DNA of 64,000 nucleotides from Patulibacter minatonensis DSM 18081 (lineage in GTDB: Bacteria > Actinomycetota > Thermoleophilia > Solirubrobacterales > Solirubrobacteraceae): contig NZ_KI912613.1 in the NCBI RefSeq assembly GCF_000519325.1, positions 2,341,280-2,405,279 of the forward strand, in the 5' to 3' direction. The notes under the pieces are model-generated. The model was not told the origin of the DNA. It was given only the letters and a program-made list of their open reading frames with translations, and did no database searches. Made by a program: the position numbers and the translations under genes. Positions 1 through 64,000 of the stretch are shown here, in pieces (the stretch's first letter is position 1; the number at the start of each line of letters is the position of its first letter).

Positions 1-871
1 CGGCGCGGCCGGCCGGCCCGATCCGCGCCGCGGCCGGGTCGGGGCCGGTGGGCCGGCCGCGCGACCACGGGTCCCGCGGGTCGATCGGCCCGTCGGGGAA
101 CGCGGCCGCCGGGGTCGCGGCCGTGAGCGCGGCGAGGACGGTCGCGGCGGTGTCGACGTCGCGGGTGAACACGGAGACGCAGTCGAGCGACCGGCACGCC
201 GGGACGACGCCCGCCGCGCTGAGCCGGCCGCGGGTCGGCTTGAGCCCGACGATGCCGTTGAAGGCGGCCGGGACGCGCCCCGAACCGGCGGTGTCGGTCC
301 CGAGGGCGACGTCGACGTCGCCGCGCGCGACGGCGACCGCCGACCCGGAGCTCGAGCCGCCGCTGACCCGGTCGGGATCGGCGACCGAGCGGGGCGCGCC
401 GTAGGGCGACCGCGTCCCGACGAGCCCCGTCGCGAACTGGTCGAGGTTCGTCTTGCCGACCGGGACCGCGCCGGCCTCGACGAGCTGGTCGACGACCGTC
501 GCGGACCGCCCGGGCTCGTACGCGAACGACGGGCACGCCCCCGTGGTCGGTGCGCCCTCGACGTCGATGTTGTCCTTCACCGCGAACGTCAGGCCGGTCA
601 GCGGCGCGAGCGGCCCGGCCGCCGCGGCGCGGGCCACGAAACCGTCGAGTGCGCCGTCGCCGAGGACGTGCAGGAACACCGGGTCGTCGTGGGCGGCGGC
701 GCGTTCGCGGGCGGCGCGGGCCAGGGTCGCGACATCGGTCGTTCCCGCGCGGACGGCGGCCTGGGTCGATCCGGGCGCCGCGTGGACGTCACCGGCCGCG
801 TGCGTCGCGCCGTGGTGCTGCCCTGTCGTGCCGTGCACGTCGGCGGGGACGGGGACCCCGGCCGCGCTCAT
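1..871 (-). CDS. atzF: Allophanate hydrolase (amidase-signature domain), partial
   Basis: Hydrolyses allophanate to ammonia and CO2, the last step after guanidine (or urea) is carboxylated. The window edge cuts the gene: 290 codons are visible from the ATG at 871. After a His/Ala-rich leader of about 45 residues, the amidase catalytic triad is clear: AVKDN (Lys, about residue 98), SGGSSSGS (cis-Ser, about 172) and TDTAGSGR (nucleophile Ser, about 193). [13 protein letters not shown] is the wording found in AtzF/DUR1-type allophanate hydrolases rather than generic amidases. The start codon overlaps the stop of the preceding carboxyltransferase gene (ATGA), which implies translational coupling in the riboswitch-controlled operon. 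The C-terminal part of the enzyme, and any biotin carboxylase gene further downstream, lie outside the window. Confidence 0.9.
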
Positions 872-2985
872 GCGGCCCACGACGCGCGCTCGGCCTCGAA
901 GGCGGCGGACCGCCGTGCCCGGTGCGCGTCGATCGCGTCGACGTCGGTGGACTCGAGGGCCCGGCGGTCGGCGAGGGTGAAGGTCCGCTCGCGGATCGAG
1001 ACGACGTGGTGGCCGTCCTTCGCGCGGGCCCGCAGGCGCAGCAGCTCGTCGGCGGAGACGAGCTCGAACCGCAGCACGTCGAAGTGCCGCAGCAGCCACG
1101 GCTTCTCCGGCGACCGACCCTCCTCGTCGCGGCGCATCCAGACGGGGACGGTGCGGCCGAACAGCTGGTAGCCGCCCGGGCCCTCCATCCCGTAGACGCA
1201 GAGGAAGGCGCCGCCGATGCCGACCGCGTTCTCCGGCGTCCAGGTGCGTGCCGGCGTGTACTTCGTGGTGACGAGCTGGTGGCGCGGGTCGAGCGGCAGG
1301 GCCACGGGGGCGCCGAGGTAGACGTCTCCGAGGCCGACGACGACGTACCGGGTGTCGAGGATCAGGTCCTGCACCGCCTGCTTGTCGGGCAGGCCGTTGA
1401 TCCGCCGGATGTACTCGATGTTGTCCGGCGCCCACGGGGCGTCCGGGAAGACGTGCTCCTGGTAGTGGCGCATCGCCTTGACGGCCTCGGGGTCCTCCCA
1501 CGAGAGCGGCATCGTGACCTCGCGGGCGGGCACCTCGAGCGCGTCGGTGGCGGGCAGCTCGTGCTCCAGACGCTGCAGCTCGTCCATCAGGCGCGGCAGC
1601 GCGATGCGGTCGGGGTCGAAGCGGACCTGCAGGCAGCGGACGCCCGGCGTCAGGTCGCGGACGCCAGGGAGCGCGGCCTCGCGGATCGCCTGTTGCAGGC
1701 CGTGGACCCGCAGGCGCAGCGCGAAGTCGATCGACGGGTCGCCGTACTCGACGACGACGTTCTCGTCGCCGGCGCGCCGGAAGCGCATCGTGGGCTGGCC
1801 GTCGCGGCCGGGCAGCTCGGCGAGGACGGCCGGGGCGGCCTCGGCGGGCGGGGCGGGGCGCGCCGACTGCGCGGCGACGTCGCCGGCGGTCGGGGGGCCG
1901 CCGAGCGGTCCGGCGTCCGTGTCCTCGTGGGCCGCCCGTCGCGACGCCACGTCGAGCTCCAGGGTCACGTCGTCCCCGGGCCGCAGCTGCCCGAGCTTCC
2001 AGCGGTCGTCCCGCACGACGCAGAGCGGGGCGCAGAAGCCGCCGAGGCTCGGGCCGTCGGGGCCCACGATGATCGGAGTATCGCCCGAGAGCATGATCGC
2101 GCCGAGCGCGTAGGGGGTCTCGATCACGTTCGACGGGTGCAGCCCCGCGTCGCCGCCGTCGCGCCGCGCGAACTCCGCGACCGGGCCCGACAGGCGGATG
2201 CCGGTGCGGTCCGCGTGGCCGTGGACCTCCCACGGGCCCGCGAGCAGCCGCTCGAGGCCGGCGGCCGTGAGCAGGTCGGGGGCGCCGTGCGGGCCGTGCT
2301 GGACGCGCAGGGTCCAGTCGTGGGTGATCGCGGGCGGGTCGGCGAGGTCGGCGCGGGGGCGCGCCGTCAGCGGGGCATCGTCGGCCGATGCCGCGGTGGA
2401 CACGTCCGCCGGTGCGCTTCCCGCGCGCGTCGCCGGACTCCCGCCGCCGGCCGCCCCGACCGGCAGCCGGTCGCCCGCGGCCAGGACCCGCCCCTCGTGC
2501 CCGCCGATCGCGCCGGCGAGGAAGGTCGCGCGGCTGCCGAGCTCCGGGGCGACGTCGATCCCGCCCCGCACGGCGAGGTAGGCGCGGACGCCGGCGCCGG
2601 TCACCCCGCCGACCGTGAGCGCGGCGCCGGCGGGCACGCGCACGACCGCGTCGAACGGCACGGCCGAGTCGTCGACGTGCAGCGCCACCGCAGCACCGCA
2701 GACCGCGACGACCGCGCCGCCCGGGAAGCGCAGCGTGGGGCCGTCGAGCGTGATCTCGAGCCCCGCGGCGTCCGCGTCGTTGCCGACCAGGGCGTTGGCG
2801 CGGGCGAGCGACCGCGCGTCCATCGCGCCCGAGGGCGGCACGCCGACCTCCCAGAGCCCGAGACGCCCCCGCTCGTCCTGGACGGAGGTCTGCAGGCCCG
2901 GGCGCTCGACGTCGACGACGCGGAGCATCCCGGCGAGCGTCGTGCCGCAGGCGACGCCGGCCCACGCGTCGGCCGTGGTGCTCAT
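868..2985 (-). CDS. Carboxyltransferase (AHS2-AHS1 fusion) subunit of guanidine/urea carboxylase
   Basis: 705 aa. About residues 20-350 are a KipA/PxpC-type domain (starts [18 protein letters not shown], contains GVPPSGAMD). A Pro/Ala linker runs to about 395, and about 398-620 is a KipI/PxpB-type domain ([11 protein letters not shown], then [18 protein letters not shown]). This order is the middle portion of single-chain urea/guanidine carboxylases, which carry biotin carboxylase before it and a biotinyl domain after it. Both flanking modules are absent: there is no biotin-attachment AMKM motif and the chain ends shortly after the second domain. It should transfer CO2 from carboxybiotin to guanidine if a separate biotin carboxylase/BCCP exists. 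The start at 2985 is chosen because ATGA overlaps the upstream stop; further upstream codons are a shadow of the DUF1989 gene. Confidence 0.85.
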
Positions 2986-3770
2986 CGCCCCGCCCCGTCG
3001 GTCGCGGGCTCCGTCCCGGGCCGCGCGGCCGGGGCGTCGGGATCGCCCGCGGCGGCGGTCGCCGCGTCCCACGTCAGCAGGCGCACCGGGGTCGGGTCGT
3101 AGCCGTTGCACGGATTGTTCAGCTGCGGGCAGTTGCTCAGGAGGACCAGCACCGGGCGCTCGGCCCGGACCTCGACGTAGCGGTCGGGCGCGGAGATCCC
3201 GTCGTCGAACCGCAGGCCGCCGTCGGGGGTCAGCGGGACGTTCATGAAGAAGTTCACGTTCGCCGCGAGGTCGCGCTTCTGGAGGACCTCGCCGTGCTCC
3301 AGACCGACCCGAACGAACGTGTTGCGACACGCGTGCATGTGCCGCGTGTGCTTCCCGTAGCGGACGACGTTGGACTCCTGGGAGCACGCGCCGCCGAGCG
3401 TGTCGTGGCGGCCGCAGGTGTCGCCCGTGATCGTCACGAGGGCGACGCCGTCCTGGTCGACCAGCGTCGAGCCGGCGCGCAGGTAGACGTTGCCCTCCGA
3501 CCGGATCGTCGCCGCCGCCGAGTAGCGGGAGCCGACGTCGTCGGCGGCGTAGAAGAGGGTGTCGGCGGCCTGGTTGCCGCAGAGGTCGACGATCCGCAGG
3601 CGCTCCCCGGCCTCCAGGCGGACGAGGCGGCCGTCGCCGGCGGGCACGACGTCGTCGGCGCGCGCGTCGACGGCAATCAGGGCGCTCTCGCGGATGCGGC
3701 CGCCGGGGACGTCCGGCAGGTCGACCAGGCCGTCGGTGGGGGTGGTGCGGGGCTGTTCGGTGGTGCTCAT
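2982..3770 (-). CDS. DUF1989 protein (urea carboxylase-associated protein 2 type), putative carboxyguanidine deiminase subunit
   Basis: 262 aa. DUF1989 proteins next to guanidine carboxylase form the carboxyguanidine deiminase (CgdAB), which turns carboxyguanidine into allophanate. Family features are intact: [16 protein letters not shown] near residue 60, [17 protein letters not shown], the Cys/His cluster [14 protein letters not shown] near 118, VNFFMNVP, and [17 protein letters not shown] near 215. The C-terminal ~30 residues are Pro/Ala/Asp-rich and not conserved. It starts 23 nt after the first DUF1989 gene with a GGAG ribosome site, and its stop overlaps the start of the carboxyltransferase gene. 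Which of CgdA/CgdB it corresponds to is not assigned. Confidence 0.88.
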
Positions 3771-3793
3771 GGGTGCTCCGGGACGGACGAGGG

Positions 3794-4618
3794 TCAGGCC
3801 GCGACGGGGCCGAGGAGGGTGGCGAGCTCGCTGGCGGCGAGGCCGCGCGCGTTCTCGGGACGGAGCAGGCGGACGACGTCGTCCGGGCCCGCCGGGGCGA
3901 TCGGCTCGATCGCCAGGCCGACGGGGTGCGGCGCCCAGGCCGCGACGTCCTCGTGCGGGTGCGGCCCCGCGTACAGCGCGACGAGCACGTCGAGCTCGGC
4001 GCGCAGGACGACCGACGCGCCGGGGTGCGAGTGGCCGGCCCGCAGCGCGGTGGTCCCGTCCTCCGCGACGTCGACGACGCTGAAGAGGTTCACGACGTCG
4101 CCGAGGTCGCGACGCCCGAGGCCGTGCTTCGCGAGCTCCGTCTCCAGCGCCTCGCGGCCCGAGCGCCACCGGGCGTTGCGGAGGTCCTGGTACGGCGCGG
4201 CGCCGTGTCGCGCCGTCAGCAGCCGGTCGTCGCCGAGGCCGCCGAACGGGTCGTGCCCGCCCACGTCGTCCGCGACGATCGAGAGCAGGATCCGGCCCAT
4301 GTCGGAGTACAGCGCGTGACCGGTGCTAAGGCGCGAGGTGAACTGCTGCTTGAGCGTGTCGCCCATGCAGTACCGCTCGGAGGTGTCGGCGGCACGCAGG
4401 GCGGTCAGCGCGACGGTGCCGCTCCCCGTCGGATCGGTCAGCCGCAGGGCCAGGCCGCGGCGCACGACGCCGGACCACGTCCAGCCACCGGGGACCTCCG
4501 TCGAGTGCAGGGCAGGGGTGCGGGCCCCACCCCGAGCGTCGCGGATCGAAGCCGCGTCGGACTGCGACGGGGCTCGGGGCACCCGCTCGGGCTCGTGGTC
4601 CTCGGACGTCTCGGGCAT
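3794..4618 (-). CDS. DUF1989 protein (urea carboxylase-associated protein 1 type), putative carboxyguanidine deiminase subunit
   Basis: 274 aa, first gene of the guanidine operon, with GAGGAGG placed 6 nt before the ATG at 4618. Recognised by GDTLKQQFTSRLSTGHALYSDMGRILLSIV (positions 4340-4250) and the GLGRRDLGDVVNLF segment, which parallels GKRDL..NVNFF in relatives. At the position where the partner has [14 protein letters not shown], this protein reads DDVGGHDPFGGLG, so both cysteines are gone although the His-Asp pair stays. The partner's second cysteine patch (SNCPQ) is replaced by YAGPHPHED. It may therefore be a structural or regulatory subunit of a heteromeric deiminase; that is inference. 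The first ~40 residues are a charged, low-complexity leader. Confidence 0.85.
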   Translation of the reverse strand: MPETSEDHEPERVPRAPSQSDAASIRDARGGARTPALHSTEVPGGWTWSGVVRRGLALRLTDPTGSGTVALTALRAADTSERYCMGDTLKQQFTSRLSTGHALYSDMGRILLSIVADDVGGHDPFGGLGDDRLLTARHGAAPYQDLRNARWRSGREALETELAKHGLGRRDLGDVVNLFSVVDVAEDGTTALRAGHSHPGASVVLRAELDVLVALYAGPHPHEDVAAWAPHPVGLAIEPIAPAGPDDVVRLLRPENARGLAASELATLLGPVAA

Positions 4619-4642
4619 GTGGAACCTCCTCGTTGAACGACG

Positions 4643-4680
4643 AAAGCCCAGGGGACGACGAGTCGTCTCTCCCGGGCTTT
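4643..4680 (-). terminator. Expression-platform hairpin competing with the riboswitch
   Basis: On the minus strand AAAGCCC (4680-4674) can pair with GGGCTTT (4649-4643), enclosing a GACGAC/GTCGTC stem. The 5' arm is the same AAAGCCCGGG segment needed by the guanidine aptamer, so ligand binding and this hairpin should exclude each other. The hairpin is followed by TTTCGTCGTT and then the GAGGAGG ribosome site (4631-4625). Weak termination or blocked initiation without guanidine would fit an ON switch. Confidence 0.5.
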
Positions 4681-4797
4681 TCTCCCTCCGTGCAACCCGG
4701 CTATGTGCGGTGCCGGGTCTGCCCTCTCGGACCAGTCCCGCACCGTGGCGCGGCGGAACCCTAGGGCACGGACCACGTTAGGTCCGACCATTGCGTG
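4668..4797 (-). promoter_or_regulatory. Guanidine-I riboswitch (ykkC class) aptamer
   Basis: Read on the minus strand, the leader carries the three most conserved guanidine-I blocks in order: CTAGGGTTCCG (4764-4754), GGTCCGAGAG (4733-4724) and AAAAGCCCGGGAGA (4681-4668), with paired segments between them. This class binds free guanidinium and switches genes on. It sits directly before two DUF1989 genes, a carboxyltransferase gene and atzF, the genes expected for guanidine assimilation, so sequence and context support each other. The 5' limit of P1 is approximate. Confidence 0.93.
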
Positions 4798-4890
4798 GCG
4801 CCTTGGACGGGTGGCGAAGATCCCGGCCGGGGCGGTTGTCCGCGGTGGAGGGAGCAGCCAGGCCGCCAGCGGGCGCGGGGTGCCGATGTG

Positions 4891-4924
4891 ACGTTGGCGT
4901 CGGTATGCGACGCGAACGCAGAAG
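4891..4924. repeat. Intergenic hairpin repeat, single copy
   Basis: Contains GCGTCGGTATGCGACGC, a 6-bp stem with a GTATG loop. The core GTCGGTATGCGAC is identical to the pair at 53169-53284. Its reverse complement (TTCTGCGTT, then a hairpin, then AACGTC) matches the flanks of the pair at 39971-40088, linking the two subtypes. It lies between the riboswitch operon and the divergent gntR gene. Confidence 0.6.
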
Positions 4925-4967
4925 TGGGCGGTGCGACGGTGTGCCCGACTAGAATCGGTCCATCGCC

Positions 4968-5735
4968 GTGCCGCCGTCAGAGAGCTCGCCCGTGGCGCTG
5001 CGGCCCGTGGACGTCACCGCCGCGGAGGGCCGGTCGCTCGCCGACCTCGCGCACGAGGCGCTGCTCGCCGGGATCCACGCCGACGCGTTCCCGGACGACC
5101 GCCTGCCGCCCGAGGCCGAGCTCGCCGGCCGGCTCGGCGTCAGCCGCCCGACCCTGCGCGCGGCGCTGCACGCGCTCGAGGCCGACGGCCTGATCACCCG
5201 GCGCCGGCGCTTCGGCACGTCGATCAACCGCCACGTGCTGCGCTCGGCGATGCGCCTGAACCGCCTGGTGTCGTTCACGTCGCTGATCGCCCAGCAGGGC
5301 CACGAGGCGACGGAGACCCACGCGCTGCGCTCCGCGCCGGCCGGGGTGTTCGGCGTGGCGCTCGGCGTCGACGAGGCCGCGCCGTGCGTCGTCGTCGACC
5401 GGCTGCTGCACGCCGACGGCGACCCCGTGATCGCGGTCCAGGACGTCGTCCCCGCCGAGCGCCTCACGGTCGCGGTCGAGGGCGTGGACCCGGGCGACTC
5501 GACCTTCGCGTTCATCGCGGCGTGCTGCGCCGCACCGGTCGACTACGCCACGACCGACATCACGCCGAGGGTCGCGGCCGACGGCGAGCCCGCCGGGCTG
5601 CTCGTCCGGCCGGGCGAGGCGTACGTCGAGCTGCTCGAGACGCACTTCGCCCGCGACCACGAGGTCGTCGGGCTCTCCCGGGTCTGGGTCGACCCCTCCC
5701 GCGTGCGGCTCTCGTTCGTGCGTCGGCAGGCCTGA
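4968..5735 (+). CDS. GntR/HutC-family transcriptional regulator
   Basis: 255 aa, GTG start. Residues ~20-85 form the GntR winged helix (ALLAGIHADAFPDDRLPPE, then LAGRLGVSRPTLRAAL as recognition helix, then DGLITRRRRFGTSIN). From ~95 to the end is a UTRA-type effector domain ending LSRVWVDPSRVRLSFVRR. TAGAAT at 4950-4955 lies 12 nt before the start with no Shine-Dalgarno sequence. The gene faces away from the guanidine operon and is followed after 287 bp by an amino-acid-type permease that it may control. Its effector cannot be read from sequence; UTRA regulators commonly sense small organic metabolites. Confidence 0.88.
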   Translation: MPPSESSPVALRPVDVTAAEGRSLADLAHEALLAGIHADAFPDDRLPPEAELAGRLGVSRPTLRAALHALEADGLITRRRRFGTSINRHVLRSAMRLNRLVSFTSLIAQQGHEATETHALRSAPAGVFGVALGVDEAAPCVVVDRLLHADGDPVIAVQDVVPAERLTVAVEGVDPGDSTFAFIAACCAAPVDYATTDITPRVAADGEPAGLLVRPGEAYVELLETHFARDHEVVGLSRVWVDPSRVRLSFVRRQA

Positions 5736-5868
5736 AGGCCGGATCCACCGATCCTCGGGTCGTCTCGACGCCGATGACCTTCGCGTGACCCGACCGGACA
5801 CGATCGAATGGTCGCCGACCGTCCTCACGTGTCCGATCGACCCACACTCGATCCTCGACGCCGAGACA

Positions 5869-5885
5869 CCGCCGATCATCGGCGG
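5869..5885. promoter_or_regulatory. Palindrome between gntR and permease
   Basis: CCGCCGATCATCGGCGG is a perfect 8-bp inverted repeat around one central base. It lies 133 bp after the gntR stop and 137 bp before the permease start. It could be an operator for the permease or a factor-dependent terminator for gntR. There is no T-run. Confidence 0.35.
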
Positions 5886-6022
5886 ATCCGGCCTGATCGC
5901 GGCGCTCCTCCACGGCCGCGCGGGCCCGCACGCGAGGGCACGCCACCGGGCCAACCGGCGGGCGCCCGGCCTTGGACGACGGTCGATAAGCGGGGGCGGA
6001 GGGCGGTCCTATGGTCCGACCT

Positions 6023-7519
6023 ATGACCAGCACTCCCGTTCCGGGTGGCTCCTCCGCCCCTCCATCGCCGGCCGGTGCGCACGCCCCGGACGGCGTCCTC
6101 AAGCGCGACTTCACGCTGCGCGCGACGTTCTCGCTCGCCTTCGCGTTCATCTCCCCGATCATCGCGCTCTACGCGATCTTCGCCCTCGGCCTGGGCACCG
6201 CCGGCGCGTCCTTCTGGTGGGCGTTCCCGATCGTCCTGGTCGGCCAGTTCCTCGTCGCGCTGACCCTCGGCGAGCTGTCGAGCCGCTGGCCGGAGGAGGG
6301 CGGGCTCTACCAGTGGTCGCGCCGGATGCTCGGCCGGACCTACGGGTGGGTGACGGGCTGGGCCTACGTCTGGACCCTGATCGCGCTGATGGTCGCCACC
6401 GCCTACGCGGCCAGCCCGTTCCTCGCGGGCGTCTTCGGCAACGACGACCCGAGCACCGTGCTGCGGCTCGTGATCGCCCTGGGCTTCGTCGCCGTCGCGA
6501 CCCTCGCCAACGTCGTCGGCCGCAGGCCGCTGCAGATCTTCGTCCTCGTCTCGATCGGCTGCGAGCTGATCGGCTCGGTCGTGATCGGCACGATCCTGCT
6601 CGTCTTCCACCGCGAGAACAGCCTCTCCGACCTCTTCACCGGCGTCGCCGGCGGCAGCGGCTCGTTCGCCTTCGGGCCGTTCCTTGCCGCGGTCGCGATC
6701 GTCGGCTGGGCGTTCATCGGCTTCGAGAGCGCCGCCGACGTCGCCGAGGAGGTCGAGGAGCCCGAGAAGAACGTCCCCAAGGCGCTGATCGTCTCGCTCG
6801 TCTTCGTCGCCTGCATCGTGATGTACGCCGGCCTGGCGCTGATCCTCGCGATCCCGAACCTCCCCGCGGTGCTCTCCGGCGAGGTCTCCGACCCGATCGC
6901 CGCGACCCTGTCGGCCGAGCTCGGGTCCTGGATCGTCAAGCCGATGTTCCTCGTCGTCTCGACCGGGTTCTGCGCCGGCATGGTCGCCGTCGGCGCCGCG
7001 GTCTCCCGCGTGGTCTTCGCGATGTCCCGCGAGCGCCAGCTGCCCGCCGCGACGTTCATGAGCCGGCTCTCGCCGCGCGAGGGCCTGCCGGTCAACGCGA
7101 TCCTCGTGACCTCCGCGGTCTCGGCCGTCGTCCTCATCGGCGCGGTCGCGGTCGACCTCTACGACACCCTGATCGCGCTGGCCTCGGGCGGCTTCTACAT
7201 CGCGTTCGCCCTGCCGGTGTTCGCACTCCTGGTCACCCGGGCCCGCGGGCGCTGGGAGCCGGGCGTCTTCCGCCTGAAGGGCGTGCTCTCGGTCGGCGTC
7301 AACGTCGCCGCCGCGGCCTGGCTCCTGTTCGAGGTCGTGAACATCGCCTGGCCACGGGCGATCGGCGCCTCCTGGTACGTCGAGTGGGGCTGCATCCTGA
7401 TGTTCGCCCTGATCGCTCTCGGCGGCCTGATCACGCACCGGATGGTCTTCGGCGGCCGGCGCGGGGCGGCCCACGCCCGCGAGGCCGAGGGCCTCGGGGT
7501 CGGGGTGGCGGCGGACTGA
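6023..7519 (+). CDS. APC-superfamily amino acid/polyamine-type permease
   Basis: 498 aa, about 12 hydrophobic segments. APC hallmarks: FAFISPIIALYAIFALGLG in TM1 (unwound helix region), TLGELSSRWPEEGGLYQWSR after TM2, AFIGFESAADVAEEVEEPEK in the TM6-7 loop and VSRVVFAMSRERQLP in the conserved loop after TM8. The E-x-P-x-k-N loop is typical of transporters for amino acids, GABA, ethanolamine or polyamines. I prefer ATG 6023 to ATG 6011: TATGGT (6010-6015) would be the -10 box and overlaps the earlier ATG, leaving a 7-nt gap and a leaderless start. Proximity to the guanidine operon suggests a nitrogen-compound substrate, but guanidine transport is only a guess. Confidence 0.87.
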   Translation: MTSTPVPGGSSAPPSPAGAHAPDGVLKRDFTLRATFSLAFAFISPIIALYAIFALGLGTAGASFWWAFPIVLVGQFLVALTLGELSSRWPEEGGLYQWSRRMLGRTYGWVTGWAYVWTLIALMVATAYAASPFLAGVFGNDDPSTVLRLVIALGFVAVATLANVVGRRPLQIFVLVSIGCELIGSVVIGTILLVFHRENSLSDLFTGVAGGSGSFAFGPFLAAVAIVGWAFIGFESAADVAEEVEEPEKNVPKALIVSLVFVACIVMYAGLALILAIPNLPAVLSGEVSDPIAATLSAELGSWIVKPMFLVVSTGFCAGMVAVGAAVSRVVFAMSRERQLPAATFMSRLSPREGLPVNAILVTSAVSAVVLIGAVAVDLYDTLIALASGGFYIAFALPVFALLVTRARGRWEPGVFRLKGVLSVGVNVAAAAWLLFEVVNIAWPRAIGASWYVEWGCILMFALIALGGLITHRMVFGGRRGAAHAREAEGLGVGVAAD

Positions 7520-7617
7520 CGGGGCCGGTCCGCCGAGCAGGGGCGAGCGTGGGCGAGCAGGGACGGGCGCGGGCCGCGCGTGGGCGAGCGCGGGCCGCGC
7601 CGACGGACCTGTCTCGA

Positions 7618-7714
7618 GGTCGCTCCCGGTCGGAGATCGACCACCATCGCCCCCGCCACCGGACCGCGAACGTCCCGAGGTCGCTCCCGGTCGGAGACCG
7701 ACCACCATCGCCCC
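7618..7714. repeat. Tandem pair of hairpin repeats, 61-bp period
   Basis: Two ~35-bp copies start at 7618 and 7679, each reading GGTCGCTCCCGGTCGGAG, then (A/C)T or CC, then CGACCACCATCGCCC. The second forms GGTCGG-AGA-CCGACC, a 6-bp stem. Located between the permease and the SDR gene, both on plus. The region 7520-7617 before it is a GC-rich run of GGGCGAGCG-like words with no gene. Confidence 0.7.
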
Positions 7715-7775
7715 CCGCGCGTCCCGGCCCGCGCGTCCCGCGGACCGACGCCCCCGTCCGGGTAGCCTCGGCGGC

Positions 7776-8684
7776 ATGTCCCTGATCGACCGCCTGCCCG
7801 GTCGCGGCCCCGCCGCTCCGCCCTCCCGCCTCGACGGGCGGACCACGGTCGTCTGCGGCGGTGCCGGCGAGGTGGGGGAGGGGATCGTCAGCGCGCTGCT
7901 GCACGCCGGGGCGCGCGTCGCCGTCCCGTCGCGGCGGTCCGAGCGGCTCGGTCAGCTCGAGCAGCGGCTCGCGAAGGCCGGCGCCCCGGTCGAGCGGCTC
8001 GTCCCGGTGATCGGTGACCTCTCGGACGGCGACGGCGCCGCGCGACGCCTCGCCGCGGACGTCCAGCGCCTGGCCGGACCGCCGGACCTCGTCGTCGCCG
8101 CGCTCGGCGGCTGGGACGTCGGCCCGCCGCTCGCGGAGCTGCCGATCGAGGAATGGGAGCGCGTCGTCCACGACGGCCTGCGCAGCCACCAGCTGGCGAT
8201 GCACGCGTTCGTCCCGATGCTGCGCGACCGGCCCGGCGCGGGCTACGTGATGATCAACGGCGCCGCCGCCCGCTATCCCGTCCCGGGGTCCGGCGCGGTC
8301 TCGACGATCGCGGCGGGCGAGCTGATGGCCGCGCAGGTGCTGGCGGCCGAGGAGTCCGGGTTCGGCGTCCAGGTCGAGGCGTACGTGCTCGGGCCCGTCG
8401 GGACCCGCTCGCGCGAGGAGGCCGCGCCGTGGATGGCCCGCGCCGAGCAGGTCGGCGAGGTCATCGCGCAGCGCGCCGGCCGGCGCCTGGCCTCGGAAGG
8501 CGGCCCCGCGGGTCCCGCGACCGTCATCGAGATCCTCACGTCCGGCGACCTCGCCCGGGCACGCGACCTCGCACCCGGCGGCGTCCGCGGCGCCACCGCC
8601 GGTCGCGCCGGCTGGGTGCTGTGGGGGCTGCAGACCGGCGGGATCAACCGCCAGGTGCGCCGGGGGACGCCTCCGCGCGGGTAG
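7776..8684 (+). CDS. SDR-fold protein with a degenerate catalytic site
   Basis: 302 aa. Rossmann nucleotide site VVCGGAGEVGEGIVSAL near residues 26-42 and VVAALGGWD after beta-4 place it in the short-chain dehydrogenase/reductase superfamily. The usual YxxxK region reads NGAAARYPVPGSGAVSTIAA: neither the catalytic Tyr nor the Lys is at its place. It may bind NAD(P) without classical SDR chemistry, or act as a sensor/structural protein. TAGCCT at 7763-7768 ends 7 nt before the ATG, consistent with leaderless transcription. The protein ends in a basic tail. Confidence 0.75.
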   Translation: MSLIDRLPGRGPAAPPSRLDGRTTVVCGGAGEVGEGIVSALLHAGARVAVPSRRSERLGQLEQRLAKAGAPVERLVPVIGDLSDGDGAARRLAADVQRLAGPPDLVVAALGGWDVGPPLAELPIEEWERVVHDGLRSHQLAMHAFVPMLRDRPGAGYVMINGAAARYPVPGSGAVSTIAAGELMAAQVLAAEESGFGVQVEAYVLGPVGTRSREEAAPWMARAEQVGEVIAQRAGRRLASEGGPAGPATVIEILTSGDLARARDLAPGGVRGATAGRAGWVLWGLQTGGINRQVRRGTPPRG

Positions 8685-8704
8685 CGCGGGGCGCCTCCGC
8701 GCGC

Positions 8705-9376
8705 TCACCCGACAGGCGTGGCGATGATGCTCGTGTCCGTCACGGCGACGGCGTCGGCCGCCGTGTCGCACCGGACCTGGATCGTCGTCACGGCGCCCGG
8801 TGTGACGGCCTGCAGGGCCACGGGCGTCGTGCTGTTCGGGGCGGCGGGCTTCAGCGTGATCTCGTCGCGTGCCGTGCCGTCCGCGACGATGTTGCAGTCG
8901 AAGCTCGCGCTCCCGGTGCTCGTCAGGCTCATCTTCGCGTGCACGACGTAGCGCGCCGACGGGACCGCCTTCTCGAGCACGACGCCGGAGGAGTTCATGC
9001 CCAGGTTCTTGCTGGCCAGCGTGGCGGACTGCGGCACGACGATGCCCGCGGGGCCCGCCGGACCAGCGGCGCCGACCGCTCCGGCCGGACCGACGGGCCC
9101 GGTCGGCCCGGCCGCACCCGCCGGGCCGACGGCGCCCGTGGCCCCGGTCGCGCCCGCCCTGCCCTGCAGCGCCTTGACGGTCGAGGCGCTCAGGTCCGAG
9201 CTCGTCAGCGAGCGGTTCTTCACCTGCTTGCCGGTCACGGTGCCGCTCCTGATCCGCTTGCCGTCGATCAGCGCCGCGGCGGTCGCGGTGCCGCCGAGCG
9301 CGACGAACAGCGCGAGCAGGGCGACGAGGAGGGACGGTGACGGACGACGCGGGCGGCGGGTCTCGGTGGTGCTCAT
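8705..9376 (-). CDS. Secreted collagen-like repeat protein
   Basis: 223 aa. N-terminal signal sequence (LLVALLALFVALGGTATAAA), then LIDGKRIRSGTVTGKQVKN and a DLSASTVKALQG segment. Next come about 13 Gly-X-X triplets (residues ~72-112, rich in GPA/GAT/GPV) and a ~110-residue C-terminal domain rich in beta-branched residues with two Cys (FDCN, RCDT). This arrangement recurs in Solirubrobacterales proteins of unknown role and suggests a trimeric surface stalk with a globular head. It converges on the SDR gene, whose stop lies 20 bp away. The direct repeat CGCCTCCGCGCG at 8667-8700 lies in and next to the gap. Confidence 0.78.
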   Translation of the reverse strand: MSTTETRRPRRPSPSLLVALLALFVALGGTATAAALIDGKRIRSGTVTGKQVKNRSLTSSDLSASTVKALQGRAGATGATGAVGPAGAAGPTGPVGPAGAVGAAGPAGPAGIVVPQSATLASKNLGMNSSGVVLEKAVPSARYVVHAKMSLTSTGSASFDCNIVADGTARDEITLKPAAPNSTTPVALQAVTPGAVTTIQVRCDTAADAVAVTDTSIIATPVG

Positions 9377-9563
9377 GGGGATCGGCTCCTTCGGGGGTTC
9401 GGTGGGCGGTCCCCGGCCGGCCGGTGCGGCGAGGACGCGGGGGCAGCCTCCGTCCCGGCCCGCCCGGTGTCATGCGGGAGGACCCCCGAAGCTTTTGGCG
9501 CGTCGGCGGTCGTCGGCCCCCGACGGCACCGGGACCCGTGCCCGCGCGCGATACGGTCCGGTC

Positions 9564-10655
9564 ATGAGCCTTCCCCCTGTCCTGCGCGACCTCCTGACCG
9601 CCCCGGGCCCGTCCGGCCGGGAAGGGATCGCCGCGGGCGTCTGGCGCGGCCACGCCGAGAAGTTCGCGACGCTCGAGCGCGACACGTTCGGCTCGACGGT
9701 CGCCCGGGTCGCCGGGACGTCCACGGAGGACGGGACGTCGGCGGGGACGTCCGAGGGTGGCGTACCGTCGCTGGCCGTCGTCGGGCACATCGACGAGATC
9801 GGCCTGATCGTCACGCACATCGACGACAAGGGCTACCTGCGGATCGCCGCGGTCGGCGGGCAGGACCCGCAGCAGCTCGTCGGGCAGCGCGTGAAGCTGA
9901 TCACGAAGAACGGCCTCGTCCCCGGCGTCATCGGCAAGAAGCCGATCCACCTGATCGAGGCCGACGAGCGCTCGCGGGCGGCCAAGCTCAAGGAGCTGAC
10001 GATCGACATCGGCGCGACCGACAAGGACGACGCCCTGCAGGCCGTGCGGATCGGCGACGTCGCGGTCGTCGACGCGGAGCCGCTGGAGCTCCGCGGCGGC
10101 CGGGTCGCGTCGCGCTCGATGGACAACCGCATCGGCTCGTTCGTCGCCTACGAGGTCGCCCGCCTCGTCGCCGAGCAGGGCGGCGCGCCGGGCGAGGTCC
10201 AGGCGTGGGCGGTCGCCCGCGAGGAGACCGGCCTGCACGGTGCCGCGACGACGGCGCACCGCGTGCGGCCCGACATCGCGGTCGTGGTGGACGTGACGTT
10301 CGCCAGCGACCAGCCGGGCGTCGACACGAACGAGATCGGCGAGCACCCGCTCGGCTCCGGCCCCGTCGTCGAGCTCGGGACGCCGCTGCACCCGTGGGTC
10401 GGCGACCGCCTGATCGAGACGGCCGAGGCCGAGGGCATCCCGTACACGATCAGCGCGACGGGCCGGGGGACCGGCACCGACGCCGACGCGATCAACATCG
10501 CCGCGGACGGCATCCCCACCGGTGTCATCGGCGTCCCGCTGCGCTACATGCACTCGGTCGTCGAGACCGCGCAGGTCGAGGACATCCTGAACGCCGCGAA
10601 GCTCATCGCCGCGTTCGCCCAGGGCCTGACGTCCGACGTCGACCTGCTCCGGTGA
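9564..10655 (+). CDS. M42-family aminopeptidase / endoglucanase-type metallopeptidase
   Basis: 363 aa. Di-metal site residues of the M42 family are all visible: VGHIDEIGLIV (His), RSMDNRIGSF (Asp bridging), REETGLHGA (Glu-Glu), VVDVTFASD (Asp) and LRYMHSVVE (His). A small beta-barrel insertion (GYLRIAAVGG to GVIGKKPIHL) matches the family dimerisation domain. Start chosen at ATG 9564: TACGGT (9552-9557) lies 6 nt before it. The upstream open frame is not coding. The stop overlaps the GTG start of the HAD gene, so the two are co-translated. Likely a cytosolic peptidase acting on short peptides. Confidence 0.9.
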   Translation: MSLPPVLRDLLTAPGPSGREGIAAGVWRGHAEKFATLERDTFGSTVARVAGTSTEDGTSAGTSEGGVPSLAVVGHIDEIGLIVTHIDDKGYLRIAAVGGQDPQQLVGQRVKLITKNGLVPGVIGKKPIHLIEADERSRAAKLKELTIDIGATDKDDALQAVRIGDVAVVDAEPLELRGGRVASRSMDNRIGSFVAYEVARLVAEQGGAPGEVQAWAVAREETGLHGAATTAHRVRPDIAVVVDVTFASDQPGVDTNEIGEHPLGSGPVVELGTPLHPWVGDRLIETAEAEGIPYTISATGRGTGTDADAINIAADGIPTGVIGVPLRYMHSVVETAQVEDILNAAKLIAAFAQGLTSDVDLLR

Positions 10656-11515
10656 GCGCCGCGGAGGGGGCCGGAGCGTCCGGCAGGACCGCGGACGAGC
10701 GGGCGCTGGACGAGGCCGGAGCGGAGGTCGTGCCGCGGCCCGCGCCGCCCGTTGCCGGCCACGTCGCACCGGGCGGGCCGATCCCGGTGCTCCTGCTCTG
10801 GGACATCGACGGGACGCTGCTCCTGCGCGCGTCGGCGTCGCACGCCCTCGCCGTGTGGGAGGCCCTCTGCGCCATCCACGGGCTCGAGGACCGCCAGCTG
10901 CTCCGCGACCAGCGGATGGCCGGGATGACCGACGGGCAGATCGCCCGCGAGATCCTCACGAACGCCGGGATCGAGGGCGCCGTCGTCGACCAGCACGCCG
11001 AGGCCGTCCACGACCGGATCTGCGCGACCTACGTCCCCGGCGACCTCGAGACGCACGTCAGCCCGGGCCTGGAGCCGGTGCTGCGGGAGCTCTTCGACCG
11101 CGGCGACGTCGTCCATTCGCTCGTGACCGGCAACTTCGAGCGCGTCGCGCGGCGGAAGCTCCAGGCGGCCGGGATCGGCGACTGGTTCGACCCGCGCCTC
11201 GGCGGCGGCTTCGGGTCCGACCACGAGGACCGGCTGCTCCTGCCCGCGACCGCACGCCGCCGCGCCGGGGAGGCGCTCCTGCCGGGCGACCGCCCGTGGC
11301 CGACCGACCGCACCGTCGTCATCGGCGACACGCCCCGCGACATCGCCTGCGCCCGCCACGACGGCGTCCCCGTGATCGCGATCGCCACCGGCGGTCACCG
11401 CCCCGAGGACCTGCAGGACGCCGACGTCGTGGTCGACGACGCGGCGGGGCTCCCCGGAGCGCTGACGGAGCTCTTCGGCCCGGCACCCCGCACGTCCGCG
11501 ACGGTCCCGGCGTGA
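10652..11515 (+). CDS. HAD-family hydrolase (phosphoglycolate phosphatase-like)
   Basis: 287 aa with a ~45-residue Ala/Pro-rich leader. HAD motifs: WDIDGTLL (nucleophile Asp and acid/base Asp), SLVTGNFE (motif II Thr), KLQAAGIGDWF (motif III Lys region) and VVIGDTPRDIACAR (motif IV Asp). The helical cap between motifs I and II (CAIHGLEDRQLLRDQRMAG) is the C1 cap of small-molecule phosphatases. GTG start overlaps the M42 stop by 4 nt. Substrate unknown; the M20 peptidase follows after 62 bp. Confidence 0.85.
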   Translation: MSAAEGAGASGRTADERALDEAGAEVVPRPAPPVAGHVAPGGPIPVLLLWDIDGTLLLRASASHALAVWEALCAIHGLEDRQLLRDQRMAGMTDGQIAREILTNAGIEGAVVDQHAEAVHDRICATYVPGDLETHVSPGLEPVLRELFDRGDVVHSLVTGNFERVARRKLQAAGIGDWFDPRLGGGFGSDHEDRLLLPATARRRAGEALLPGDRPWPTDRTVVIGDTPRDIACARHDGVPVIAIATGGHRPEDLQDADVVVDDAAGLPGALTELFGPAPRTSATVPA

Positions 11516-11577
11516 CCCCGCACCGCGCCTGACCGCGGACCCGTCGACCACCCCGTCCCCCGACCCCGAGGACCCGC

Positions 11578-12924
11578 ATGAGCACCGTTCCCCCCGTCGA
11601 CACCACCCGCCTGCGCGACGCGCTCGAGCGTCTCGTCCGCATCCCGTCGGTGGCCTTCCCGGGCTTCCCGGAGGCCCCGGTCCGCGAGGCCGCAGACACG
11701 ACGGTCGCCGTGCTGGAGGAGGCCGGCGTCACCGGCATCGAGCGCGTCGACGTCCCGGGTGCCCCGCCCGCGATCTTCGCCCACCTCCGCGCCGCCGACC
11801 CGGACGCGCCGACGGTCCTGCTCTACGCCCACTACGACGTCCAGCCCGCCGGGCCCGACGAGTCGTGGACCTCGCCGGCCTGGGAGCCGACCGAGCGCGA
11901 CGGCCGCCTCTACGGCCGCGGCACCGCCGACGACAAGTGCGGCGTCGCCCTGCACGCCGCGGCGCTCGCCGCGCTCCTCGGCGACGGCGGTCCGGGGCTT
12001 CCGGTCCACGTGAAGGTCCTGATCGAGGGCGAGGAGGAGACCGGCAACGGCACGCTCTCCAAGCTCGTCGCCGCCGACCCCGAGCGGTTCGCCGCCGACG
12101 CGTTCGTCATCGCCGACGGCTCGAACGTCGCGACGGGGCGGCCGACGCTGACGACCTCGCTGCGCGGCATGACCGTCGTCGACGTCACGGTCGACACGCT
12201 CGAGGCGCCGGTCCACTCCGGGGTGGCCGGCGGTCCGGGCCCGGACGCGCTGCTCGCGCTCTCCCGCCTGATCGCCTCGCTGCACCACGACGACGGCTCG
12301 GTCGCCGTCGAGGGCCTCGACGTCCTCCCGTGGGACGGCGCCGCGATCGAGCCCGACGCCTGGCGCGACGAGACCGGCGTGCTCGAGGGCGTCGACCTGC
12401 TCGGCGCCGGACCGATCGCCGACCAGCTCTTCGTGCGCCCGTCGGTCACCGCGATCGGCATCGACGCACCGACGGTCGACACCGCCGCCAACGCGCTGAT
12501 CCCGCGGGCCAAGGCGCGTCTCAGCGTCCGTCTCGCCCCGACCCAGGACCCGGCCGCGGCGGCCCAGGCCGTGATCGCCCACGTCTTCGCGCACACGCCG
12601 TGGGGCGCGCAGGTGACCGTCGCCGAGGGGCCGGGCGCGCCCGGCGCGATCCTCGCGGGCGACGGCCCGATCGCCGAGGCCGCCGGCCGCGCGCTGGAGT
12701 CCGGCTACGGCGTCCCGGTCACCCGGATCGGCTCGGGTGGCGCGATCCCGTTGTGCGCCGACCTGTCGTCGATCTACCCCGACGCGGCGTTCGTCCTCTG
12801 GGGCCCGGGCGACGAGCGCTCGCGCATCCATGCGGGCGACGAGTCGGTGGACCTCGCAGACCTGGAGCGCGCGGCGGTGGCGGAGGTCGCGTTCCTGGTG
12901 GATCTGGGGGCGGCCACGGGCTGA
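11578..12924 (+). CDS. M20-family dipeptidase/peptidase
   Basis: 448 aa. Catalytic metal residues: LLYAHYDVQPAG (His, and Asp of the H-x-D motif), GRGTADDKCGV (bridging Asp), EGEEETGN (base Glu plus metal Glu), ADGSN (Asp) and RIHAGDESVD (His). The lid dimerisation domain starts at LTTSLRGMTVVDVTV and includes the PVHSGVAGG loop. The length and HYDVQP wording match the ArgE/DapE/carnosinase-like dipeptidase group that takes unblocked dipeptides. It is probably co-transcribed with the M42 and HAD genes. Confidence 0.9.
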   Translation: MSTVPPVDTTRLRDALERLVRIPSVAFPGFPEAPVREAADTTVAVLEEAGVTGIERVDVPGAPPAIFAHLRAADPDAPTVLLYAHYDVQPAGPDESWTSPAWEPTERDGRLYGRGTADDKCGVALHAAALAALLGDGGPGLPVHVKVLIEGEEETGNGTLSKLVAADPERFAADAFVIADGSNVATGRPTLTTSLRGMTVVDVTVDTLEAPVHSGVAGGPGPDALLALSRLIASLHHDDGSVAVEGLDVLPWDGAAIEPDAWRDETGVLEGVDLLGAGPIADQLFVRPSVTAIGIDAPTVDTAANALIPRAKARLSVRLAPTQDPAAAAQAVIAHVFAHTPWGAQVTVAEGPGAPGAILAGDGPIAEAAGRALESGYGVPVTRIGSGGAIPLCADLSSIYPDAAFVLWGPGDERSRIHAGDESVDLADLERAAVAEVAFLVDLGAATG

Positions 12925-13004
12925 CCGCTGGTTGGACGTCCGTCCGATCGACGCTCGCGGGCACGCACCCGCTGACGTACGATGGGCGCGTCCAAGGGAG
13001 CGGT

Positions 13005-14303
13005 ATGCGTGGCGTGGTGTGGGGGTCCCCGGCGGTGGTCGGGGTGCGGAGGGACGACCGACCAGCAGGCGGGGCACGCCGGCCGACCGTCGCGTCGCGG
13101 GCGGCGCTGCTCGCGCTCGCCCTGGTGCTGCTCGTGGTGCTGGCCGGCTGCGGCGGGAAGGACGATCCGCGCAAGGACGTCGCCGCGGCGCTCGAGCAGC
13201 TCCAGACCGCGGTCGGGACCGTCCCGGCGAAGATGGATCGCCGGGTGGTGTGCGCGGGACTGGACGAGCGGACGAGGACGGCGCTGGACCGCCTCGGACA
13301 GGCCGTCACGGGAGTCCCGGACGAGGCGGACTGCACCGACGTCCTCGGCGCGGCGCGCTGGCGGGTCCGTCCGCTGGCCGCCGCCGGGACCCCTGGCACG
13401 GTCGACCTCGAACGGATCACCGTCGACGGCGACACCGCCACCGTGCGCCCCACCGGGTCGGGGGCACCGGTCCGGTTCCGACGCGCCGACGGCGAGTGGT
13501 TCGCCGATCTGTACGCCGATCGCCGTTGGCGCTACCGGCTCGAGCGCTTCCGGGCGTGCACGGCGGCCGGGCGGCGGTTCGGGCGGCTCCGTCTGCCGTC
13601 CGCGAAGCCGGCGGCGGTCGAGCGGTACCTGCGTGCGGAGGTCGCGATCCTCCGGCGCTACGAGCGGGACGTCGCCGCGCGGAAGGCACCCTCCGGCCTG
13701 CGGGCCGCCGACGCGAAGCTCCGCCGCGCGCTCGCGAAGGCCCGGCGCAGGACGCAGGCGGCGGCGGCCGGCGTCGACGGCGACCCGGTGGCCGCCGGAT
13801 CGGCGCTGGAGTCGACCCTGCGTACCGGGTGGGACCCGGCCGCGCAGCTCCCGGGGGCGGTGAGCCGCGCCGCCTACCCGATCACGGAGGGCTGCGCCAA
13901 CGCGTCGGCGCTGCCCAGCGGGCTCAAGCGGATGAAGCGGTCGTGCGACGCGGTCGTCCGGAGGGTCGTCGAGTTCGAGGACATCGACACCCCGGCCGAG
14001 TACCGGCGCGTGAGCGTCCGTGTCGCCGGGTCGATGCGCCGGCTCGGGCGGGCGATCGAGCGCGAATCCCCGTCGCTGATCGTCGACGACGTCCACACCC
14101 GGACGGTCCGCAACGTCCGGCGGTGGGCGTCCGACCTGCTGGACCTCGCCGACCCGGTCAGGGACGGCGACCTCCCGCGGTTCCTGTCGCTGGCGCGGCA
14201 GCTGAGTCTGAGCGGCGCGGTGATCGACCGCGGGCTGGCGCAGCTCGGCGTCGTCTGCACGATCCCCGAGCGCCTGCCCTCGGCGTCGACGATCACGTCC
14301 TGA
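13005..14303 (+). CDS. Putative lipoprotein of unknown function
   Basis: 432 aa. ATG 13005 follows AAGGGAG; TACGAT at 12978-12983 is a possible -10 box. A basic stretch of ~35 residues precedes a hydrophobic segment ending in the lipobox LAGC, then GGKDDPRKD. The mature protein is Arg/Ala-rich with predicted helices and scattered Cys (RRVVCAG, EADCTD, RFRACTA, TEGCAN, KRSCDA, LGVVCT) that could pair outside the membrane. No family recognised. Length and style resemble the lipoprotein at 41500-42609 but they do not clearly align. Confidence 0.7.
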   Translation: MRGVVWGSPAVVGVRRDDRPAGGARRPTVASRAALLALALVLLVVLAGCGGKDDPRKDVAAALEQLQTAVGTVPAKMDRRVVCAGLDERTRTALDRLGQAVTGVPDEADCTDVLGAARWRVRPLAAAGTPGTVDLERITVDGDTATVRPTGSGAPVRFRRADGEWFADLYADRRWRYRLERFRACTAAGRRFGRLRLPSAKPAAVERYLRAEVAILRRYERDVAARKAPSGLRAADAKLRRALAKARRRTQAAAAGVDGDPVAAGSALESTLRTGWDPAAQLPGAVSRAAYPITEGCANASALPSGLKRMKRSCDAVVRRVVEFEDIDTPAEYRRVSVRVAGSMRRLGRAIERESPSLIVDDVHTRTVRNVRRWASDLLDLADPVRDGDLPRFLSLARQLSLSGAVIDRGLAQLGVVCTIPERLPSASTITS

Positions 14304-14339
14304 GCGCCGCCCGGTCCGGCGACGGCGGGGGAGGGGAGG

Positions 14340-15095
14340 TCAGTCGCCCCCGCCGCCCCCGCCGTCGCCTCCGCCACCACCGTCGCCGCCCCCGCCTCCG
14401 CCGTCGGAGAAGCCGGAGTCGAACGACGAGTCGAAGGCGGAGTCGAACGAGCTGTCGAAGGCCCCGTCGAAGGACGAGTCGAAGGCACCGCCCACCGCAC
14501 CGTCGAACGAGCCGTCGAGCGCGCCGCCGGACCCGTCGTCGTCCGGACGGAGGTCGTGGTGCCCGCCGTCGCCGCCGACGAAGAAGAAGAACGGCGCGTC
14601 GGACGCGTCGGCGGCGCCGGCACGCTCGCGCTCCCTGGCGTCCTCCTCGAGCAGCGCGTCGCCGCCCGGGGTGCGCACGACCACGCGCCGGCGGAACAGG
14701 CCGAGGACCTTGCGCTCCTCCTCCCGCACGAGCCCCATGCCCGTGAGGTCGACGAGCGCGGCGTCCCGCACGCTGCGCGCCGCGCCGCCCCGGGCGAGGT
14801 GCTTCGCGACGGCGCCGAGCTCCCGGGCCGACCGTCCGTCGTGCACCTCGGACGGCACCGCCAGGACCTCCCGGAGCGCGACCTGCAGCGCCCGCGACGG
14901 CGGCGTCGGCGTCGGGCCCTCGACGAGCAGGAGCTTCGGGCCCTTCCTCCGGCCCCGCCCGGTGCGCTCCTGCTGCTCCACGCGCAGCGCGCCACGGGCG
15001 ATGAGCTCCTTCACGGCCAGCTTCAGGAGCGAGCGGCCGTCCGTCCGCTTCAGCTTCCGGAGGACGAGGATCAGGGTGGGGGAGGTACCGGACAC
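14340..15095 (-). CDS. Hypothetical protein with winged-helix-like core and FDSSFD/poly-Gly tail
   Basis: 251 aa, GTG start. Residues 1-165 hold two short helix-rich repeats: LLKLAVKELIARGALRVE, and ELGAVAKHLARGG followed by LVDLTGMGLVREEE. This resembles paired winged helices of proteins that end in a Gly-rich tail. From ~180 the chain is low complexity: FDGA/FDSS/FDSA repeats (at least five phenylalanine-aspartate units), then Gly/Asp runs to the end. Such tails are seen in some actinobacterial membrane-associated proteins, but no transmembrane helix is visible here. Function unknown. Confidence 0.6.
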   Translation of the reverse strand: MSGTSPTLILVLRKLKRTDGRSLLKLAVKELIARGALRVEQQERTGRGRRKGPKLLLVEGPTPTPPSRALQVALREVLAVPSEVHDGRSARELGAVAKHLARGGAARSVRDAALVDLTGMGLVREEERKVLGLFRRRVVVRTPGGDALLEEDARERERAGAADASDAPFFFFVGGDGGHHDLRPDDDGSGGALDGSFDGAVGGAFDSSFDGAFDSSFDSAFDSSFDSGFSDGGGGGGDGGGGGDGGGGGGD

Positions 15096-15294
15096 CCCGC
15101 GATGGTGGCACGCGCGGTGTGCGGTGTCATCAGCCGAAGCGCCCTGAGCACCCGAGCGCCCGGAGGCCCTCCGGGGACCGGCGGCGCACGCGCCGGGAGC
15201 CGCCCGCGCGGCGGCGGACCGCACCTTCCGGTGCCCACCCGGGTTCTCCTGGGCGACGGCCGCGTCCCGGACGGCCGGAGCCCAGGAGCGCCCC

Positions 15295-17421
15295 ATGCAG
15301 CACCCATCGGTCCTCGCCGTCCTCACGGCGACCGCTACGTTCGGAGCCGCCGCGTCGGCCGCCGCGGCCCCCGTCACCACGAACTGGTCGGGGTGGGAGA
15401 ACGCCGCACCGGTCGGCGTCCCGTCCGTCGGGCAGCTCGCGGTGTCACCGACGAGGACGGTCGTCGTCGGGCGCTCCGACAACGGGCGCTCGGCCTTCGT
15501 GGTGCGCGACGCATCGCAGGTCCTGCGCCTCGGGATCGTGCAGACGGACGACGGGCAGAACCAGCTGCGCCTGCGGATCCTCGGCGACGACCACTACCTG
15601 CTCGCCCCCGAGTGCGGCCTCGACCAGGGCGCGACCCGGGCCATCGAGACGACGGACGGGGGCGCGAGCTGGGGCACCGCGCCGACCGGGTCGTGCGTCG
15701 CCCAGCCGACGCCGGCGAACCTGCGCGCCACGCCGCTGACGAACGAGCAGGTCGACGGCGTCGCGACGCAGACCGGCGGCATCGAGCGCTCCGACGACGG
15801 CGGCGCGACGTGGACGTCGGTGCCGTTCCCCGGCCCCGACGTCGACGCGGACGGCGCCCCGGTCCCGGTGACCCGGGTCCCCGGCGGGGTGCCGCAGATC
15901 GTGGACGCCGGCGACGGCCGCGCGGTCGCGCCGGTGGCCGGCGCGCTCCTCGTCACCACCGACGGCGGCCGGACGTTCGCCCGCCGGACCCTGCCCGCGA
16001 TCCCCGGGTACGAGCTCGCGAAGCTCCGCCCGCGGATCGTCCTGTGCCGCACCGACGGCACGTGCCTGGTCGAGGTCGCCCGGCCCGACGGCTCGGCGCC
16101 CGTCGACCTGCGCTTCGACGGCACGACCTTCGGGCCGCAGCAGCCCGCGGCACCGGCGTCCGTCGTCCCGAGCGGCGGCGAGGGGCTCGTCGGACTCGAC
16201 GGCGGTCGCGGCCTCGTGCGGTCGGCGGACTTCGGCGCGACGTTCGAGACGGTCGCCGCGCCCCTCCGGCCCGGTCGGCGCAACGTCGGCACGCACGGGC
16301 TGCTCGCCCTGGCGGGACCGCTCGGGCTCAGCGTGGCCGCGACGGCGGAGGACCCGACCTGGAAGGAGCTCCCGCTCCCCGAGCAGCAGGTGCTGCAGGT
16401 GGCGGGGACGCCCGACCAGCCCTACGCGCTCGTCGACGGCGGTCGGATCCTGCGCTTCTCCGGCGGCGCGTGGGCGCCCGTGGCCGACGTGTCCGCGGTC
16501 GCGCCCTCGACCCTCGCGGTGTCGTCGTCCGGGCCGGTCGTCGCCGGGCGTCGCGGCGTCGCGCGGGTGACCGGTGGCCGTGTCGTCGTGGCGGACAGCC
16601 CCGCGCTTGCCGGCCGCGCCCTGACGGGGCTGTCGGCCCGCGGCAGGCTCGTGTTCGCGTGGGGGAGGACGGCGGTGGCGCGCTCCCGCGACGGCGGGGC
16701 GACGTGGTCGTCCGTGCGGGTGCCGGCCACGCCGGTCGTGGACGTGCAGGTGCTCGGGACGACGTCGGCGATCGCCCTCGGTCCGGACGGCCTCTACCGG
16801 ACCACGGACGCCGGCGGGCGGTTCACGCGCGGTGCGGCGCTGCCGTCGATCGAGACGCTGTTCTACTACGGCCAGAACGACCCCCGGATCGAGTTCACCA
16901 CGCCGAGGCGCGGGATCGTGGTGACCCGCGACGCGGTCTTCCGGACCGGGGACGGCGGGGCGACGGCGACCCTCGTCCCGACCCCGGAGCGGGCCCGACC
17001 GACCCTGGCGGTGCCCTACCGCGACGGGCTGCTCTACGAGGATCCGGTGCTCGGCCTGCCGCTGCGGAACGGCACCCTCCTCACGGGCCCGAAGCCGTCG
17101 ATGACGCTCCTGCGCGCCGGGAAGGTGCTGCGGACCACGAGCGGCCGCGAGAAGGCACGGACGACGCGCCGGTCGGTGACCGTCGTCGGCCGGTTGCGCG
17201 GCGCCCCGGTCGCCTCCCGCGTCGTGCTCTTCGAGACGCTGCGCGGCGGGACGTACGGCAACCAGCGCGCCTCGGTGTCGACGAACGCCGACGGCACGTT
17301 CCGCAGGAAGATCGCCCTGACCGACGACCGGGCGCTGGGCGTGAAGGCGTTCTACGCCGGGTCGGTCGACGCCACGCGGAGCACGCGGAGCACCACGAGC
17401 CCGACGCTGCGGATCCGGTAG
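15295..17421 (+). CDS. Secreted beta-propeller protein with Asp-box (BNR) repeats
   Basis: 708 aa. Signal peptide ends AAASAAAAPV. Asp-box motifs recur: TTDGGASWGT, SDDGGATWTS, TTDGGRTFAR, SRDGGATWSS, TTDAGGRFTR and TGDGGATATL, the spacing of a sialidase/Vps10-like propeller. The last ~95 residues (RRSVTVVGRLRGAPVASRV to the end) form a separate Ig-like domain seen after repeats in exported actinobacterial proteins. The sialidase catalytic Arg triad was not identified, so binding rather than hydrolysis is likely. It converges with the frameshifted secreted gene. Confidence 0.75.
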   Translation: MQHPSVLAVLTATATFGAAASAAAAPVTTNWSGWENAAPVGVPSVGQLAVSPTRTVVVGRSDNGRSAFVVRDASQVLRLGIVQTDDGQNQLRLRILGDDHYLLAPECGLDQGATRAIETTDGGASWGTAPTGSCVAQPTPANLRATPLTNEQVDGVATQTGGIERSDDGGATWTSVPFPGPDVDADGAPVPVTRVPGGVPQIVDAGDGRAVAPVAGALLVTTDGGRTFARRTLPAIPGYELAKLRPRIVLCRTDGTCLVEVARPDGSAPVDLRFDGTTFGPQQPAAPASVVPSGGEGLVGLDGGRGLVRSADFGATFETVAAPLRPGRRNVGTHGLLALAGPLGLSVAATAEDPTWKELPLPEQQVLQVAGTPDQPYALVDGGRILRFSGGAWAPVADVSAVAPSTLAVSSSGPVVAGRRGVARVTGGRVVVADSPALAGRALTGLSARGRLVFAWGRTAVARSRDGGATWSSVRVPATPVVDVQVLGTTSAIALGPDGLYRTTDAGGRFTRGAALPSIETLFYYGQNDPRIEFTTPRRGIVVTRDAVFRTGDGGATATLVPTPERARPTLAVPYRDGLLYEDPVLGLPLRNGTLLTGPKPSMTLLRAGKVLRTTSGREKARTTRRSVTVVGRLRGAPVASRVVLFETLRGGTYGNQRASVSTNADGTFRRKIALTDDRALGVKAFYAGSVDATRSTRSTTSPTLRIR

Positions 17422-17422
17422 C

Positions 17423-17471
17423 GGCGCCCGGTGCGCCCGGGGTCCGTGCCGTCCCCGGGGCCTCGGGCGCC
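17423..17471. terminator. Bidirectional terminator hairpin
   Basis: GGCGCCCG (17423-17430) pairs with CGGGCGCC (17464-17471) and encloses a CCCGGGG/CCCCGGGG inner stem. It sits between two convergent genes (stops at 17421 and 17481). No T-run, as usual in this genome. Confidence 0.5.
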
Positions 17472-17480
17472 GGCGACCGC

Positions 17481-18447
17481 CTACCGCGCGATCCGCAGCG
17501 TCGCGGTCGTCGCGGGGCCGGTCGCACCGCGGAGCGCCAGGACGACCGTGGCGTCCGGCGTCCGGCGGAGCGCGGCGCGCGCAGCACGCGGGACGGGGAC
17601 GCGGACCGTGCGCGTCCCGGAGCGCTTCGGCACGCGCACGCGGACGGCGGCGAGCTTCCGGCCGGCCTTCGTGCCGCGGGCGGGCACCCGGAACGTCGCG
17701 GTGCCGCTGCAGGCTCCGGGGCACGTCACCCGGACCGCGACGCTGCGCCCGCCGGCCTGCAGGCGCGCCCGGCCCTTCGGGACGGACGGTCGCCCCGGCG
17801 CGGTGCCGGTCCCCGCGCGCGGGGGCGTCGTCGTCCCGGGGCGGGCGGGGCCGGCGGGCTGGTTCGCCGGGGTCGGGGTCGTCCCGGTGGTCCCGCCCCC
17901 GCCGAACGGGTCGACCTTCGTGAGGGTGATCGTGCCGCGGAACGTCACGCGGCAGGCGGTGCGGTGCGGCTGCTCGTCGAGCGCGGTGGGGCAGTACGCG
18001 GGCTGCCCGGCGGCCGGACCCTCGAAGAGCTGGATCACCTTTCCGGCCGCGGTGGCCTCGGGCGGCAGCGCGAAGTCCACGCCCAGCGGCCCGAGCTTCC
18101 CCTCCACGTCGCCGTCCTCGGTCGCGGCGCTCTCGATCGCGAACGACCGCGGGCCGGCGCCGCCGTGACGGCCGGTGTCCTGCGAGGATGCGGCCGTCGG
18201 CGGCGCGCTCGATGCTCGCGAGGAACCCGGAGGTGACGTGGGTGCTCGTCGACAGGGACGCGTCGTGCTCGAGCGCCGGCGTGTGCGCCGACCCGGTGTA
18301 GGTCGTGTCGACGGTCGCGTCGACCTGGACGTCGTAGTACTCGGGCGTGGCCGCCGACGCGGGGCCGGCGAGGCCACCCGCCGCGAGTGCGGCGGTGGAG
18401 AGGGCGGCGGCGACGGTCGCGGCCGGTGAACGGACGATGTGGCTCAT
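17481..18447 (-). pseudogene. Secreted protein gene interrupted by one frameshift
   Basis: From ATG 18447 the frame encodes a good signal peptide (VAAALSTAALAAGGLAGPA, cleavage near SAA) and a mature start ATPEYYDVQVDATVDTTYTG, running to ERAADGRILA. Sense then continues in another frame as DTGRHGGAGPRSFAIESAAT through to RTATLRIAR and a TAG at 17481. The switch is at about 18178-18183, where one extra G in GCAGGACACC restores the match. The joined product would be ~321 aa with two Cys in a predicted beta domain and a Pro/Thr linker before an Ig-like C-terminus. Either a young pseudogene or a sequencing/assembly error; neighbours are intact. Confidence 0.7.
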
Positions 18448-18524
18448 GCCTCCACCGTGCCGGGGCGCCCCGTCCCGGGCGACGGGGACCACCCCAGGGG
18501 TGACCCCCATCCTTGCCCGGGGCC

Positions 18525-18549
18525 TCCGCGGCCCCGGGCCCCGCCCTAT
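18525..18549 (-). terminator. Hairpin at the end of the DsbA-like gene
   Basis: GCCCGGGGCC-TCCGC-GGCCCCGGGC, a perfect 10-bp stem overlapping the last codons of the gene that stops at 18546. Confidence 0.5.
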
Positions 18550-19433
18550 GCGGCGGTCCAGTACGCGTCGTTGCCGACGGGGTGCTCGGCGGCACCGGCG
18601 GCGACGAGCTGCTCGCGGGCCGCGGCGCGGTCGTCGAGGTCGAGGACCCCGGCGATCTCCTGCGTCGACAGCGGCTCTCCGGCGGCCCAGGCGACGACCT
18701 CGCCGGCGTCCTCGGCCCACGGGCGCTGCTCCAGGCCGGGGGCGACGTTCGAGACGAGCGTCTCGATCGTCAGCGGGGTGTGGAAGCCGGGCGCCTCGAG
18801 CGAGACCTCGCCCGCGGAGAGCCGGTAGCTCGGGCACGTGTATCGGCGGCCGGGGCCGGCGTCCTCGCCGTCGCGCGGCGTCCAGTCCTCGCCGGAGTTC
18901 GCGAGCTTCTGGTCGAGCGCCAGCGCCGCGGGCGTCGGGTGGCGGGTGTCGTGCAGGTCGGTGAGGAACGCCTGCTCGACCGCGTCCTCGGCCACCCAGC
19001 CGCGGACCTCGGCGACGTCGAACCCGGCGCGCGTGATCGCGGTGTCGATCGTGTCGTCGGCGGACAGCTCGCGGCCCTCCGACAGCGCGAGGACGTGGAG
19101 GCGGCGCAGCAGCGACACCGCCGCGTCGACGCCCCGGTGCTCGCGCACGGCGACGATCGCCCGGCATGCCGGCCACGTCGCCCCGACCGGACGCGAGGAG
19201 CCGGTGAAGAGCGGCTGGCCGTAGGTGTCGAACAGCCGCAGGACCTCCGCGGCGCGCTCCGGGGTGAAGCCCATCTTCTCGTACGACGCGCCGCTCTCGG
19301 ACAGCCCGGCCATCCGCAGCGACCAGTCGAGCTGGTCGCCGTAGCGCCACTTCAGCCGCCAGCGGATGGGCTCGGCGCTGAAGGCCCAGGGGCAGGCCGG
19401 ATCGGTGAACGTGGTGACCGCGACGGTGGACAT
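18546..19433 (-). CDS. DsbA-family (FrnE-like) thioredoxin-fold oxidoreductase
   Basis: 295 aa. Begins VAVTTFTDPACPWAFSAEP: the thioredoxin-fold strand with active-site motif CPWA, where only the first Cys of the redox pair remains. The helical insertion and the later cis-Pro region (RYTCPSYRLSAGEV) resemble 2-hydroxychromene-2-carboxylate isomerase/FrnE proteins, which often act on glutathione- or mycothiol-like adducts rather than forming disulfides. No signal peptide, so cytosolic. TAGCGT (19446-19441 on minus) is 7 nt before the start. Confidence 0.82.
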   Translation of the reverse strand: MSTVAVTTFTDPACPWAFSAEPIRWRLKWRYGDQLDWSLRMAGLSESGASYEKMGFTPERAAEVLRLFDTYGQPLFTGSSRPVGATWPACRAIVAVREHRGVDAAVSLLRRLHVLALSEGRELSADDTIDTAITRAGFDVAEVRGWVAEDAVEQAFLTDLHDTRHPTPAALALDQKLANSGEDWTPRDGEDAGPGRRYTCPSYRLSAGEVSLEAPGFHTPLTIETLVSNVAPGLEQRPWAEDAGEVVAWAAGEPLSTQEIAGVLDLDDRAAAREQLVAAGAAEHPVGNDAYWTAA

Positions 19434-19489
19434 GGGGACGACGCTAGCGGACCGGGGTCCGGGTCCCGTTGCCATTACGGTCTGCCCGG

Positions 19490-20398
19490 ATGCCCAGTCC
19501 GTCGGCCCGTCTCGTCACCGCCGTCATCCGCGCCACGGGGCGCAACCGGACGTACCTGACGGCGGAGGGCGCACGGGCCCGCGTGCTCGAGCGCGCGGTG
19601 CGACCGACGAGCTTCGCCCCGCCCTCCCGGCTGCGGCGCGACGTCGCGATCACCGCCGAGCGTCACCAGGGCCGACCGGTCTACGTCGTGACGCCGCGCG
19701 ACCGCGTGCCCGTGGGCGGCGTGGTCTACGTCCACGGTGGCGGCTGGGTCAGCGAGATCGCCGTCCAGCACTGGCGCCTCGTCGCCGCGCTCGCCGCGGA
19801 GGCCGGGGTCGCGGTGACCGTCCCGATCTACCCGCTCGTGCCGTTCGGGACGGCCGCGGAGGTCGTCCCGTGGATCGCCGACCTCGTCCTCCGCGAGCAG
19901 GCCGCCCGCGGTCGGGCGGTGGTCGGCGGCGACTCGGCCGGCGGGCAGATCGCGTTGTCGGCGGCGATGGTCCTGCGTGACCGGGGCGACGCCGCCCCGG
20001 CCCGGACGGTGCTGATCTCCCCGGCGGTCGACCTGACGTTCTCGAACCCCGAGATCGACGCCGTCCAGCCGCACGACCCCTGGCTCGCCGTCCCGGGCGG
20101 CCGCGTGCTCGCGGACCTCTGGCGGGGGGACCTGCCGCTCGAGGACCCGCGCGTCAGCCCGCTGCTGAACGACCTCTCGGGGCTCGGTCCGCTCAGCGTC
20201 TGGAGCGGGACGCACGACATCATGAACCCGGACGCGCGGCTGCTCGTCGCCGCGGCGGGGAGCGCCGGCGTCGCGGTGCGCTCGCACGAACGGCCGGGCC
20301 TGCTGCACGTCTATCCGCTGCTGCCGACCGCCGAGGGCCGGGCGGCGCGACGGGACCTGGCCGCCGAGGTGCGGGAAGCCGTGGCGCCGCACCGCTGA
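19490..20398 (+). CDS. Alpha/beta hydrolase (hormone-sensitive lipase-type esterase)
   Basis: 302 aa. Oxyanion motif VYVHGGGW, nucleophile elbow GGDSAGGQIA, acid Asp in WSGTHDIMNPDA and the C-terminal His in LLHVYPLLP give a complete Ser-Asp-His triad of HSL/GDXG-family esterases. The start is ATG 19490, with TACGGT (19476-19481) 8 nt upstream; an in-frame TTG at 19469 is less likely because it would place the -10 box inside the gene. Probably a carboxylesterase for short or medium acyl esters. Confidence 0.88.
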   Translation: MPSPSARLVTAVIRATGRNRTYLTAEGARARVLERAVRPTSFAPPSRLRRDVAITAERHQGRPVYVVTPRDRVPVGGVVYVHGGGWVSEIAVQHWRLVAALAAEAGVAVTVPIYPLVPFGTAAEVVPWIADLVLREQAARGRAVVGGDSAGGQIALSAAMVLRDRGDAAPARTVLISPAVDLTFSNPEIDAVQPHDPWLAVPGGRVLADLWRGDLPLEDPRVSPLLNDLSGLGPLSVWSGTHDIMNPDARLLVAAAGSAGVAVRSHERPGLLHVYPLLPTAEGRAARRDLAAEVREAVAPHR

Positions 20399-20474
20399 TC
20401 AGCGGCGGGGGAGCGGCCGGCGCGACCGCCGGGTGACCGACGGGCGTCCGCCCCGCCGGCCCCGTGGACGACGA

Positions 20475-20505
20475 CGGCCCGCCGTCCTCGGGGGACGACG
20501 GGCCG
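20475..20505. terminator. Hairpin between convergent genes
   Basis: CGGCCCG...CGGGCCG with an inner GTCC/GGAC stem, followed at 20543-20557 by GACCGGGACCCGGTC. The 209-bp gap between the esterase and the CsbD gene shows no open reading frame of note. Confidence 0.4.
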
Positions 20506-20607
20506 GTGCGGGTCGTCCGGCCCCGCCCGTCGGGACGGGGCGGACCGGGACCCGGTCGGATCGGCACCCGGACCCCGCGGTGCAGGGTCGAGGCGCGCGG
20601 AACGGGA

Positions 20608-20778
20608 CTACTTGCCGGTGACCTTGTCCTTCACGGCGTCGATCGCGCCCTCGACCTTGTCCTTGAGCTTGCCGGCGTTCTGGTCGGCCTTGCCCTCGGC
20701 GCGGAGCTGGTCGTCGTCGGTGGCGGCGCCAGCCGTCTCCTTGACCTTGCCCTTGAGCTTGTCGGTGTTCCCGCTCAT
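20608..20778 (-). CDS. CsbD-family stress protein
   Basis: 56 aa: starts MSGNTDKLKGKVKETAG, then DDDQLRAEGKADQNAG and KLKDKVEGAIDAV. The K-G-K and E-G-K-x-D repeats and the Lys/Asp/Ala composition are those of CsbD-like small hydrophilic proteins induced by general or cell-wall stress in many bacteria. GAGGGA lies 7 nt before the ATG at 20778. Its precise function is unknown in the family. Confidence 0.88.
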   Translation of the reverse strand: MSGNTDKLKGKVKETAGAATDDDQLRAEGKADQNAGKLKDKVEGAIDAVKDKVTGK

Positions 20779-20889
20779 GTGATCGTCCCTCGGGTCGTGT
20801 GGGTCGGGCGCCGCGCGACGGGATCGTCGCCCGATTCGCCCTCGTCAAATCTGTACCCGGTCGGCGGCGGCCTACGCCTAAGGATCGGC

Positions 20890-21924
20890 TCAGCGTCGCT
20901 TGACGGCCTTCGACGTGAGCTTCTTACTCTGGTACACGACCGCGATCCGCGTCGTCCCCCTGGCGAGGTGGAGCTTCTTCGCGCTGGCCTTCGCCCTGCC
21001 GCGCACGATCGTGCGGGTCACGGTCGTGACCTTCTTGCCGCGGGTGGCAACGATCGCGATCTGTCCGGTCACGAGGGCGTTGCAGGAGACCGTGACGCTG
21101 CCCTTCGCGCTGAGCCTCGACGGGGAGATCGTGCACTTCGGCACCGGGATCGGGCCGACGGTGAACGGTCCGGAGTCGACGACCTGCAGCGGCGTGGCGT
21201 CGTCGGTCGACCGCGCCAGGTACCCGCAGAGGTGGTACGAGCCGTTCGTCCCCGGGGTGTCGACGTTGACCGTCGTGGTCGTCGGCCCACCGAGGACGTC
21301 CTGGTTGTAGACCGGGGCCGAGTACTGCTGGTTCGCCGACTGGTTCGGTCCGCACGGGACGCCGCCGACGTTCAGCTCGACGTTCACCCGGCGGCTGACC
21401 TCGGCGAAGGTCGTGAGCGTCAGGGGGACCTTCACGTCCGCCTTCACCTGCGGCGGGAAGGACATCGCGAGGGACACCTGGGGCTCGCGGACCGTGAGCG
21501 GCCCCGAGGCCGCGGACTGGAGCGGGGTGCTCGAGCTGTAGCCGTCGGCCGCGTAGACGCACAGGGTGTACGTCCCGGCGGTGGCGATGCTGTCGCCCGT
21601 GAAGCTCGCCCCCGCCGCGAGCTCGGCGGCCGACACCGAGGTGTCCTTGGCGTACACCCCGTCGTTCGTCCCCACCGTCGGCGCGCAGGCGATGCCCGGC
21701 GCGTTGATCTCGACCCGCACGACCCCTGAGCTCGTCGACGTGATCTGCCCCGTCGCGCGGAACACCAGGGGCTTGTCGACCACGGCGTCGCCGTTGGTGA
21801 CGGCGACCGAGGACACGGTCGTCGTGGCTCCCGCGGTGGCCGGGACGACGAGGGCGGCGAGCAGCGCAGCGGCCGCGACGGCGGACCGGACGGGACGTGA
21901 TGGGCGGGTTCGGGACGGTGTCAT
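20890..21924 (-). CDS. Secreted protein with tandem Ig-like domains, unknown function
   Basis: 344 aa. Signal peptide SAVAAAALLAALVVPATAGA, then two similar domains, each with paired Cys: EINAPGIACAP...YTLCVYAADGYSSSTPLQ and ELNVGGVPCGP...YHLCGYLARSTDDATPLQ. These read as an internal duplication. A short C-terminal domain (KCTISPSRLSAKGSVTVSC...) ends in a very basic tail (KSKKLTSKAVKRR-like). TACGGT (21937-21932) lies 7 nt before the ATG. Likely exported and disulfide-bonded; role unknown. Confidence 0.72.
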   Translation of the reverse strand: MTPSRTRPSRPVRSAVAAAALLAALVVPATAGATTTVSSVAVTNGDAVVDKPLVFRATGQITSTSSGVVRVEINAPGIACAPTVGTNDGVYAKDTSVSAAELAAGASFTGDSIATAGTYTLCVYAADGYSSSTPLQSAASGPLTVREPQVSLAMSFPPQVKADVKVPLTLTTFAEVSRRVNVELNVGGVPCGPNQSANQQYSAPVYNQDVLGGPTTTTVNVDTPGTNGSYHLCGYLARSTDDATPLQVVDSGPFTVGPIPVPKCTISPSRLSAKGSVTVSCNALVTGQIAIVATRGKKVTTVTRTIVRGRAKASAKKLHLARGTTRIAVVYQSKKLTSKAVKRR

Positions 21925-22071
21925 GGGAGCAACCGTACCGGCGACGATCGGGCGTGGCGGGCACTCCAGGGGTGGACGGGACACCCCCTCCACGAACGTC
22001 GGGCGGGTCGCCGCCCGCCCCTCGACGAAAGGCCTCCGCCGGATGACGGAGACGGCCATCGGCTCGGTCGG

Positions 22072-22743
22072 CTAGGCGCCCAGCCGTCCGCGGAAGAGGT
22101 CGGCGAGGTGCTCGCGCAGGCGCTTGGCCCGGATGCGGACGTCGCCGAACCACGTGAACCCGGTGAGCTCGACGACCGGGGCGCCCGGCGGTGCGCTCTG
22201 CCCGGCCTCCTGCCGGACCTTCCCGAAGCCGGTCCGCGCACGGACGTCGACGAGGACGCCCTGGGGGACGAGCAGCGTGACGTCCCCGAAGACGCTGGAG
22301 GCCTCGAGGTGGATCCGGGAGTGGGCGACGACGGCCTCGCGCAGGTCGAGGTCGATGTCGCCGAACACCGTCGACCAGCGCCCGACGTACGGGACGCGCC
22401 ACGGGCCGGCCTGCCGCAGGTCGCCGAGGATCGCGGTGCAGCGTTCGGGCGCGCGGGCCGCCGCGCCGCGGGTGGTCGCGACGATCGGGTCCGACCAGCC
22501 GTCCGGTGGCGGGGCGGGGTCCTGCGGCGTCGGGCCGGGGAGGTCGGCGGTGAGCGCTGCGAGCTCGTCCCGCGTCCGGGCGGTGCCGGCCGCGGCGATC
22601 CGGTCGGCGAGCTCCTCGAACGTCAGGCGTCCCTCGGACGCCGCGTCGCGCAGCAGGTCCATGACGTGCTCGCGCTCGGCGTCGGAAGCCCTGATCGGGA
22701 CGGGATCGCGGGGATCGCGACCGGGGGCGGCCTCGCCGGGCAT
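22072..22743 (-). CDS. DUF1707 protein with LiaF-like C-terminal domain
   Basis: 223 aa. DUF1707 (SHOCT-like) at residues ~17-68: IRASDAEREHVMDLLRDA, GRLTFEELADRI, ARTRDELAALTADLP. The C-terminal half is the repeat-like beta domain related to cell-wall-antibiotic-response LiaF proteins (FGDIDLDLREA, FGDVTLLVPQGVLVDV, TWFGDVRI). No transmembrane helix is seen. TACGAT (22755-22750) sits 6 nt before the ATG. Such proteins are widespread in actinobacteria and may respond to envelope stress; the role is not established. Confidence 0.82.
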   Translation of the reverse strand: MPGEAAPGRDPRDPVPIRASDAEREHVMDLLRDAASEGRLTFEELADRIAAAGTARTRDELAALTADLPGPTPQDPAPPPDGWSDPIVATTRGAAARAPERCTAILGDLRQAGPWRVPYVGRWSTVFGDIDLDLREAVVAHSRIHLEASSVFGDVTLLVPQGVLVDVRARTGFGKVRQEAGQSAPPGAPVVELTGFTWFGDVRIRAKRLREHLADLFRGRLGA

Positions 22744-22872
22744 CACCCGATCGTACCCCGGCGGGCCGGGGCCCTCGCCGGGCTGTGCGCTGTCGCCCCT
22801 GCTACGGCCGTCTCGGCCGGGCCGGCGTCGGTCCACGGGCGGACCCGGCCGCCGCGGCCGCCGGGCGTGCCG

Positions 22873-22913
22873 GGTGGGTCTCGGCCGGACCGCTGGCCCG
22901 GCCGAGACCCACC
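22873..22913 (-). terminator. Strong terminator hairpin after ettA
   Basis: GGTGGGTCTCGGCCGG pairs perfectly with CCGGCCGAGACCCACC (16 bp, 9-nt loop). It begins 1 nt past the ettA stop codon. No T-run follows. Confidence 0.75.
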
Positions 22914-22914
22914 A

Positions 22915-24567
<1,653 letters not shown>

Positions 24568-24647
24568 GGGCTGAACGGTACCGGGGTGCCCACGGAATCC
24601 GTGTGCGGGACCCGGTGCGGGCAGGGGATCCGGCGTTCCCGGGCCCG

Positions 24648-25238
24648 CTACCAGCGCACGTACCGCTCGCGCAGGCGGCGGTCGACGCCCTGACGTCGCC
24701 CGATCGCCGCCGCGACCCACAACACCGGCGTCAGCAGGCGCAACCGCCCCGCGAGCCGGATGTCGCTCGAGCGCAGCAGCAGCCCGAGGTGGCGGAGGTC
24801 CTTCGGCAGGTGCCCGCGGACGGCGCCCTCGGCCGCCAGCCCGGCGCCGATCTGCTGCATCTCCTCGAACCCCCGCGAGGCGGGCTCCAGCGTCACCCGG
24901 AAGCGGACCGGCCGACCGGAGGCGTTGACGAAGCGGTGGACGACGCCGATCGGGACCTCCGCGACCGCGCCGGTCCGGAGCTCCTGCGACCGGCCGTCGA
25001 CCTCGACGGTGAGCGTTCCCTCGAGGATGTCGAAGCGCTCGAGGTAGGTCGTGTGGGTGTGCGGCGGAGTACCGGACCCGGGCGCGAGCTCGACGGCGAC
25101 CCGCGTGCGGGCGCCACCGGTCTCCTCCGCGGTCTCCAGGAACGTGAGGACCTCGCCGCCGCCGTCGACGGCGACCCGGCGGGGGTGGCCGTCGTCGGGC
25201 GGGAGGGTGGTCGCGGTCGGTGCAGCGGTCGTCGTCAT
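24648..25238 (-). CDS. Cupin-domain protein
   Basis: 196 aa. Cupin motif 1 (GSGTPPHTHTTYLERFDILEG) gives two His and a Glu-type ligand; motif 2 (GAVAEVPIGVVHRFVNAS) gives the last His. After ~120 the chain turns to a basic, hydrophobic segment (RLAGRLRLLTPVLWVAAAIG) that could lie at the membrane. A CAGATT -10-like hexamer lies 6 nt before the start. Probably a metal-binding small-molecule sensor or enzyme; not identifiable further. Confidence 0.8.
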   Translation of the reverse strand: MTTTAAPTATTLPPDDGHPRRVAVDGGGEVLTFLETAEETGGARTRVAVELAPGSGTPPHTHTTYLERFDILEGTLTVEVDGRSQELRTGAVAEVPIGVVHRFVNASGRPVRFRVTLEPASRGFEEMQQIGAGLAAEGAVRGHLPKDLRHLGLLLRSSDIRLAGRLRLLTPVLWVAAAIGRRQGVDRRLRERYVRW

Positions 25239-25363
25239 GCGGCGAATCTGGACGACGACGACCCGCCGCACATCGGGGAACCCCCCAACGTCGTCCCGGG
25301 GATCCCTGGGACGGGGGCGGCCCGGGTGCATCCGTCCGGCGTCCCCGCGGGTAGTTTGGGGAC

Positions 25364-26545
25364 ATGAGCCCCAAGCGCGCCACGCTCCGCGGTGCCGAGC
25401 GGACGTCGATCGACGGCGACCGCTGCGACGTCCTCGTCTGCGGGGCGTCGTTCGCCGGCCTGGCCGTCGCCCGCGAGCTCGCCGGGCTCGGCCACGACGT
25501 CCTCGTCCTCGATCGCTACGAGATCGGCGAGCGCCAGACCTCCGCCTGCGCGGTGCCGACGCCGTGGCTCGACGCGCTCGGCGTCCACGAGGCCCGGCGC
25601 GCGGAGCTGCCGTACATGTCGTTCACGACCCCGCACGGCAGCGCCCGGTACCGGCTCCCGTGGACGTGGACGAGCTTCGACTACCGCACGCTCTGCCACG
25701 AGCTGTGGGCGCAGGCGGGAGAGGCCCGGTTCCTCACCGCGAAGATCCAGGGCCGCACGCGCACCGCCGACGGTCACGTGGTCCACACCGACCGCGGCGA
25801 CGTCTCCGCCCCGCTCGTCGTCGACGCGCTGGGCTGGCGCCGGACGCTCGCGACCCCGCACTACCAGCCGCCGGACGCGCCCCTGTCGCGCGGGTTGGAG
25901 GTCCACCCGCACGTCGATCCGGCCACGCAGGACGACGCGCTGGACTGCTGGGTCGACCGCTCGGTCGTGCCGCGCGGCTACGCCTGGCGGGTCCCGGCCG
26001 GCGAGGAGTCGCGGGTCGGCGTCGGCTCGTACGACCCGCACCACCACGTCAAGGAGCCGACGCGGGAGGTCGCGCGTCGCCTCGACGTCGAGGCCGTCCG
26101 GTACCAGGGCAACTGGTTCCCGCACAAGCTGCGCCCGGCGGCCGAGGACGACGTCTTCTTCTGCGGCGACTCCGCCGGACACTGCATCCCGGTCTCCGGC
26201 GAGGGCATCCGCACCGCGTTCCTCTTCGGCGTCCAGGCCGCGCGCGAGATCGCGAAGGTCCTCGACGGCGCGCAGACCCGGGACGAGGCGCTCGTCGCCT
26301 ACGCCGCGTTCTCGAAGACGCGCGCGCCGTTCTTCCGCAAGCTGCTCCTGCTGCAGCGCGTGCTGCCCCGGATCCCGCCGCGCCTGTTGACGCTCGGCTT
26401 CCGGCTCGTGTCGCCGCAGTGGTTCATCGACCGCGCGTTCGGCTGGTACCTCGACGCGGCGCACCCGGAGCACGCCCTGCGCGACCGCCCGGTGCGCCGG
26501 TCGACGGACGCCGTGACGCCCGCCGCGCCGGTCGCGGCGGACTGA
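25364..26545 (+). CDS. FAD-dependent oxidoreductase of the geranylgeranyl-reductase/halogenase-like group
   Basis: 393 aa. FAD-binding GxGxxG variant VCGASFAGLAVARELAGLG near residues 24-42, ribose-binding acidic end LVLDRYE, and second flavin motif FFCGDSAGHCIPVSGEGIRTAF near 265-286, which is the GD motif of the GR2 superfamily with the P-x-x-G-x-G of GGR-type reductases. The middle (WTWTSFDYRTLCHELWAQAG) matches prenyl reductase/lycopene cyclase-like proteins. It may reduce an isoprenoid or polyunsaturated lipid. TAGTTT (25352-25357) lies 6 nt before the ATG. Confidence 0.8.
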   Translation: MSPKRATLRGAERTSIDGDRCDVLVCGASFAGLAVARELAGLGHDVLVLDRYEIGERQTSACAVPTPWLDALGVHEARRAELPYMSFTTPHGSARYRLPWTWTSFDYRTLCHELWAQAGEARFLTAKIQGRTRTADGHVVHTDRGDVSAPLVVDALGWRRTLATPHYQPPDAPLSRGLEVHPHVDPATQDDALDCWVDRSVVPRGYAWRVPAGEESRVGVGSYDPHHHVKEPTREVARRLDVEAVRYQGNWFPHKLRPAAEDDVFFCGDSAGHCIPVSGEGIRTAFLFGVQAAREIAKVLDGAQTRDEALVAYAAFSKTRAPFFRKLLLLQRVLPRIPPRLLTLGFRLVSPQWFIDRAFGWYLDAAHPEHALRDRPVRRSTDAVTPAAPVAAD

Positions 26546-26594
26546 GATGGGGTGCCGGGGCGCTCCTGGCGGGGGCGCCGGGGACGGGGACGAG

Positions 26595-26720
26595 GGTCAT
26601 CTCTGGTCGGTATCCGACCATCGGTGACCGTCGCGCGGCGCGCGGGCCGTCGCGGGTGGGGCGGAGGTCACTTCCGGTCGGTATCCGACCATCGGCGACC
26701 GTCGCGCCGCGCGCGGACCG
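26595..26720. repeat. Tandem pair of hairpin repeats, 71-bp period
   Basis: Two ~55-bp copies at 26595-26649 and 26666-26720 share GGTCGGTATCCGACCATCGG followed by GACCGTCGCGC. GGTCGG-TAT-CCGACC is a 6-bp stem. They lie in the gap (26546-26769) between the convergent FAD reductase and clpP genes, which otherwise holds nothing recognisable. Confidence 0.75.
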
Positions 26721-26769
26721 CCCCGACTCCGGCCACCCCCCCGTCCGCGTCCCGCCTCCGACATCGCCA

Positions 26770-27387
26770 TCACGCCAGCGCCGGCGTGCGCTTCCGCGAG
26801 CCCCCGCCCCGCTGCTCGATGACGTGGTCGATGAGGCCGTAGCCGCGGGCCTCGTCGGGGGTCATGAAGCGGTCGCGCTCGAGGTCGCGGTTGATCTGCT
26901 CGCGGTCCTGGCCGGTGTGGTCGACGTAGATCTGCTCGAGCCGCTCGCGGAGGAACAGGGCCTCGCGGGCGTGGATCTCGATGTCGGTGGCCTGGCCGCG
27001 GAAGCCGCCGGAGGGCTGGTGGATCATCAGCCGCGCGTTGGGCAGCGCCGCGCGCTTCCCTGCGGTCCCGCCGGCCAGGATGATCGAGCCCATCGACATC
27101 GCGATCCCGCAGCAGACGGTCGTGACGTCGCAGCGGACGTACCGCATGGCGTCGTAGATCGCGAGGCCCGCGTAGACCTCGCCGCCGGGGCAGTTGACGT
27201 AGACGTGGATGTCCTTCTCGTCGTCGACGGCCTCGAGGTGCAGCAGCTGCGCCACGACGAGGTTCGCGACCTCGCTGTTGATCTCGGTGCCGAGGAAGAT
27301 CGTCCGGTCGTTGAGGAGTCGGGAGTAGACGTCGAACGAGCGCTCTCCGCGGGCGCTCTGCTCGATGACCATGGGGACGAGGGGCAT
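26770..27387 (-). CDS. clpP: ATP-dependent Clp protease proteolytic subunit
   Basis: 205 aa. Ser-His-Asp triad: [14 protein letters not shown] (Ser), [12 protein letters not shown] (His) and [10 protein letters not shown] (Asp). [20 protein letters not shown] is the ClpP oligomer handle region. [20 protein letters not shown] has Cys where most ClpPs have Ser before PGG. It degrades proteins unfolded by ClpX/ClpC; no Clp ATPase gene is nearby, suggesting a second, orphan clpP copy. The mature start near [10 protein letters not shown] is typical. It shares its upstream region, with two palindromes, with the divergent SRPBCC gene. Confidence 0.93.
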
Positions 27388-27415
27388 GGTGGCTCTTTCG
27401 GTCGGTGCTGGTTCA

Positions 27416-27433
27416 CGCAACTGATTGGTTGCG
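27416..27433. promoter_or_regulatory. Operator-like inverted repeat 1 (clpP/SRPBCC intergenic)
   Basis: CGCAAC-TGATTG-GTTGCG: 6-bp arms, 6-nt spacer. Its centre lies 38 bp from that of a stronger copy at 27451-27474. Confidence 0.55.
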
Positions 27434-27450
27434 CGTCGAGGGTCGACCAT

Positions 27451-27474
27451 ACACGCAACTTCAGCGTTGCGTGT
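27451..27474. promoter_or_regulatory. Operator-like inverted repeat 2 overlapping the SRPBCC promoter
   Basis: ACACGCAAC (27451-27459), 6-nt spacer, GTTGCGTGT (27466-27474): perfect 9-bp arms. It abuts TAGGCT (27474-27479), the likely -10 box of the SRPBCC-arsR operon, so a bound repressor would block it. ArsR-family autoregulation is the simplest reading. Confidence 0.6.
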
Positions 27475-27507
27475 AGGCTTCCCCCGAAGCGATCGACCGG
27501 AGGACCC

Positions 27508-28005
27508 GTGGCGCCCCACCCCGAACCCGACAGCGAGCACGACGAGCTCCTCGCCGAGCCGTTCCCCGAGCTCGAGGCCGTCCGGCGCGAGGTCGTCCTC
27601 GACGCCACGCCCGACGAGGTGTGGGCGCAGTTCGAGGGCGACGGCGCCCTGGGCGGCTGGCTCGCCGACGAGGTCGACGTCGAGCTCCGCCCCGGCGCGG
27701 AGGGCACGGTCCGCGACGACGGCGGCCCGGAGCGGCCCGTGACGATCGAGGAGGTCGTCCCCGGTCGCCGGCTCGGCCTGCGCTGGCAGGACGTCGGCGA
27801 CCGGCCGAGCCTCGTCGAGATCGGGCTCGAGCCCGTCGGCGGGGATCGCACGCGCGTGGTCGTCCTGGAGGTCCCCGTCGCCGTGCTGTCGCTCGTCGCG
27901 CCGGCCGCGGAGCGCGTCCTCGCGGTGGCCGGTCCGGGTGGCGATGCGCACGCCGGTGGTCCGGTGGTGCACGCGGGCGCCCTCGCGCTCGCCGGCGTCC
28001 GGTGA
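27508..28005 (+). CDS. SRPBCC (AHSA1-type) domain protein
   Basis: 165 aa, GTG start after [26 protein letters not shown] and [16 protein letters not shown], then [19 protein letters not shown], are the opening strands of the START-like SRPBCC fold used for hydrophobic ligand binding. The expected C-terminal helix is replaced by an Ala/Val-rich stretch. Its stop overlaps the start of an ArsR-type regulator gene, the common ArsR-AHSA1 pairing in actinobacteria. Ligand unknown. Confidence 0.83.
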
Positions 28006-28412
28006 GCGCCGCGCCCGCGGACGGTGGCACGCGCTCGGCATCGTCGGGCGGGGTCCGGCCGGCCCCGACGGCGCGCCGCTCGTCCCGCACCGCCCCGGAC
28101 GTCGGCGCGGTCTTCGGGGCGCTCGCCGACCCGACGCGGCGCGAGGTCCTGCGCCGCCTGTCGGGCGACGACGCCACGGTCACCGCGACCGCGCTCACCA
28201 CCGATCTCGGCATGAGCCGGCAGGCGATCGCCAAGCACCTGCGTGCCCTCGCCGACGCGGGGCTCGTCGTCGCGACCCGCGAGGGGCGCGAGACCCGCTT
28301 CCGTGCGGCGCCGGGGAGCCTCGACGACGCGGTCGCGTGGATGGCCGAGACGAGTGGTCGGTGGGACGCCCGGCTCGAGCGCCTGCGCCGCCGGGTCGAG
28401 AGCCAGGCGTAG
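28002..28412 (+). CDS. ArsR-family transcriptional regulator
   Basis: 136 aa, GTG overlapping the SRPBCC stop by 4 nt. After a ~38-residue Ser/Ala/Pro leader: [36 protein letters not shown] (recognition helix) and [17 protein letters not shown] (wing). No metal-binding ELCVCDL motif, so it is the non-metal, SRPBCC-associated ArsR type. Probable repressor of its own operon, and perhaps of clpP, through the CGCAAC-N6-GTTGCG sites. Confidence 0.88.
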
Positions 28413-28428
28413 GGCCCGCCGGTCAGGC

Positions 28429-29541
28429 TCAGCCCTCCGGCAGCAGCAGCACCTTGCCGGTCAGGCCACCGGCCTCGGCCAGGCGCATCGCCGCCGCGGC
28501 CTCCGTCAGGGGGAACCGCGCGGCGATCTGCGCCTCCAGCGCGCCGTCCCGCAGCAGGGCGAACACACGCCCGAGGTCCTCGCGCACGGCGGCGCGGTAG
28601 ACCTCGGGCTTCCGACGCCTCCCCGCCCACAGGTCGAAGAAGTGCGCGTCCCGGCCGTTGGGCAGGACCTTCCAGAGGAGGATCCGGCCGAGCAGCCGCA
28701 GGATCGGCAGCCGCGGGTTCCCGGGCACGTCCTTCGTCGACGCGCTGCCGTACGAGACGAGCGTCCCGCCGCGGCCGAGCATCCGCCACGAGTCGACGAT
28801 CCCGTCGCCGCCCACGTGGTCGAAGACCGCCGCCACGCCGTCGGGGGCGAGCTCGCGGACCCGCGCCGGGACGTCCTCGGCCCGGTGGTCGACGGCGATC
28901 GCCCCGAGCTCCCGGACGCGATCCAGCTGCTTCGCGCCGACGACGCCGACGACGGTCGCGCCGGCGGCGACCGCGAGCTGCACGAGGAGCGACCCGACGC
29001 CCCCGGCCGCGCCGAGGACGACGATCGTGTCGCCGGACCGCACGCGTGCGGTCCGGTGGAGCATCCGCCACGCGGTCAGGCCGTTGACGACCGCGGTCTC
29101 CGCGGCCTCGGGACCCACACCGTCGGGGACGGGGACGAGGTCCCGCACGTCGAGCAGGACCCGCTCGGCCCAGCCGCCGGTCTTCGTCAGCGCGGCGACG
29201 CGGTCGCCGACGGCGACGGGTGTCCCGGCACCGCCGGTCGCGGCGGCCGTCGCGTCGAGCACGGTGTCGGCGGGGGTGCCACCGGGGCCCGAGGCGGGGC
29301 CGACGGCCTCGACGATCCCGACGAGGTCGTAGCCGGGCACGAACGGGAACGCGGGCTGGTCGTAGTACTTGCCCAGGCGCATCTGCTGCTCGGCGAACGA
29401 CACCCCGGTCGCCTCGACGCGGACGACGGCCTGGCCGGCGGCGGGGGCAAGGAGGTCGCGCTCCCGGGGGCGGAGGGTCTCCGGCTCGCCGGCGGCCGGC
29501 AGCTCGATCTCGAGGGTGGGGGAGGACGCGGCGTCAATCAT
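28429..29541 (-). CDS. Zinc-free MDR oxidoreductase (quinone oxidoreductase/enoyl reductase type)
   Basis: 370 aa. GroES-like N-domain with VRVEATGVSFAEQQMRLGKY and PFVPGYDLVGIVEAVG; Rossmann motif VVLGAAGGVGSLLVQLA near residues 172-188; VVGVVGAKQLDRVRELGA and YGSASTKD follow. The catalytic-zinc ligands are absent, as in NADPH:quinone reductases. An unusual Gly/Ala/Thr insertion lies at ~85-105. Divergent from a tetR gene with a palindrome over the start codon, so control by that TetR protein is likely. Confidence 0.87.
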   Translation of the reverse strand: MIDAASSPTLEIELPAAGEPETLRPRERDLLAPAAGQAVVRVEATGVSFAEQQMRLGKYYDQPAFPFVPGYDLVGIVEAVGPASGPGGTPADTVLDATAAATGGAGTPVAVGDRVAALTKTGGWAERVLLDVRDLVPVPDGVGPEAAETAVVNGLTAWRMLHRTARVRSGDTIVVLGAAGGVGSLLVQLAVAAGATVVGVVGAKQLDRVRELGAIAVDHRAEDVPARVRELAPDGVAAVFDHVGGDGIVDSWRMLGRGGTLVSYGSASTKDVPGNPRLPILRLLGRILLWKVLPNGRDAHFFDLWAGRRRKPEVYRAAVREDLGRVFALLRDGALEAQIAARFPLTEAAAAMRLAEAGGLTGKVLLLPEG

Positions 29542-29558
29542 GTTAGAAGTTCTAACAT
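29540..29558. promoter_or_regulatory. TetR-type operator between the MDR and tetR genes
   Basis: ATGTTAGAA-G-TTCTAACAT, a perfect 9-bp palindrome around one base, overlapping the ATG of the minus-strand reductase. It sits in an AT-rich island (29541-29582) in otherwise GC-rich DNA; ACTAGAACA at 29568 could be an extra half-site. Confidence 0.65.
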
Positions 29559-29603
29559 AAGTGATGAACTAGAACAAAAATGAGGTGCTGTTACGATCGC
29601 GCC

Positions 29604-30428
29604 GTGCCGGAGCCCACGGAGACCCGCCGCGACCGCGTGCGCCGGCAGACGCTCGACGAGATCAAGCGCCACGCGCTCGACCAGCTGGCCGACGGCGGGC
29701 CGCAGGCGCTGTCGCTGAACGCCATCGGCAAGGCGATGGGGATGTCCGGCCCGGCCGTGTACCGCTACTTCGCCTCCCGCGACGCGGTGCTGGCGGCGCT
29801 GATCATCGACGGCTACGGCGACCTGACCCGCACGCTCGAGGAGGCCGCCTCGGCCGCAGCGCGCCGCCGGCCCGCGCGCCGGCTCCTCGCGATCGGCGAC
29901 GCGTACCGGGACTGGGCGCTCCGGCACCGGCACCTCTACGGCCTGCTCTTCGGCCTCCGGCCCGAGGGCTACGGCGACCCCGACGAGGCGCTCGCCGCGA
30001 TCCAGGGCTCGATGGTGGTCCTGCTCGAGGCGATCGGGGCGGTGGCGGCGGAGGGCGGGGTCGTGGGTGGTGAGGCGTCGGTCCCGGGGGGCGGCGCGGC
30101 AGAGGCGCCCGGCGCCCCCACCGCGCGTCGCGGCGGCCGCGTCGCCGCCGCGGCGGGCCCCGGGGGTCAGCTCGACGTCGAGCTCCGCCGCTGGGCGGCG
30201 GCCCGCGCCGCGACCGGCGGGACCGCGACCGACGCCCCGGGCGCGACCGACGCCCAGGCGCCGCCCGACGTCGCCGTCCTCCGCCTCGGCGTCCTCGCGT
30301 GGACGCGCATCCACGGGGTCGTCGGGCTCGAGTTCTCCGGCGCGCTCGGCGACATGGGGCTCGACGCCGGGCTCCTGATCGGCGCGGAGGTCGAGGGCAT
30401 CGCCGCCCTCGCGCGCGGGGCGCGCTGA
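29604..30428 (+). CDS. TetR-family transcriptional regulator (WHG-domain type)
   Basis: 274 aa. HTH: RRQTLDEIKRHALDQLA, then LSLNAIGKAMGMSGPAVYRY (recognition helix) and FASRDAVLAALI. The C-domain begins DAYRDWALRHRHLYGLLFGL, the TetR_C_13/WHG signature. A Gly/Ala/Pro-rich insertion of ~70 residues (about 155-220) splits the ligand domain. GTG 29604 is chosen over ATG 29580 because TACGAT (29592-29597) lies 6 nt before it. Likely repressor of the divergent MDR gene. Confidence 0.87.
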   Translation: MPEPTETRRDRVRRQTLDEIKRHALDQLADGGPQALSLNAIGKAMGMSGPAVYRYFASRDAVLAALIIDGYGDLTRTLEEAASAAARRRPARRLLAIGDAYRDWALRHRHLYGLLFGLRPEGYGDPDEALAAIQGSMVVLLEAIGAVAAEGGVVGGEASVPGGGAAEAPGAPTARRGGRVAAAAGPGGQLDVELRRWAAARAATGGTATDAPGATDAQAPPDVAVLRLGVLAWTRIHGVVGLEFSGALGDMGLDAGLLIGAEVEGIAALARGAR

Positions 30429-30445
30429 CGGCCCTCCGGGAATGC

Positions 30446-30472
30446 CGCGCGCCCGGCGGGGCCGGGCGCGCG
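30446..30472 (+). terminator. Terminator hairpin after tetR
   Basis: CGCGCGCCCGG-CGGGG-CCGGGCGCGCG, an 11-bp perfect stem 17 nt past the tetR stop. The next 160 bp, up to the convergent DszC-like gene, show nothing else. Confidence 0.65.
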
Positions 30473-30634
30473 AACTGGCGTGGGGCGTGCAAGGCCCCTG
30501 CCGGCCCGGTCCCCCGGTGTCGCGGTGCCCCGCGCCGAGGGTCCGGGCCCCGGTGCCCGACCCGAGGAGAGAGACGGAGCGGACGGGCACCAAGACGGGG
30601 CGGCCGGCGCACGGGGCGCGGCCGCTGAAGCGGA

Positions 30635-31882
30635 TCAGCGGTAGAGCGAGAACTCCGGCGCGCGGCGGTTCAGCGACCAGTCGCCGACCTCGCGGGCCTT
30701 GTAGGCGACCGGGTCGTGGACCGTGTGCGTGCGGACATTGCGCCAGTGGCGGTCGAAGCCGTAGGCGGTCGTCGTCGCGCGGGCGCCCTGGATCTCGAAT
30801 AGGCGACTCGTGGCCGAGAGCGCGACCTTCGTGCTCAGGACCTTCGCCTCGTAGACCGCGACCGCGGCCTCGGCGCGCGCCTCGTCCGTGAGCTCCGGGC
30901 CGACGTCGAGCGCCGCCTGCAGGGCCTCCCCGGCGCGGTCGGCGAGCAGCGCGGCCGCGCGGACCTCGGTGACGATCTCGCCCAGGTGCTCCAGGACGTA
31001 GGCGTCGTCGGTGGCGACCTCGACGCCCGAGGTCTCCCACGCCGAGCCGTTCGCGCGCGCCCACTGCTGGGCCTCGTCGATCGCGCCCTCGGCCGTGCCG
31101 ACGTAGAAGTTCACGAACGCCAGCTGCCAGTGCGGCGTCACGAGGGTCTGGTACGCCGACGGTGCGGCGCCGGCCGGGTAGCCCTCCTCGCCCGGCACGA
31201 CCGCGCCGAGGATCTCGGAGCGCTCGACGCGGACGTCGTGGAACTCGACGCCGCCGGAGTCGGTCAGGCGCTGGCCGACGTTGTCCCAGTCGTCGCGGGC
31301 GACGAACCCGGGGCGCGAGAACGCGGCGCCGGGCGTGTCCGACGGCAGCGACACGAAGGCGAGCTCGCCCTCCAGCTCGACCGTGATCGACAGGTGGTCG
31401 CCGAGGCTCGCGCCCGACGCGAACGTCCGCGAGCCGTTCAGGCGGTACCCGTCGCCGTCCTGCGTGAGCACGAGCGCCGAGCCGCCGCGCGGGTTCTGCA
31501 CGCCGCCCCAGAACGTCCGCTCGGCCGCGTTCGTCCGCGAGATCGCGTCGGCCTGCTCGGGCGTGCCGAAGAGCTGCGCCACGCGGGTCTGCGCGTAGTG
31601 GTACCCGAGGAGGTGGGCGATCGAGGTGTCGCCGCGGGCGATCCGGCGGACGAGCTGTGCGGCCTGGGCGAACGTCAGGCCGGCGCCGCCGTACTCGACC
31701 GGCTCCTGGGCCTGGAGCAGGTCGTGGCGTCGGAGGAGCTCGATCTCCGCACGCGGCGCGGCGTTGCCGCGGTCGCGCTCCGCGGCCGTCGACCGGAGCT
31801 CGAGCGCGACGCGGTCGGCCGCCTCCAGGAGCGCGTCGAACGCGTGGTCGAGGGTGGTCGGGGCGGGGGCGGTCGTGCTCAT
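30635..31882 (-). CDS. Acyl-CoA-dehydrogenase-fold flavin monooxygenase (DszC/SfnB-like)
   Basis: 415 aa. N-domain AAPRAEIELLRRHDLLQAQE and YGGAGLTFAQAAQLVRRIARGDTS; beta-domain HLLGYHYAQTRVAQLFGT and LNGSRTFASGASLGDHL; C-terminal helices GARATTTAYGFDRHWRNVRTHT ending VHDPVAYKAREVGDW. This wording (HYAQ, GFDRHWRN) is that of DszC/SfnB/TdsC-type FMNH2-dependent monooxygenases rather than acyl-CoA dehydrogenases. They oxidise organosulfur or other heteroatom compounds with an external flavin reductase, not found nearby. The promoter is in an AT-rich patch (31883-31925). Confidence 0.85.
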   Translation of the reverse strand: MSTTAPAPTTLDHAFDALLEAADRVALELRSTAAERDRGNAAPRAEIELLRRHDLLQAQEPVEYGGAGLTFAQAAQLVRRIARGDTSIAHLLGYHYAQTRVAQLFGTPEQADAISRTNAAERTFWGGVQNPRGGSALVLTQDGDGYRLNGSRTFASGASLGDHLSITVELEGELAFVSLPSDTPGAAFSRPGFVARDDWDNVGQRLTDSGGVEFHDVRVERSEILGAVVPGEEGYPAGAAPSAYQTLVTPHWQLAFVNFYVGTAEGAIDEAQQWARANGSAWETSGVEVATDDAYVLEHLGEIVTEVRAAALLADRAGEALQAALDVGPELTDEARAEAAVAVYEAKVLSTKVALSATSRLFEIQGARATTTAYGFDRHWRNVRTHTVHDPVAYKAREVGDWSLNRRAPEFSLYR

Positions 31883-31883
31883 T

Positions 31884-31922
31884 GCTAGAAAGTAGATCAA
31901 CTATTAGATGTTTTGCAAGTGG
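31884..31922 (-). promoter_or_regulatory. AT-rich promoter/operator of the DszC-like gene
   Basis: On minus, TTGCAA and TACTTT are spaced 18 bp and precede the ATG at 31882. AGTTGATCTACT, an imperfect palindrome centred on GATC, lies within the promoter. The half-site CTAGAA also occurs near the TetR operator at 29568, so shared control is possible. The rest of 31923-32084 shows nothing identifiable. Confidence 0.45.
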
Positions 31923-32097
31923 ATCCGCGGATCGTGCGTCCCGGACGGCGGATCCGGTGCGGCGTAGGTGCGTTCGAGATGGCCCGCAGGACGACGGAGG
32001 GCCCGGCCGCCCATCGTCGCCGTAGCACCTCGTCGCCCCGTGCGCCAGCGTGACGAACCCGTGAAGCCGCGGTGCTCCGCGCGGTACTCTGGGTGCA

Positions 32098-33426
32098 GTG
32101 GCCGGTTCCGTCTTCGACATCGAGCACGCGCTCGGACTGCTCGAACTGCGCCCGCCGTTCGGCAAGCGCGACGTGCAGCAGGCGCGGCGCTCGCTCGCCA
32201 AGCGCTGGCACCCCGACCTGGCCCCGCCCGGCAAGCAGTTCGAGCACGAGCGCCACCTCAAGGGCATCAACGAGGCCGCCGACCGGTTGGAGCGCCTCGC
32301 CGAGGACTCGCACGGCGGCGAGGTCACCGCGACCGCCGTCAAGGTCAACGCCGCCGCCGCCCGTGCGGCCCGCGAGGAGGCCGGCCGCCGTGCCTACGAG
32401 GCGGAACAGCAGACCCGCGACCGCGCGAAGCACGACCCGTTCGGCAGCCGGACCCCGGACCACTCGGTCGTCCACCGGTACGCCCGCTGCGTGTCGTACC
32501 CGGAGTGGGGCGTCGGCAACGTCACCGGCGTGTACTTCACGGGCGAGGGCGACGAGATCCTCCAGTTCGCCCGCGTGTCGTTCCACCTGGGCGTCCGGAC
32601 GGTCCCGGCCGGCACGCTGCAGTTCGTCGACTTCAGCAAGCCCGACCCCGGCGCCGAGCGCGTCCAGCGGTTCATGACGGCCGCGCAGCACGCGATGGCG
32701 GAGGGCGAGTTCGGGGTCGCGGCCAAGCGGCTGCTCTACGCCCGCGACGCCGACCCGGGCAACGCCGCGGTCCTGCGGATGCTGACCGTCGCGCTGCTCC
32801 AGGCCGACGACCTCCCCGCCGCCGCACGCGCCGTCCGCGACTGGCTGCGCGCCGAGGGCGAGCGGCCGGCGCCGCACCGCTTCGCGGCCCGGATCTACGA
32901 GGCCCAGGGCGCCAACCTCCAGGCCGAGGAGTCCGCCGCGCGCGTCGTCCGCCTGACGCCGTCGGACGGTGCCGCGTGGGCCCGCCTGGGTCGGCTGCGG
33001 CTGCGCCTGCACGACCGCCACGGCGCGCTCGAGGCCCTCGAGCGCGGCATGGCGCTCGACCCGACCGTCGAGGGGCTGCTCGACCTCGCGCTCGCCGCGC
33101 ACCTCGCGGGCGACATCGGCCGGCAGGTCGACGCCTGCCTGCACGCCACGCAGCTGGCCGACGCCGCCGGCCGCACGCGCGCCGACGGCGACGAGGCCGG
33201 CACGGACGTCGAGGACGGCGAGGATCCGCCGGCGGGCATCACCCCGGCGCTGCGGGCACGGGCGTGGTCCCGCTACGCCCACGCGCTGGCGCGCACCGAC
33301 CGCACGACGGACGCGCTGGCCGCCGCCGACCGCGCGCTCGAGCTCGCGCCGGACGACCGCGAGGTCCGCGACCTGCGGGACCGCCTCCGCGAGCGCGTCC
33401 CGCGCGAGCTGCAGACCGCGGGCTGA
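32098..33426 (+). CDS. J-domain protein with TPR repeats
   Basis: 442 aa, GTG start with TACTCT (32085-32090) 7 nt upstream. Residues ~5-65 are a J-domain: DIEHALGLLELRPPFGKRD, LAKRWHPDLAPPG (HPD motif intact) and INEAADRLERL. About 120-180 is a small beta domain (YARCVSYPEWGVGNVTGVYF, FHLGVRTVPAGTLQFVD). From ~195 TPR-like helical repeats follow (HAMAEGEFGVAAKRLLYARD, AWARLGRLRLRLHDRHGALE, RYAHALARTDRTTDALAAAD). A DnaK co-chaperone with a protein-binding tail; no DnaK gene is near. Domain order differs from DnaJ/CbpA. Confidence 0.8.
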   Translation: MAGSVFDIEHALGLLELRPPFGKRDVQQARRSLAKRWHPDLAPPGKQFEHERHLKGINEAADRLERLAEDSHGGEVTATAVKVNAAAARAAREEAGRRAYEAEQQTRDRAKHDPFGSRTPDHSVVHRYARCVSYPEWGVGNVTGVYFTGEGDEILQFARVSFHLGVRTVPAGTLQFVDFSKPDPGAERVQRFMTAAQHAMAEGEFGVAAKRLLYARDADPGNAAVLRMLTVALLQADDLPAAARAVRDWLRAEGERPAPHRFAARIYEAQGANLQAEESAARVVRLTPSDGAAWARLGRLRLRLHDRHGALEALERGMALDPTVEGLLDLALAAHLAGDIGRQVDACLHATQLADAAGRTRADGDEAGTDVEDGEDPPAGITPALRARAWSRYAHALARTDRTTDALAAADRALELAPDDREVRDLRDRLRERVPRELQTAG

Positions 33427-33430
33427 GCGA

Positions 33431-33473
33431 CCGCGGCCCGGGTACGGGCCGCGGCCGGCGGCAGGACGCCGCC
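33431..33473. terminator. Double bidirectional terminator
   Basis: CCGCGGCCC-GGGTAC-GGGCCGCGG (33431-33454) followed by GGCGGC-AGGAC-GCCGCC (33457-33473), between convergent stops at 33426 and 33493. Confidence 0.65.
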
Positions 33474-33492
33474 GATCACGTCCGTCCGGCGA

Positions 33493-34437
33493 CTACCGCG
33501 CGTAGTGCGCCGTGATCCCGGCGTCGGCCTGGGCATCCTCGAGGTACTGCCTCGGCCAGCCCATCTCGACGTGCCCGATGCCGTCGACGCCGTCGATCGT
33601 GGCGACCATGGCGACCTCGTGCATCGTGCAGTTCGCGCTCACCGGGAAGACGAAGTTCGAGTGTCCTCGGTAGGTCATCGCGGTCCGGCGGCCCGCGTCG
33701 TCGATCAGGACGCCCCGGTACTCGGAGTGCATGATCCGCGGGTCCAGGTCGTAGGCGTCGTCCTCGAGACCCACGACCTCGGCGATCACGCCGTCCTTGT
33801 GGACGTACCCGAGGACCTCGCGCTTGCCGAGCCCGAAGGTCTCGATCGCGTGCACGGCGGTGCCGTCCGGCGTCTGCGCCCAGATCCACTTCCAGTGCTG
33901 GATCGCGCCCCAGTTGCGGGTGCCCCAGGAGTGGTCGCGGTGCCCGGTCTGCTCGAACGGGATCTCGCGGTCGCCGATCCGGAGCACGCCCTTCACCCAC
34001 CCGGACTGCTCGAACCGGTCGTCGGCGAGGTACCACGGGCAGCCGCCCGGCGCCTGGCCGTAGTTGTACGCCTCGTGCATGCCCTCGAACGTGTAGGAGA
34101 CGGACGCGGCCTCGCCGGCGAAGTCGATCGACGCCTCGACCAGCGGCTTGCCGTGGCGGACCGTGATCGCCCCGACCTGCCACGCGTCGAAGCCCATGTC
34201 CCGCGGCACGTCGATGCCGTCGACGACCTCGAAGATCGGGTCGCCGCCGACGCCGGGGCCGAAGACCGCCAGCGCGCTCCCGGCCTGCGAGGCGTCGTTC
34301 ACCCACGTGTAGGCGATGAAGGCGACCTCGGCCTCGGGGATCCCGACGACGAACGCGAGCGACTCGCGCGCGTCGGGCTTGTGCTCGAGCGGGTGCCGGG
34401 CGTCGTCCGCCGGGTCCATCGCGACGACGGGGCTCAC
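33493..34437 (-). CDS. AttH/CrtC-like lipocalin-fold protein (DUF7064/7065 type)
   Basis: 314 aa, GTG overlapping the stop of the upstream gene (GTGA). Key wording: GHRDHSWGTRNWGAIQHWKW near residues 165-185, LVEASIDFAGEAASVSYTFE, YRGHSNFVFPVSANCTMHE. The H-R-D-H-S-W-G motif marks a family distantly related to hydroxyneurosporene synthase (CrtC) and AttH, with two lipocalin-like barrels that bind hydrophobic substrates. Third gene of the swivel-domain operon. It probably handles a lipid, terpenoid or carotenoid-like compound; the reaction is not known. Confidence 0.7.
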   Translation of the reverse strand: MSPVVAMDPADDARHPLEHKPDARESLAFVVGIPEAEVAFIAYTWVNDASQAGSALAVFGPGVGGDPIFEVVDGIDVPRDMGFDAWQVGAITVRHGKPLVEASIDFAGEAASVSYTFEGMHEAYNYGQAPGGCPWYLADDRFEQSGWVKGVLRIGDREIPFEQTGHRDHSWGTRNWGAIQHWKWIWAQTPDGTAVHAIETFGLGKREVLGYVHKDGVIAEVVGLEDDAYDLDPRIMHSEYRGVLIDDAGRRTAMTYRGHSNFVFPVSANCTMHEVAMVATIDGVDGIGHVEMGWPRQYLEDAQADAGITAHYAR

Positions 34438-35759
34438 GACGACACCTTCGAGAGCAGCGGGAAGCCCTCACCGAGGAGGAACACGGGCGGCAGGACCTCT
34501 GCCGCGCCGCCGCCACAGAGGGTCGGCCACGCCTGCAGGGTCAGCTCGGACAGCTCGTCGACCTGGGGCTTGACGTCGTCCCAGACTCCGGCGCGCTGGG
34601 CGATCGGCATGATCATCTCGTAGGCGTAGACCTGCACGCCGTCCTTGATCTTCTGGTCGCGGTCCTTGTCCGCGATCGTCTGGTAGAGCGACAGCATCGT
34701 CGTCGAGCACTGCTTCGCGATCGCGAGCTGCTCGTCGGGACCGAGGCGACGCAGGCCCTCCATCGGCGTCTCCTGCTCGTCACGGGCGTAGACGGCGACC
34801 GCGTCCAGGTGCTTGAGGTAGTCGGCCGGCTTCGTGAACGTCGTGGAGATGTCGTTGATCGTGACCTCGAGCGGGTCGGTGCCCGGCTTGAAGGACAGGA
34901 TCTCCGTGACCGCGTAGGGCAGGCCCTCGGCGCATGCACCCCACTCGTACGCGCGCTCGTGGAGGATGTGGTCGCGGACGATGATGAACCCGCCGTCCTC
35001 CTGGGGGTAGGGGCCCGTGTCGCACATCGCGGCGCGGTTGTCGTAGTGCAGGAGGAAGCCGAACAGCTCGGTCGCCCCGTTGAAGCGGCGGAACGCCTTG
35101 CGGACGTCGGGGTCCGCGAGCGGGTCGAGGTCGACCGCCAAGCGTGCGAGCACGTCGGCGTCGAGCGCCGGGCTGACGAACCCGCGGCCGGACACGAAGC
35201 CGCACCCCTCGCCCCACGTCCCGAACTGCAGGCGGCGGGCGAACTTGATGACCTCCTCGAGGTCCTCGCGGCGCGCGCCCGGCTCCTCCAGGCCCAGCTT
35301 CGCCACGATGCCGCGGCCGAGCATCGCGACCATCGGCGTCGCCCAGTTCCGGGTGACGTTGAGCTTCGTGCCGACCTCGCGGTGCGCGGTGCGGCCGAGC
35401 TCGATCACGCCGTCGACGCCGATCGCCTCGGTGATCGTGCGCATGATCCGCGGGTAGACCGACCAGTGCTGCACGAACGCGCAGGTCTCGTACTCCTGGC
35501 GCGGGATCAGGCCCGACTCGCCCTCGGTCGAGCGGTTGGCGATCAGCTCCCAGAGGTTCCAGGCGGCGTACTGCTGCCACCCGTCGATCTGCTCGTCGGT
35601 CAGGGAGTCCAGGCGGACGTCCTCCGCCGTGATGTCCATGAACGGCGTCGTGATCCGCTCCCGGATCTTCCGGTCGCCCGCGGCCCCGCCGGGGACCTCG
35701 GCCAGGTACTGCTCGAGGAACGGCTGGAACGCCGCGGCTGCGTCTTCGGCCTCGCCCAT
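34434..35759 (-). CDS. Unrecognised 441-aa protein in a phosphohistidine-swivel operon
   Basis: 441 aa, mostly helical, no signal or membrane segment. Distinctive stretches: YAAWNLWELIANRSTEGE, HWSVYPRIMRTITEAIGVDG, HREVGTKLNVTRNWATPMVA, RLQFGTWGEGCGFVSGRGF, HYDNRAAMCDTGPYPQEDGG, YEWGACAEGLPYAVTEILSF. Conserved-looking Trp, His, Cys and Arg suggest an enzyme or substrate-binding subunit. It starts 6 nt after the swivel-domain gene and overlaps the next gene by 4 nt, so the three products should be made together. In dikinase-type phosphotransferases such as rifampicin phosphotransferase, a helical substrate domain works with the swivel; this may be its separate equivalent (inference). Confidence 0.75.
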   Translation of the reverse strand: MGEAEDAAAAFQPFLEQYLAEVPGGAAGDRKIRERITTPFMDITAEDVRLDSLTDEQIDGWQQYAAWNLWELIANRSTEGESGLIPRQEYETCAFVQHWSVYPRIMRTITEAIGVDGVIELGRTAHREVGTKLNVTRNWATPMVAMLGRGIVAKLGLEEPGARREDLEEVIKFARRLQFGTWGEGCGFVSGRGFVSPALDADVLARLAVDLDPLADPDVRKAFRRFNGATELFGFLLHYDNRAAMCDTGPYPQEDGGFIIVRDHILHERAYEWGACAEGLPYAVTEILSFKPGTDPLEVTINDISTTFTKPADYLKHLDAVAVYARDEQETPMEGLRRLGPDEQLAIAKQCSTTMLSLYQTIADKDRDQKIKDGVQVYAYEMIMPIAQRAGVWDDVKPQVDELSELTLQAWPTLCGGGAAEVLPPVFLLGEGFPLLSKVSS

Positions 35760-35764
35760 GGCGA

Positions 35765-36169
35765 TCAGCCCTCCTTGACGTAGACGTCGGCGTTCGGGGT
35801 CGTGGTCGACTCCAGGCGGACGATCGACCCGTCGGCCGGGACGGTCTCGCCGGTCGGGAGCTCGACGCCCTCGGTGAACGCGACCGACATGACGCAGGGG
35901 ATGCCGAACTCGCGCGAGACGATCCCGAGGTGGCTCTGCGGGCCGCCCTGCAGCGTGATCAGGCCCAGCGCGCCGCTCGAGAGCGCCGGCGCCATGAACG
36001 TCGTGGTCCCGCCGCGCGAGAGCACGATCGTCTCCTCGACGTCGTCGCCGTTGACGAAGTCGATGACGTCCTGCGGCGTCTCGAGCCACTTCAGCGGTCC
36101 CTCGACCGGCTCGGCCTCGAACACGTTCTGGCCCGTGCCGACCTTCCGGTACCCGTCCAACTGCCCCAT
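35765..36169 (-). CDS. Stand-alone PEP-utilising-enzyme swivel (phosphohistidine) domain
   Basis: 134 aa. The core GLITLQGGPQSHLGIVSREF and GIPCVM corresponds to G-G-x-x-S-H-x-x-I-V-x-R-E-x-G-I-P in PPDK, PEP synthase and enzyme I, so the catalytic His is present (about residue 85). VVLSRGGTTTFMAPALSSG precedes it. ATP-grasp and PEP-binding domains are both absent: this is a free phosphocarrier domain that needs separate partners, probably the 441-aa protein downstream and an ATP-grasp protein such as that at 38350. First gene of its operon. Confidence 0.82.
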   Translation of the reverse strand: MGQLDGYRKVGTGQNVFEAEPVEGPLKWLETPQDVIDFVNGDDVEETIVLSRGGTTTFMAPALSSGALGLITLQGGPQSHLGIVSREFGIPCVMSVAFTEGVELPTGETVPADGSIVRLESTTTPNADVYVKEG

Positions 36170-36186
36170 GCTGACTCCTCGGTCTC

Positions 36187-36203
36187 CGGACCCGGTGCGG
36201 GTC
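36187..36203. promoter_or_regulatory. Palindrome upstream of the swivel operon
   Basis: GGACCCG-GTG-CGGGTCC, 7-bp arms, 18 bp before the swivel-domain start. A related GGTCC-C-GGACC sits at about 37744, upstream of the facing operon; both could be PucR sites. The rest of 36204-36354 shows nothing clear. Confidence 0.35.
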
Positions 36204-36354
36204 CGCTGTGCCGATCCTCCGAGCCGGAGGGTGCGCGCAGCTACAAGCCGGGGGACAACGATCGTCGGACCCGGCTGCCGCTCCCGCCAACCGCGCCTTC
36301 CTCCCGCCGCCCGGAACGCGACCGATCGGACGTCGCGGATAAGGGGTGTGCTCC

Positions 36355-37614
36355 TCAGGTGCAGTCGAGGGTGCGGTCGATCAGGAGCGCGGCCTCGAGC
36401 TCGCCGCAGTCGTCCGGCAGCGGGCCACCCAGGAGCGTCTCGACCCGGACCAGCCGGTACGCGACGGTCTTCTGGTGCACGTGGAGCACCTCGCCGGTCC
36501 GGGCCTTGTTGCGCCCGCAGGCGAGGTAGGTCCGGAGCGTCTCGCGCAGACGGTCGGTCGCCTCCTCCCGGACGGCCAGCGCGCCGAGGCGGGCCTCGGC
36601 CAGCCGCCGCGCCCGGGTCGGGTCGGCGCACAGCAGGCCGGCGAGCTCGACGCGGCGGTGCGGGTGCACGTGGCCGGCCGACCCCGCCCCGGCGCGCGCG
36701 TACCGCTCGGCGTCCCGGGCCTGCTCGTGGGTCAGGCGGAACCCGGCGGGGCCGCGCCCGTCGTCGCCGACCCCGACCCGGAGCCCGTCGACGGTCAGCG
36801 CCGCGAGCGCATCGACCTGCTCCAGCGTGAACGGGGCCGGGGCGCCGAGCCACGCCCAGGTCGATCCCGGGACGATCGTCTGCGTGAGGACCGCCGTCGC
36901 ACCGGCCGCGGTCGCGAGCCGCTCGATCGCGGCGCGCGGGTCCGCCCCGTGGTCCAGCAGGGTGACGACGACGCCGAGGTGGTGCAAGCGCACGTCGTAG
37001 CCCAGCGAGAGGCTGGCGGCGTCGACGTCGGGGTCGTCCCCGGTGAGGAGGTCGTCGAGGGCCTGCCGTCGCGACGTGCCGCCCCGCACCCCGCCGTCGG
37101 GGTACTCCTGCCGGTACCGCTCGGCCATCTGCTCCGAGACCCCGTCGAAGTACGTGAACAGGCGCTCCGACGAGTACCGCACGACCTCGTGGCGCTCCCG
37201 GTCGCCGAGCTCCGCGTCGCCGAGATGCTCGAGCCACAGCGCCGACACCGCGCGGTGGCCCATGCGGAACCCGCGGAGCATCGTCACGAGGTCGCCGCCG
37301 CCCGCGACCGCCTGGCGGATCACCTTGATCGTGCCCACCGGGGGCTCCGCGGCCCCGGGCACCACGCCGAACGCCAGCATCGACAGGATCGCCCCGACGT
37401 TCTGCTCGGTGCTCTCGCGGATCGCGACGAGCTCCTCGTCGGACCCGGACGGCGCGAGCTCGGGCACCGCGGTGACGACGTCGTCGACGACGCGGTCGGC
37501 CAGCTCCCCGATCCGCGGCAGGAGGTCGCGCGCGAGGCGCTGCACGAGCTCGGGGACGTCGAGCTCGGCGGTCCCGGACGCCCCCGGGCCTTGTCCCTCG
37601 GAGCGCACGGTCAT
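36355..37614 (-). CDS. PucR-family transcriptional regulator
   Basis: 419 aa. N-terminal helical sensor region (ELVQRLARDLLPRIGELADR; ESTEQNVGAILSMLAFGV), a middle GGDEF-like/CdaR domain, and the C-terminal PucR helix-turn-helix: LRTYLACGRNKARTGEVL then HVHQKTVAYRLVRVE. PucR proteins act as activators or repressors of catabolic genes next to them. Placed between the swivel operon and the divergent PPDK-like operon, it probably controls both. TATCGT (37628-37623) lies 8 nt before the ATG. Confidence 0.87.
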   Translation of the reverse strand: MTVRSEGQGPGASGTAELDVPELVQRLARDLLPRIGELADRVVDDVVTAVPELAPSGSDEELVAIRESTEQNVGAILSMLAFGVVPGAAEPPVGTIKVIRQAVAGGGDLVTMLRGFRMGHRAVSALWLEHLGDAELGDRERHEVVRYSSERLFTYFDGVSEQMAERYRQEYPDGGVRGGTSRRQALDDLLTGDDPDVDAASLSLGYDVRLHHLGVVVTLLDHGADPRAAIERLATAAGATAVLTQTIVPGSTWAWLGAPAPFTLEQVDALAALTVDGLRVGVGDDGRGPAGFRLTHEQARDAERYARAGAGSAGHVHPHRRVELAGLLCADPTRARRLAEARLGALAVREEATDRLRETLRTYLACGRNKARTGEVLHVHQKTVAYRLVRVETLLGGPLPDDCGELEAALLIDRTLDCT

Positions 37615-37777
37615 GGCATCCGACGATAAACCGGGGTGACGGGCTGCAGGGAGAACGTTCGGGCTGGGCGGTTCCGGACAGGACGGTCGCGGCCGGGTTG
37701 TCGGCCGCGCCGTAGCCGCGGGGTGCGCGAGCGAAGACGGTGGGTCCCGGACCACCGGCACCACAGAGAGCGAGACC

Positions 37778-38350
37778 ATGAACGCCCCCGATCCCGCCGC
37801 CCAGCGCGGCCTCGACGACCCGACGACGAGCGTGCTCCACATGCTCGCGCTGCGCGGGTCCGCCCCCGACGTCGGGGAGGACGCCGACGCGCTCGTCGAC
37901 CGCGGGCTCGTGGTCCGGACGAAGGCCGGGTGGATGCTGACGCCCGACGGGCACGCCCGCCACGACGAGCAGCTCGCCGCCGAGCGCGGGACGCTCGACC
38001 GGGAGGCGTTGAAGCCGATCTACGAGCGCTTCCTCGCCGCCAACACCCCGCTGAAGGCGCTGTCGTCGCGGTGGCAGACCGCGGGGGAGGACGAGCGCTT
38101 CGCGCTCCTCGCAGACCTCGCGGACATCGTCGAGCGCGTCGACCCGGTGCTGCGCCGGACCGCCGCGATCCTCCCGCGCTTCGCCGCCTACCGGCCGCGC
38201 CTGTCCGAGGCCCTCGGGCGTGCGGAGGACGGCGACCTCGACTACGTCGTCAGCCCGCGAGTCGACTCGGTGCACACGATCTGGATGGAGTGCCACGAGG
38301 ACTACCTGCAGACGCAGGGGATCTCCCGCGAGGAGGAGGGGAGCTACTGA
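37778..38350 (+). CDS. Small winged-helix-like protein coupled to the PPDK-like gene
   Basis: 190 aa. Residues ~15-65 look like a winged helix (SVLHMLALRGSAPDVGEDAD, DRGLVVRTKAGWMLTPDGHA). About 75-190 is a helical domain (LKPIYERFLAANTPLKALSS, FALLADLADIVERVDPVLRR, SVHTIWMECHEDYLQTQG). Similar small proteins precede truncated PPDKs in actinobacteria. Its stop overlaps the ATG of the next gene, so they are translationally coupled. It may be a regulatory or substrate-binding subunit rather than a DNA-binding protein; not resolved. Confidence 0.7.
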   Translation: MNAPDPAAQRGLDDPTTSVLHMLALRGSAPDVGEDADALVDRGLVVRTKAGWMLTPDGHARHDEQLAAERGTLDREALKPIYERFLAANTPLKALSSRWQTAGEDERFALLADLADIVERVDPVLRRTAAILPRFAAYRPRLSEALGRAEDGDLDYVVSPRVDSVHTIWMECHEDYLQTQGISREEEGSY

Positions 38351-39903
38351 TGCCCGCCACCGGGACGGTCTGGACCCACGACATCGCCGACCCCGGGACG
38401 ACGGACCGCGCGATCCTCGGCGGCAAGGGCGCCGGTCTGGCGGAGATGGTGGCGCTCGGGCTGCCGGTGCCGCCGGCGTTCGTCATCGGGACGCCGTGCG
38501 GCCGGGAACACCGGGCGACCGGGGCGCTGCCGGCGTCCCTGCGGGCCGAGGTCGACGCGCGCATCGCGGCGCTCGAAGCCGCGGCCGGCCGCCGCTTCGG
38601 AGACGACGCCGACCCGCTGCTCGTCTCGGTGCGCTCCGGCGCCCCGGTGTCGATGCCGGGGATGATGGACACGATCCTGAACGTCGGCCTGACCCGGGCC
38701 GCGGCCGCGCAGATGTCGGACGCGCGGTTCGCGACCTCGTCGCTGGAGCGGCTCCTGGACGGCTTCGCCCGCACCGTCCGCGGGATCGGCTCCGGGATCG
38801 TCGAGGACGCGCTGCTCGACCTGCCGCCGGGCGCCGGCGCGCAGGAGCGCTGCGACACCCTGCTCGGGCTGATCGAGCAGGAGTCCGGTGCGCCGTTCCC
38901 CGACGCCCGGGGACAGCTGACCGAGGCGATCGCCGCCGTCTTCTCGTCGTGGGACAGTCGGCGTGCCAAGGCGTACCGCCGGCACAAGGGGATCGACGAC
39001 GAGCTGGGCACCGCCGTCGTCGTGCAGCTCATGGTCTTCGGCAACCGCGACGACCGGTCGGGCTCGGGCGTCGGCTTCACCCGCGACCCGTCCACCGGTG
39101 CGGCCGGCGCGTTCGGCGACTTCCTCTTTCGCGCCCAGGGCGAGGACGTCGTCTCCGGCGAGCACGACACCGAGCCGCTGACGGTGATCGGCGAGCGCCT
39201 GCCCGACGTGCACGCGCAGCTGCTCGACGTCTTCGCGTTGCTCGAGCAGGACGCCCGCGACCTCTGCGACGTCGAGTTCACGATCGAGTCCGGGCGTCTC
39301 CACGTGCTGCAGACCCGCGTGGGGCAGCGCTCCGGGCGTGCCGCGGTGCGCCTGGCCGTCGAGCTGTGCGACGCCGGGCTGATCGACCGCGCCGAGGCCA
39401 TCGGCCGGGTCGACGACGAGCAGCTCGCCGCCGCCCGCGCCCCGGTCTTCGCGGACGAGCACCCCGAGGACGTCGTCCTCGCCCGCGGCCTGGCGGCGTC
39501 GCCGGGGGCCGTCGTCGGCCTGGCGGCCTTCGACGCCGGCCGAGCCCAGGCGCTCGGCGACGAGGGTCACGACGTGATCCTCGTCCGTCCGACGACGTCG
39601 CCCGTCGACCTGCCCGGCGTGATCGCGTCGGTCGGCGTCGTCACCGGCCGGGGCGGGCGGACCTCGCACGCCGCGGTCGTCGCGCGCGGGATGGGCCGCG
39701 CGGCGGTGTGCGGGGTCGGCGAGGTCCGCGTCGCCGCCGACGGCCGGTCCGCGGAGGTCGAGGGCGTCCCGGTGACCGAGGGCGACGTCCTGTCGGTCGA
39801 CGGCGATCGCGGCGTCGTCGCCCGCGGCGCGGCGCCCCGGACGCCCGCGGAGGAGGACGAGACGCTGCGGCGCTTCATGGAGTGGCGGGCCGAGGCGGGG
39901 TAG
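38350..39903 (+). CDS. Truncated pyruvate phosphate dikinase (ATP-grasp plus swivel domains only)
   Basis: 517 aa versus about 880 for PPDK. ATP-grasp: ILGGKGAGLAEMVALGLPVP, SVRSGAPVSMPGMMDTILNV, QLMVFGNRDDRSGSGVGFTR, FRAQGEDVVSG, DVEFTIESGRLHVLQTR. Swivel: ASPGAVVG and VVTGRGGRTSHAAVVARGMG with the phosphorylatable His. The C-terminal PEP/pyruvate barrel is absent and the chain ends in a short charged tail, so it cannot complete the PPDK reaction alone. It could phosphorylate its own His from ATP (and phosphate) and pass phosphate to a separate acceptor subunit, possibly the free swivel domain across the divergent promoter. Confidence 0.85.
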   Translation: MPATGTVWTHDIADPGTTDRAILGGKGAGLAEMVALGLPVPPAFVIGTPCGREHRATGALPASLRAEVDARIAALEAAAGRRFGDDADPLLVSVRSGAPVSMPGMMDTILNVGLTRAAAAQMSDARFATSSLERLLDGFARTVRGIGSGIVEDALLDLPPGAGAQERCDTLLGLIEQESGAPFPDARGQLTEAIAAVFSSWDSRRAKAYRRHKGIDDELGTAVVVQLMVFGNRDDRSGSGVGFTRDPSTGAAGAFGDFLFRAQGEDVVSGEHDTEPLTVIGERLPDVHAQLLDVFALLEQDARDLCDVEFTIESGRLHVLQTRVGQRSGRAAVRLAVELCDAGLIDRAEAIGRVDDEQLAAARAPVFADEHPEDVVLARGLAASPGAVVGLAAFDAGRAQALGDEGHDVILVRPTTSPVDLPGVIASVGVVTGRGGRTSHAAVVARGMGRAAVCGVGEVRVAADGRSAEVEGVPVTEGDVLSVDGDRGVVARGAAPRTPAEEDETLRRFMEWRAEAG

Positions 39904-39970
39904 CGCGCGTTCCGGGCGCGTGCGGTCGCGAGGCGGCGGATGGCCGCGCGGTCGCGTGCGGGCGCAGGTC

Positions 39971-40088
39971 GGTTCTGCGTTGTCGTCGCGTTGCGACGTG
40001 AACGTCGAACCGGTCGGCGTGGCCGCGTTCGGGGCGCGGCGGGTTCTGCGTTGGCGTCGCGTGGCGACGTGAACGTCGCACCGGTCGG
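39971..40088. repeat. Tandem pair of hairpin repeats, 71-bp period
   Basis: Two 47-bp copies, 39971-40017 and 40042-40088, start GGTTCTGCGTTG and end CCGGTCGG with 42-43 matching positions. The second contains CGTCGC-GTG-GCGACG, a 6-bp stem. Intergenic, between the PPDK-like and GDPD genes. Confidence 0.75.
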
Positions 40089-40143
40089 AGCGCCTTCACG
40101 GCGCGGACACACCAGGGCGTCGGGGCGCCGATTGGATGGTCGG

Positions 40144-41427
40144 GTGATCCCCATCGCAACCATCCCCCTGCACGTCCGCAGCCGCGCCCGCACCGCGCTG
40201 GCCGCCGGCGCCCTCCTCGCCGGCCTCGCCGTCCCGACCGCGGCGCAGGCCCACGGCGGGCCCGGCCACGGGAAGCCCGGCGGCGGCCACCACGGCGCGC
40301 CCGGCCACCCGGGCGGACCGGGCGGCCACCCGGGCGGTCCCGGCGGCGGCCACCCGTCACCCGCCCGCCCGTGGGAGCGCAGCGCCCCGAACTTCGGCAG
40401 CGCGAAGGACCGCGTCGTCTACGCCCACCGCGGTGCCAGCGGCTACCGCCCCGAGCACACGGCCGAGGCGTACCGCCTGGCGATCCAGCAGGGCGCCGAC
40501 TTCATCGAGCCCGACCTCGTGGCCACGAAGGACGGCCAGCTCGTCGACCGGCACGAGAACGAGATCGGTGGCACGACCGACGTCGCGACGCGCCCCGAGT
40601 TCGCCGACCGCAAGACCACGAAGACGGTCGACGGCACGAAGATCACCGGCTGGTTCACCGAGGACTTCACGCTGAAGGAGCTCCGCACGCTGCGCGCCAA
40701 GGAGCGCCTCCCCGCGATCCGCCCGGCGAACACCGCCTACGACGGCAAGTACCAGGTGCCGACGTTCCAGGAGGTCATCGACATCGCCCGGGACGCGAGC
40801 CGGAAGACCGGCCGGACGATCGGCATCGTGCCCGAGATCAAGCACTCGACGTACTTCCGCTCGGTCGGGATCAACGAGGAGTCCGCGGTCCTGAAGACGC
40901 TGCGGAAGAACCGTCTCGACGACCGTCGCGCGCCGGTCATCGTGCAGTCGTTCGAGGTCTCGAACCTCAAGCAGCTGCGCCGCGAGTCGAAGGTCCACAC
41001 CGTCCAGCTCCTCGACGCGAAGGCCGCGAAGCCGGCCGACGTCGTCGCCGCGGGCGGCACCACGACGTACGGCGACATCGCCACGCCGGCCGGCCTGAAG
41101 GACGTCGCGAAGTACGCCGACGCCGTGTCGCCGAACACCGACTACGTGATCCCGCGCGACCCGGCGACCGGCGCCTCGCTCGCGCCGACGTCGTTCGTCA
41201 AGGACGCCCACGCCGCCGGCCTGCCGGTCGTCGTCTACACGTTCCGCCGCGAGAACTCGTTCCTCCCGCTGGAGCGCCGCTCGAGCACGGACCCGGCGGG
41301 CATCGGCGACCTCGCCGGCTACATCACGGCGTTCCTCGACCAGGGCGTCGACGCGGTCTTCACGGACAACCCGGACATCGGCGTCGCGGCGACGAAGGCG
41401 TTCGAGCAGGCGCACCCGGGGCGCTGA
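40144..41427 (+). CDS. Secreted glycerophosphodiester phosphodiesterase
   Basis: 427 aa, GTG start. Signal peptide LAAGALLAGLAVPTAAQAHG, a His/Gly/Pro-rich linker (residues ~36-75), then the GDPD barrel: VVYAHRGASGYRPEHTAEAY (catalytic His-Arg and substrate Glu), FIEPDLVATKDGQLVDRHE (metal Glu/Asp and second His), IVPEIKH (metal Glu), FTDNPDIG near the C-terminus. Hydrolyses glycerophosphodiesters to glycerol-3-phosphate and alcohol outside the cell, probably for phosphate scavenging. TTGGAT (40132-40137) lies 6 nt before the start. Confidence 0.92.
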   Translation: MIPIATIPLHVRSRARTALAAGALLAGLAVPTAAQAHGGPGHGKPGGGHHGAPGHPGGPGGHPGGPGGGHPSPARPWERSAPNFGSAKDRVVYAHRGASGYRPEHTAEAYRLAIQQGADFIEPDLVATKDGQLVDRHENEIGGTTDVATRPEFADRKTTKTVDGTKITGWFTEDFTLKELRTLRAKERLPAIRPANTAYDGKYQVPTFQEVIDIARDASRKTGRTIGIVPEIKHSTYFRSVGINEESAVLKTLRKNRLDDRRAPVIVQSFEVSNLKQLRRESKVHTVQLLDAKAAKPADVVAAGGTTTYGDIATPAGLKDVAKYADAVSPNTDYVIPRDPATGASLAPTSFVKDAHAAGLPVVVYTFRRENSFLPLERRSSTDPAGIGDLAGYITAFLDQGVDAVFTDNPDIGVAATKAFEQAHPGR

Positions 41428-41433
41428 GGCCCC

Positions 41434-41466
41434 GGCGGACCGCGGCCCTGGCCGCCGCGGTCCGCC
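41434..41466 (+). terminator. Terminator hairpin after the GDPD gene
   Basis: GGCGGACCGCGGC / GCCGCGGTCCGCC, a 13-bp perfect stem with a 7-nt loop, 7 nt past the stop. Confidence 0.7.
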
Positions 41467-41499
41467 TCGTCCCCGGCCCGTCGTCGCACCGCCACGCGG

Positions 41500-42609
41500 A
41501 TGGCGCGCTCCCGCTTGAATAGCGGTGTGCGCGCCCCCGCTCGTCCCGCCGTCCTGCTCCCGCTGCTCGTCACCGCGACCCTCGCCGCCGGCGGCTGCGG
41601 GGGCGACGACGAACGACCCGCGTCGACGACCGGTGCCGGCTCGACCACCACGGGCGGCGTCGCGACGACGGGCGGCGCCGGCCCGACCACGACGGGCGGC
41701 GCCGGCCCGACCACGACGACGGGTGCCGCCGACCGGACGGCGCGGCTCGCCCTGACGTGCACGGCGCTCCTCAACGACCGCGACCGGAAGGTCTTCCAGG
41801 CCGCGAACGACGCGTCGTTGGCCCTGGTCTCCGCGGCGGTCCGGAAGAGCGCCGGTGATCCGGGAGAGCAGCGGCGATCGGCGTGGCGGAACGCGCTGTC
41901 GGCCTCCCGCGACGCCCTCGCCGCCGACCGCGACCGGCTCGCCGCCGCGTCGGACGTCCCGGACTGGAAGGCCGTCCTCACCGGCATCCAGGGACGCATC
42001 GACGTCTACGCGGCGCGGATCGAGGCGGCGAAGTCGTCGACCTGGCCGCCGACGGCCGACATCCGGGCGGGGGGCTTCCCCTCGCCGGACCGGGAGGCCC
42101 TCGAACGTCTCGGCCTCGCCGACCGCGACTGCGCCCGCGTCGGCGACGAGCCGGGCCCCGATCCGCGACACCGGACGTTCGTCACGGCGGCGGCCACGAC
42201 CTGCACGCGCATCGTCGACCGCCGCCGCGTCGGGGGCTTCGAGGCCGCGCTCCGGACCGGTCTGGAGGTCGTCCTCCGCGTCCGGGAGAAGGAGCGCGTC
42301 GCGGTGACCGACGCGCAGAAGGACGCGGTCCGCGCGGTCCGCGACGAGTGGCGTCGGACCGCTGCCGACCTGCGCGCGGTCCCGACCGCGGACGTCCCGG
42401 ACGCGGCGGCGTGGCGCACGGCCCTCCGGCTGGCCGACGACCGGGCGTCCGGCTACGACGACCGGCTGCAGGCGCTGGAGTCCGGTGACGACGACCGCAT
42501 CGCCGAGGCGTTCGGCCCCCGGAGCTTCCGCCGGGTGCTCGGCGCCCCGGGCTGGGAGTTCGAGCCGCTCGGCCTCGAGCGACGCGACTGCGCGCGCGTG
42601 CAGGCGTGA
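41500..42609 (+). CDS. Putative lipoprotein with an internal duplication
   Basis: 369 aa. Basic leader, hydrophobic segment LLPLLVTATLAAGGC (imperfect lipobox) and a Thr/Gly/Pro linker (residues ~40-75). The rest is two ~130-residue units. Unit 1 starts TCTALLNDRDRKVFQAANDA, has VPDWKAVLTGIQGRID and ends GLADRDCARV. Unit 2 starts TCTRIVDRRRVGGFEAALRT, has VPDAAAWRTALRLADDR and ends GLERRDCARV. Each has Cys near both ends, suggesting one disulfide per unit. No known family; likely exported. GTG 41524 is an alternative start. Confidence 0.7.
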   Translation: MARSRLNSGVRAPARPAVLLPLLVTATLAAGGCGGDDERPASTTGAGSTTTGGVATTGGAGPTTTGGAGPTTTTGAADRTARLALTCTALLNDRDRKVFQAANDASLALVSAAVRKSAGDPGEQRRSAWRNALSASRDALAADRDRLAAASDVPDWKAVLTGIQGRIDVYAARIEAAKSSTWPPTADIRAGGFPSPDREALERLGLADRDCARVGDEPGPDPRHRTFVTAAATTCTRIVDRRRVGGFEAALRTGLEVVLRVREKERVAVTDAQKDAVRAVRDEWRRTAADLRAVPTADVPDAAAWRTALRLADDRASGYDDRLQALESGDDDRIAEAFGPRSFRRVLGAPGWEFEPLGLERRDCARVQA

Positions 42610-42673
42610 CGTCCTTCGGGGGCAGCACCGGGCGCGGCCGGGCCGGACGACTCCTGGACTAGCCTCCGCCGGG

Positions 42674-43413
42674 ATGGAGCCCGGGCACGGCGGCACGATC
42701 GACGGCTCCCCGGCGACGGTCGGGCTCGTGGACGACCGGCTGCACCTCGAGTGGCGCGGGGCGTCCTTCGACCTCACGACCGCGACGGTCCGGCACCGCG
42801 ACGACGGGGGACGGATCCGCTTCTCCGTGACCGACCGGCACGGTGCGTCCGCCACCGCGACGTACCCGCGCCGCGGCCCGACGCGGGAGGAGCTGGCGTT
42901 CGACCTCGTCGACTTCACCGCGGACGAGCCGTGGTCGTGGGAGGACGGCGACTTCGGGCTGTTCGTCTTCCACGTCGCGACCGGGACGGGGCCCATCAAG
43001 TACCGCCACCTGCTCGCCCCGTCGGACCGCTCGCGGGCGCCGCGTTCGACGTGGCCGCCGGTCCTCGACGCGGACGTGCTCACGCGCACGCGCCTCGATG
43101 CCCGCACCGAGTCGGTGCACCTCGGCGGGCTGCTCGAAGTTCGAGCTCGCGGGGATCTGGTCGGACCTGACGATCCTCACGCTCGACGACGGCGACGGCC
43201 TCGCGGTCGTCCCGGTGACGGTCGCCAAGGACGCGACCTGGGTCCGGGACGCCCTGCGCCCCCGCGCTGCGCGCCCTGCCCGGCTGGGCGACCGCGCACG
43301 ACGACCGACTGGAGCGCGCGCTGGAGTACGCGTCCCGCCAGGAGATCGGCCCCGCCCGCGGCGAGCGTGCGGAGGACTGGGCGGAATGGGAGGTCTGGGC
43401 GGCGGCGCCGTAG
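42674..43413 (+). pseudogene. Hypothetical protein gene with two frameshifts
   Basis: ATG 42674 opens TVGLVDDRLHLEWRGASFDL and runs to VHLGGLLE. Sense then continues in the next frame from 43140 as FELAGIWSDLTILTLDDGDG to WVRDALRP, and after a run of five C (43259-43263) in the third frame as ALRALPGWATAHDDRLERAL to EVWAAAP and a TAG at 43411. Both shifts are +1, so two single-base insertions explain them. The intact product would be ~245 aa, cytosolic, of unknown function. The homopolymer makes sequencing error possible, but a decaying gene is equally so. Confidence 0.65.
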
Positions 43414-43435
43414 CGCGGGGCTCCTCCGCGGACGT

Positions 43436-43466
43436 TCCAAGCGCCCGCCCCAGTGGGCTCCAAGCG
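43436..43466 (+). promoter_or_regulatory. Direct repeats TCCAAGCG upstream of the TolB-like gene
   Basis: TCCAAGCG at 43436-43443 and again at 43459-43466 (23-bp period, about two helical turns), 59 bp before the gene at 43525. The same octamer stands upstream of the flavin oxidase at 49157. SARP regulators bind direct heptamer repeats at 11- or 22-bp periods, and a SARP gene lies nearby. Confidence 0.4.
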
Positions 43467-43524
43467 GGTCGGGAGACGGTGCCGGACGTCAGCAGCACCC
43501 ACCCCCTCCCGAACGGAGCCCACC

Positions 43525-44958
43525 ATGCCTGCCACCTCCCGCACCTCCATCCGCCGCCGCACCCTGTCGGTCGGCGTCCTCGCGACCACCGCCGTCCTCG
43601 CCGGCGCCGGGGTCGCCTCCGCCGACTCGATCGTCTACGTCGACGGCGGCAACGTCTGGTCGAGCTCAGCCGACGGAGCCCACAAGGTGCGTCTCACCGA
43701 CGGCGGCGACTGGCACTCGCCGACCCAGGCCGACGACGGCACGATCGCCGCGGTCAAGGGGCTCGGGCCGATCCAGGTCCTCGCCGCCGACGGCCGGCCG
43801 CTGCGGACGATCACGACGCAACCGGCCCGCTCGGGCGACGGCGGCACGTTCGCGGCCCGGCCGGTGCAGCTCTCGTTCTCGCCCGACGGATCGAGGATCG
43901 CGTACTCCTACGTCGCGAACTCGTGCCCCGACGGCTCCACCTGCGGCACCGTCCAGCGGTCGACGTTCTACACCTACGCGAACGTCACCGAGGCGTCACC
44001 GCAGTCGCTGTTCGGCGAGCAGTTCTCGGTCTCGGACCCCGAGTGGATCACGAACGACCGCACGGTCGTCTTCGGCGGCTTCGGCACCGGCGTCTCGATC
44101 GACGACCTGGCCGGCGGCGGGGACTCGTCCTTCACCCGGTGGATCCCGCGGCCGGCGAAGGACGTCGCCGACGGCGAGGTCTCCCGCGACGGGCAGCGGC
44201 TCGTGTTCGTTTCCGACTACGGCGCCAAGGCGAACCTCCTGTTCTCGTCCGTGAGCGGCGACGTGAAGACCCAGAACCCGCCGCCGGACCCCGTCCCGGC
44301 CTGCAACACCGGGGCCGACAGCGCCTTCAGCGACCCGTCGTGGTCCCCCGACAGCACGGCGGTGGCGTTCCACGACTCCGACGGGATCGAGACGCTGCGG
44401 TTCGCCGGCTTCGGCCCGAACCACTGCGAGATCACCGGTCCGTCGGTCGTGCTCGCGGCCGGGGGCAGCGAGCCGGACTGGGGTCCCGCGAACCCGCCCG
44501 CGGCCCGCTACGACGCGACGACGCCCGGGTCCGGGACGACGCCCGGATCGGGCGGCGGCAGCGGTGGCAGCGGCGCATCCGGGTCCGGCGGCGGCTCCGG
44601 GTCCGGCGGCGGCTCCGGGTCCGGCGGCGGCAAGGGCGGCACGACCGGCACGAGGTCCTCGGTGACCGTGCGGGTCGCGACGCTCTCGACGGCGAAGCTG
44701 CGCCGCGGCCGCGCGACCGTGCGGATCGCCACCGGCGGCGCCGGGCGCGTCGCGGTCCGGGTGAGCTCGGGCCGGACGACGATCGCCACGGGAAGCACGA
44801 CCACCAAGCACGCCGGCACCGTGACCGTCCGGCTGTCGAAGGCGTCGAAGCGGGCGCTGCGGGCGCTGAAGGGCCGCGGCAACGCGCTGGTCAGCGTCAC
44901 GGTGTCGGGCAAGGGTCACGAGCGCCTCGAGGGCTCCCGCACGCTGAAGGTCCGCTGA
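43525..44958 (+). CDS. Secreted TolB/WD40-like beta-propeller protein
   Basis: 477 aa. Signal peptide GVLATTAVLAGAGVASADS. Propeller blades: SIVYVDGGNVWSSSADGAHK, LSFSPDGSRIAYSYVANSCP, EVSRDGQRLVFVSDYGAKAN, DPSWSPDSTAVAFHDSDGIE (the S-P-D-G/S motif of TolB/PD40 repeats). A Gly/Ser linker of ~50 residues is followed by an Ig-like domain (SVTVRVATLSTAKLRRGRAT) like those in other exported proteins here. Function unknown, presumably extracellular. Its stop overlaps the next start (TGATG). Confidence 0.8.
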   Translation: MPATSRTSIRRRTLSVGVLATTAVLAGAGVASADSIVYVDGGNVWSSSADGAHKVRLTDGGDWHSPTQADDGTIAAVKGLGPIQVLAADGRPLRTITTQPARSGDGGTFAARPVQLSFSPDGSRIAYSYVANSCPDGSTCGTVQRSTFYTYANVTEASPQSLFGEQFSVSDPEWITNDRTVVFGGFGTGVSIDDLAGGGDSSFTRWIPRPAKDVADGEVSRDGQRLVFVSDYGAKANLLFSSVSGDVKTQNPPPDPVPACNTGADSAFSDPSWSPDSTAVAFHDSDGIETLRFAGFGPNHCEITGPSVVLAAGGSEPDWGPANPPAARYDATTPGSGTTPGSGGGSGGSGASGSGGGSGSGGGSGSGGGKGGTTGTRSSVTVRVATLSTAKLRRGRATVRIATGGAGRVAVRVSSGRTTIATGSTTTKHAGTVTVRLSKASKRALRALKGRGNALVSVTVSGKGHERLEGSRTLKVR

Positions 44959-45455
44959 TGTCCGCGCAGCGCGAGGGACGGCCGACGGCGGGGATCGTCG
45001 GGCCCGGCGAGGGGGAGCTCGGCCCCCGCACCGGCGGCCGGGCGCCGGAGGTCGAGATCAAGCTCGGCGCCGCCGACGGTCTGGGGTTCTCGATGGTCGA
45101 GTACCGCGTTCCGCCGCGGTTCAGCCCGCCGCCGGTCCTGCACCGCCAGACCCGGGAGGACACCGCCGTCTACGTCCTCGAGGGCGAGCTGCGGTACTGG
45201 CTCGGCGCCGAGGGCCGCGAGGTCGTCGCGGGGCCGGGGACGCTCGTCCGCCTGCCCGAGGGCGGCTGGAACCGGTGGGCGAACGAGCAGGACCGCGAGT
45301 GCCGGATGCTCGCCGTCTTCGCGCCCGCCGGCTTCGAGCGGTTCTTCCTCGAGGTGGGCGCGGTCGCGGCAGCGGCGCAGGGCGACCCGGACGTCCTGCA
45401 GCGGGCGATCCCGGAGCTGCGCGAGCGCTACGGCGACGAGCAGCTCGGCGACTGA
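44958..45455 (+). CDS. Cupin-domain protein
   Basis: 165 aa. FSMVEYRVPPRFSPPPVLHR and TREDTAVYVLEGELRYWLG form cupin motif 1 (the second His is replaced by Asp in REDTAVYVLEG); GPGTLVRLPEGGWNRWANEQ is motif 2 with Asn in place of the usual His. Metal binding may therefore be weakened. Translationally coupled to the secreted propeller gene by a TGATG overlap, which is odd for a cytosolic protein and suggests shared expression rather than shared location. Confidence 0.78.
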   Translation: MSAQREGRPTAGIVGPGEGELGPRTGGRAPEVEIKLGAADGLGFSMVEYRVPPRFSPPPVLHRQTREDTAVYVLEGELRYWLGAEGREVVAGPGTLVRLPEGGWNRWANEQDRECRMLAVFAPAGFERFFLEVGAVAAAAQGDPDVLQRAIPELRERYGDEQLGD

Positions 45456-45579
45456 CCGCCCGCGCGAAGCCGGTCCCGTCCCCCGGGGCCGGCCTCCGCG
45501 GTTCCGTGGACGCGCCCGACACGGTGCCGTCGGCGCGCCGCGGTCTCGAGGGACGCACCGGGCACTGGCCCTCGGGCCT

Positions 45580-45603
45580 CCGGACGGGCAGAATCCCGTC
45601 CGG
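45580..45603. promoter_or_regulatory. Inverted repeat upstream of the SARP gene
   Basis: CCGGACGGG (45580-45588) and CCCGTCCGG (45595-45603) flank CAGAAT, which resembles a -10 box. A bound dimer would cover the promoter; alternatively it terminates the upstream cupin transcript. The rest of 45456-45635 shows nothing else. Confidence 0.45.
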
Positions 45604-45635
45604 TCCGGGGGCCAGCCGCCCGGGCCGCCCCGACC

Positions 45636-48600
45636 ATGGCACCGTCCCGTCCCGAGTCCCGACCACCGTCCGTCGCAGGGCCCGTGCACTACCGCCTGCT
45701 CGGGCCGCTGACGGCCTTCCGCCCGGACGATGCGGGCGACCCGGCGCCGGTGGAGCTCGGCCCGCCGAAGCAGCGGGCCGTCCTCGCGCTCCTGCTCCTG
45801 CACCGCACGCGCGTCGTCCCGACCGACCGCCTGATCGACGCGCTCTGGGGCGACGCCGCCCCGCCGAGCGCCCTGGCGAGCCTGCAGGCCTACGTCTCCA
45901 ACCTGCGCGGCATCCTCCGGGAGCACGCGGACGCGGAGCCCGCGATCGTCCGTCGCGCCGGGGGCTACGTCGTCGACGTGCCGGCCGACCGGGTCGACCT
46001 CGCGGGCTTCATCGGTGCGGCGGAGGCCGTCCGCGACGCGCTCGAGCAGGAGCGGTGGGCGGACGCCCTGCGGCTCGCCGACGACGCGCTGGCCGGCTGG
46101 GGCGGCGAGCTCCTCGAGGACTTCCGCGACGAGCCCTGGCGGCGCGGGGAGGCCGCCGGCCTCGACGAGCTCCACACGGAGTGCCGCGAGGCCCGCATCA
46201 CGGCGCTGCTCGCCGTCCGGCGGATCGCCCCGGCCCTCGTCGCCGCGTCCGAGCTCCGCGCCGCCCACCCGCTCGGCGACGGCCCGTGCCGGCTGCAGAT
46301 GCTCGCGCTGCACCTCGCCGGACGCTCCACCGAGGCCCTCGACGCCTACCGCGAGCACGCCGCCCGGCTCGACGAGGAGCTCGGCCTGGAGCCCGGGACC
46401 GAGGTCCGCGAGCTCGAGGTCGCGATCCTCCGCCACGACCCGGCGCTCGCCACGTGGCCGCGTTCCGCGGGACCGGCCGGCGACGGCGCGGGGACGGGCA
46501 CGTCGGGCGGGCCCGGGCCGGCCGGCCCAGCACCGGGCGACCCGGCGGCGCCCGGTACGGGTTCGGCCGGTGGCACGCCGTCCGAGGCGGCGCAGGGCGA
46601 GGCCGCGCCCCGCACGCCGGCCCCGGCGACCACGCTCGTCGGCCGCGAGCACGAGCAGCGGGTCCTGCGCGACACGGTGGCGGCGGCCGCCGGCGGGGCC
46701 GCCCGGTGGCTCGTCCTCACCGGCACCGCGGGCATCGGCAAGACGCGGCTTGCCGAGGAGCTCGGCGTGCTCTCGCGCGCCGCCGGGGCCCGCGAGGTCT
46801 GGGCGCGCTGCTCCGACGAGGACGGCGCACCGGCCTGGTGGCCGATCCGCCAGATCGTCCGCGCGCTGGGCGAGGACCCCGACGCGCTGCTCGTCCCGCC
46901 GCCGGGCGCGGACACCGACGAGGCGCGCTTCGCGCTGTACGAGCGGGTCGCCCTGCTGCTCCAGAGCGCCGCCGCGGACGGCCCGCTCGCGGTGGTCGTC
47001 GACGACGTCCAGTGGGCGGACCGCACGTCCGCCCGGTGCCTCGCGCACCTCGTCGCCGCCGTCCGCGAGCTGCCGGTCGCGTTCGCCCTGACGCTCCGCA
47101 GCGACGAGGACACCGCGGGCGTCGCGTCGCTCCTGACCGCGCTGGCCCGCAGCGACCGCTACCAGCAGCTCGCCGTCGGACCGCTCGGGCCTGGGGAGGT
47201 CGCGGACCTCGCCGCGCGGATCGCCGGGGAGGCCCTGTCGGAGCAGCGGGCCGGCGAGCTCGCCGCGCACACCGGCGGCAACCCGCTGTTCGTGTCGGAG
47301 TTCGCCCGCCTGCCCGCCGCCGAGCGCGAGGGCGGCAGCGTCCCGCTCGCGGTCCGCACGGTGCTGGGGCGCCGGCTCGACGGCCTCGACCCGGAGGTCC
47401 TGACCGTCCTGCGCGCGGCCGCCGTCTCGGGCGACGTCGTCGACGTCCCGGTGCTCGTCGGCATCACCGGCCTGGACCCCGACGCCGCCGCCGACCTGCT
47501 CGACGACGCCGCCGACGAGCACGTGCTCGTGCCGACCCCCGACACCGGCGGGTACGCGTTCGCGCACGGGCTGCTGCGGCAGGAGGTCCTCGCCGGCACG
47601 CCCGAGATGCGGCGCCGGCGCCTGCACCTCCGCGCCGCCCGCACGCTCGCGGCGGGATCGGGCAGCGACCGCGTCAGCCGTCGCGCCCGGCACCTGCTCG
47701 ACGCGATGCCGCTCGCCGAGCCGGCGGAGGTCGTCGAGGCCTGCCGCGCCGCCGCACGCCTCGCCGAGGAGCGCTGGAGCTCCGAGACCGCGGCGGACTG
47801 GTGGGCCGCGGCGCTGCGGGTCCTCGACCGGCAGCCGGAGGAGGACCGCGCCGCCGGCGAGCGCGACGGCCTCGTGCTCTCACGGGTCTTCGCCCTCGCC
47901 CGCGCCGGCCGCGGGCAGTCGGTGCTCGACCTCCTCGACGAGGCCCTCTCCGACGCGGTGCGGGCCGGCAGCACCGACACCGTCGGCCGGCTGGCGGCCG
48001 CGCTCGTGCGCACCGCCGGCGCCTGGCCGTGGACCGCCTACGGCGCCGACCCGCGCAGCGTCATCGAGCGCCTGGAGGGCGTGCGGTCCGTGGTCCGGGA
48101 CGACCCCGACGCCCACGTGCGGGTCCTCGCCGCCCTCGCCGTCGGCCACTGCTACCACGACGATCCCGCCGTCCCGGAGGACCTCTCGTCGGAGGCGCTG
48201 CGGATCGCCGAGGACCTAGGTCGTCCGGAGACGCTCGCCGATGCGCTGATCGGTCGCCTCATCGCGTACTCCGGCGTGGCGGCCCACGCCGACGAGGCCG
48301 TCGCGCTGACCGCGCGGCTCGTCGCGCTCCCGCGGGAGGACGAGCGCCTGGCCCGGGTCGACGCGACCGCGATCCGGTCGGTCGTCGCGATGGCGCACTT
48401 CGCGCTCGGCGACGTCGCACTGGCCGAGCGGGTCGTGGCGGAGGGCGTCGCCGAGAGCGAGGTCCTCGGCATGCCGGTCGTCCGGGTGCAGCTGCGCTGG
48501 ATGCAGGGCACCCTGGCGGCGTGGCGCGGCGACTTCGACGTCGCCGCGCGGCAGTACGCGACGTCCGGCCGCGTCCACGCCCAGACGGACCTCTCCTACG

Positions 48601-49121
48601 CCGGCTCGGAGACCATCGCCGCCCAGGGCCTCGCGTTCGTCCGCGACCGGCTCGCGGAGATCGACCTGCGCAGCGCGGACGCGCAGGTGCGCCTCGTGAA
48701 CTTCGACCAGGTCGGCCCGCCGGAGCCCGACGCCTGGGAGGCCGCGGTGCGCGCCGCGCGCGGGGAGCGGGACCGCGCGTCGGCGGCCGCCGGGCGGTGG
48801 CTGGACCTGCAGACCTCCTGGAAGTGGATCACGATGGGCCACGTGGTCCTCGTCGCGCACGCGTGCGCCGACGTGGGCGCGACCGAGCACGCCGACCGCC
48901 TGCTCGGGCTCCTGCGGCCCTACGCGGGACTCCTCGCGTCGGCCGGCCAGGCCTGCCCGTTCGGGCCGGTGGACCTGGCGACCGGCCGCCTGCACGCCCT
49001 CCGCGGCGACGCGGCCACCGCGCGGACCCTGCTGACCGGGGCGCTCGAGCAGGCCGAGCGGACCGGCGGACGCCCGTTCGCGGAGCGCGCCCGCGCGGCC
49101 CTCGACGTGCTGCCGGGCTGA
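45636..49121 (+). CDS. AfsR/SARP-family transcriptional regulator with BTAD, AAA ATPase and TPR-like regions
   Basis: 1161 aa. Residues ~18-110: OmpR-type winged helix (VHYRLLGPLTAFRPDD, LGPPKQRAVLALLLLHRTRV, DALWGDAAPPSALASLQAYV). ~115-270: bacterial transcriptional activation domain (VDLAGFIGAAEAVRDALEQE, EELGLEPGTEVRELE). ~330-640: AAA/AfsR-type ATPase with Walker A GTAGIGKTRLAEEL near 361 and Walker B LAVVVDDVQWAD. ~680-1161: helical TPR-like repeats. Large SARPs activate secondary-metabolite or local operons in actinobacteria, binding direct repeats. The neighbouring flavin oxidase gene, with CCAAGnG repeats at an 11-bp period, is a candidate target. Confidence 0.92.
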   Translation: MAPSRPESRPPSVAGPVHYRLLGPLTAFRPDDAGDPAPVELGPPKQRAVLALLLLHRTRVVPTDRLIDALWGDAAPPSALASLQAYVSNLRGILREHADAEPAIVRRAGGYVVDVPADRVDLAGFIGAAEAVRDALEQERWADALRLADDALAGWGGELLEDFRDEPWRRGEAAGLDELHTECREARITALLAVRRIAPALVAASELRAAHPLGDGPCRLQMLALHLAGRSTEALDAYREHAARLDEELGLEPGTEVRELEVAILRHDPALATWPRSAGPAGDGAGTGTSGGPGPAGPAPGDPAAPGTGSAGGTPSEAAQGEAAPRTPAPATTLVGREHEQRVLRDTVAAAAGGAARWLVLTGTAGIGKTRLAEELGVLSRAAGAREVWARCSDEDGAPAWWPIRQIVRALGEDPDALLVPPPGADTDEARFALYERVALLLQSAAADGPLAVVVDDVQWADRTSARCLAHLVAAVRELPVAFALTLRSDEDTAGVASLLTALARSDRYQQLAVGPLGPGEVADLAARIAGEALSEQRAGELAAHTGGNPLFVSEFARLPAAEREGGSVPLAVRTVLGRRLDGLDPEVLTVLRAAAVSGDVVDVPVLVGITGLDPDAAADLLDDAADEHVLVPTPDTGGYAFAHGLLRQEVLAGTPEMRRRRLHLRAARTLAAGSGSDRVSRRARHLLDAMPLAEPAEVVEACRAAARLAEERWSSETAADWWAAALRVLDRQPEEDRAAGERDGLVLSRVFALARAGRGQSVLDLLDEALSDAVRAGSTDTVGRLAAALVRTAGAWPWTAYGADPRSVIERLEGVRSVVRDDPDAHVRVLAALAVGHCYHDDPAVPEDLSSEALRIAEDLGRPETLADALIGRLIAYSGVAAHADEAVALTARLVALPREDERLARVDATAIRSVVAMAHFALGDVALAERVVAEGVAESEVLGMPVVRVQLRWMQGTLAAWRGDFDVAARQYATSGRVHAQTDLSYAGSETIAAQGLAFVRDRLAEIDLRSADAQVRLVNFDQVGPPEPDAWEAAVRAARGERDRASAAAGRWLDLQTSWKWITMGHVVLVAHACADVGATEHADRLLGLLRPYAGLLASAGQACPFGPVDLATGRLHALRGDAATARTLLTGALEQAERTGGRPFAERARAALDVLPG

Positions 49122-49146
49122 CGTGGAGCGCGGCGACTGGCCGCCG

Positions 49147-49164
49147 CCAAGAGCCGTCCAAGCG
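49147..49164 (+). promoter_or_regulatory. SARP-box-like direct repeat before the flavin oxidase gene
   Basis: CCAAGAG (49147-49153) and CCAAGCG (49158-49164), exactly 11 bp apart, 63 bp before the start codon. The 11-bp period matches how SARP proteins contact successive major grooves. Confidence 0.45.
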
Positions 49165-49226
49165 CTCTGGCGCAAGGTCCGGTCCACGGCCACACCGGCC
49201 TCGACCCGAACCGAACGGAGCACCCC

Positions 49227-50612
49227 ATGTCGACCACCCTCCCCACCGCCCACGACGACGCTCTCCTGGCGCTGCGTCATCGCCTCGACGGCACGTTGGC
49301 GCTGGCCGGCGAGCCCGGCTACGAGCTCGCGACCCCCTGGAACGTCGCCGTCCCCATGACGCCCCGCGCCGTGGTCGCGGCGGCCGGGCCGGACGACGTC
49401 GTGGAGACCGTCCGCGCCGCGAACGAGCTCGGCCTGCGCGTCGCGGTCCAGCGCACCGGCCACGGCGCCGTCGCGACCGACGGCGACGACGTCGTCCTCG
49501 TCCACACCGGCCGCCTCGACGGCGTGCACGTCGATCCCGCCACCCGCATCGCCCGGATCGGCGCCGGTGCCGTCTGGCAGCAGGTGCTCGACGCGGCGGC
49601 CCCGCACGGCCTGGCGCCGCTCGTCGGCTCGGCCCCGCACGTCGGCGTCGCCGGCTTCCTCACCGGCGGCGGCATCGGACCGCTCGTCCGCACGTTCGGC
49701 CTGTCCTCCGACACCGTGCGGGCGTTCGACGTCGTCACCGGCGACGGCCGGCTCCTGCACGTGACGCCGGACGAGCACGCCGAGCTGTTCTGGGGCCTGC
49801 GCGGCGGCAAGGGCACGCTCGGCATCGTCTGCGCCGTCGAGCTCGACCTGCTCCCGGTCGCCGAGATCGTCGGCGGCGCGCTCTACTTCGACGGCGCCGA
49901 CGCGGCCGCGGTCCTGCACGCCTGGCGCACCTGGGCGCCGGCGCTGCCCGAGCACGCCAACACGTCCGTCGCGCTCCTCCAGCTCCCGCCGCTGCCGGGC
50001 GTCCCGCCGGTCCTCGCCGGGCGGCTGACGGTCGCCGTCCGGTTCGCGAGCGTCGAGGACGCCGGCACCTGCGAGGCGCTGCTCGCCCCGATGCGCGCGG
50101 TCGCCACCCCGATCCTCGACGCGGTCGGCCCGATCCCGCACGCGGCGATCGGCGCGGTCCACGCGGACCCGGTCGACCCGCTGCCCGGCCACGAGGACAG
50201 CAGCCTCCTGCGCGAGCTGCCGGCCGAGGCGGTCGACGCGCTCCTGGCGCTCGCGGGCCCGGCCGTCCGGTCGCCGCAGGCCGTGGTCGAGCTCCGACTG
50301 CTCGGCGGCGCCCTCGCCCGCCCGGCGGCGCACACGAGCGCGTTCTGCCACCGCGGCGCGGCGTTCACGCTGTCGGTCATCGGCGTCCTGGCGCCCGAGA
50401 TCGCCGCGATCGTCCCCGGCCACGCGGCCGAGGTCGTCGCCGCCCTGGACCCGTGGTCGACCGGCGGTCGCCTGCCGAACTTCACCGCCACCGCCGACCC
50501 CGCCCTGCTGGCCCGCTGCTACGACGAGAGCACGCTGGCCTGGCTCGGCACCCTGGCCGAGCGCCACGACCCGGCCGGCGTCCTGAAGGTGGGGCAGGTC
50601 GTGCGGGGGTGA
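49227..50612 (+). CDS. FAD-binding oxidoreductase (PCMH/berberine-bridge-enzyme type)
   Basis: 461 aa with GGAG before the ATG. FAD domain: RVAVQRTGHGAVATDGDDVV (His in TGHG is the usual 8-alpha attachment site), GAGAVWQQVLDAAAPHGLAP, VGVAGFLTGGGIGPLVRTFG, LFWGLRGGKGTLGIV. The C-terminal BBE strand STGGRLPNF is present, but the second covalent Cys of bicovalent enzymes is not evident. Such oxidases act on sugars or secondary metabolites with O2. It follows the SARP gene directly and may be under its control. Confidence 0.88.
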   Translation: MSTTLPTAHDDALLALRHRLDGTLALAGEPGYELATPWNVAVPMTPRAVVAAAGPDDVVETVRAANELGLRVAVQRTGHGAVATDGDDVVLVHTGRLDGVHVDPATRIARIGAGAVWQQVLDAAAPHGLAPLVGSAPHVGVAGFLTGGGIGPLVRTFGLSSDTVRAFDVVTGDGRLLHVTPDEHAELFWGLRGGKGTLGIVCAVELDLLPVAEIVGGALYFDGADAAAVLHAWRTWAPALPEHANTSVALLQLPPLPGVPPVLAGRLTVAVRFASVEDAGTCEALLAPMRAVATPILDAVGPIPHAAIGAVHADPVDPLPGHEDSSLLRELPAEAVDALLALAGPAVRSPQAVVELRLLGGALARPAAHTSAFCHRGAAFTLSVIGVLAPEIAAIVPGHAAEVVAALDPWSTGGRLPNFTATADPALLARCYDESTLAWLGTLAERHDPAGVLKVGQVVRG

Positions 50613-50779
50613 GGTCGGGCGGCGGTGCCGGGTGCGACCGGTCGCACCCGGCGATCCATCGGACGTCACCTTCCCGGAACGCCTCCCGACGCCCTCCCCG
50701 GCACCGCACCACCGCGTCGCCGCCCGCCCTCACGAACCTCTCACGCGCGGCCGGGCACCACTTGGCAGGATGAGCGGCG

Positions 50780-51244
50780 ATGCGCCACGTCCTCCGACGC
50801 TCGGTCCCCCTCCTCCTGACGTCGCTCGCGGTCCCGGCCGCCGGCGCGTTCACCGCGACGGCGTCGGCCCGGACGCCGGAGCCGCCCGACGCGTGCGCGC
50901 AGGCGCTGGACCGGGGCGAGCGTGAGACGTACCGGTTCAAGGACGGCCGGCGGACGTGGAGCACGGGCCGGGTCGTCGTGACGCCGACCCGCGCCGACGC
51001 GCACCGGTACTGCATCGAGGTCCGGCTCGGCGGACGGGCCGTCTTCCACCAGAGCAGCACCAAGGGCTGGGCGCGGCAGGGCGGCCGCTGGGTCGTGATC
51101 GGCGGCGACGGGGGCGGCGGCGACCTCGTCCGCAGCTACACCCGCACGGCCCAGATCCAGGCCCGCCGGCGCGTCGAGTTCCGCTACGACGTCCGCATCC
51201 AGGGGCGCTGGTACCGGGCGTCGTTCCGCGTCCAGAACCTCTAG
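50780..51244 (+). CDS. Small secreted protein of unknown function
   Basis: 154 aa. Signal peptide SVPLLLTSLAVPAAGAFTAT, cleavage near ASA-RT. The mature part has two Cys (PDACAQALDRGER, HRYCIEVRLGG) and beta-rich, basic segments (RRVEFRYDVRIQGRWYRASF). CAGGAT (50766-50771) lies 8 nt before the start. No family recognised. The tandem-repeat block starts 23 bp after its stop. Confidence 0.7.
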   Translation: MRHVLRRSVPLLLTSLAVPAAGAFTATASARTPEPPDACAQALDRGERETYRFKDGRRTWSTGRVVVTPTRADAHRYCIEVRLGGRAVFHQSSTKGWARQGGRWVVIGGDGGGGDLVRSYTRTAQIQARRRVEFRYDVRIQGRWYRASFRVQNL

Positions 51245-51266
51245 GCCGGGACCCTCCCGGCCACCG

Positions 51267-51514
51267 CCCGGGCTCGCGGTGTGGGGTGCGATTCGTCGCG
51301 CCCGGCCTTCCGAAGGACGATCGCCTCGCCCGGGCTCGCGGTGTCGGGCGCGATTCGTCGCGCCTGGCCTTCCGAAGGACGATCGCCTCGCCCGGGCTCG
51401 CGGTGTGGGGTGCGATTCGTCGCGCCTGGCCTTCCGAAGGACCATCGCCTCGCCCGGGCTCGCGGTGTGGGGTGCGATTCGTCGCGCCTGGCCTTCCGAA
51501 GGACCGTCACCCTT
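51267..51514. repeat. Four tandem copies of a 62-bp repeat
   Basis: Units begin at 51267, 51329, 51391 and 51453 with CCCGGGCTCGCGGTGT. Each contains GCGA-TTCG-TCGC (in copy 2 extended to GCGCGATTCGTCGCGC, a 6-bp stem with the stable TTCG loop) and CCTTC-C-GAAGG. Copies differ at only a few bases. The period is not a multiple of three and both strands are open through it, so it is not a coding repeat. It fills the 312-bp gap before nucS, apart from the promoter. Confidence 0.85.
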
Positions 51515-51556
51515 CCGCTCCCGGGCCTCCGCTCCCCGCCGGGTACCGTGTCGGGC

Positions 51557-52417
51557 GTGCGCCTCATCGTCGCCCGCTGCGAGGTCCGGTACTCCGGGCG
51601 CCTCGACGCCCTCCTGCCCGAGGCCCTGCGCCTCCTGATGATCAAGTCCGACGGGTCGGTGATGGTCCACGCCGACACCGGCGGGTTCAAGCCGCAGAAC
51701 TGGATGACCCCGCCGACCGTCATCGAGCTCGAGCGCGGCGGCGTGCCGGTCCCCGACGAGGTGGCCTCCGGCTATCCGGATCTCGGCGGCGTCCGCACCG
51801 TCACGGACGCCCGGGCCGCCGCGGCCGCCGTCGGGCTCGCCCCGGAGGAGCCGACGCCGGCCGAGCGGGCCGCGGCCGACCAGGCCGCCGCTGCCGCCGC
51901 CGCGGTGGTCGACGAGCCGCTGTCGAAGATCGTCGTCCGCAAGCGCGCCGGGTCGACCGAGGACCGCCTCGACATCGTGATCTCCGAGGTCGTCTCCGAC
52001 GTCTTCCACGACATGGGCGAGGCCGCGGCGCTCGAGAAGTCGGGCGTCGAGCGCGAGCTCCAGGAGCTCCTGGCCGACGCGCCGCACCACTGCGGCGAGG
52101 GCTTCCGGCTCGTCCGCCGCGAGTGGCCGACGGACATCGGGCCGGTCGACCTGATGTGCCGCGACGAGGACGACGGCTGGGTCGCCGTCGAGATCAAGCG
52201 CGTGGGCACCATCGACGCGGTCGAGCAGCTCAGCCGCTACCTCGAGCGGATGAAGGACGACCCCGGGATGGCCGACATCAAGGGCGTCCTCGCGGCGCAG
52301 TCGGTCAAGCCGCAGGCGCGGGTCCTCGCCGAGTCGCGCGGGCTGGGGTGGGTCGAGGTCGACCTCGACGTCCTCCGGGGCGACCGCGAGCCCGCCCTCA
52401 AGCTCTTCGACCTCTAG
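51557..52417 (+). CDS. nucS: Mismatch-specific endonuclease NucS (EndoMS)
   Basis: 286 aa. Starts MRLIVARCEVRYSGRLDALL in the family manner. Catalytic residues in GPVDLMCRDEDDGWVAVEIK (Asp, then Glu-x-Lys), GTIDAVEQLSRYLERM following. The N-domain contains SDGSVMVHADTGGFKPQNWM. The C-terminus LKLFDL resembles the sliding-clamp peptide. NucS provides MutS/MutL-independent mismatch repair in actinobacteria and archaea. GTG 51557 is preferred over upstream ATG/GTG codons, which lie in the tandem repeats; TACCGT (51544-51549) is 7 nt before it. Confidence 0.95.
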   Translation: MRLIVARCEVRYSGRLDALLPEALRLLMIKSDGSVMVHADTGGFKPQNWMTPPTVIELERGGVPVPDEVASGYPDLGGVRTVTDARAAAAAVGLAPEEPTPAERAAADQAAAAAAAVVDEPLSKIVVRKRAGSTEDRLDIVISEVVSDVFHDMGEAAALEKSGVERELQELLADAPHHCGEGFRLVRREWPTDIGPVDLMCRDEDDGWVAVEIKRVGTIDAVEQLSRYLERMKDDPGMADIKGVLAAQSVKPQARVLAESRGLGWVEVDLDVLRGDREPALKLFDL

Positions 52418-52432
52418 ACGGTCGACGTCACC

Positions 52433-53104
52433 GTGTCCGAGCCGCCGACCCCACCCGCGCCCGACGGCCCGGCGGAGCTCGGCTGGATCGAGGCCGCGAT
52501 CGAGGACGAGTTCCCCGGTCTGGCGCTCGTCACGGTCGAGGTCGCCTGCCGGCCGACGCGCACCGCGCCGTGGGTCGTCCACCGGCTGAAGGACCTCTCC
52601 AACCGGATCACCGGCGCCTACGCGCTGCAGGTCCGGCAGCTGACCGTCCCCGCCCTGCACCGCGCGTTCTTCCGGCAGCTGGGGCTCGACCCCGACGTCC
52701 GCCGGCCGCCGATGGAGCAGGCGATCTTCGACCGTCTCTGGACCGGGGGCTTCCCACCGGAGGGGATGCCCGGCGACGCGCTGCTCGTCGGGCTGCTGGA
52801 GACCGGGGTCGCGGTCTGGGCGATCGACGCCGCCACGGTGTCCGGGCCGCTCGGTGTGCGGGGGGCGACCGCGGGAGAGTCCGTCGGCGCGGGCGACCCG
52901 GCCCCGGCGCTGCGTCCCGGCGAGCTCGTCGTCGCCGACGCCGAGCGCCCGATCGCCCGGCTGTTCGCTCCCGTGCCGCCGCCGCACGCGCCGTCGGCCT
53001 CGACGCTGCGGGTCGTCCTCTTCGTGCTCCAGGTCCCGGGTGTGCCCGCGATGGCCGTCCAGGAGTCGCTCAGCACCTGCCGCAAGCTGCTGCGGATCGC
53101 CTGA
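52433..53104 (+). CDS. B3/B4 tRNA-binding-domain protein
   Basis: 223 aa, GTG start 16 nt after the nucS stop. AYALQVRQLTVPALHRAFFR, GGFPPEGMPGDALLVGLLET, GVAVWAIDAATVSGPLGVRG and LVVADAERPIARLFAP match the B3/B4 domain of phenylalanyl-tRNA synthetase beta subunit as found in free-standing proteins that may deacylate or bind mischarged tRNA. A Gly/Ala insertion lies at ~140-160. Likely co-transcribed with nucS; a functional link with mismatch repair is not established. Confidence 0.8.
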   Translation: MSEPPTPPAPDGPAELGWIEAAIEDEFPGLALVTVEVACRPTRTAPWVVHRLKDLSNRITGAYALQVRQLTVPALHRAFFRQLGLDPDVRRPPMEQAIFDRLWTGGFPPEGMPGDALLVGLLETGVAVWAIDAATVSGPLGVRGATAGESVGAGDPAPALRPGELVVADAERPIARLFAPVPPPHAPSASTLRVVLFVLQVPGVPAMAVQESLSTCRKLLRIA

Positions 53105-53168
53105 GGGCGCGGGAGTCCGGGATCGGGCGGCGGTCCGGCGCGGTGGTCGGGTGGGGCGTCGTCCGTGG

Positions 53169-53284
53169 GGCGGGGTCGATGGTGGTCGGTATGCGACCAG
53201 GCGTGACCGCGGTGGTCCGGGACGGGCTGCGCTGGGTCGGGGCGGGGTCGATGGTGGTCGGTATGCGACCAGGCGTGACCGCGG
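53169..53284. repeat. Tandem pair of hairpin repeats, 72-bp period
   Basis: Two identical 44-bp copies (53169-53212, 53241-53284) containing GATGGTGGTCGGTATGCGAC. GGTCG-GTATG-CGACC is the hairpin. Read in reverse, CCGACCACCATCG is shared with the 7618-7714 pair. They lie in the 298-bp gap 53105-53402, which otherwise holds only the -10 box of the next gene (TACGGT, 53390-53395). Confidence 0.8.
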
Positions 53285-53402
53285 CTCCACGCGCCCCAGA
53301 TCCGGGACGCGCCGTCCCGGTTGGACGTTTGTCACGTACGCCGTCTGGCGCGTTGCCGCTTCCCGGTCGACGTGCGCACCGGGCGGTGCTACGGTCGGTC
53401 GC

Positions 53403-54008
53403 ATGGCGATGGTGGAGGAGGTCGTGACGCGCGGGACCGAAGGACGGGACGTCCTCGGTGCGCCGGCGCCCGCTCTCGGCCTCGCACCTCCCGTCCCAGC
53501 GACACCCTGGTCCCCGTCGCGCGACGACCGTGACGCGACCTCGCCCGGTCTCGACCGCGACGAGCACGCCGCGCGCCGCACCCTCCGCCGGCAGATCGCG
53601 AAGCTCGAGCTCCAACTCTCCCGTGCCGTCGTCGTCGACATGCGCGCCGGCGCCCGCGGGCGTGCGGACACCGCGCTCCCGACGGCCGGGGCGGACGGAC
53701 CGCGGCTCCAGTCGCTGGGCGACCTCGAGCACCGCCGCGACCACCTCGTCGAGCGCCTGGCCGAGGTCGAGGCGCGCCGCACCGAGGAGCTCCACAACCG
53801 CGTGCTGCTGCGCGAGATGTACCGCGACCCCGGGTCCCACCGCTACGAGCGGCTGGAGACGCGGGACCTCGCCGAGCGCGGCTGCCGCGTCTACCAGGTC
53901 GTCCCGCGGTTCGGCCTCGTCGGGATCATGACGGGCTGGTGGCGCGTCAAGGTCTCCTCCGGCTGCCCCTTACCCCGGGCGGGACCACACCACTTCAGCG
54001 GGCGGTGA
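53403..54008 (+). CDS. Hypothetical coiled-coil protein
   Basis: 201 aa. Pro/Ala/Asp-rich leader, then helical stretches LRRQIAKLELQLSRAVVVDM and DLEHRRDHLVERLAEVEARR that look like an antiparallel coiled coil, then YRDPGSHRYERLETRDLAER and a C-terminal WWRVKVSSGCPL. Many short actinobacterial proteins have this layout (a helix pair, then a small beta part). No family assigned. TACGGT is 7 nt before the ATG. Confidence 0.65.
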   Translation: MAMVEEVVTRGTEGRDVLGAPAPALGLAPPVPATPWSPSRDDRDATSPGLDRDEHAARRTLRRQIAKLELQLSRAVVVDMRAGARGRADTALPTAGADGPRLQSLGDLEHRRDHLVERLAEVEARRTEELHNRVLLREMYRDPGSHRYERLETRDLAERGCRVYQVVPRFGLVGIMTGWWRVKVSSGCPLPRAGPHHFSGR

Positions 54009-54021
54009 TGCCCGCTCCATC

Positions 54022-54046
54022 GACGGGCGGCCACGTGCCGCCCGTC
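54022..54046. terminator. Bidirectional terminator hairpin
   Basis: GACGGGCGGC-CACGT-GCCGCCCGTC, 10-bp perfect stem between convergent stops at 54008 and 54104. Confidence 0.65.
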
Positions 54047-54103
54047 CGGCGTCCGGGGCCGGGGCCGCGCACGTCGTCGGCCCCGAGCCCGGGCCACCCG
54101 CCG

Positions 54104-54775
54104 TCAGTCCTCCGGCAGCCGCCCCGCCATCATCGTCAGCGGGACCTGGGCGTTGACCATCGGCGGCCCGTGGCCGGCGAGCAGCAGCCGGGGCTCGAGC
54201 TCCGCGAGCCGCCGGATCGACGCCCGGTTGCGCGCCGGGTCGGGCGTGACGGCGTCTGGCGGCGCGTGCAGCCCGGGGCGCGTCGTCTTCAGGTTCATCG
54301 CGTTGACGACGTCGCCGCAGACGAGCACGCCGTCGCGCTCACGCCAGAAGCTGACGTGCCCGGCGCTGTGGCCCGGCGTGTCGAGGACGACGAAGCCGGG
54401 GCCGATCTCCTCGCCCGGGGTCAGCGCGGCGGCCTCCGGCAGCGGCGGGTACGTCGAGAGCCGGCGCCCGACGCGTCCGACGATCCCTCGCAGCTCCGTC
54501 CAGGTCTCGCCGGCGTGCAGCGCCGGCAGATCCAGCGCGCCGGCCCGCAGCGGGACCCGCAGGGCGTCCAGCACCTTGCGCGACCCGCCCGCGTGGTCCA
54601 GGTGCGCGTGGGTGAGCACGTGCTGGGCGACGACGCGACCGCGCACCTGCGAGAGCACCTTGCCGGCCATGAAGCTCATGCCCGCGTCGACGAGGACGTC
54701 GCCGAGCAGGTAGGCGTTCACGCTCGACCGCGGCGAGAGGGACAGGTGGTAGACGTCGTCGGCGACCTCGCGCAT
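54104..54775 (-). CDS. Metallo-beta-lactamase-fold hydrolase
   Basis: 223 aa. HVLTHAHLDHAGGSRKVLDA is the HxHxDH motif; LDTPGHSAGHVSFW gives the next His, VLVCGDVVNAM the bridging Asp and LLLAGHGPPMVNA the last His, so both metal sites are complete. A glyoxalase II/hydroxyacyl-thioester-hydrolase-like size. TAGGCT (54787-54782) sits 6 nt before the start. Divergent from the fatty-acid operon with a palindrome between them, so it may hydrolyse an acyl thioester in the same pathway (inference). Confidence 0.87.
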   Translation of the reverse strand: MREVADDVYHLSLSPRSSVNAYLLGDVLVDAGMSFMAGKVLSQVRGRVVAQHVLTHAHLDHAGGSRKVLDALRVPLRAGALDLPALHAGETWTELRGIVGRVGRRLSTYPPLPEAAALTPGEEIGPGFVVLDTPGHSAGHVSFWRERDGVLVCGDVVNAMNLKTTRPGLHAPPDAVTPDPARNRASIRRLAELEPRLLLAGHGPPMVNAQVPLTMMAGRLPED

Positions 54776-54820
54776 GCCCGGAGCCTACCGGCGAGTACGA
54801 CCGCCGACGCGCCCGGATGA

Positions 54821-54843
54821 AGTAGGAGGTCGCACCTTCTACT
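54821..54843. promoter_or_regulatory. Inverted repeat between the MBL and enoyl-CoA hydratase genes
   Basis: AGTAGGAGGT-CGC-ACCTTCTACT: 10-bp arms with one mismatch, 5 bp before TAGGGT (54849-54854), the -10 box of the hydratase gene. It has the size of a TetR/FadR-type operator controlling both directions. Confidence 0.55.
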
Positions 54844-54861
54844 CGCGGTAGGGTCGGGGCC

Positions 54862-55629
54862 ATGACCGATCAGCCCGTCCTCGTCGAGCGCCGCGGCGCG
54901 GTGCTCGTGATCACGCTCAACCGGCCCGAGCAGCGCAACGCCGTGAACAAGGCGATGTCCGACGGCATCGGCGCGGCGATCCGCGAGCTCGAGGACGACC
55001 CGGCGCTCGTGCTCGCCGTCCTCACCGGCGCCGGGAAGGGGTTCTGCGCCGGTATGGACCTCGCGGCGTTCGCGAAGGGCGAGCTCCCGTACGACCCGGA
55101 GCGCGGGTTCGCCGGCATGGCGCAGCGGCGGCCGACGAAGCCGCTGATCGCCGCGGTCGAGGGCTTCGCGGTCGCCGGCGGACTCGAGATCGCGCTCTGC
55201 GCCGACCTCCTCGTGGCCGCCCGGGACGCGCAGCTCGGGATCCCGGAGACGAAGCGCGCGCTCGTCGCCGCCGGCGGGGCGCTGCGGCGCCTCCCGGAGC
55301 GGATCCCGCTCGGGCTGGCGATGGAGATGGCGCTGACCGGCGACCCGATCACCGCGGAGCGCGGCCACCAGGTCGGGCTCGTGAACGTCGTCGCGGAGCC
55401 CGGCGGGGCGCTGGACGCCGCGCTCGCGCTCGCCGACCGGATCGCGCAGAACGGCCCGCTCGGCCTCGCGGCGTCCAAGCGGATCCTCCAGGAGCAGGGC
55501 GACTGGACCGAGACGGAGTACTGGGAGAAGGGCGGCGCGATCGCCGGTCCGGTGCTGTTCTCCGAGGACGCACGCGAGGGGGCGACGGCCTTCAAGGAGA
55601 AGCGCGCACCCGTGTGGTCCGGGAGGTAG
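54862..55629 (+). CDS. Enoyl-CoA hydratase/isomerase (crotonase family)
   Basis: 255 aa. LNRPEQRNAVNKAMSDGI, GFCAGMDLAAFAKGE (first oxyanion Gly region), IAAVEGFAVAGGLEIALCAD, and LGIPETKRALVAAGGALRRL with the Glu of the second catalytic position. The first catalytic Glu of true hydratases (normally before the second oxyanion hole) is seen in GGLEIAL only as the structural one. Hydrates or isomerises enoyl-CoA in beta-oxidation. First gene of a three-gene operon with an acyl-CoA dehydrogenase and an SDR. Confidence 0.9.
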   Translation: MTDQPVLVERRGAVLVITLNRPEQRNAVNKAMSDGIGAAIRELEDDPALVLAVLTGAGKGFCAGMDLAAFAKGELPYDPERGFAGMAQRRPTKPLIAAVEGFAVAGGLEIALCADLLVAARDAQLGIPETKRALVAAGGALRRLPERIPLGLAMEMALTGDPITAERGHQVGLVNVVAEPGGALDAALALADRIAQNGPLGLAASKRILQEQGDWTETEYWEKGGAIAGPVLFSEDAREGATAFKEKRAPVWSGR

Positions 55630-55639
55630 CGTCGGGGTC

Positions 55640-56860
55640 ATGGACTTCGCACCCACGGCGCGCGCCTCCGAGTACCAGGAGCGCCTGCAGGCGTTCATGG
55701 ACGAGCGGGTCTATCCCGCCGAGGCCGTCTACGACGAGCAGATGCGCGCCGCGGGCGACCCGCACCACCAGCCGCAGGTCATCGAGGACCTGAAGACCGC
55801 GGCGAAGGACGCGGGCCTCTGGAACCTCTTCCACCCGCACGCCTCCGAGTGGACGCCGGGGCTCACCAACGTCGAGTACGCGCCGTTGGCGGAGATCATG
55901 GGCCGCGTCCACTTCGCGCCCGAGGTCTTCAACTGCAACGCGCCGGACACCGGCAACTCGGAGGTCCTTGAGCTCTTCGGGTCCGACGAGCACCGCGAGC
56001 GGTGGCTGCGGCCGCTGATGGCCGGCGAGATCCGCTCGGCGTTCGCGATGACCGAGCCCGACGTCGCCTCGTCGGACGCCACGAACATCGAGATGTCGAT
56101 CGTCCGTGACGGCGACGAGTACGTCCTCGACGGCCGCAAGTGGTGGACGTCGGGGGCCCTGCACAAGCTGTGCCGGGTGCTGATCGTGATGGGTCGCACG
56201 TCGCCGGAGGCCGCGCCGCACAAGCAGCAGAGCATGCTCGTCGTGCCGCTCGACACGCCCGGCGTCACGGTCGTGCGGAACCTCCGGGTGTTCGGCTACG
56301 AGGACCGCGAGGGCCACGCCGAGGTGCGCTTCGAGGACGCCCGCGTCCCCGTCTCGGCGATCCTGAAGGGCGAGGGGGAGGGCTTCGCGATCGCGCAGGC
56401 CCGTCTCGGACCCGGCCGGATCCACCACTGCATGCGGACGATCGGCGCGGCCGAGCGCGCCCTGGACCTGATGTGTCGCCGTGCCCAGCAGCGCGTCACG
56501 TTCGGGCAGCCGGTCAGCGAACGCGCGAACGTCCAGGACTGGATCGCCGAGGCCAGGATCGACATCGAGATGATCCGCCTCCTGGCGATGAAGACCGCGT
56601 GGCTGATGGACACCGTGGGCAACAAGCACGCGAGGACCGAGATCGCCGCCATCAAGATCGCGGCTCCGCAGATCGCGCAGAAGATCATCGACCGCGCGAT
56701 CCAGGTCCACGGCGGCGGCGGGGTCTCCGACGACTTCCCGCTCGCGATGATGTGGGCGCACCAGCGGACCCTGCGCCTGGCCGACGGACCCGACGAGGTC
56801 CACAAGCGCCAGCTCGCGCGCACCGAGCTCCGCCGGCACCCGGTCGGGGGCGGCGCGTGA
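55640..56860 (+). CDS. Acyl-CoA dehydrogenase (ACAD10/11-like)
   Basis: 406 aa. AFMDERVYPAEAVYDEQMRA start; FAMTEPDVASSDATNIEMSI (flavin/acyl binding), LDGRKWWTSGALHKLC, VTFGQPVSERANVQDWIAEA; VHGGGGVSDDFPLAMMWAHQ and LRLADGPDEVHKRQLA, where the Glu/Asp pair near the C-terminus carries the catalytic base in this subgroup. It oxidises acyl-CoA to enoyl-CoA with electron transfer to ETF. TAGCGT (55627-55632), 7 nt before the ATG, uses the stop codon of the hydratase gene, so a separate internal promoter is likely. Confidence 0.93.
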   Translation: MDFAPTARASEYQERLQAFMDERVYPAEAVYDEQMRAAGDPHHQPQVIEDLKTAAKDAGLWNLFHPHASEWTPGLTNVEYAPLAEIMGRVHFAPEVFNCNAPDTGNSEVLELFGSDEHRERWLRPLMAGEIRSAFAMTEPDVASSDATNIEMSIVRDGDEYVLDGRKWWTSGALHKLCRVLIVMGRTSPEAAPHKQQSMLVVPLDTPGVTVVRNLRVFGYEDREGHAEVRFEDARVPVSAILKGEGEGFAIAQARLGPGRIHHCMRTIGAAERALDLMCRRAQQRVTFGQPVSERANVQDWIAEARIDIEMIRLLAMKTAWLMDTVGNKHARTEIAAIKIAAPQIAQKIIDRAIQVHGGGGVSDDFPLAMMWAHQRTLRLADGPDEVHKRQLARTELRRHPVGGGA

Positions 56861-57795
56861 GCGGCGGGTCGGCCGACGCCGGGATCCCGGCGTCCGGTGG
56901 CGGATCGGCGACCGACGGGGTCGCCGTCCCCGCGCCGTCCGCCGTCGGCAGCGGGCTCTTCTCGGCCGGCGTCCTCGCCGGTCAGGTCGTCCTGGTCAGC
57001 GGCGGCGGCAGCGGCCTCGGGCGCGCGGCTGCGCAGGAGCTGGCGTCGCTCGGTGCCCACGTGATCGTGTGCGGGCGCCGTCCGGAGCCGATCGAGGAGA
57101 CCGCGCAGCTGATCGGCAGTCGCTGCGAGGCCGCGGTCTGCGACATCCGCGAGGAGGACCAGGTCGACGCGCTCGTCGACGACCTCGTCGCCCGGCACGG
57201 CCGGATCGACCTGCTGCTGAACAACGCCGGCGGGCAGTTCCTGTCGCCCGCGGAGTCGATCTCGCCCAAGGGCTTCCGCACCGTCATGCGGCTGAACGTC
57301 GAGGGCACGTGGCTGATGACCCACGCCGTCGCGACGAAGGCGATGATCCCGGCCGGGGACGACGGGCAGCCGCGGGGCGGGAAGGTCCTGAACGTCACGC
57401 TGACCCCGCACGCCGGGTTCCCGGGCATGGCGCACTCCGCCGCCGCGCGGGCCGCGGTCGAGAACCTGACGAAGACGCTGGCGACCGAGTGGGCGCGCTT
57501 CGGCATCCGCCTGAACGCGATCGCCGCCGGCAAGTTCGGCACCGACACGTTCCTCACGAAGTACCCCGAGCGGATGGTCGCGACTGCCGCCGCGGACGCC
57601 CCGCTCGGGCGCATGGGACAGCCGGAGGAGTTCGCCCAGCTCGTGGCGTTCCTCGCCTCCCCCGCGGGCGACCACTTCACCGGCTCGGTCCTCACCCTCG
57701 ACGGTGGGCGCGACAACTGGAAGGGGTCGTGGCCCGACGCGCACGAGGCCGACGAGGCCGGGATGCCGCTGCAGGAGGCCCGCCGGGCGCGCTGA
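56857..57795 (+). CDS. SDR-family protein (2,4-dienoyl-CoA reductase-like)
   Basis: 312 aa, GTG overlapping the dehydrogenase stop. A ~40-residue Gly/Ala/Ser leader precedes VVLVSGGGSGLGRAAAQELA (NADP site), NNAGGQF and RLNVEGTWLMTHAV. Where classical SDRs have YxxxK, it reads MAHSAAARAAVENLTK: the Tyr is Ser, as in dienoyl-CoA reductases, and the Lys is Arg. TDTFLTKYPERM and GSVLTLDGGRDN complete the fold. Probably reduces dienoyl-CoA or an oxo-acyl-CoA during oxidation of unsaturated fatty acids. Confidence 0.85.
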   Translation: MSGGSADAGIPASGGGSATDGVAVPAPSAVGSGLFSAGVLAGQVVLVSGGGSGLGRAAAQELASLGAHVIVCGRRPEPIEETAQLIGSRCEAAVCDIREEDQVDALVDDLVARHGRIDLLLNNAGGQFLSPAESISPKGFRTVMRLNVEGTWLMTHAVATKAMIPAGDDGQPRGGKVLNVTLTPHAGFPGMAHSAAARAAVENLTKTLATEWARFGIRLNAIAAGKFGTDTFLTKYPERMVATAAADAPLGRMGQPEEFAQLVAFLASPAGDHFTGSVLTLDGGRDNWKGSWPDAHEADEAGMPLQEARRAR

Positions 57796-57898
57796 CGGAG
57801 CGGGGGAGACGACCGACCGCGGCTCCGGCCCCGAGCGATCGTGAGAGCACCGTGAGGACCGCGGACACCCGAAGCCGCGTACGGGGTAGGGACGAGGC

Positions 57899-58246
57899 AT
57901 GCGCTCCCGCCCCGTCCTCGCCGTCGCCACCGCCTGCGCCGCTCTCGCCGGCGCCGGGCTCTCGGCCGCCCCGGCGTCCGCCGCACGGTCCTGTGCGCCG
58001 GTCGAGCATCTCCTCGCGGGGACGAGCGACGAGGGCGACCTGACGAGCATCAAGGCCACGAAGGTCTCGTGCCGGACCGCGCGGTCGGTGGCGCGGGGCG
58101 CGTGGCTGAAGGCGTCCGCGTCGACGCCGACCGGTCCGGTGCGGACCCTCACCTACGAGGGCTGGAAGGTCCGCGGCGACCTGCGCGGCGCGAAGGACCG
58201 CTACACCGCGACGAAGGGCGGCCGCCGGATCACCTGGCGCGCTTGA
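57899..58246 (+). CDS. Small secreted protein of unknown function
   Basis: 115 aa. Signal peptide VLAVATACAALAGAGLSAAP ending ASA-AR. Mature ~85 aa with two Cys (SCAPVEHLLAGT, KVSCRTARSV) likely forming one disulfide. Composition and length resemble other exported proteins in this window (50780-51244). TAGGGA (57887-57892) is 6 nt before the start. No family recognised. Confidence 0.7.
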   Translation: MRSRPVLAVATACAALAGAGLSAAPASAARSCAPVEHLLAGTSDEGDLTSIKATKVSCRTARSVARGAWLKASASTPTGPVRTLTYEGWKVRGDLRGAKDRYTATKGGRRITWRA

Positions 58247-58282
58247 GCATCGCGCGCCGGGGTCGAGCCGCCCCGACCGGCG

Positions 58283-58528
58283 TCAGAGCTGGTCGGTCGA
58301 CGGGATCCGCTCGACGTCCAGCGCGTGCCCCTGCCGTTCGGCGACGGCGAGGAGCTCCGTCTCGCCCGCCTCGATCCCGCACATGTAGGCGACGCCGAGG
58401 GCCTCGCCGACCTGCTGCTGCTGGGCGGCGTCGAGCCCGGCCTTCGCGACGAGCTCCTGGAAGATCGGCGGGATGTCGCGCCCGATCGCCGTTTTGTAGG
58501 TCTCGAAGCGCTCCTGGTACGTCGACAT
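58283..58528 (-). CDS. Small soluble protein downstream of the amine oxidase gene
   Basis: 81 aa: RFETYKTAIGRDIPPIFQEL, GLDAAQQQQVGEALGVAYMC, ETELLAVAERQGHALDVERI. Helical, no signal peptide. It begins 16 nt after the amine-oxidase stop but also has its own TAGGCT 6 nt before the ATG. Unknown function; possibly a partner of the amine-catabolism enzymes. Confidence 0.7.
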   Translation of the reverse strand: MSTYQERFETYKTAIGRDIPPIFQELVAKAGLDAAQQQQVGEALGVAYMCGIEAGETELLAVAERQGHALDVERIPSTDQL

Positions 58529-58544
58529 GGGAGGAGCCTACGGT

Positions 58545-59957
58545 TCAGTGCCCGGCGATCCGGTCCGCCAGCGCGGTCACCCGCGACGGGCGGCCGGTGC
58601 GGCGCTCGATCTCCTGTCCGAGGCCGAGCAGGCCGTAGACGCCCCGGATCCCGGCGAAGCGCAGCGGCTCGGGCTCCCAACGGGGCGGGCGGCCGCCGAG
58701 CGGCAGGACCCAGGGGAGGGCGGCGAGGTCCGAGGAGTGCCGGCCGACGAGGAGGTCGCGCAGGGTGCGGCCGGCGAGGTTCGACGCGGCGACGCCCTCC
58801 CCGACGTAGCCTCCCGCCGACGCCAGGCCCGTCGTGTCGTCCGCCGCCACGAACGGGGTCCAGTCGCGCGGGACGCCGAGGACCCCGTGCCACGCGTCGT
58901 CGATGCCGACGTCGTCGAGGACCGGGCCGAACAGGCGCAGCAGGCCGTCCCAGAGCGTCGCGACGGTGGACGCCGGGACGTCGCCCTCGCGGTCGGTCCT
59001 CGAGCCGAAGCGGTACGGCACGCCGCGGCCGCCGATCGCGATGCGGTCGTCGGGGGTGCGCTGCAGGTAGTGGTAGAGCGGCCCGGCGTCGAGGATCGTC
59101 TCCGCGTCGTCCCAGCCGATCGCGGCCCAGCGCTCGGCGTCGAGCGGCTCGGTCACGATCATCGAGCTCGTGATCGGGGCCAGGGTCCGCGCCTCGCCGG
59201 GCAGCTCGGGCGTGTAGCCCTCGACGCAGCGGACGACCCAGCGCGCGGAGACGTCGCCGTGCTGCGTGCGGGCGACCGCCGGGACGGTCCCGCGGATCGG
59301 CTCGATCGCCGTGACCTCGGTGCCCTCGACGATCGTCGCGCCGGCCCGCTCGACGGCCTCGGCCAGTCCGCGCGCGAGGGCGGCCGGCTGGACGCGGGCG
59401 CAGTCCGGGTCGAAGAGCGCGCCGGTCGCACCGGGGATCCGGACGCGGCCGGCGAGCTCGTCGGGGGAGAGGAGGGCGCGGTCGTCGTCCCACGGCCCCG
59501 CCGTCCGCGCCGCCTCGGCCTGCGCCCGCAGCCGGTCGAGCTCCACCCCGGAACGCGCGACGGTGAGCGTGCCGCCGACGTGGAAGCCGCAGTCGATCCC
59601 TTCTGTCTCGACGACGCGGCCGATCTCGGCGACGGTCGCGCGGATCGCGGCGTCCATCCGGCGGGCGCCGTCGTGGCCGCCGCGGGCGACCCACGTCGCG
59701 GCATCGCCGGCGAGTGCGCCCTGGACCCAGCCGCCGTTGCGGCCGGAGGCCCCGAACCCGCAGACCTCGCGCTCGACGACGAGGACCTCGATCTCGGGGT
59801 GGGTGCGCCGCAGCTCGTACGCGGTCCAGAGCCCCGTGTAGCCCCCGCCGACGATGCAGACGTCGACGCGGCGGTCACCGTCCAGGCGCGGCCGCGGCGC
59901 GGGCATCGTGCCGTCGGGGGACAGCGCGTGGAACCAGTGCGAGACGGGGGAGGTCAT
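58545..59957 (-). CDS. FAD-dependent amine/amino acid oxidase (PuuB/DadA-like)
   Basis: 470 aa. DVCIVGGGYTGLWTAYELRR (FAD site), REVCGFGASGRNGGWVQGAL (the G-A-S-G-R-N-G-G motif of gamma-glutamylputrescine oxidase-type enzymes), VQPAALARGLAEAVERAGAT, and C-terminal GLASAGGYVGEGVAASNLAG. It oxidatively deaminates an amine or N-substituted amino acid, releasing H2O2 or reducing a quinone. Follows a class III aminotransferase gene by 28 bp in the same operon, pointing to putrescine- or diamine-type catabolism. Confidence 0.87.
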   Translation of the reverse strand: MTSPVSHWFHALSPDGTMPAPRPRLDGDRRVDVCIVGGGYTGLWTAYELRRTHPEIEVLVVEREVCGFGASGRNGGWVQGALAGDAATWVARGGHDGARRMDAAIRATVAEIGRVVETEGIDCGFHVGGTLTVARSGVELDRLRAQAEAARTAGPWDDDRALLSPDELAGRVRIPGATGALFDPDCARVQPAALARGLAEAVERAGATIVEGTEVTAIEPIRGTVPAVARTQHGDVSARWVVRCVEGYTPELPGEARTLAPITSSMIVTEPLDAERWAAIGWDDAETILDAGPLYHYLQRTPDDRIAIGGRGVPYRFGSRTDREGDVPASTVATLWDGLLRLFGPVLDDVGIDDAWHGVLGVPRDWTPFVAADDTTGLASAGGYVGEGVAASNLAGRTLRDLLVGRHSSDLAALPWVLPLGGRPPRWEPEPLRFAGIRGVYGLLGLGQEIERRTGRPSRVTALADRIAGH

Positions 59958-59985
59958 CGGAGCCTCGACGCTACCTCCGGGAGGC

Positions 59986-61434
59986 TCAGCCCTGCGCGCT
60001 CTGGTTCCCCGCGCGCAGGTCGTCGCCGCCGGACGCCGGCATGCCCTTCACCCGCGCGGTCGCCTCGGTCAGGACCTCGCCGAGGATGCCGGTCATCTCG
60101 TCGAAGATCGCCTGGTCGGCGACGAGCGGGGGCGAGACCTGGATGACCGGCTCGCCGCGGTCGTCCGCGCGGCAGATCAGGCCGGCGTCGAAGAGGCGGT
60201 CGGAGAGGAAGTGCTGCAGCAGATCCTTGCCCTCGGCGGCGGAGAAGCCCTGCTTGGAGTCCTTGTCCTTCACGAGCTCCAGCGCGTAGAAGAAGCCGGT
60301 GCCGCGGAGGTCGCCGACGATCGGCAGGTCGAGCAGCGGCTCCAGGGTCTTGCGGAACGCGTCCTGCTCGCGGTTCACGTGCCCGACGACGTCGAGGCGC
60401 TTCATGATCTCGATGTTCTTCAGCGCGATCGCGGCCTGGACCGGGTGCCCGCCGAACGTGATGCCGTGCTTGAACATCTGCTCGGCGCCGTAGAACGGCT
60501 CGGCGACCCTGTCGGAGACGAGCAGCGCACCGATCGACGCGTAGGCGGAGGAGAGGCCCTTCGCGGACGTGATGAGGTCCGGCCTGATGTCGTACTTCAG
60601 CGAGCCGAACCAGTCGCCCAGGCGGCCGAAGCCGGTGATGACCTCGTCGGCGCAGAACAGGATCCCGTACTCGTCGCAGAGCGCGCGGACGCCCTGGAAG
60701 TAGCCCGTCGGCGGGGTGAACGCGCCGCCGGAGTTCTGCACGGGCTCGAGGATGATCATCGCGATCGTGTCGGGACCCTCGCTGAGGATCCGGTGCTCCA
60801 TGTCGTCGAGGAGCATCGCGGTGAACTGCTCCTCGGTCTCGCCCTCGGGACGGTGGAAGCGGTCGGTGTTGCGGACGTGGGAGACCTGCGGGACCAGCGG
60901 CTCGAACGGGTTGCGGATCGACTCGACGCCGGTGATCGAGAGCGCGCCCATGGTGGTGCCGTGGTAGGCGACGTCGCGGCCGATCGCCTTCCAGCGGCGC
61001 TCGCCGTTCAGCGCGTGGTACTGGCGGGCGATCTTCCATGCGGACTCGACGGACTCGGCGCCGCCGGACGTGAAGAAGACGCGCTCGAAGCCGTCGGGGG
61101 CCAGCGACGCGACCTCCTCGGCGAGCTCGATCGCCCGCGGGTGCGCGTAGTTCCAGTTCGTGTAGAACGGCAGCTCGCGCATCTGGGCGGCCGCGGCCTC
61201 GCCGATCTCCTCGCCGTGCGAATAGCCGATCTGGACCGCGAACAGGCCGGCCAGGCCGTCGAGGTAGCGCTTGCCGTCGACGTCGGTGAGGTGGCAGCCG
61301 TCGCCGCCGACGATGACCGGCAGCGGACGCTCCCGGAAGTCCCCCATCTGCGTGAAGTGCAGCCAGAGGTGGTCCTGCGCGGACCGGCGGAGCTCCGCGG
61401 CCGAGGCGTGGCTGGATGTCGACGGCGTGCTCAT
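59986..61434 (-). CDS. Class III aminotransferase (putrescine/omega-amino type)
   Basis: 482 aa. LTDVDGKRYLDGLAGLFAVQ, FFTSGGAESVESAWKIARQY (PLP phosphate site), DVAYHGTTMGALSITG, LFCADEVITGFGRLG (Asp to pyridine N), LITSAKGLSSAYASIGALLV (Schiff-base Lys) and TFGGHPVQAAIALKNIEIM. It moves an amino group from a diamine or omega-amino acid to pyruvate or 2-oxoglutarate. First gene of the operon; an inverted repeat touches its start codon, so expression is probably repressed without substrate. Confidence 0.9.
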   Translation of the reverse strand: MSTPSTSSHASAAELRRSAQDHLWLHFTQMGDFRERPLPVIVGGDGCHLTDVDGKRYLDGLAGLFAVQIGYSHGEEIGEAAAAQMRELPFYTNWNYAHPRAIELAEEVASLAPDGFERVFFTSGGAESVESAWKIARQYHALNGERRWKAIGRDVAYHGTTMGALSITGVESIRNPFEPLVPQVSHVRNTDRFHRPEGETEEQFTAMLLDDMEHRILSEGPDTIAMIILEPVQNSGGAFTPPTGYFQGVRALCDEYGILFCADEVITGFGRLGDWFGSLKYDIRPDLITSAKGLSSAYASIGALLVSDRVAEPFYGAEQMFKHGITFGGHPVQAAIALKNIEIMKRLDVVGHVNREQDAFRKTLEPLLDLPIVGDLRGTGFFYALELVKDKDSKQGFSAAEGKDLLQHFLSDRLFDAGLICRADDRGEPVIQVSPPLVADQAIFDEMTGILGEVLTEATARVKGMPASGGDDLRAGNQSAQG

Positions 61435-61435
61435 G

Positions 61436-61457
61436 CAACTGATGTTCGCATCAGTTG
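61436..61457. promoter_or_regulatory. Operator-like palindrome at the aminotransferase start
   Basis: CAACTGATG-TTCG-CATCAGTTG, perfect 9-bp arms, 1 bp upstream of the ATG at 61434. It would block a leaderless or short-leader start. The half CAACTGAT also occurs at 27419 before the SRPBCC operon. Confidence 0.6.
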
Positions 61458-61625
61458 AGTCGGATTTCCAGTCGCGCGGACGTCGAGGGTCCGGTCGGCG
61501 GGGGTGACGGAGCGTCGCATCGCGGTTCGCGGCGCCTGCCGACCCGGGTCGCGCGTCCGGGCGGGGTGCTCCCCGACGGACGACCAGCGACAGGTCTCAC
61601 CTCTCACTCGAGGCTACTCGCCAGT

Positions 61626-61643
61626 ATGTGATGCAGGTCACAT
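61626..61643. promoter_or_regulatory. CRP/GlxR-type binding site
   Basis: ATGTGA-TGCAGG-TCACAT contains the canonical TGTGA-N6-TCACA (61627-61642). It is 105 bp before the membrane-protein start in a relatively AT-rich gap (61435-61747). Further downstream are ACCTACG-ACTC-CGTAGGT (61689-61706) and a -10-like TACGGT at 61678-61683. Confidence 0.6.
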
Positions 61644-61747
61644 GATCGGGATTCCCTACCGGTGGTACAACTCTCCCTACGGTCCCGTACCTACGACTCC
61701 GTAGGTAGCCGCGGCCACCCCCGTTCCCGACCGGATCGACGAGCACC

Positions 61748-63655
61748 ATGAGTCCACTCCTCGCACAGGCCGCCCCAGCCGGCGGCGCCGGCGCGCCCCT
61801 CGACCAGATCGCGATCGTGGCAGCCGCGACGTCGGGCGTCACGCTGCTGATGCTCTGGCTGATCGCCAGCTACCGCCGCGGCGGTGCGAAGCCGCTGCGC
61901 GCGCTGTCGCACCTCGCCGAGCGGTACGTCGGCATCCCCGGCTGGGCGGCCGTCCCCGGTCTCGCGACCATCGCGTTCGCGCTGATCATCATCCTCGGCG
62001 CCACCTGGGACATCGGCCTGCACATCGACGTCGGCCGCGACGAGGGCCCGCTCGGCACGACCGCGCACTACCCGCTGCTCGTCGGCCTGTTCGGCGTCTT
62101 CCAGATGGGCCTGCTCGCCGTCGGCATGGCGCCGAAGAACCCGAAGCGCTCGAGCCCGGTCGCGATCCGCATCAAGGGTCTGTGGCCGCTCCCGGCCGGC
62201 GGCGTCCTGCTGCTCGCCGGCGGTGCGTTCGGCTTCGCCGCGTTCCCGCTCGACGACCTCTGGCACCGCACGTTCGGGCAGGACGTGACGCTCTGGGGCC
62301 CGACCCACCTGATGATCGTCGCGGGCACGGCCGTCGGCGGCACGGCCGGCGTGCTCCTGCTCGTCGAGGGCGCCCGCAGCGTCGGCCGCGAGCCGGCCAA
62401 CGGGAAGAACGCGCTCTGGCGTCCGCTCCCCGCGCTCCTCGCCGCGATCTTCCTCTACCTCTGGGCCGCCGCCCTGCACGAGTTCAACTGGGGCGTCCCG
62501 CAGTACCGGATGGTCTGGCACCCGCTGCTCCTCGCGCTCGGCGCCGGGCAGGCGCTCGTGCTCGCCCGGGTCTGGGGTGGTCGCGGCGCCGCGCTGCTCG
62601 CCCTCGTGATCTGGGCCCCGGTGCAGGTCTTCATGTCGCTGATGATCGGTGGCCCGCTCGAGGTCACCGCGCCGGGGATGCCGCTGTTCGTGGCCGAGGT
62701 CGCGATCGTCGAGCTGCTCGCGATCCGCGGGATGTGGCGGAGCCCGGTGCGCTTCGGCGCCGTCGCCGGCGTCCTCATCGGCACCGTCGGCTTCGCGGCC
62801 GAGTACGCCTGGACCCACGCGATCATGCCGATCCCGTGGACGCCCGCGCTGCTGCCGGAGGGCGTCCCCGTGGCGATCCTCGCCGGCGTCGGCGGCGGCG
62901 TCCTCGGCGCGCTGATGGCCCAGGCGCTGCAGGGCTCGCTCTCCTCGTCGAAGACCGGCCCGGTGCTGAAGCGCCCGCTGGTGATCGCGTCGGCCGCGGG
63001 CGTCCTCGTGATCGCCCTGGGCGTCAACGCCTTCACGGCGACGACCCCGAAGGGCGCGACCGCGACGATGGCGCTCACGAACCTGCGCCAGGGCGACGCT
63101 CCGGGCACCGGCGGCCGGCAGACGGTCGGGGACCTCCGCGTGCGGTTCGCCGGCGTCAGCACGAAGGATCCGATGTACATCTCGGCGCTCGGCTGGCAGG
63201 GCAAGGGCCGCTACCTGAACGACCTGCGGCGGCAGCCCGACGGCTCGTTCGTCTCCACGAGCCCGGTGCCGCTCACCGGCAAGTGGAAGTCGTTCGTCCG
63301 CTTGCAGGAGGGCCGCACGATGCTCGCGGCGCCGATCCGCATGGCGCCCGACGCGGCGATCAAGTTCAAGGGCTTCGCCGCCGAGGCGAACGTGACCCGG
63401 CCGATGGTCGCCGACCGCTCGCTGATGCAGATCGAGCGCAAGCCGGGCGTCCCGAGCTGGCTCTGGACCGGCGCGACCCTCACGGTCCTGCTGGCGATCC
63501 TCGGCATGGCGATCCTCCTGGCCGCCGTCATCGTCCGCGTCGGCGCGATGACCCCGGGCAAGCGCCGCGACCCGAGCGACCGCGCGGCCCCGGCCGGCGA
63601 CGAGGCGACGGCGGCGTCGCCCCGGGCCCGGGTGGCCGCGGGCGCGGCGGACTGA
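61748..63655 (+). CDS. Large multi-pass membrane protein with extracytoplasmic C-terminal domain
   Basis: 635 aa. About 11 hydrophobic segments up to residue ~435 (VTLLMLWLIAS, LIIILGATWDIGLHIDVGRD, GVLLLAGGAFGFAAF, LAAIFLYLWAAALHEFNWGV, VLVIALGVNAFTA). Then ~130 residues outside the membrane with GGRQTVGDLRVRFAG, GKWKSFVRLQEGRTMLAAPI, a final helix (TVLLAILGMAILLAAVIV) and a charged tail. The last domain resembles small extracytoplasmic domains of copper/cytochrome-oxidase assembly proteins (FixH/YtkA-like). His/Asp residues cluster in LHIDVGRDEGPLG and LWHRTFGQDVTLW. Function unknown; respiratory or metal-related is a guess. CRP-type control is likely. Confidence 0.75.
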   Translation: MSPLLAQAAPAGGAGAPLDQIAIVAAATSGVTLLMLWLIASYRRGGAKPLRALSHLAERYVGIPGWAAVPGLATIAFALIIILGATWDIGLHIDVGRDEGPLGTTAHYPLLVGLFGVFQMGLLAVGMAPKNPKRSSPVAIRIKGLWPLPAGGVLLLAGGAFGFAAFPLDDLWHRTFGQDVTLWGPTHLMIVAGTAVGGTAGVLLLVEGARSVGREPANGKNALWRPLPALLAAIFLYLWAAALHEFNWGVPQYRMVWHPLLLALGAGQALVLARVWGGRGAALLALVIWAPVQVFMSLMIGGPLEVTAPGMPLFVAEVAIVELLAIRGMWRSPVRFGAVAGVLIGTVGFAAEYAWTHAIMPIPWTPALLPEGVPVAILAGVGGGVLGALMAQALQGSLSSSKTGPVLKRPLVIASAAGVLVIALGVNAFTATTPKGATATMALTNLRQGDAPGTGGRQTVGDLRVRFAGVSTKDPMYISALGWQGKGRYLNDLRRQPDGSFVSTSPVPLTGKWKSFVRLQEGRTMLAAPIRMAPDAAIKFKGFAAEANVTRPMVADRSLMQIERKPGVPSWLWTGATLTVLLAILGMAILLAAVIVRVGAMTPGKRRDPSDRAAPAGDEATAASPRARVAAGAAD

Positions 63656-63659
63656 GTCG

Positions 63660-63692
63660 CCGGTGGGGCGGGCGGGACGCCCGCCCCACCGG
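63660..63692 (+). terminator. Terminator hairpin
   Basis: CCGGTGGGGCGGGCG-GGA-CGCCCGCCCCACCGG, a 15-bp perfect stem 4 nt past the membrane-protein stop. Confidence 0.75.
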
Positions 63693-63723
63693 ACCGGTCC
63701 GGCCCGCGCGCGATACTCGGTGC

Positions 63724-64000
63724 GTGTCCCCGCAGCGCTGGACGACGACCGATTCGCCGGTCGGGACGATCACGATCACCGGCTCGCCCGACGGCGTGTC
63801 CGGGCTCTACATGGAGGACCACCGGCACCGGCCGGCGCTCGACGAGGACGCGGTCCGCGACGACGCGGCGTTCACGCAGGTGCTCGCCGAGCTGCGGGAG
63901 TACTTCGCGGGGGAGCGGACGACGTTCGACGTGCCCATCGCCTTCGACCGCGGCACCCCGTTCCAGCGCCGCGTGTGGGCCGCGCTCGTCGAGATCCCCT
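63724..64000 (+). CDS. ogt: Methylated-DNA--protein-cysteine methyltransferase, partial
   Basis: 92 codons visible from GTG 63724; the window ends before the active-site PCHR. Reads TTTDSPVGTITITGSPDG (N-domain strand), ELREYFAGERTTFDVPIAFD and GTPFQRRVWAALVEIP, the invariant start of the Ogt/MGMT DNA-binding domain. It removes O6-alkyl groups from guanine by suicide transfer to cysteine. A GATACT -10-like box (63712-63717) lies 6 nt before the start. Confidence 0.92.
   Translation, partial: MSPQRWTTTDSPVGTITITGSPDGVSGLYMEDHRHRPALDEDAVRDDAAFTQVLAELREYFAGERTTFDVPIAFDRGTPFQRRVWAALVEIP

Follow-up and report, generated by a model that had tools for sequence, protein, structure and literature searches.

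Gene organization of the locus

The window analysed here is a 64,000-nt stretch of the Patulibacter minatonensis DSM 18081 genome, of which positions 33,493 to 39,903 were followed up. Every gene predicted for the two operons was found in the sequence, and the features are as follows.

36169-35765, minus strand: SWIV, a free-standing phosphohistidine swivel of 134 aa (motif GGPQSHLGIVSREF, with His80; Pfam PEP-utilizers)
35930-35932, minus strand: His80 of SWIV, predicted phosphocarrier
35759-34434, minus strand: SUB441, a 441-aa chain of an unnamed family, predicted substrate holder (no Pfam or NCBIfam match)
34437-33493, minus strand: LIPO, an AttH/CrtC-like protein, DUF7064/DUF7065 (Pfam DUF7064, E 7.8e-15)
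33922-33936, minus strand: DHSWG motif of LIPO
37614-36355, minus strand: PucR-type regulator (Pfam HTH_30 and GGDEF_2)
37615-37777, no strand: divergent intergenic region of 163 nt between the PucR and WH190 genes
37778-38350, plus strand: WH190, a 190-aa protein, Rv1126c-type partner of the short PPDK (no Pfam match)
38350-39903, plus strand: short PPDK of 517 aa, PPDK_N and PEP-utilizers, without PEP barrel
39667-39669, plus strand: His440 of the short PPDK, predicted phosphocarrier of its own swivel

The operons had been described as facing each other; they are divergent, with the PucR-type gene on the minus strand heading the minus group. The spacing between the swivel and 441-aa genes, given as 6 nt in the original prediction, was measured as 5 nt (TGA end at 35765, ATG start at 35759). 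The 4-nt overlap was recovered between the SUB441 and DUF7064 genes, and the overlap of the small-protein gene with the PPDK gene amounts to 1 nt.

Region 37615-37777 forms the divergent control region between the two operons. It holds an 8-nt inverted repeat (CGCGGCCG/CGGCCGCG, 37688-37709), a weak candidate for an operator; no sigma-70-like promoter was found in a scan of this intergenic region, and promoter and terminator scans at the locus gave no result. PucR-type genes turn up repeatedly close to homologous clusters, and it is possible that the PucR-type protein regulates both operons. The flanking genes in the window (Clp protease, TetR, acyl-CoA dehydrogenase-like, TPR/DnaJ and GDPD) point to no named pathway.

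The short PPDK and its 190-aa partner

The short PPDK scored 477.6 bits against NCBIfam NF004531, above the curated cut-off of 456, and aligned to Clostridium PPDK over residues 4-528 only (E 2.5e-110). This alignment and the Pfam domains bore out the prediction of a PPDK with ATP-grasp and swivel domains and no PEP/pyruvate barrel. The swivel histidine was present in 67 of 68 homologues, and the ATP-grasp residues K26, R95, E309, Q321 and R323 were nearly invariant. At the C-terminus of longer relatives lies a domain akin to the PPDK barrel (E 1.9e-12) from which the aligned catalytic stretches have been lost. A functional PPDK barrel in these relatives was rejected on this alignment (A6), which indicates that their PEP barrel is decayed.

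An alignment of 37 WH190 sequences revealed a conserved SxHxxWxExHED motif in the C-terminal part. According to a model of the fused protein described below, the C-terminal part is a helix bundle; the N-terminal part is perhaps a winged-helix. WH190-family genes adjoin PPDK genes carrying the VadK motif GGAASHAAVVSREL, and it is through these loci, not by comparison with the Rv1126c sequence itself, that WH190 is tied to the Rv1126c family. By its sequence ties, the donor pair of WH190 and short PPDK is assigned to the VadK/Rv1126c type of Mycobacterium tuberculosis.

SUB441, the small swivel and the DUF7064 protein

Searches of SUB441 against Pfam and NCBIfam returned zero family matches, and those against PDB sequences only matches at chance level. 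The AlphaFold2 model, which is of high confidence (pLDDT 92.8), predicts an alpha+beta protein, not the purely helical one expected earlier. No PDB fold matched this model at E<=0.001; among the Foldseek and VIA-align matches listed the probability was at most 0.11, with Z up to 3.2 for fragments only, and rifampin phosphotransferase (RPH) was absent among the matches listed. On this model SUB441 appears to be without a usable fold match, which falls short of proof for a new fold. No known family of unrelated function that would claim the 441-aa protein was found.

Eight residues (R76, E79, R87, K132, R176, D240, R242 and R262) were invariant across 65 SUB441 sequences, and the invariant Arg, Lys and Asp residues look as in an active site. 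Comparison of SUB441 and WH190 with HpeH-like and RPH families by hhalign gave nothing, but the test is a weak one, its positive control matching near the swivel only. No relation of SUB441 to the HpeH-like or RPH substrate domains being detected in this way, its role as substrate site, which we infer, rests on context. The middle part of an Rv2047c-like protein in a VadK-type genome was considered as a SUB441 relative and found to be unrelated.

SWIV matched Pfam PEP-utilizers with an E-value of 3.2e-11, and its phosphocarrier histidine was present in all 88 of 88 homologues. The model of a fused paralogue contains the swivel fold, with Z 13.6 to the swivel of rifampin phosphotransferase. LIPO passed the gathering score of Pfam DUF7064 (PF23212; 55.7 bits vs 24.7), and D168, H169, S170, W171, G172 and R174 were kept in 52-55 of 55 homologues. 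Its presumed likeness to CrtC-type carotenoid hydratases is taken as a lead only.

Co-occurrence, fusion and co-variation of the chains

A genome scan with alignment A1 yielded 74 SUB441 loci, and a scan with the single 441-aa query sequence yielded none. Gene content was read with domain profiles, including at very G+C-rich loci, and the many neighbour clusters made of antisense shadow frames were excluded. Within 53 SUB441 loci having more than 4 kb of flank on each side, a small swivel was near SUB441 in 51, a PPDK-type chain within 10 kb in 42, WH190 in 39 and a DUF7064 protein in 33. The source genome has only three PPDK_N genes, so that about 1% per locus would be expected by chance. The same genome encodes nine copies of DUF7064, which makes the nearness of LIPO less telling than that of the other chains. 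The four-protein set is common to bacteria of several phyla, sometimes as fusions: swivel, SUB441 and WH190 form a single polypeptide in a paralogue of the source genome and in 13 of the 74 named loci. The co-occurrence proposed for these genes thus extends beyond the source genome, and their grouping is no chance event, as the same chains come together again in several phyla.

Among 396 genomes of the phylum that were sampled separately, WH190 was present in 6/6 genomes with SUB441, vs 32/396 overall. Most of these WH190 genomes lack SUB441, so the donor pair must have further partners. WH190 is also a recurrent partner beyond the ATP-grasp, swivel and substrate chains named earlier.

Distances between chains, whose correlations partly mirror species descent and include some loci on the same contigs, fell into two co-varying groups that coincide with the two operons of the window. 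SUB441 correlated with SWIV (r 0.93) and with LIPO (r 0.92) in the acceptor group, which places the lipocalin-fold partner of the original prediction with this module; WH190 and PPDK correlated in the donor group (r 0.92). Between the modules r was 0.66-0.76. The split dikinase originally proposed holds in that its chains co-occur and three of them are joined in natural fusions; the ATP-grasp chain is not bare. Because that chain retains its own conserved swivel histidine, the system has two swivels.

Gene neighbourhoods

Recurrent neighbours at homologous loci encode P450, ferredoxin reductase, Zn-ADH, ALDH, CoA ligase, Y_phosphatase3 and microcompartment shell proteins. The sole Y_phosphatase3 of the source genome lies 2.5 Mb from the locus. 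The Methylibium PM1 plasmid has a PPDK of the same type near a Rieske oxygenase/reductase pair and Y_phosphatase3, and its SUB441, SWIV, WH190 and DUF7064 genes adjoin B12-dependent mutase genes. The Methylibium PM1 gene for SUB441 is MPE_RS22095 and that for the PPDK is MPE_RS23085. These neighbours suggest that the substrate may be an alcohol, within a catabolic pathway.

Comparison with known systems

VadK (Rv1127c) of M. tuberculosis, whose published role is to regulate the methylcitrate cycle as a kinase, autophosphorylates on swivel His422 and was co-expressed with Rv1126c (PMC13400623). It shares with the present locus a short PPDK consisting of ATP-grasp and swivel without PEP barrel, and an adjoining 190-aa-family gene; the VadK-motif loci examined differ in having neither a SUB441 relative nor a separate swivel. 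HpeHI is a split dikinase that phosphorylates small hydroxy compounds (PMC12167813). In HpeHI, CreHI and PpsAB (PMC12167813), which share the catabolic context, the ATP-grasp likewise lies on one chain, with substrate and swivel functions elsewhere. However, their ATP-grasp chain is PEP synthase-like and without swivel, whereas the donor here is PPDK-like with its own; their substrate domain and C-terminal swivel share one chain, whereas the acceptor swivel here is separate or N-terminal. The recurrent 190-aa chain is a further difference; profile comparison, in which the control matched near the swivel only, gave no similarity of SUB441 to HpeH-like proteins.

The donor chain aligns with pyruvate phosphate dikinase (EC 2.7.9.1) over the Clostridium residues given above but differs in the PEP/pyruvate barrel, missing in the window chain and decayed in the longer relatives. 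Rifampin phosphotransferase has the same swivel fold and moves phosphate to a small molecule, yet its three domains lie on one chain instead of separate chains, and hhalign, where the control matched near the swivel only, turned up no likeness between its substrate domain and SUB441. The ATP-dependent 25-hydroxysteroid dehydratase activity of Sterolibacterium denitrificans is a precedent in which a tertiary alcohol is dehydrated via a phosphate ester, and should the present substrate be a tertiary alcohol too, the chemistry would be the same, phosphorylation followed by elimination; ATP yielded mainly ADP, not AMP, which is a difference, and the available part of that paper names no gene for the activity (PMC7411048). 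A literature search covering few subscription journals found no described system of this four-part make-up.

Proposed mechanism and alternatives

Sequence and models supply the chains, their co-occurrence and fusions, the conserved catalytic residues and a PEP barrel that is decayed or lost. On this basis we consider with good confidence that the system is a multi-chain small-molecule phosphotransferase; the locus probably specifies a single multi-chain dikinase whose two modules co-vary and which would work as follows. In the donor module (WH190 and short PPDK), the ATP-grasp would put the beta-phosphate of ATP on His440. In the acceptor module (small swivel and SUB441), His80 would take the phosphate from the PPDK swivel; the conservation of both swivel histidines suggests this His-to-His relay. 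We infer this direction of flow and the relay, and passage via both histidines is somewhat favoured; alternatively, the small swivel itself may visit the ATP-grasp. The phosphorylated small swivel would then dock on SUB441 and phosphorylate a hydrophobic small molecule held there, at a hydroxyl group. The class of substrate and the chemistry of DUF7064 are conjecture. The DUF7064 protein might work on this substrate or on the phosphate ester made from it, by elimination or rearrangement for example, because phosphate makes an alcohol a good leaving group. The gene neighbours suggest a hydrophobic, perhaps tertiary, alcohol activated for catabolism; the likeliest class would be an aliphatic alcohol, often tertiary or terpenoid/isoprenoid, with which a catabolic pathway begins, an assignment we make tentatively. 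The full sequence, in which a four-chain dikinase carries phosphate from ATP via a pair of swivel histidines to an alcohol, tertiary or isoprenoid, on a protein of unseen fold, with DUF7064 eliminating or rearranging the ester, is speculative and rather doubtful.

A phenol or enol could instead be phosphorylated for carboxylation or ring catabolism, as by HpeHI on hydroxyphenylethanones. HpeHI, CreHI and PpsAB all use phenols, and the Rhodococcus pyridinivorans P23 plasmid combines three SUB441-like chains with one WH190/PPDK pair and with biotin carboxylase genes. Among the identified recurrent neighbours of the main clades and in the window flanks, however, a carboxylase is absent, and ADH, ALDH and P450 indicate aliphatic alcohols, which makes this reading unlikely. 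That one donor pair serves duplicated acceptor chains is what different substrates would predict, and it argues against a VadK-like regulatory protein-histidine kinase with swivel and SUB441 as protein target or sensor and phosphate as a signal. Such a kinase would fit the type of the donor pair, published as interacting with methylcitrate-cycle enzymes, the many WH190 loci without SUB441 and the PucR regulator adjoining the operons. Yet homologous clusters accompany catabolic gene sets and phosphatases, and SUB441 has many invariant, active-site-like Arg, Lys and Asp residues; we regard such a regulatory kinase as improbable. It is very improbable that the operons are accidental neighbours, the plus operon a VadK-like unit and the minus operon serving another function: they are two separate divergent units, their cross-module correlation is lower and WH190/PPDK is found without SUB441, but elsewhere members of both are joined in single operons and natural fusions, and a PPDK chain is nearby in most SUB441 loci.

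Implications

The preferred reading, a multi-chain phosphotransferase, describes a dikinase built with two swivels and with an accessory chain that recurs, and includes in SUB441 an unnamed protein family without a matching solved fold. VadK, virulence-associated in M. tuberculosis, joins a family whose other members look as if they supply phosphate to metabolic acceptor chains separate from themselves. If the substrate is an alcohol, the locus would offer candidates for the genes behind a step in the breakdown of fuel oxygenates and terpenoids that lacks known enzymes in the literature cited. If the four-chain relay is true, these would be enzymes that dehydrate or isomerise tertiary alcohols, such as the one converting 2-methyl-3-buten-2-ol to prenol in Methylibium PM1, an enzyme described as not characterised (PMC4791888).

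Gene organization of the putative dikinase locus

The genes lie in the window at the positions originally predicted:

36169-35765, minus strand, 134-aa swivel (Pfam PEP-utilizers)
35759-34434, minus strand, 441-aa protein, no significant Pfam match
34437-33493, minus strand, DUF7064 protein (Pfam DUF7064)
37614-36355, minus strand, PucR regulator gene (Pfam PucR domains)
37778-38350, plus strand, 190-aa protein, no significant Pfam match, overlapping the PPDK gene
38350-39903, plus strand, short PPDK of 517 aa (Pfam PPDK_N and PEP-utilizers)

The spacing before the 441-aa gene was 5 nt rather than the 6 nt claimed, and the operons described as facing are divergent, with PucR at the head of the minus group. 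The divergent region before the PucR and 190-aa genes contains a perfect 8-nt inverted repeat with a 6-nt spacer (37688-37709), which could be a PucR site or a chance occurrence in G+C-rich DNA. The window's own flanking genes gave no help in naming the substrate.

Conservation of the gene set

The first relatives of the 441-aa protein came from the same order and from plasmids of Rhodococcus, Paraburkholderia, Novosphingobium and Methylibium. The 74 named loci with such relatives come mainly from Actinomycetota; Alpha- and Betaproteobacteria are also represented, as are other phyla by single MAGs. Using profiles of six window proteins, a recurrent set was identified: DUF7064, swivel, 441-aa, 190-aa and PPDK. 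Neighbours were counted at 53 loci having more than 4 kb on each side, which are not all independent, as several contigs gave two. The swivel was near the 441-aa gene in 51/53, a PPDK chain within 10 kb in 42, the 190-aa protein in 39 and DUF7064 in 33, in agreement with the predicted co-occurrence. P. minatonensis itself has three PPDK_N genes in all; each of its two 441-aa genes is accompanied by one of them. Among 396 genomes of the phylum that were sampled separately, the 441-aa family occurred in 6 and the 190-aa family in 32, including all 6 of the former. At six loci with 190-aa family genes (L144, L145, L146, L151, L164 and L166), no recognised short PPDK was present within ~9 kb.

The own-genome paralogue (L039) joins the domains in one chain in the order swivel, 441-aa, 190-aa, and so do proteins of Paraconexibacter, Gordonia, Brevibacterium, Curtobacterium and others, most with a PPDK gene nearby; these fusions are strong evidence that these three chains act together. 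Homologue distances correlated between the 441-aa protein and the swivel (r 0.93) or DUF7064 (r 0.92) and between the 190-aa protein and PPDK (r 0.92), but only at 0.66-0.76 across these two groups, which coincide exactly with the two operons. Since species descent adds to such correlations, the contrast within versus across modules is the telling part. The DUF7064 gene directly follows the 441-aa gene, as in the window, in nine cases. A single donor pair (190-aa protein and PPDK) accompanies two or three 441-aa genes at several loci, as if one pair served several acceptors. On a Rhodococcus pyridinivorans P23 plasmid (L036:11549-24198) there is one donor pair to three 441-aa-like chains, along with biotin carboxylase genes, possibly a phosphorylate-then-carboxylate variant.

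Predicted donor chain and phosphate transfer

The window PPDK passes the NCBIfam NF004531 cut-off and aligns only with residues 4-528 of Clostridium PPDK; the PEP/pyruvate barrel is therefore missing, as predicted. The barrel of PPDK carries a catalytic Cys and an Asn-Asp motif. In one large clade the PPDK is ~310 residues longer, and the extra part matches the barrel (E 1.9e-12), but in the alignment shown for it the stretches corresponding to these motifs are not kept. The donor thus looks like a PPDK that lost its pyruvate site after this site had decayed.

The swivel histidine was kept in 67/68 donor chains and in 88/88 acceptor swivels, and ATP-grasp K26, R95, E309, Q321 and R323 were nearly invariant in donor chains. 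That both histidines are conserved speaks for a relay in which phosphate would pass from the donor swivel His to the acceptor swivel His. The sugar phosphotransferase system is a precedent for such a transfer. Alternatively, the small swivel may visit the ATP-grasp domain directly.

The VadK motif could be deduced from a primer in PMC13400623, and a 190-aa family gene adjoins at loci carrying it; VadK (Rv1127c of Mycobacterium tuberculosis) autophosphorylates on swivel His422 (PMC13400623). The donor pair conforms to the VadK/Rv1126c type, and the window donor chain belongs to the short-PPDK/VadK family. The window swivel also matches NCBIfam PRK05865, a family of the epimerase plus swivel kind. 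An 852-aa protein that combines an epimerase with a swivel and lacks an ATP-grasp domain (L209:837-3392, minus strand) is encoded in one genome that has a VadK-type pair. Its architecture is Rv2047c-like, and it might accept phosphate from VadK.

HpeHI, CreHI, PpsAB (two-component phenolic dikinases) and rifampin phosphotransferase likewise move phosphate by a swivel. The present system falls outside these families: unlike them, it has a PPDK-like donor with its own swivel, a separate or N-terminal acceptor swivel and a recurrent 190-aa chain.

The 441-aa protein

Invariant residues of the 441-aa family include R76, E79, R87, K132, R176, D240, R242 and R262, as expected of a putative phosphate-handling site. 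Its AlphaFold2 model (mean pLDDT 92.8) had no Foldseek match in PDB at E <= 0.001, and VIA-align returned fragments only (Z up to 3.2). Profile comparison, a weak test here, revealed no relation to HpeH-like or rifampin phosphotransferase substrate domains. In the fused-paralogue model (pLDDT 85.2), the swivel resembles its counterparts in rifampin phosphotransferase (Z 13.6) and PPDK (Z about 10-11), and the 190-aa part forms a helix bundle.

Neighbour genes and substrate class

Clades near the window have P450, ferredoxin reductase, Zn-ADH, ALDH, CoA ligase, Y_phosphatase3 and crotonase genes as neighbours. Y_phosphatase3 is single-copy in P. minatonensis, yet present at 21/74 named loci. 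A third clade adjoins microcompartment shell genes, EutJ, ALDH, a malate-dehydrogenase-like protein and PucR. In Rhodococcus, Amycolatopsis and Methylibium (L034:16103-29332, L123:17557-20389 and L207:1-12592), the genes next to the dikinase set, or next to its PPDK, include shell, EutJ, ALDH, malate-DH-like and HAD hydrolase genes. Two recurrent neighbour families were noted, one of median ~183 aa with no Pfam match (L060:8456-9115) and one of median ~305 aa with no NCBIfam match (L056:12647-13561).

The Methylibium petroleiphilum PM1 plasmid carries a family PPDK near Y_phosphatase3 and a Rieske oxygenase and reductase, presumably the tertiary-alcohol oxygenase MdpJK; its acceptor set, which includes a 190-aa gene, adjoins B12-dependent mutase genes. 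Another PM1 PPDK of the family sits in a microcompartment cluster, and a shell gene comes immediately after one of the PM1 PPDK genes. For the isomerisation of 2-methyl-3-buten-2-ol to prenol that has been proposed in PM1, no enzyme had been characterised as of 2016 (PMC4791888). Sterolibacterium is known to dehydrate a tertiary alcohol ATP-dependently via a phosphate ester, and the authors of that study suggested that tert-butanol could be handled likewise (PMC7411048). On the neighbour genes, the PM1 plasmid context and these two reports, we tentatively rank first that the system activates an aliphatic alcohol, often a tertiary or isoprenoid one, ahead of the less likely activation of a phenol or enol.
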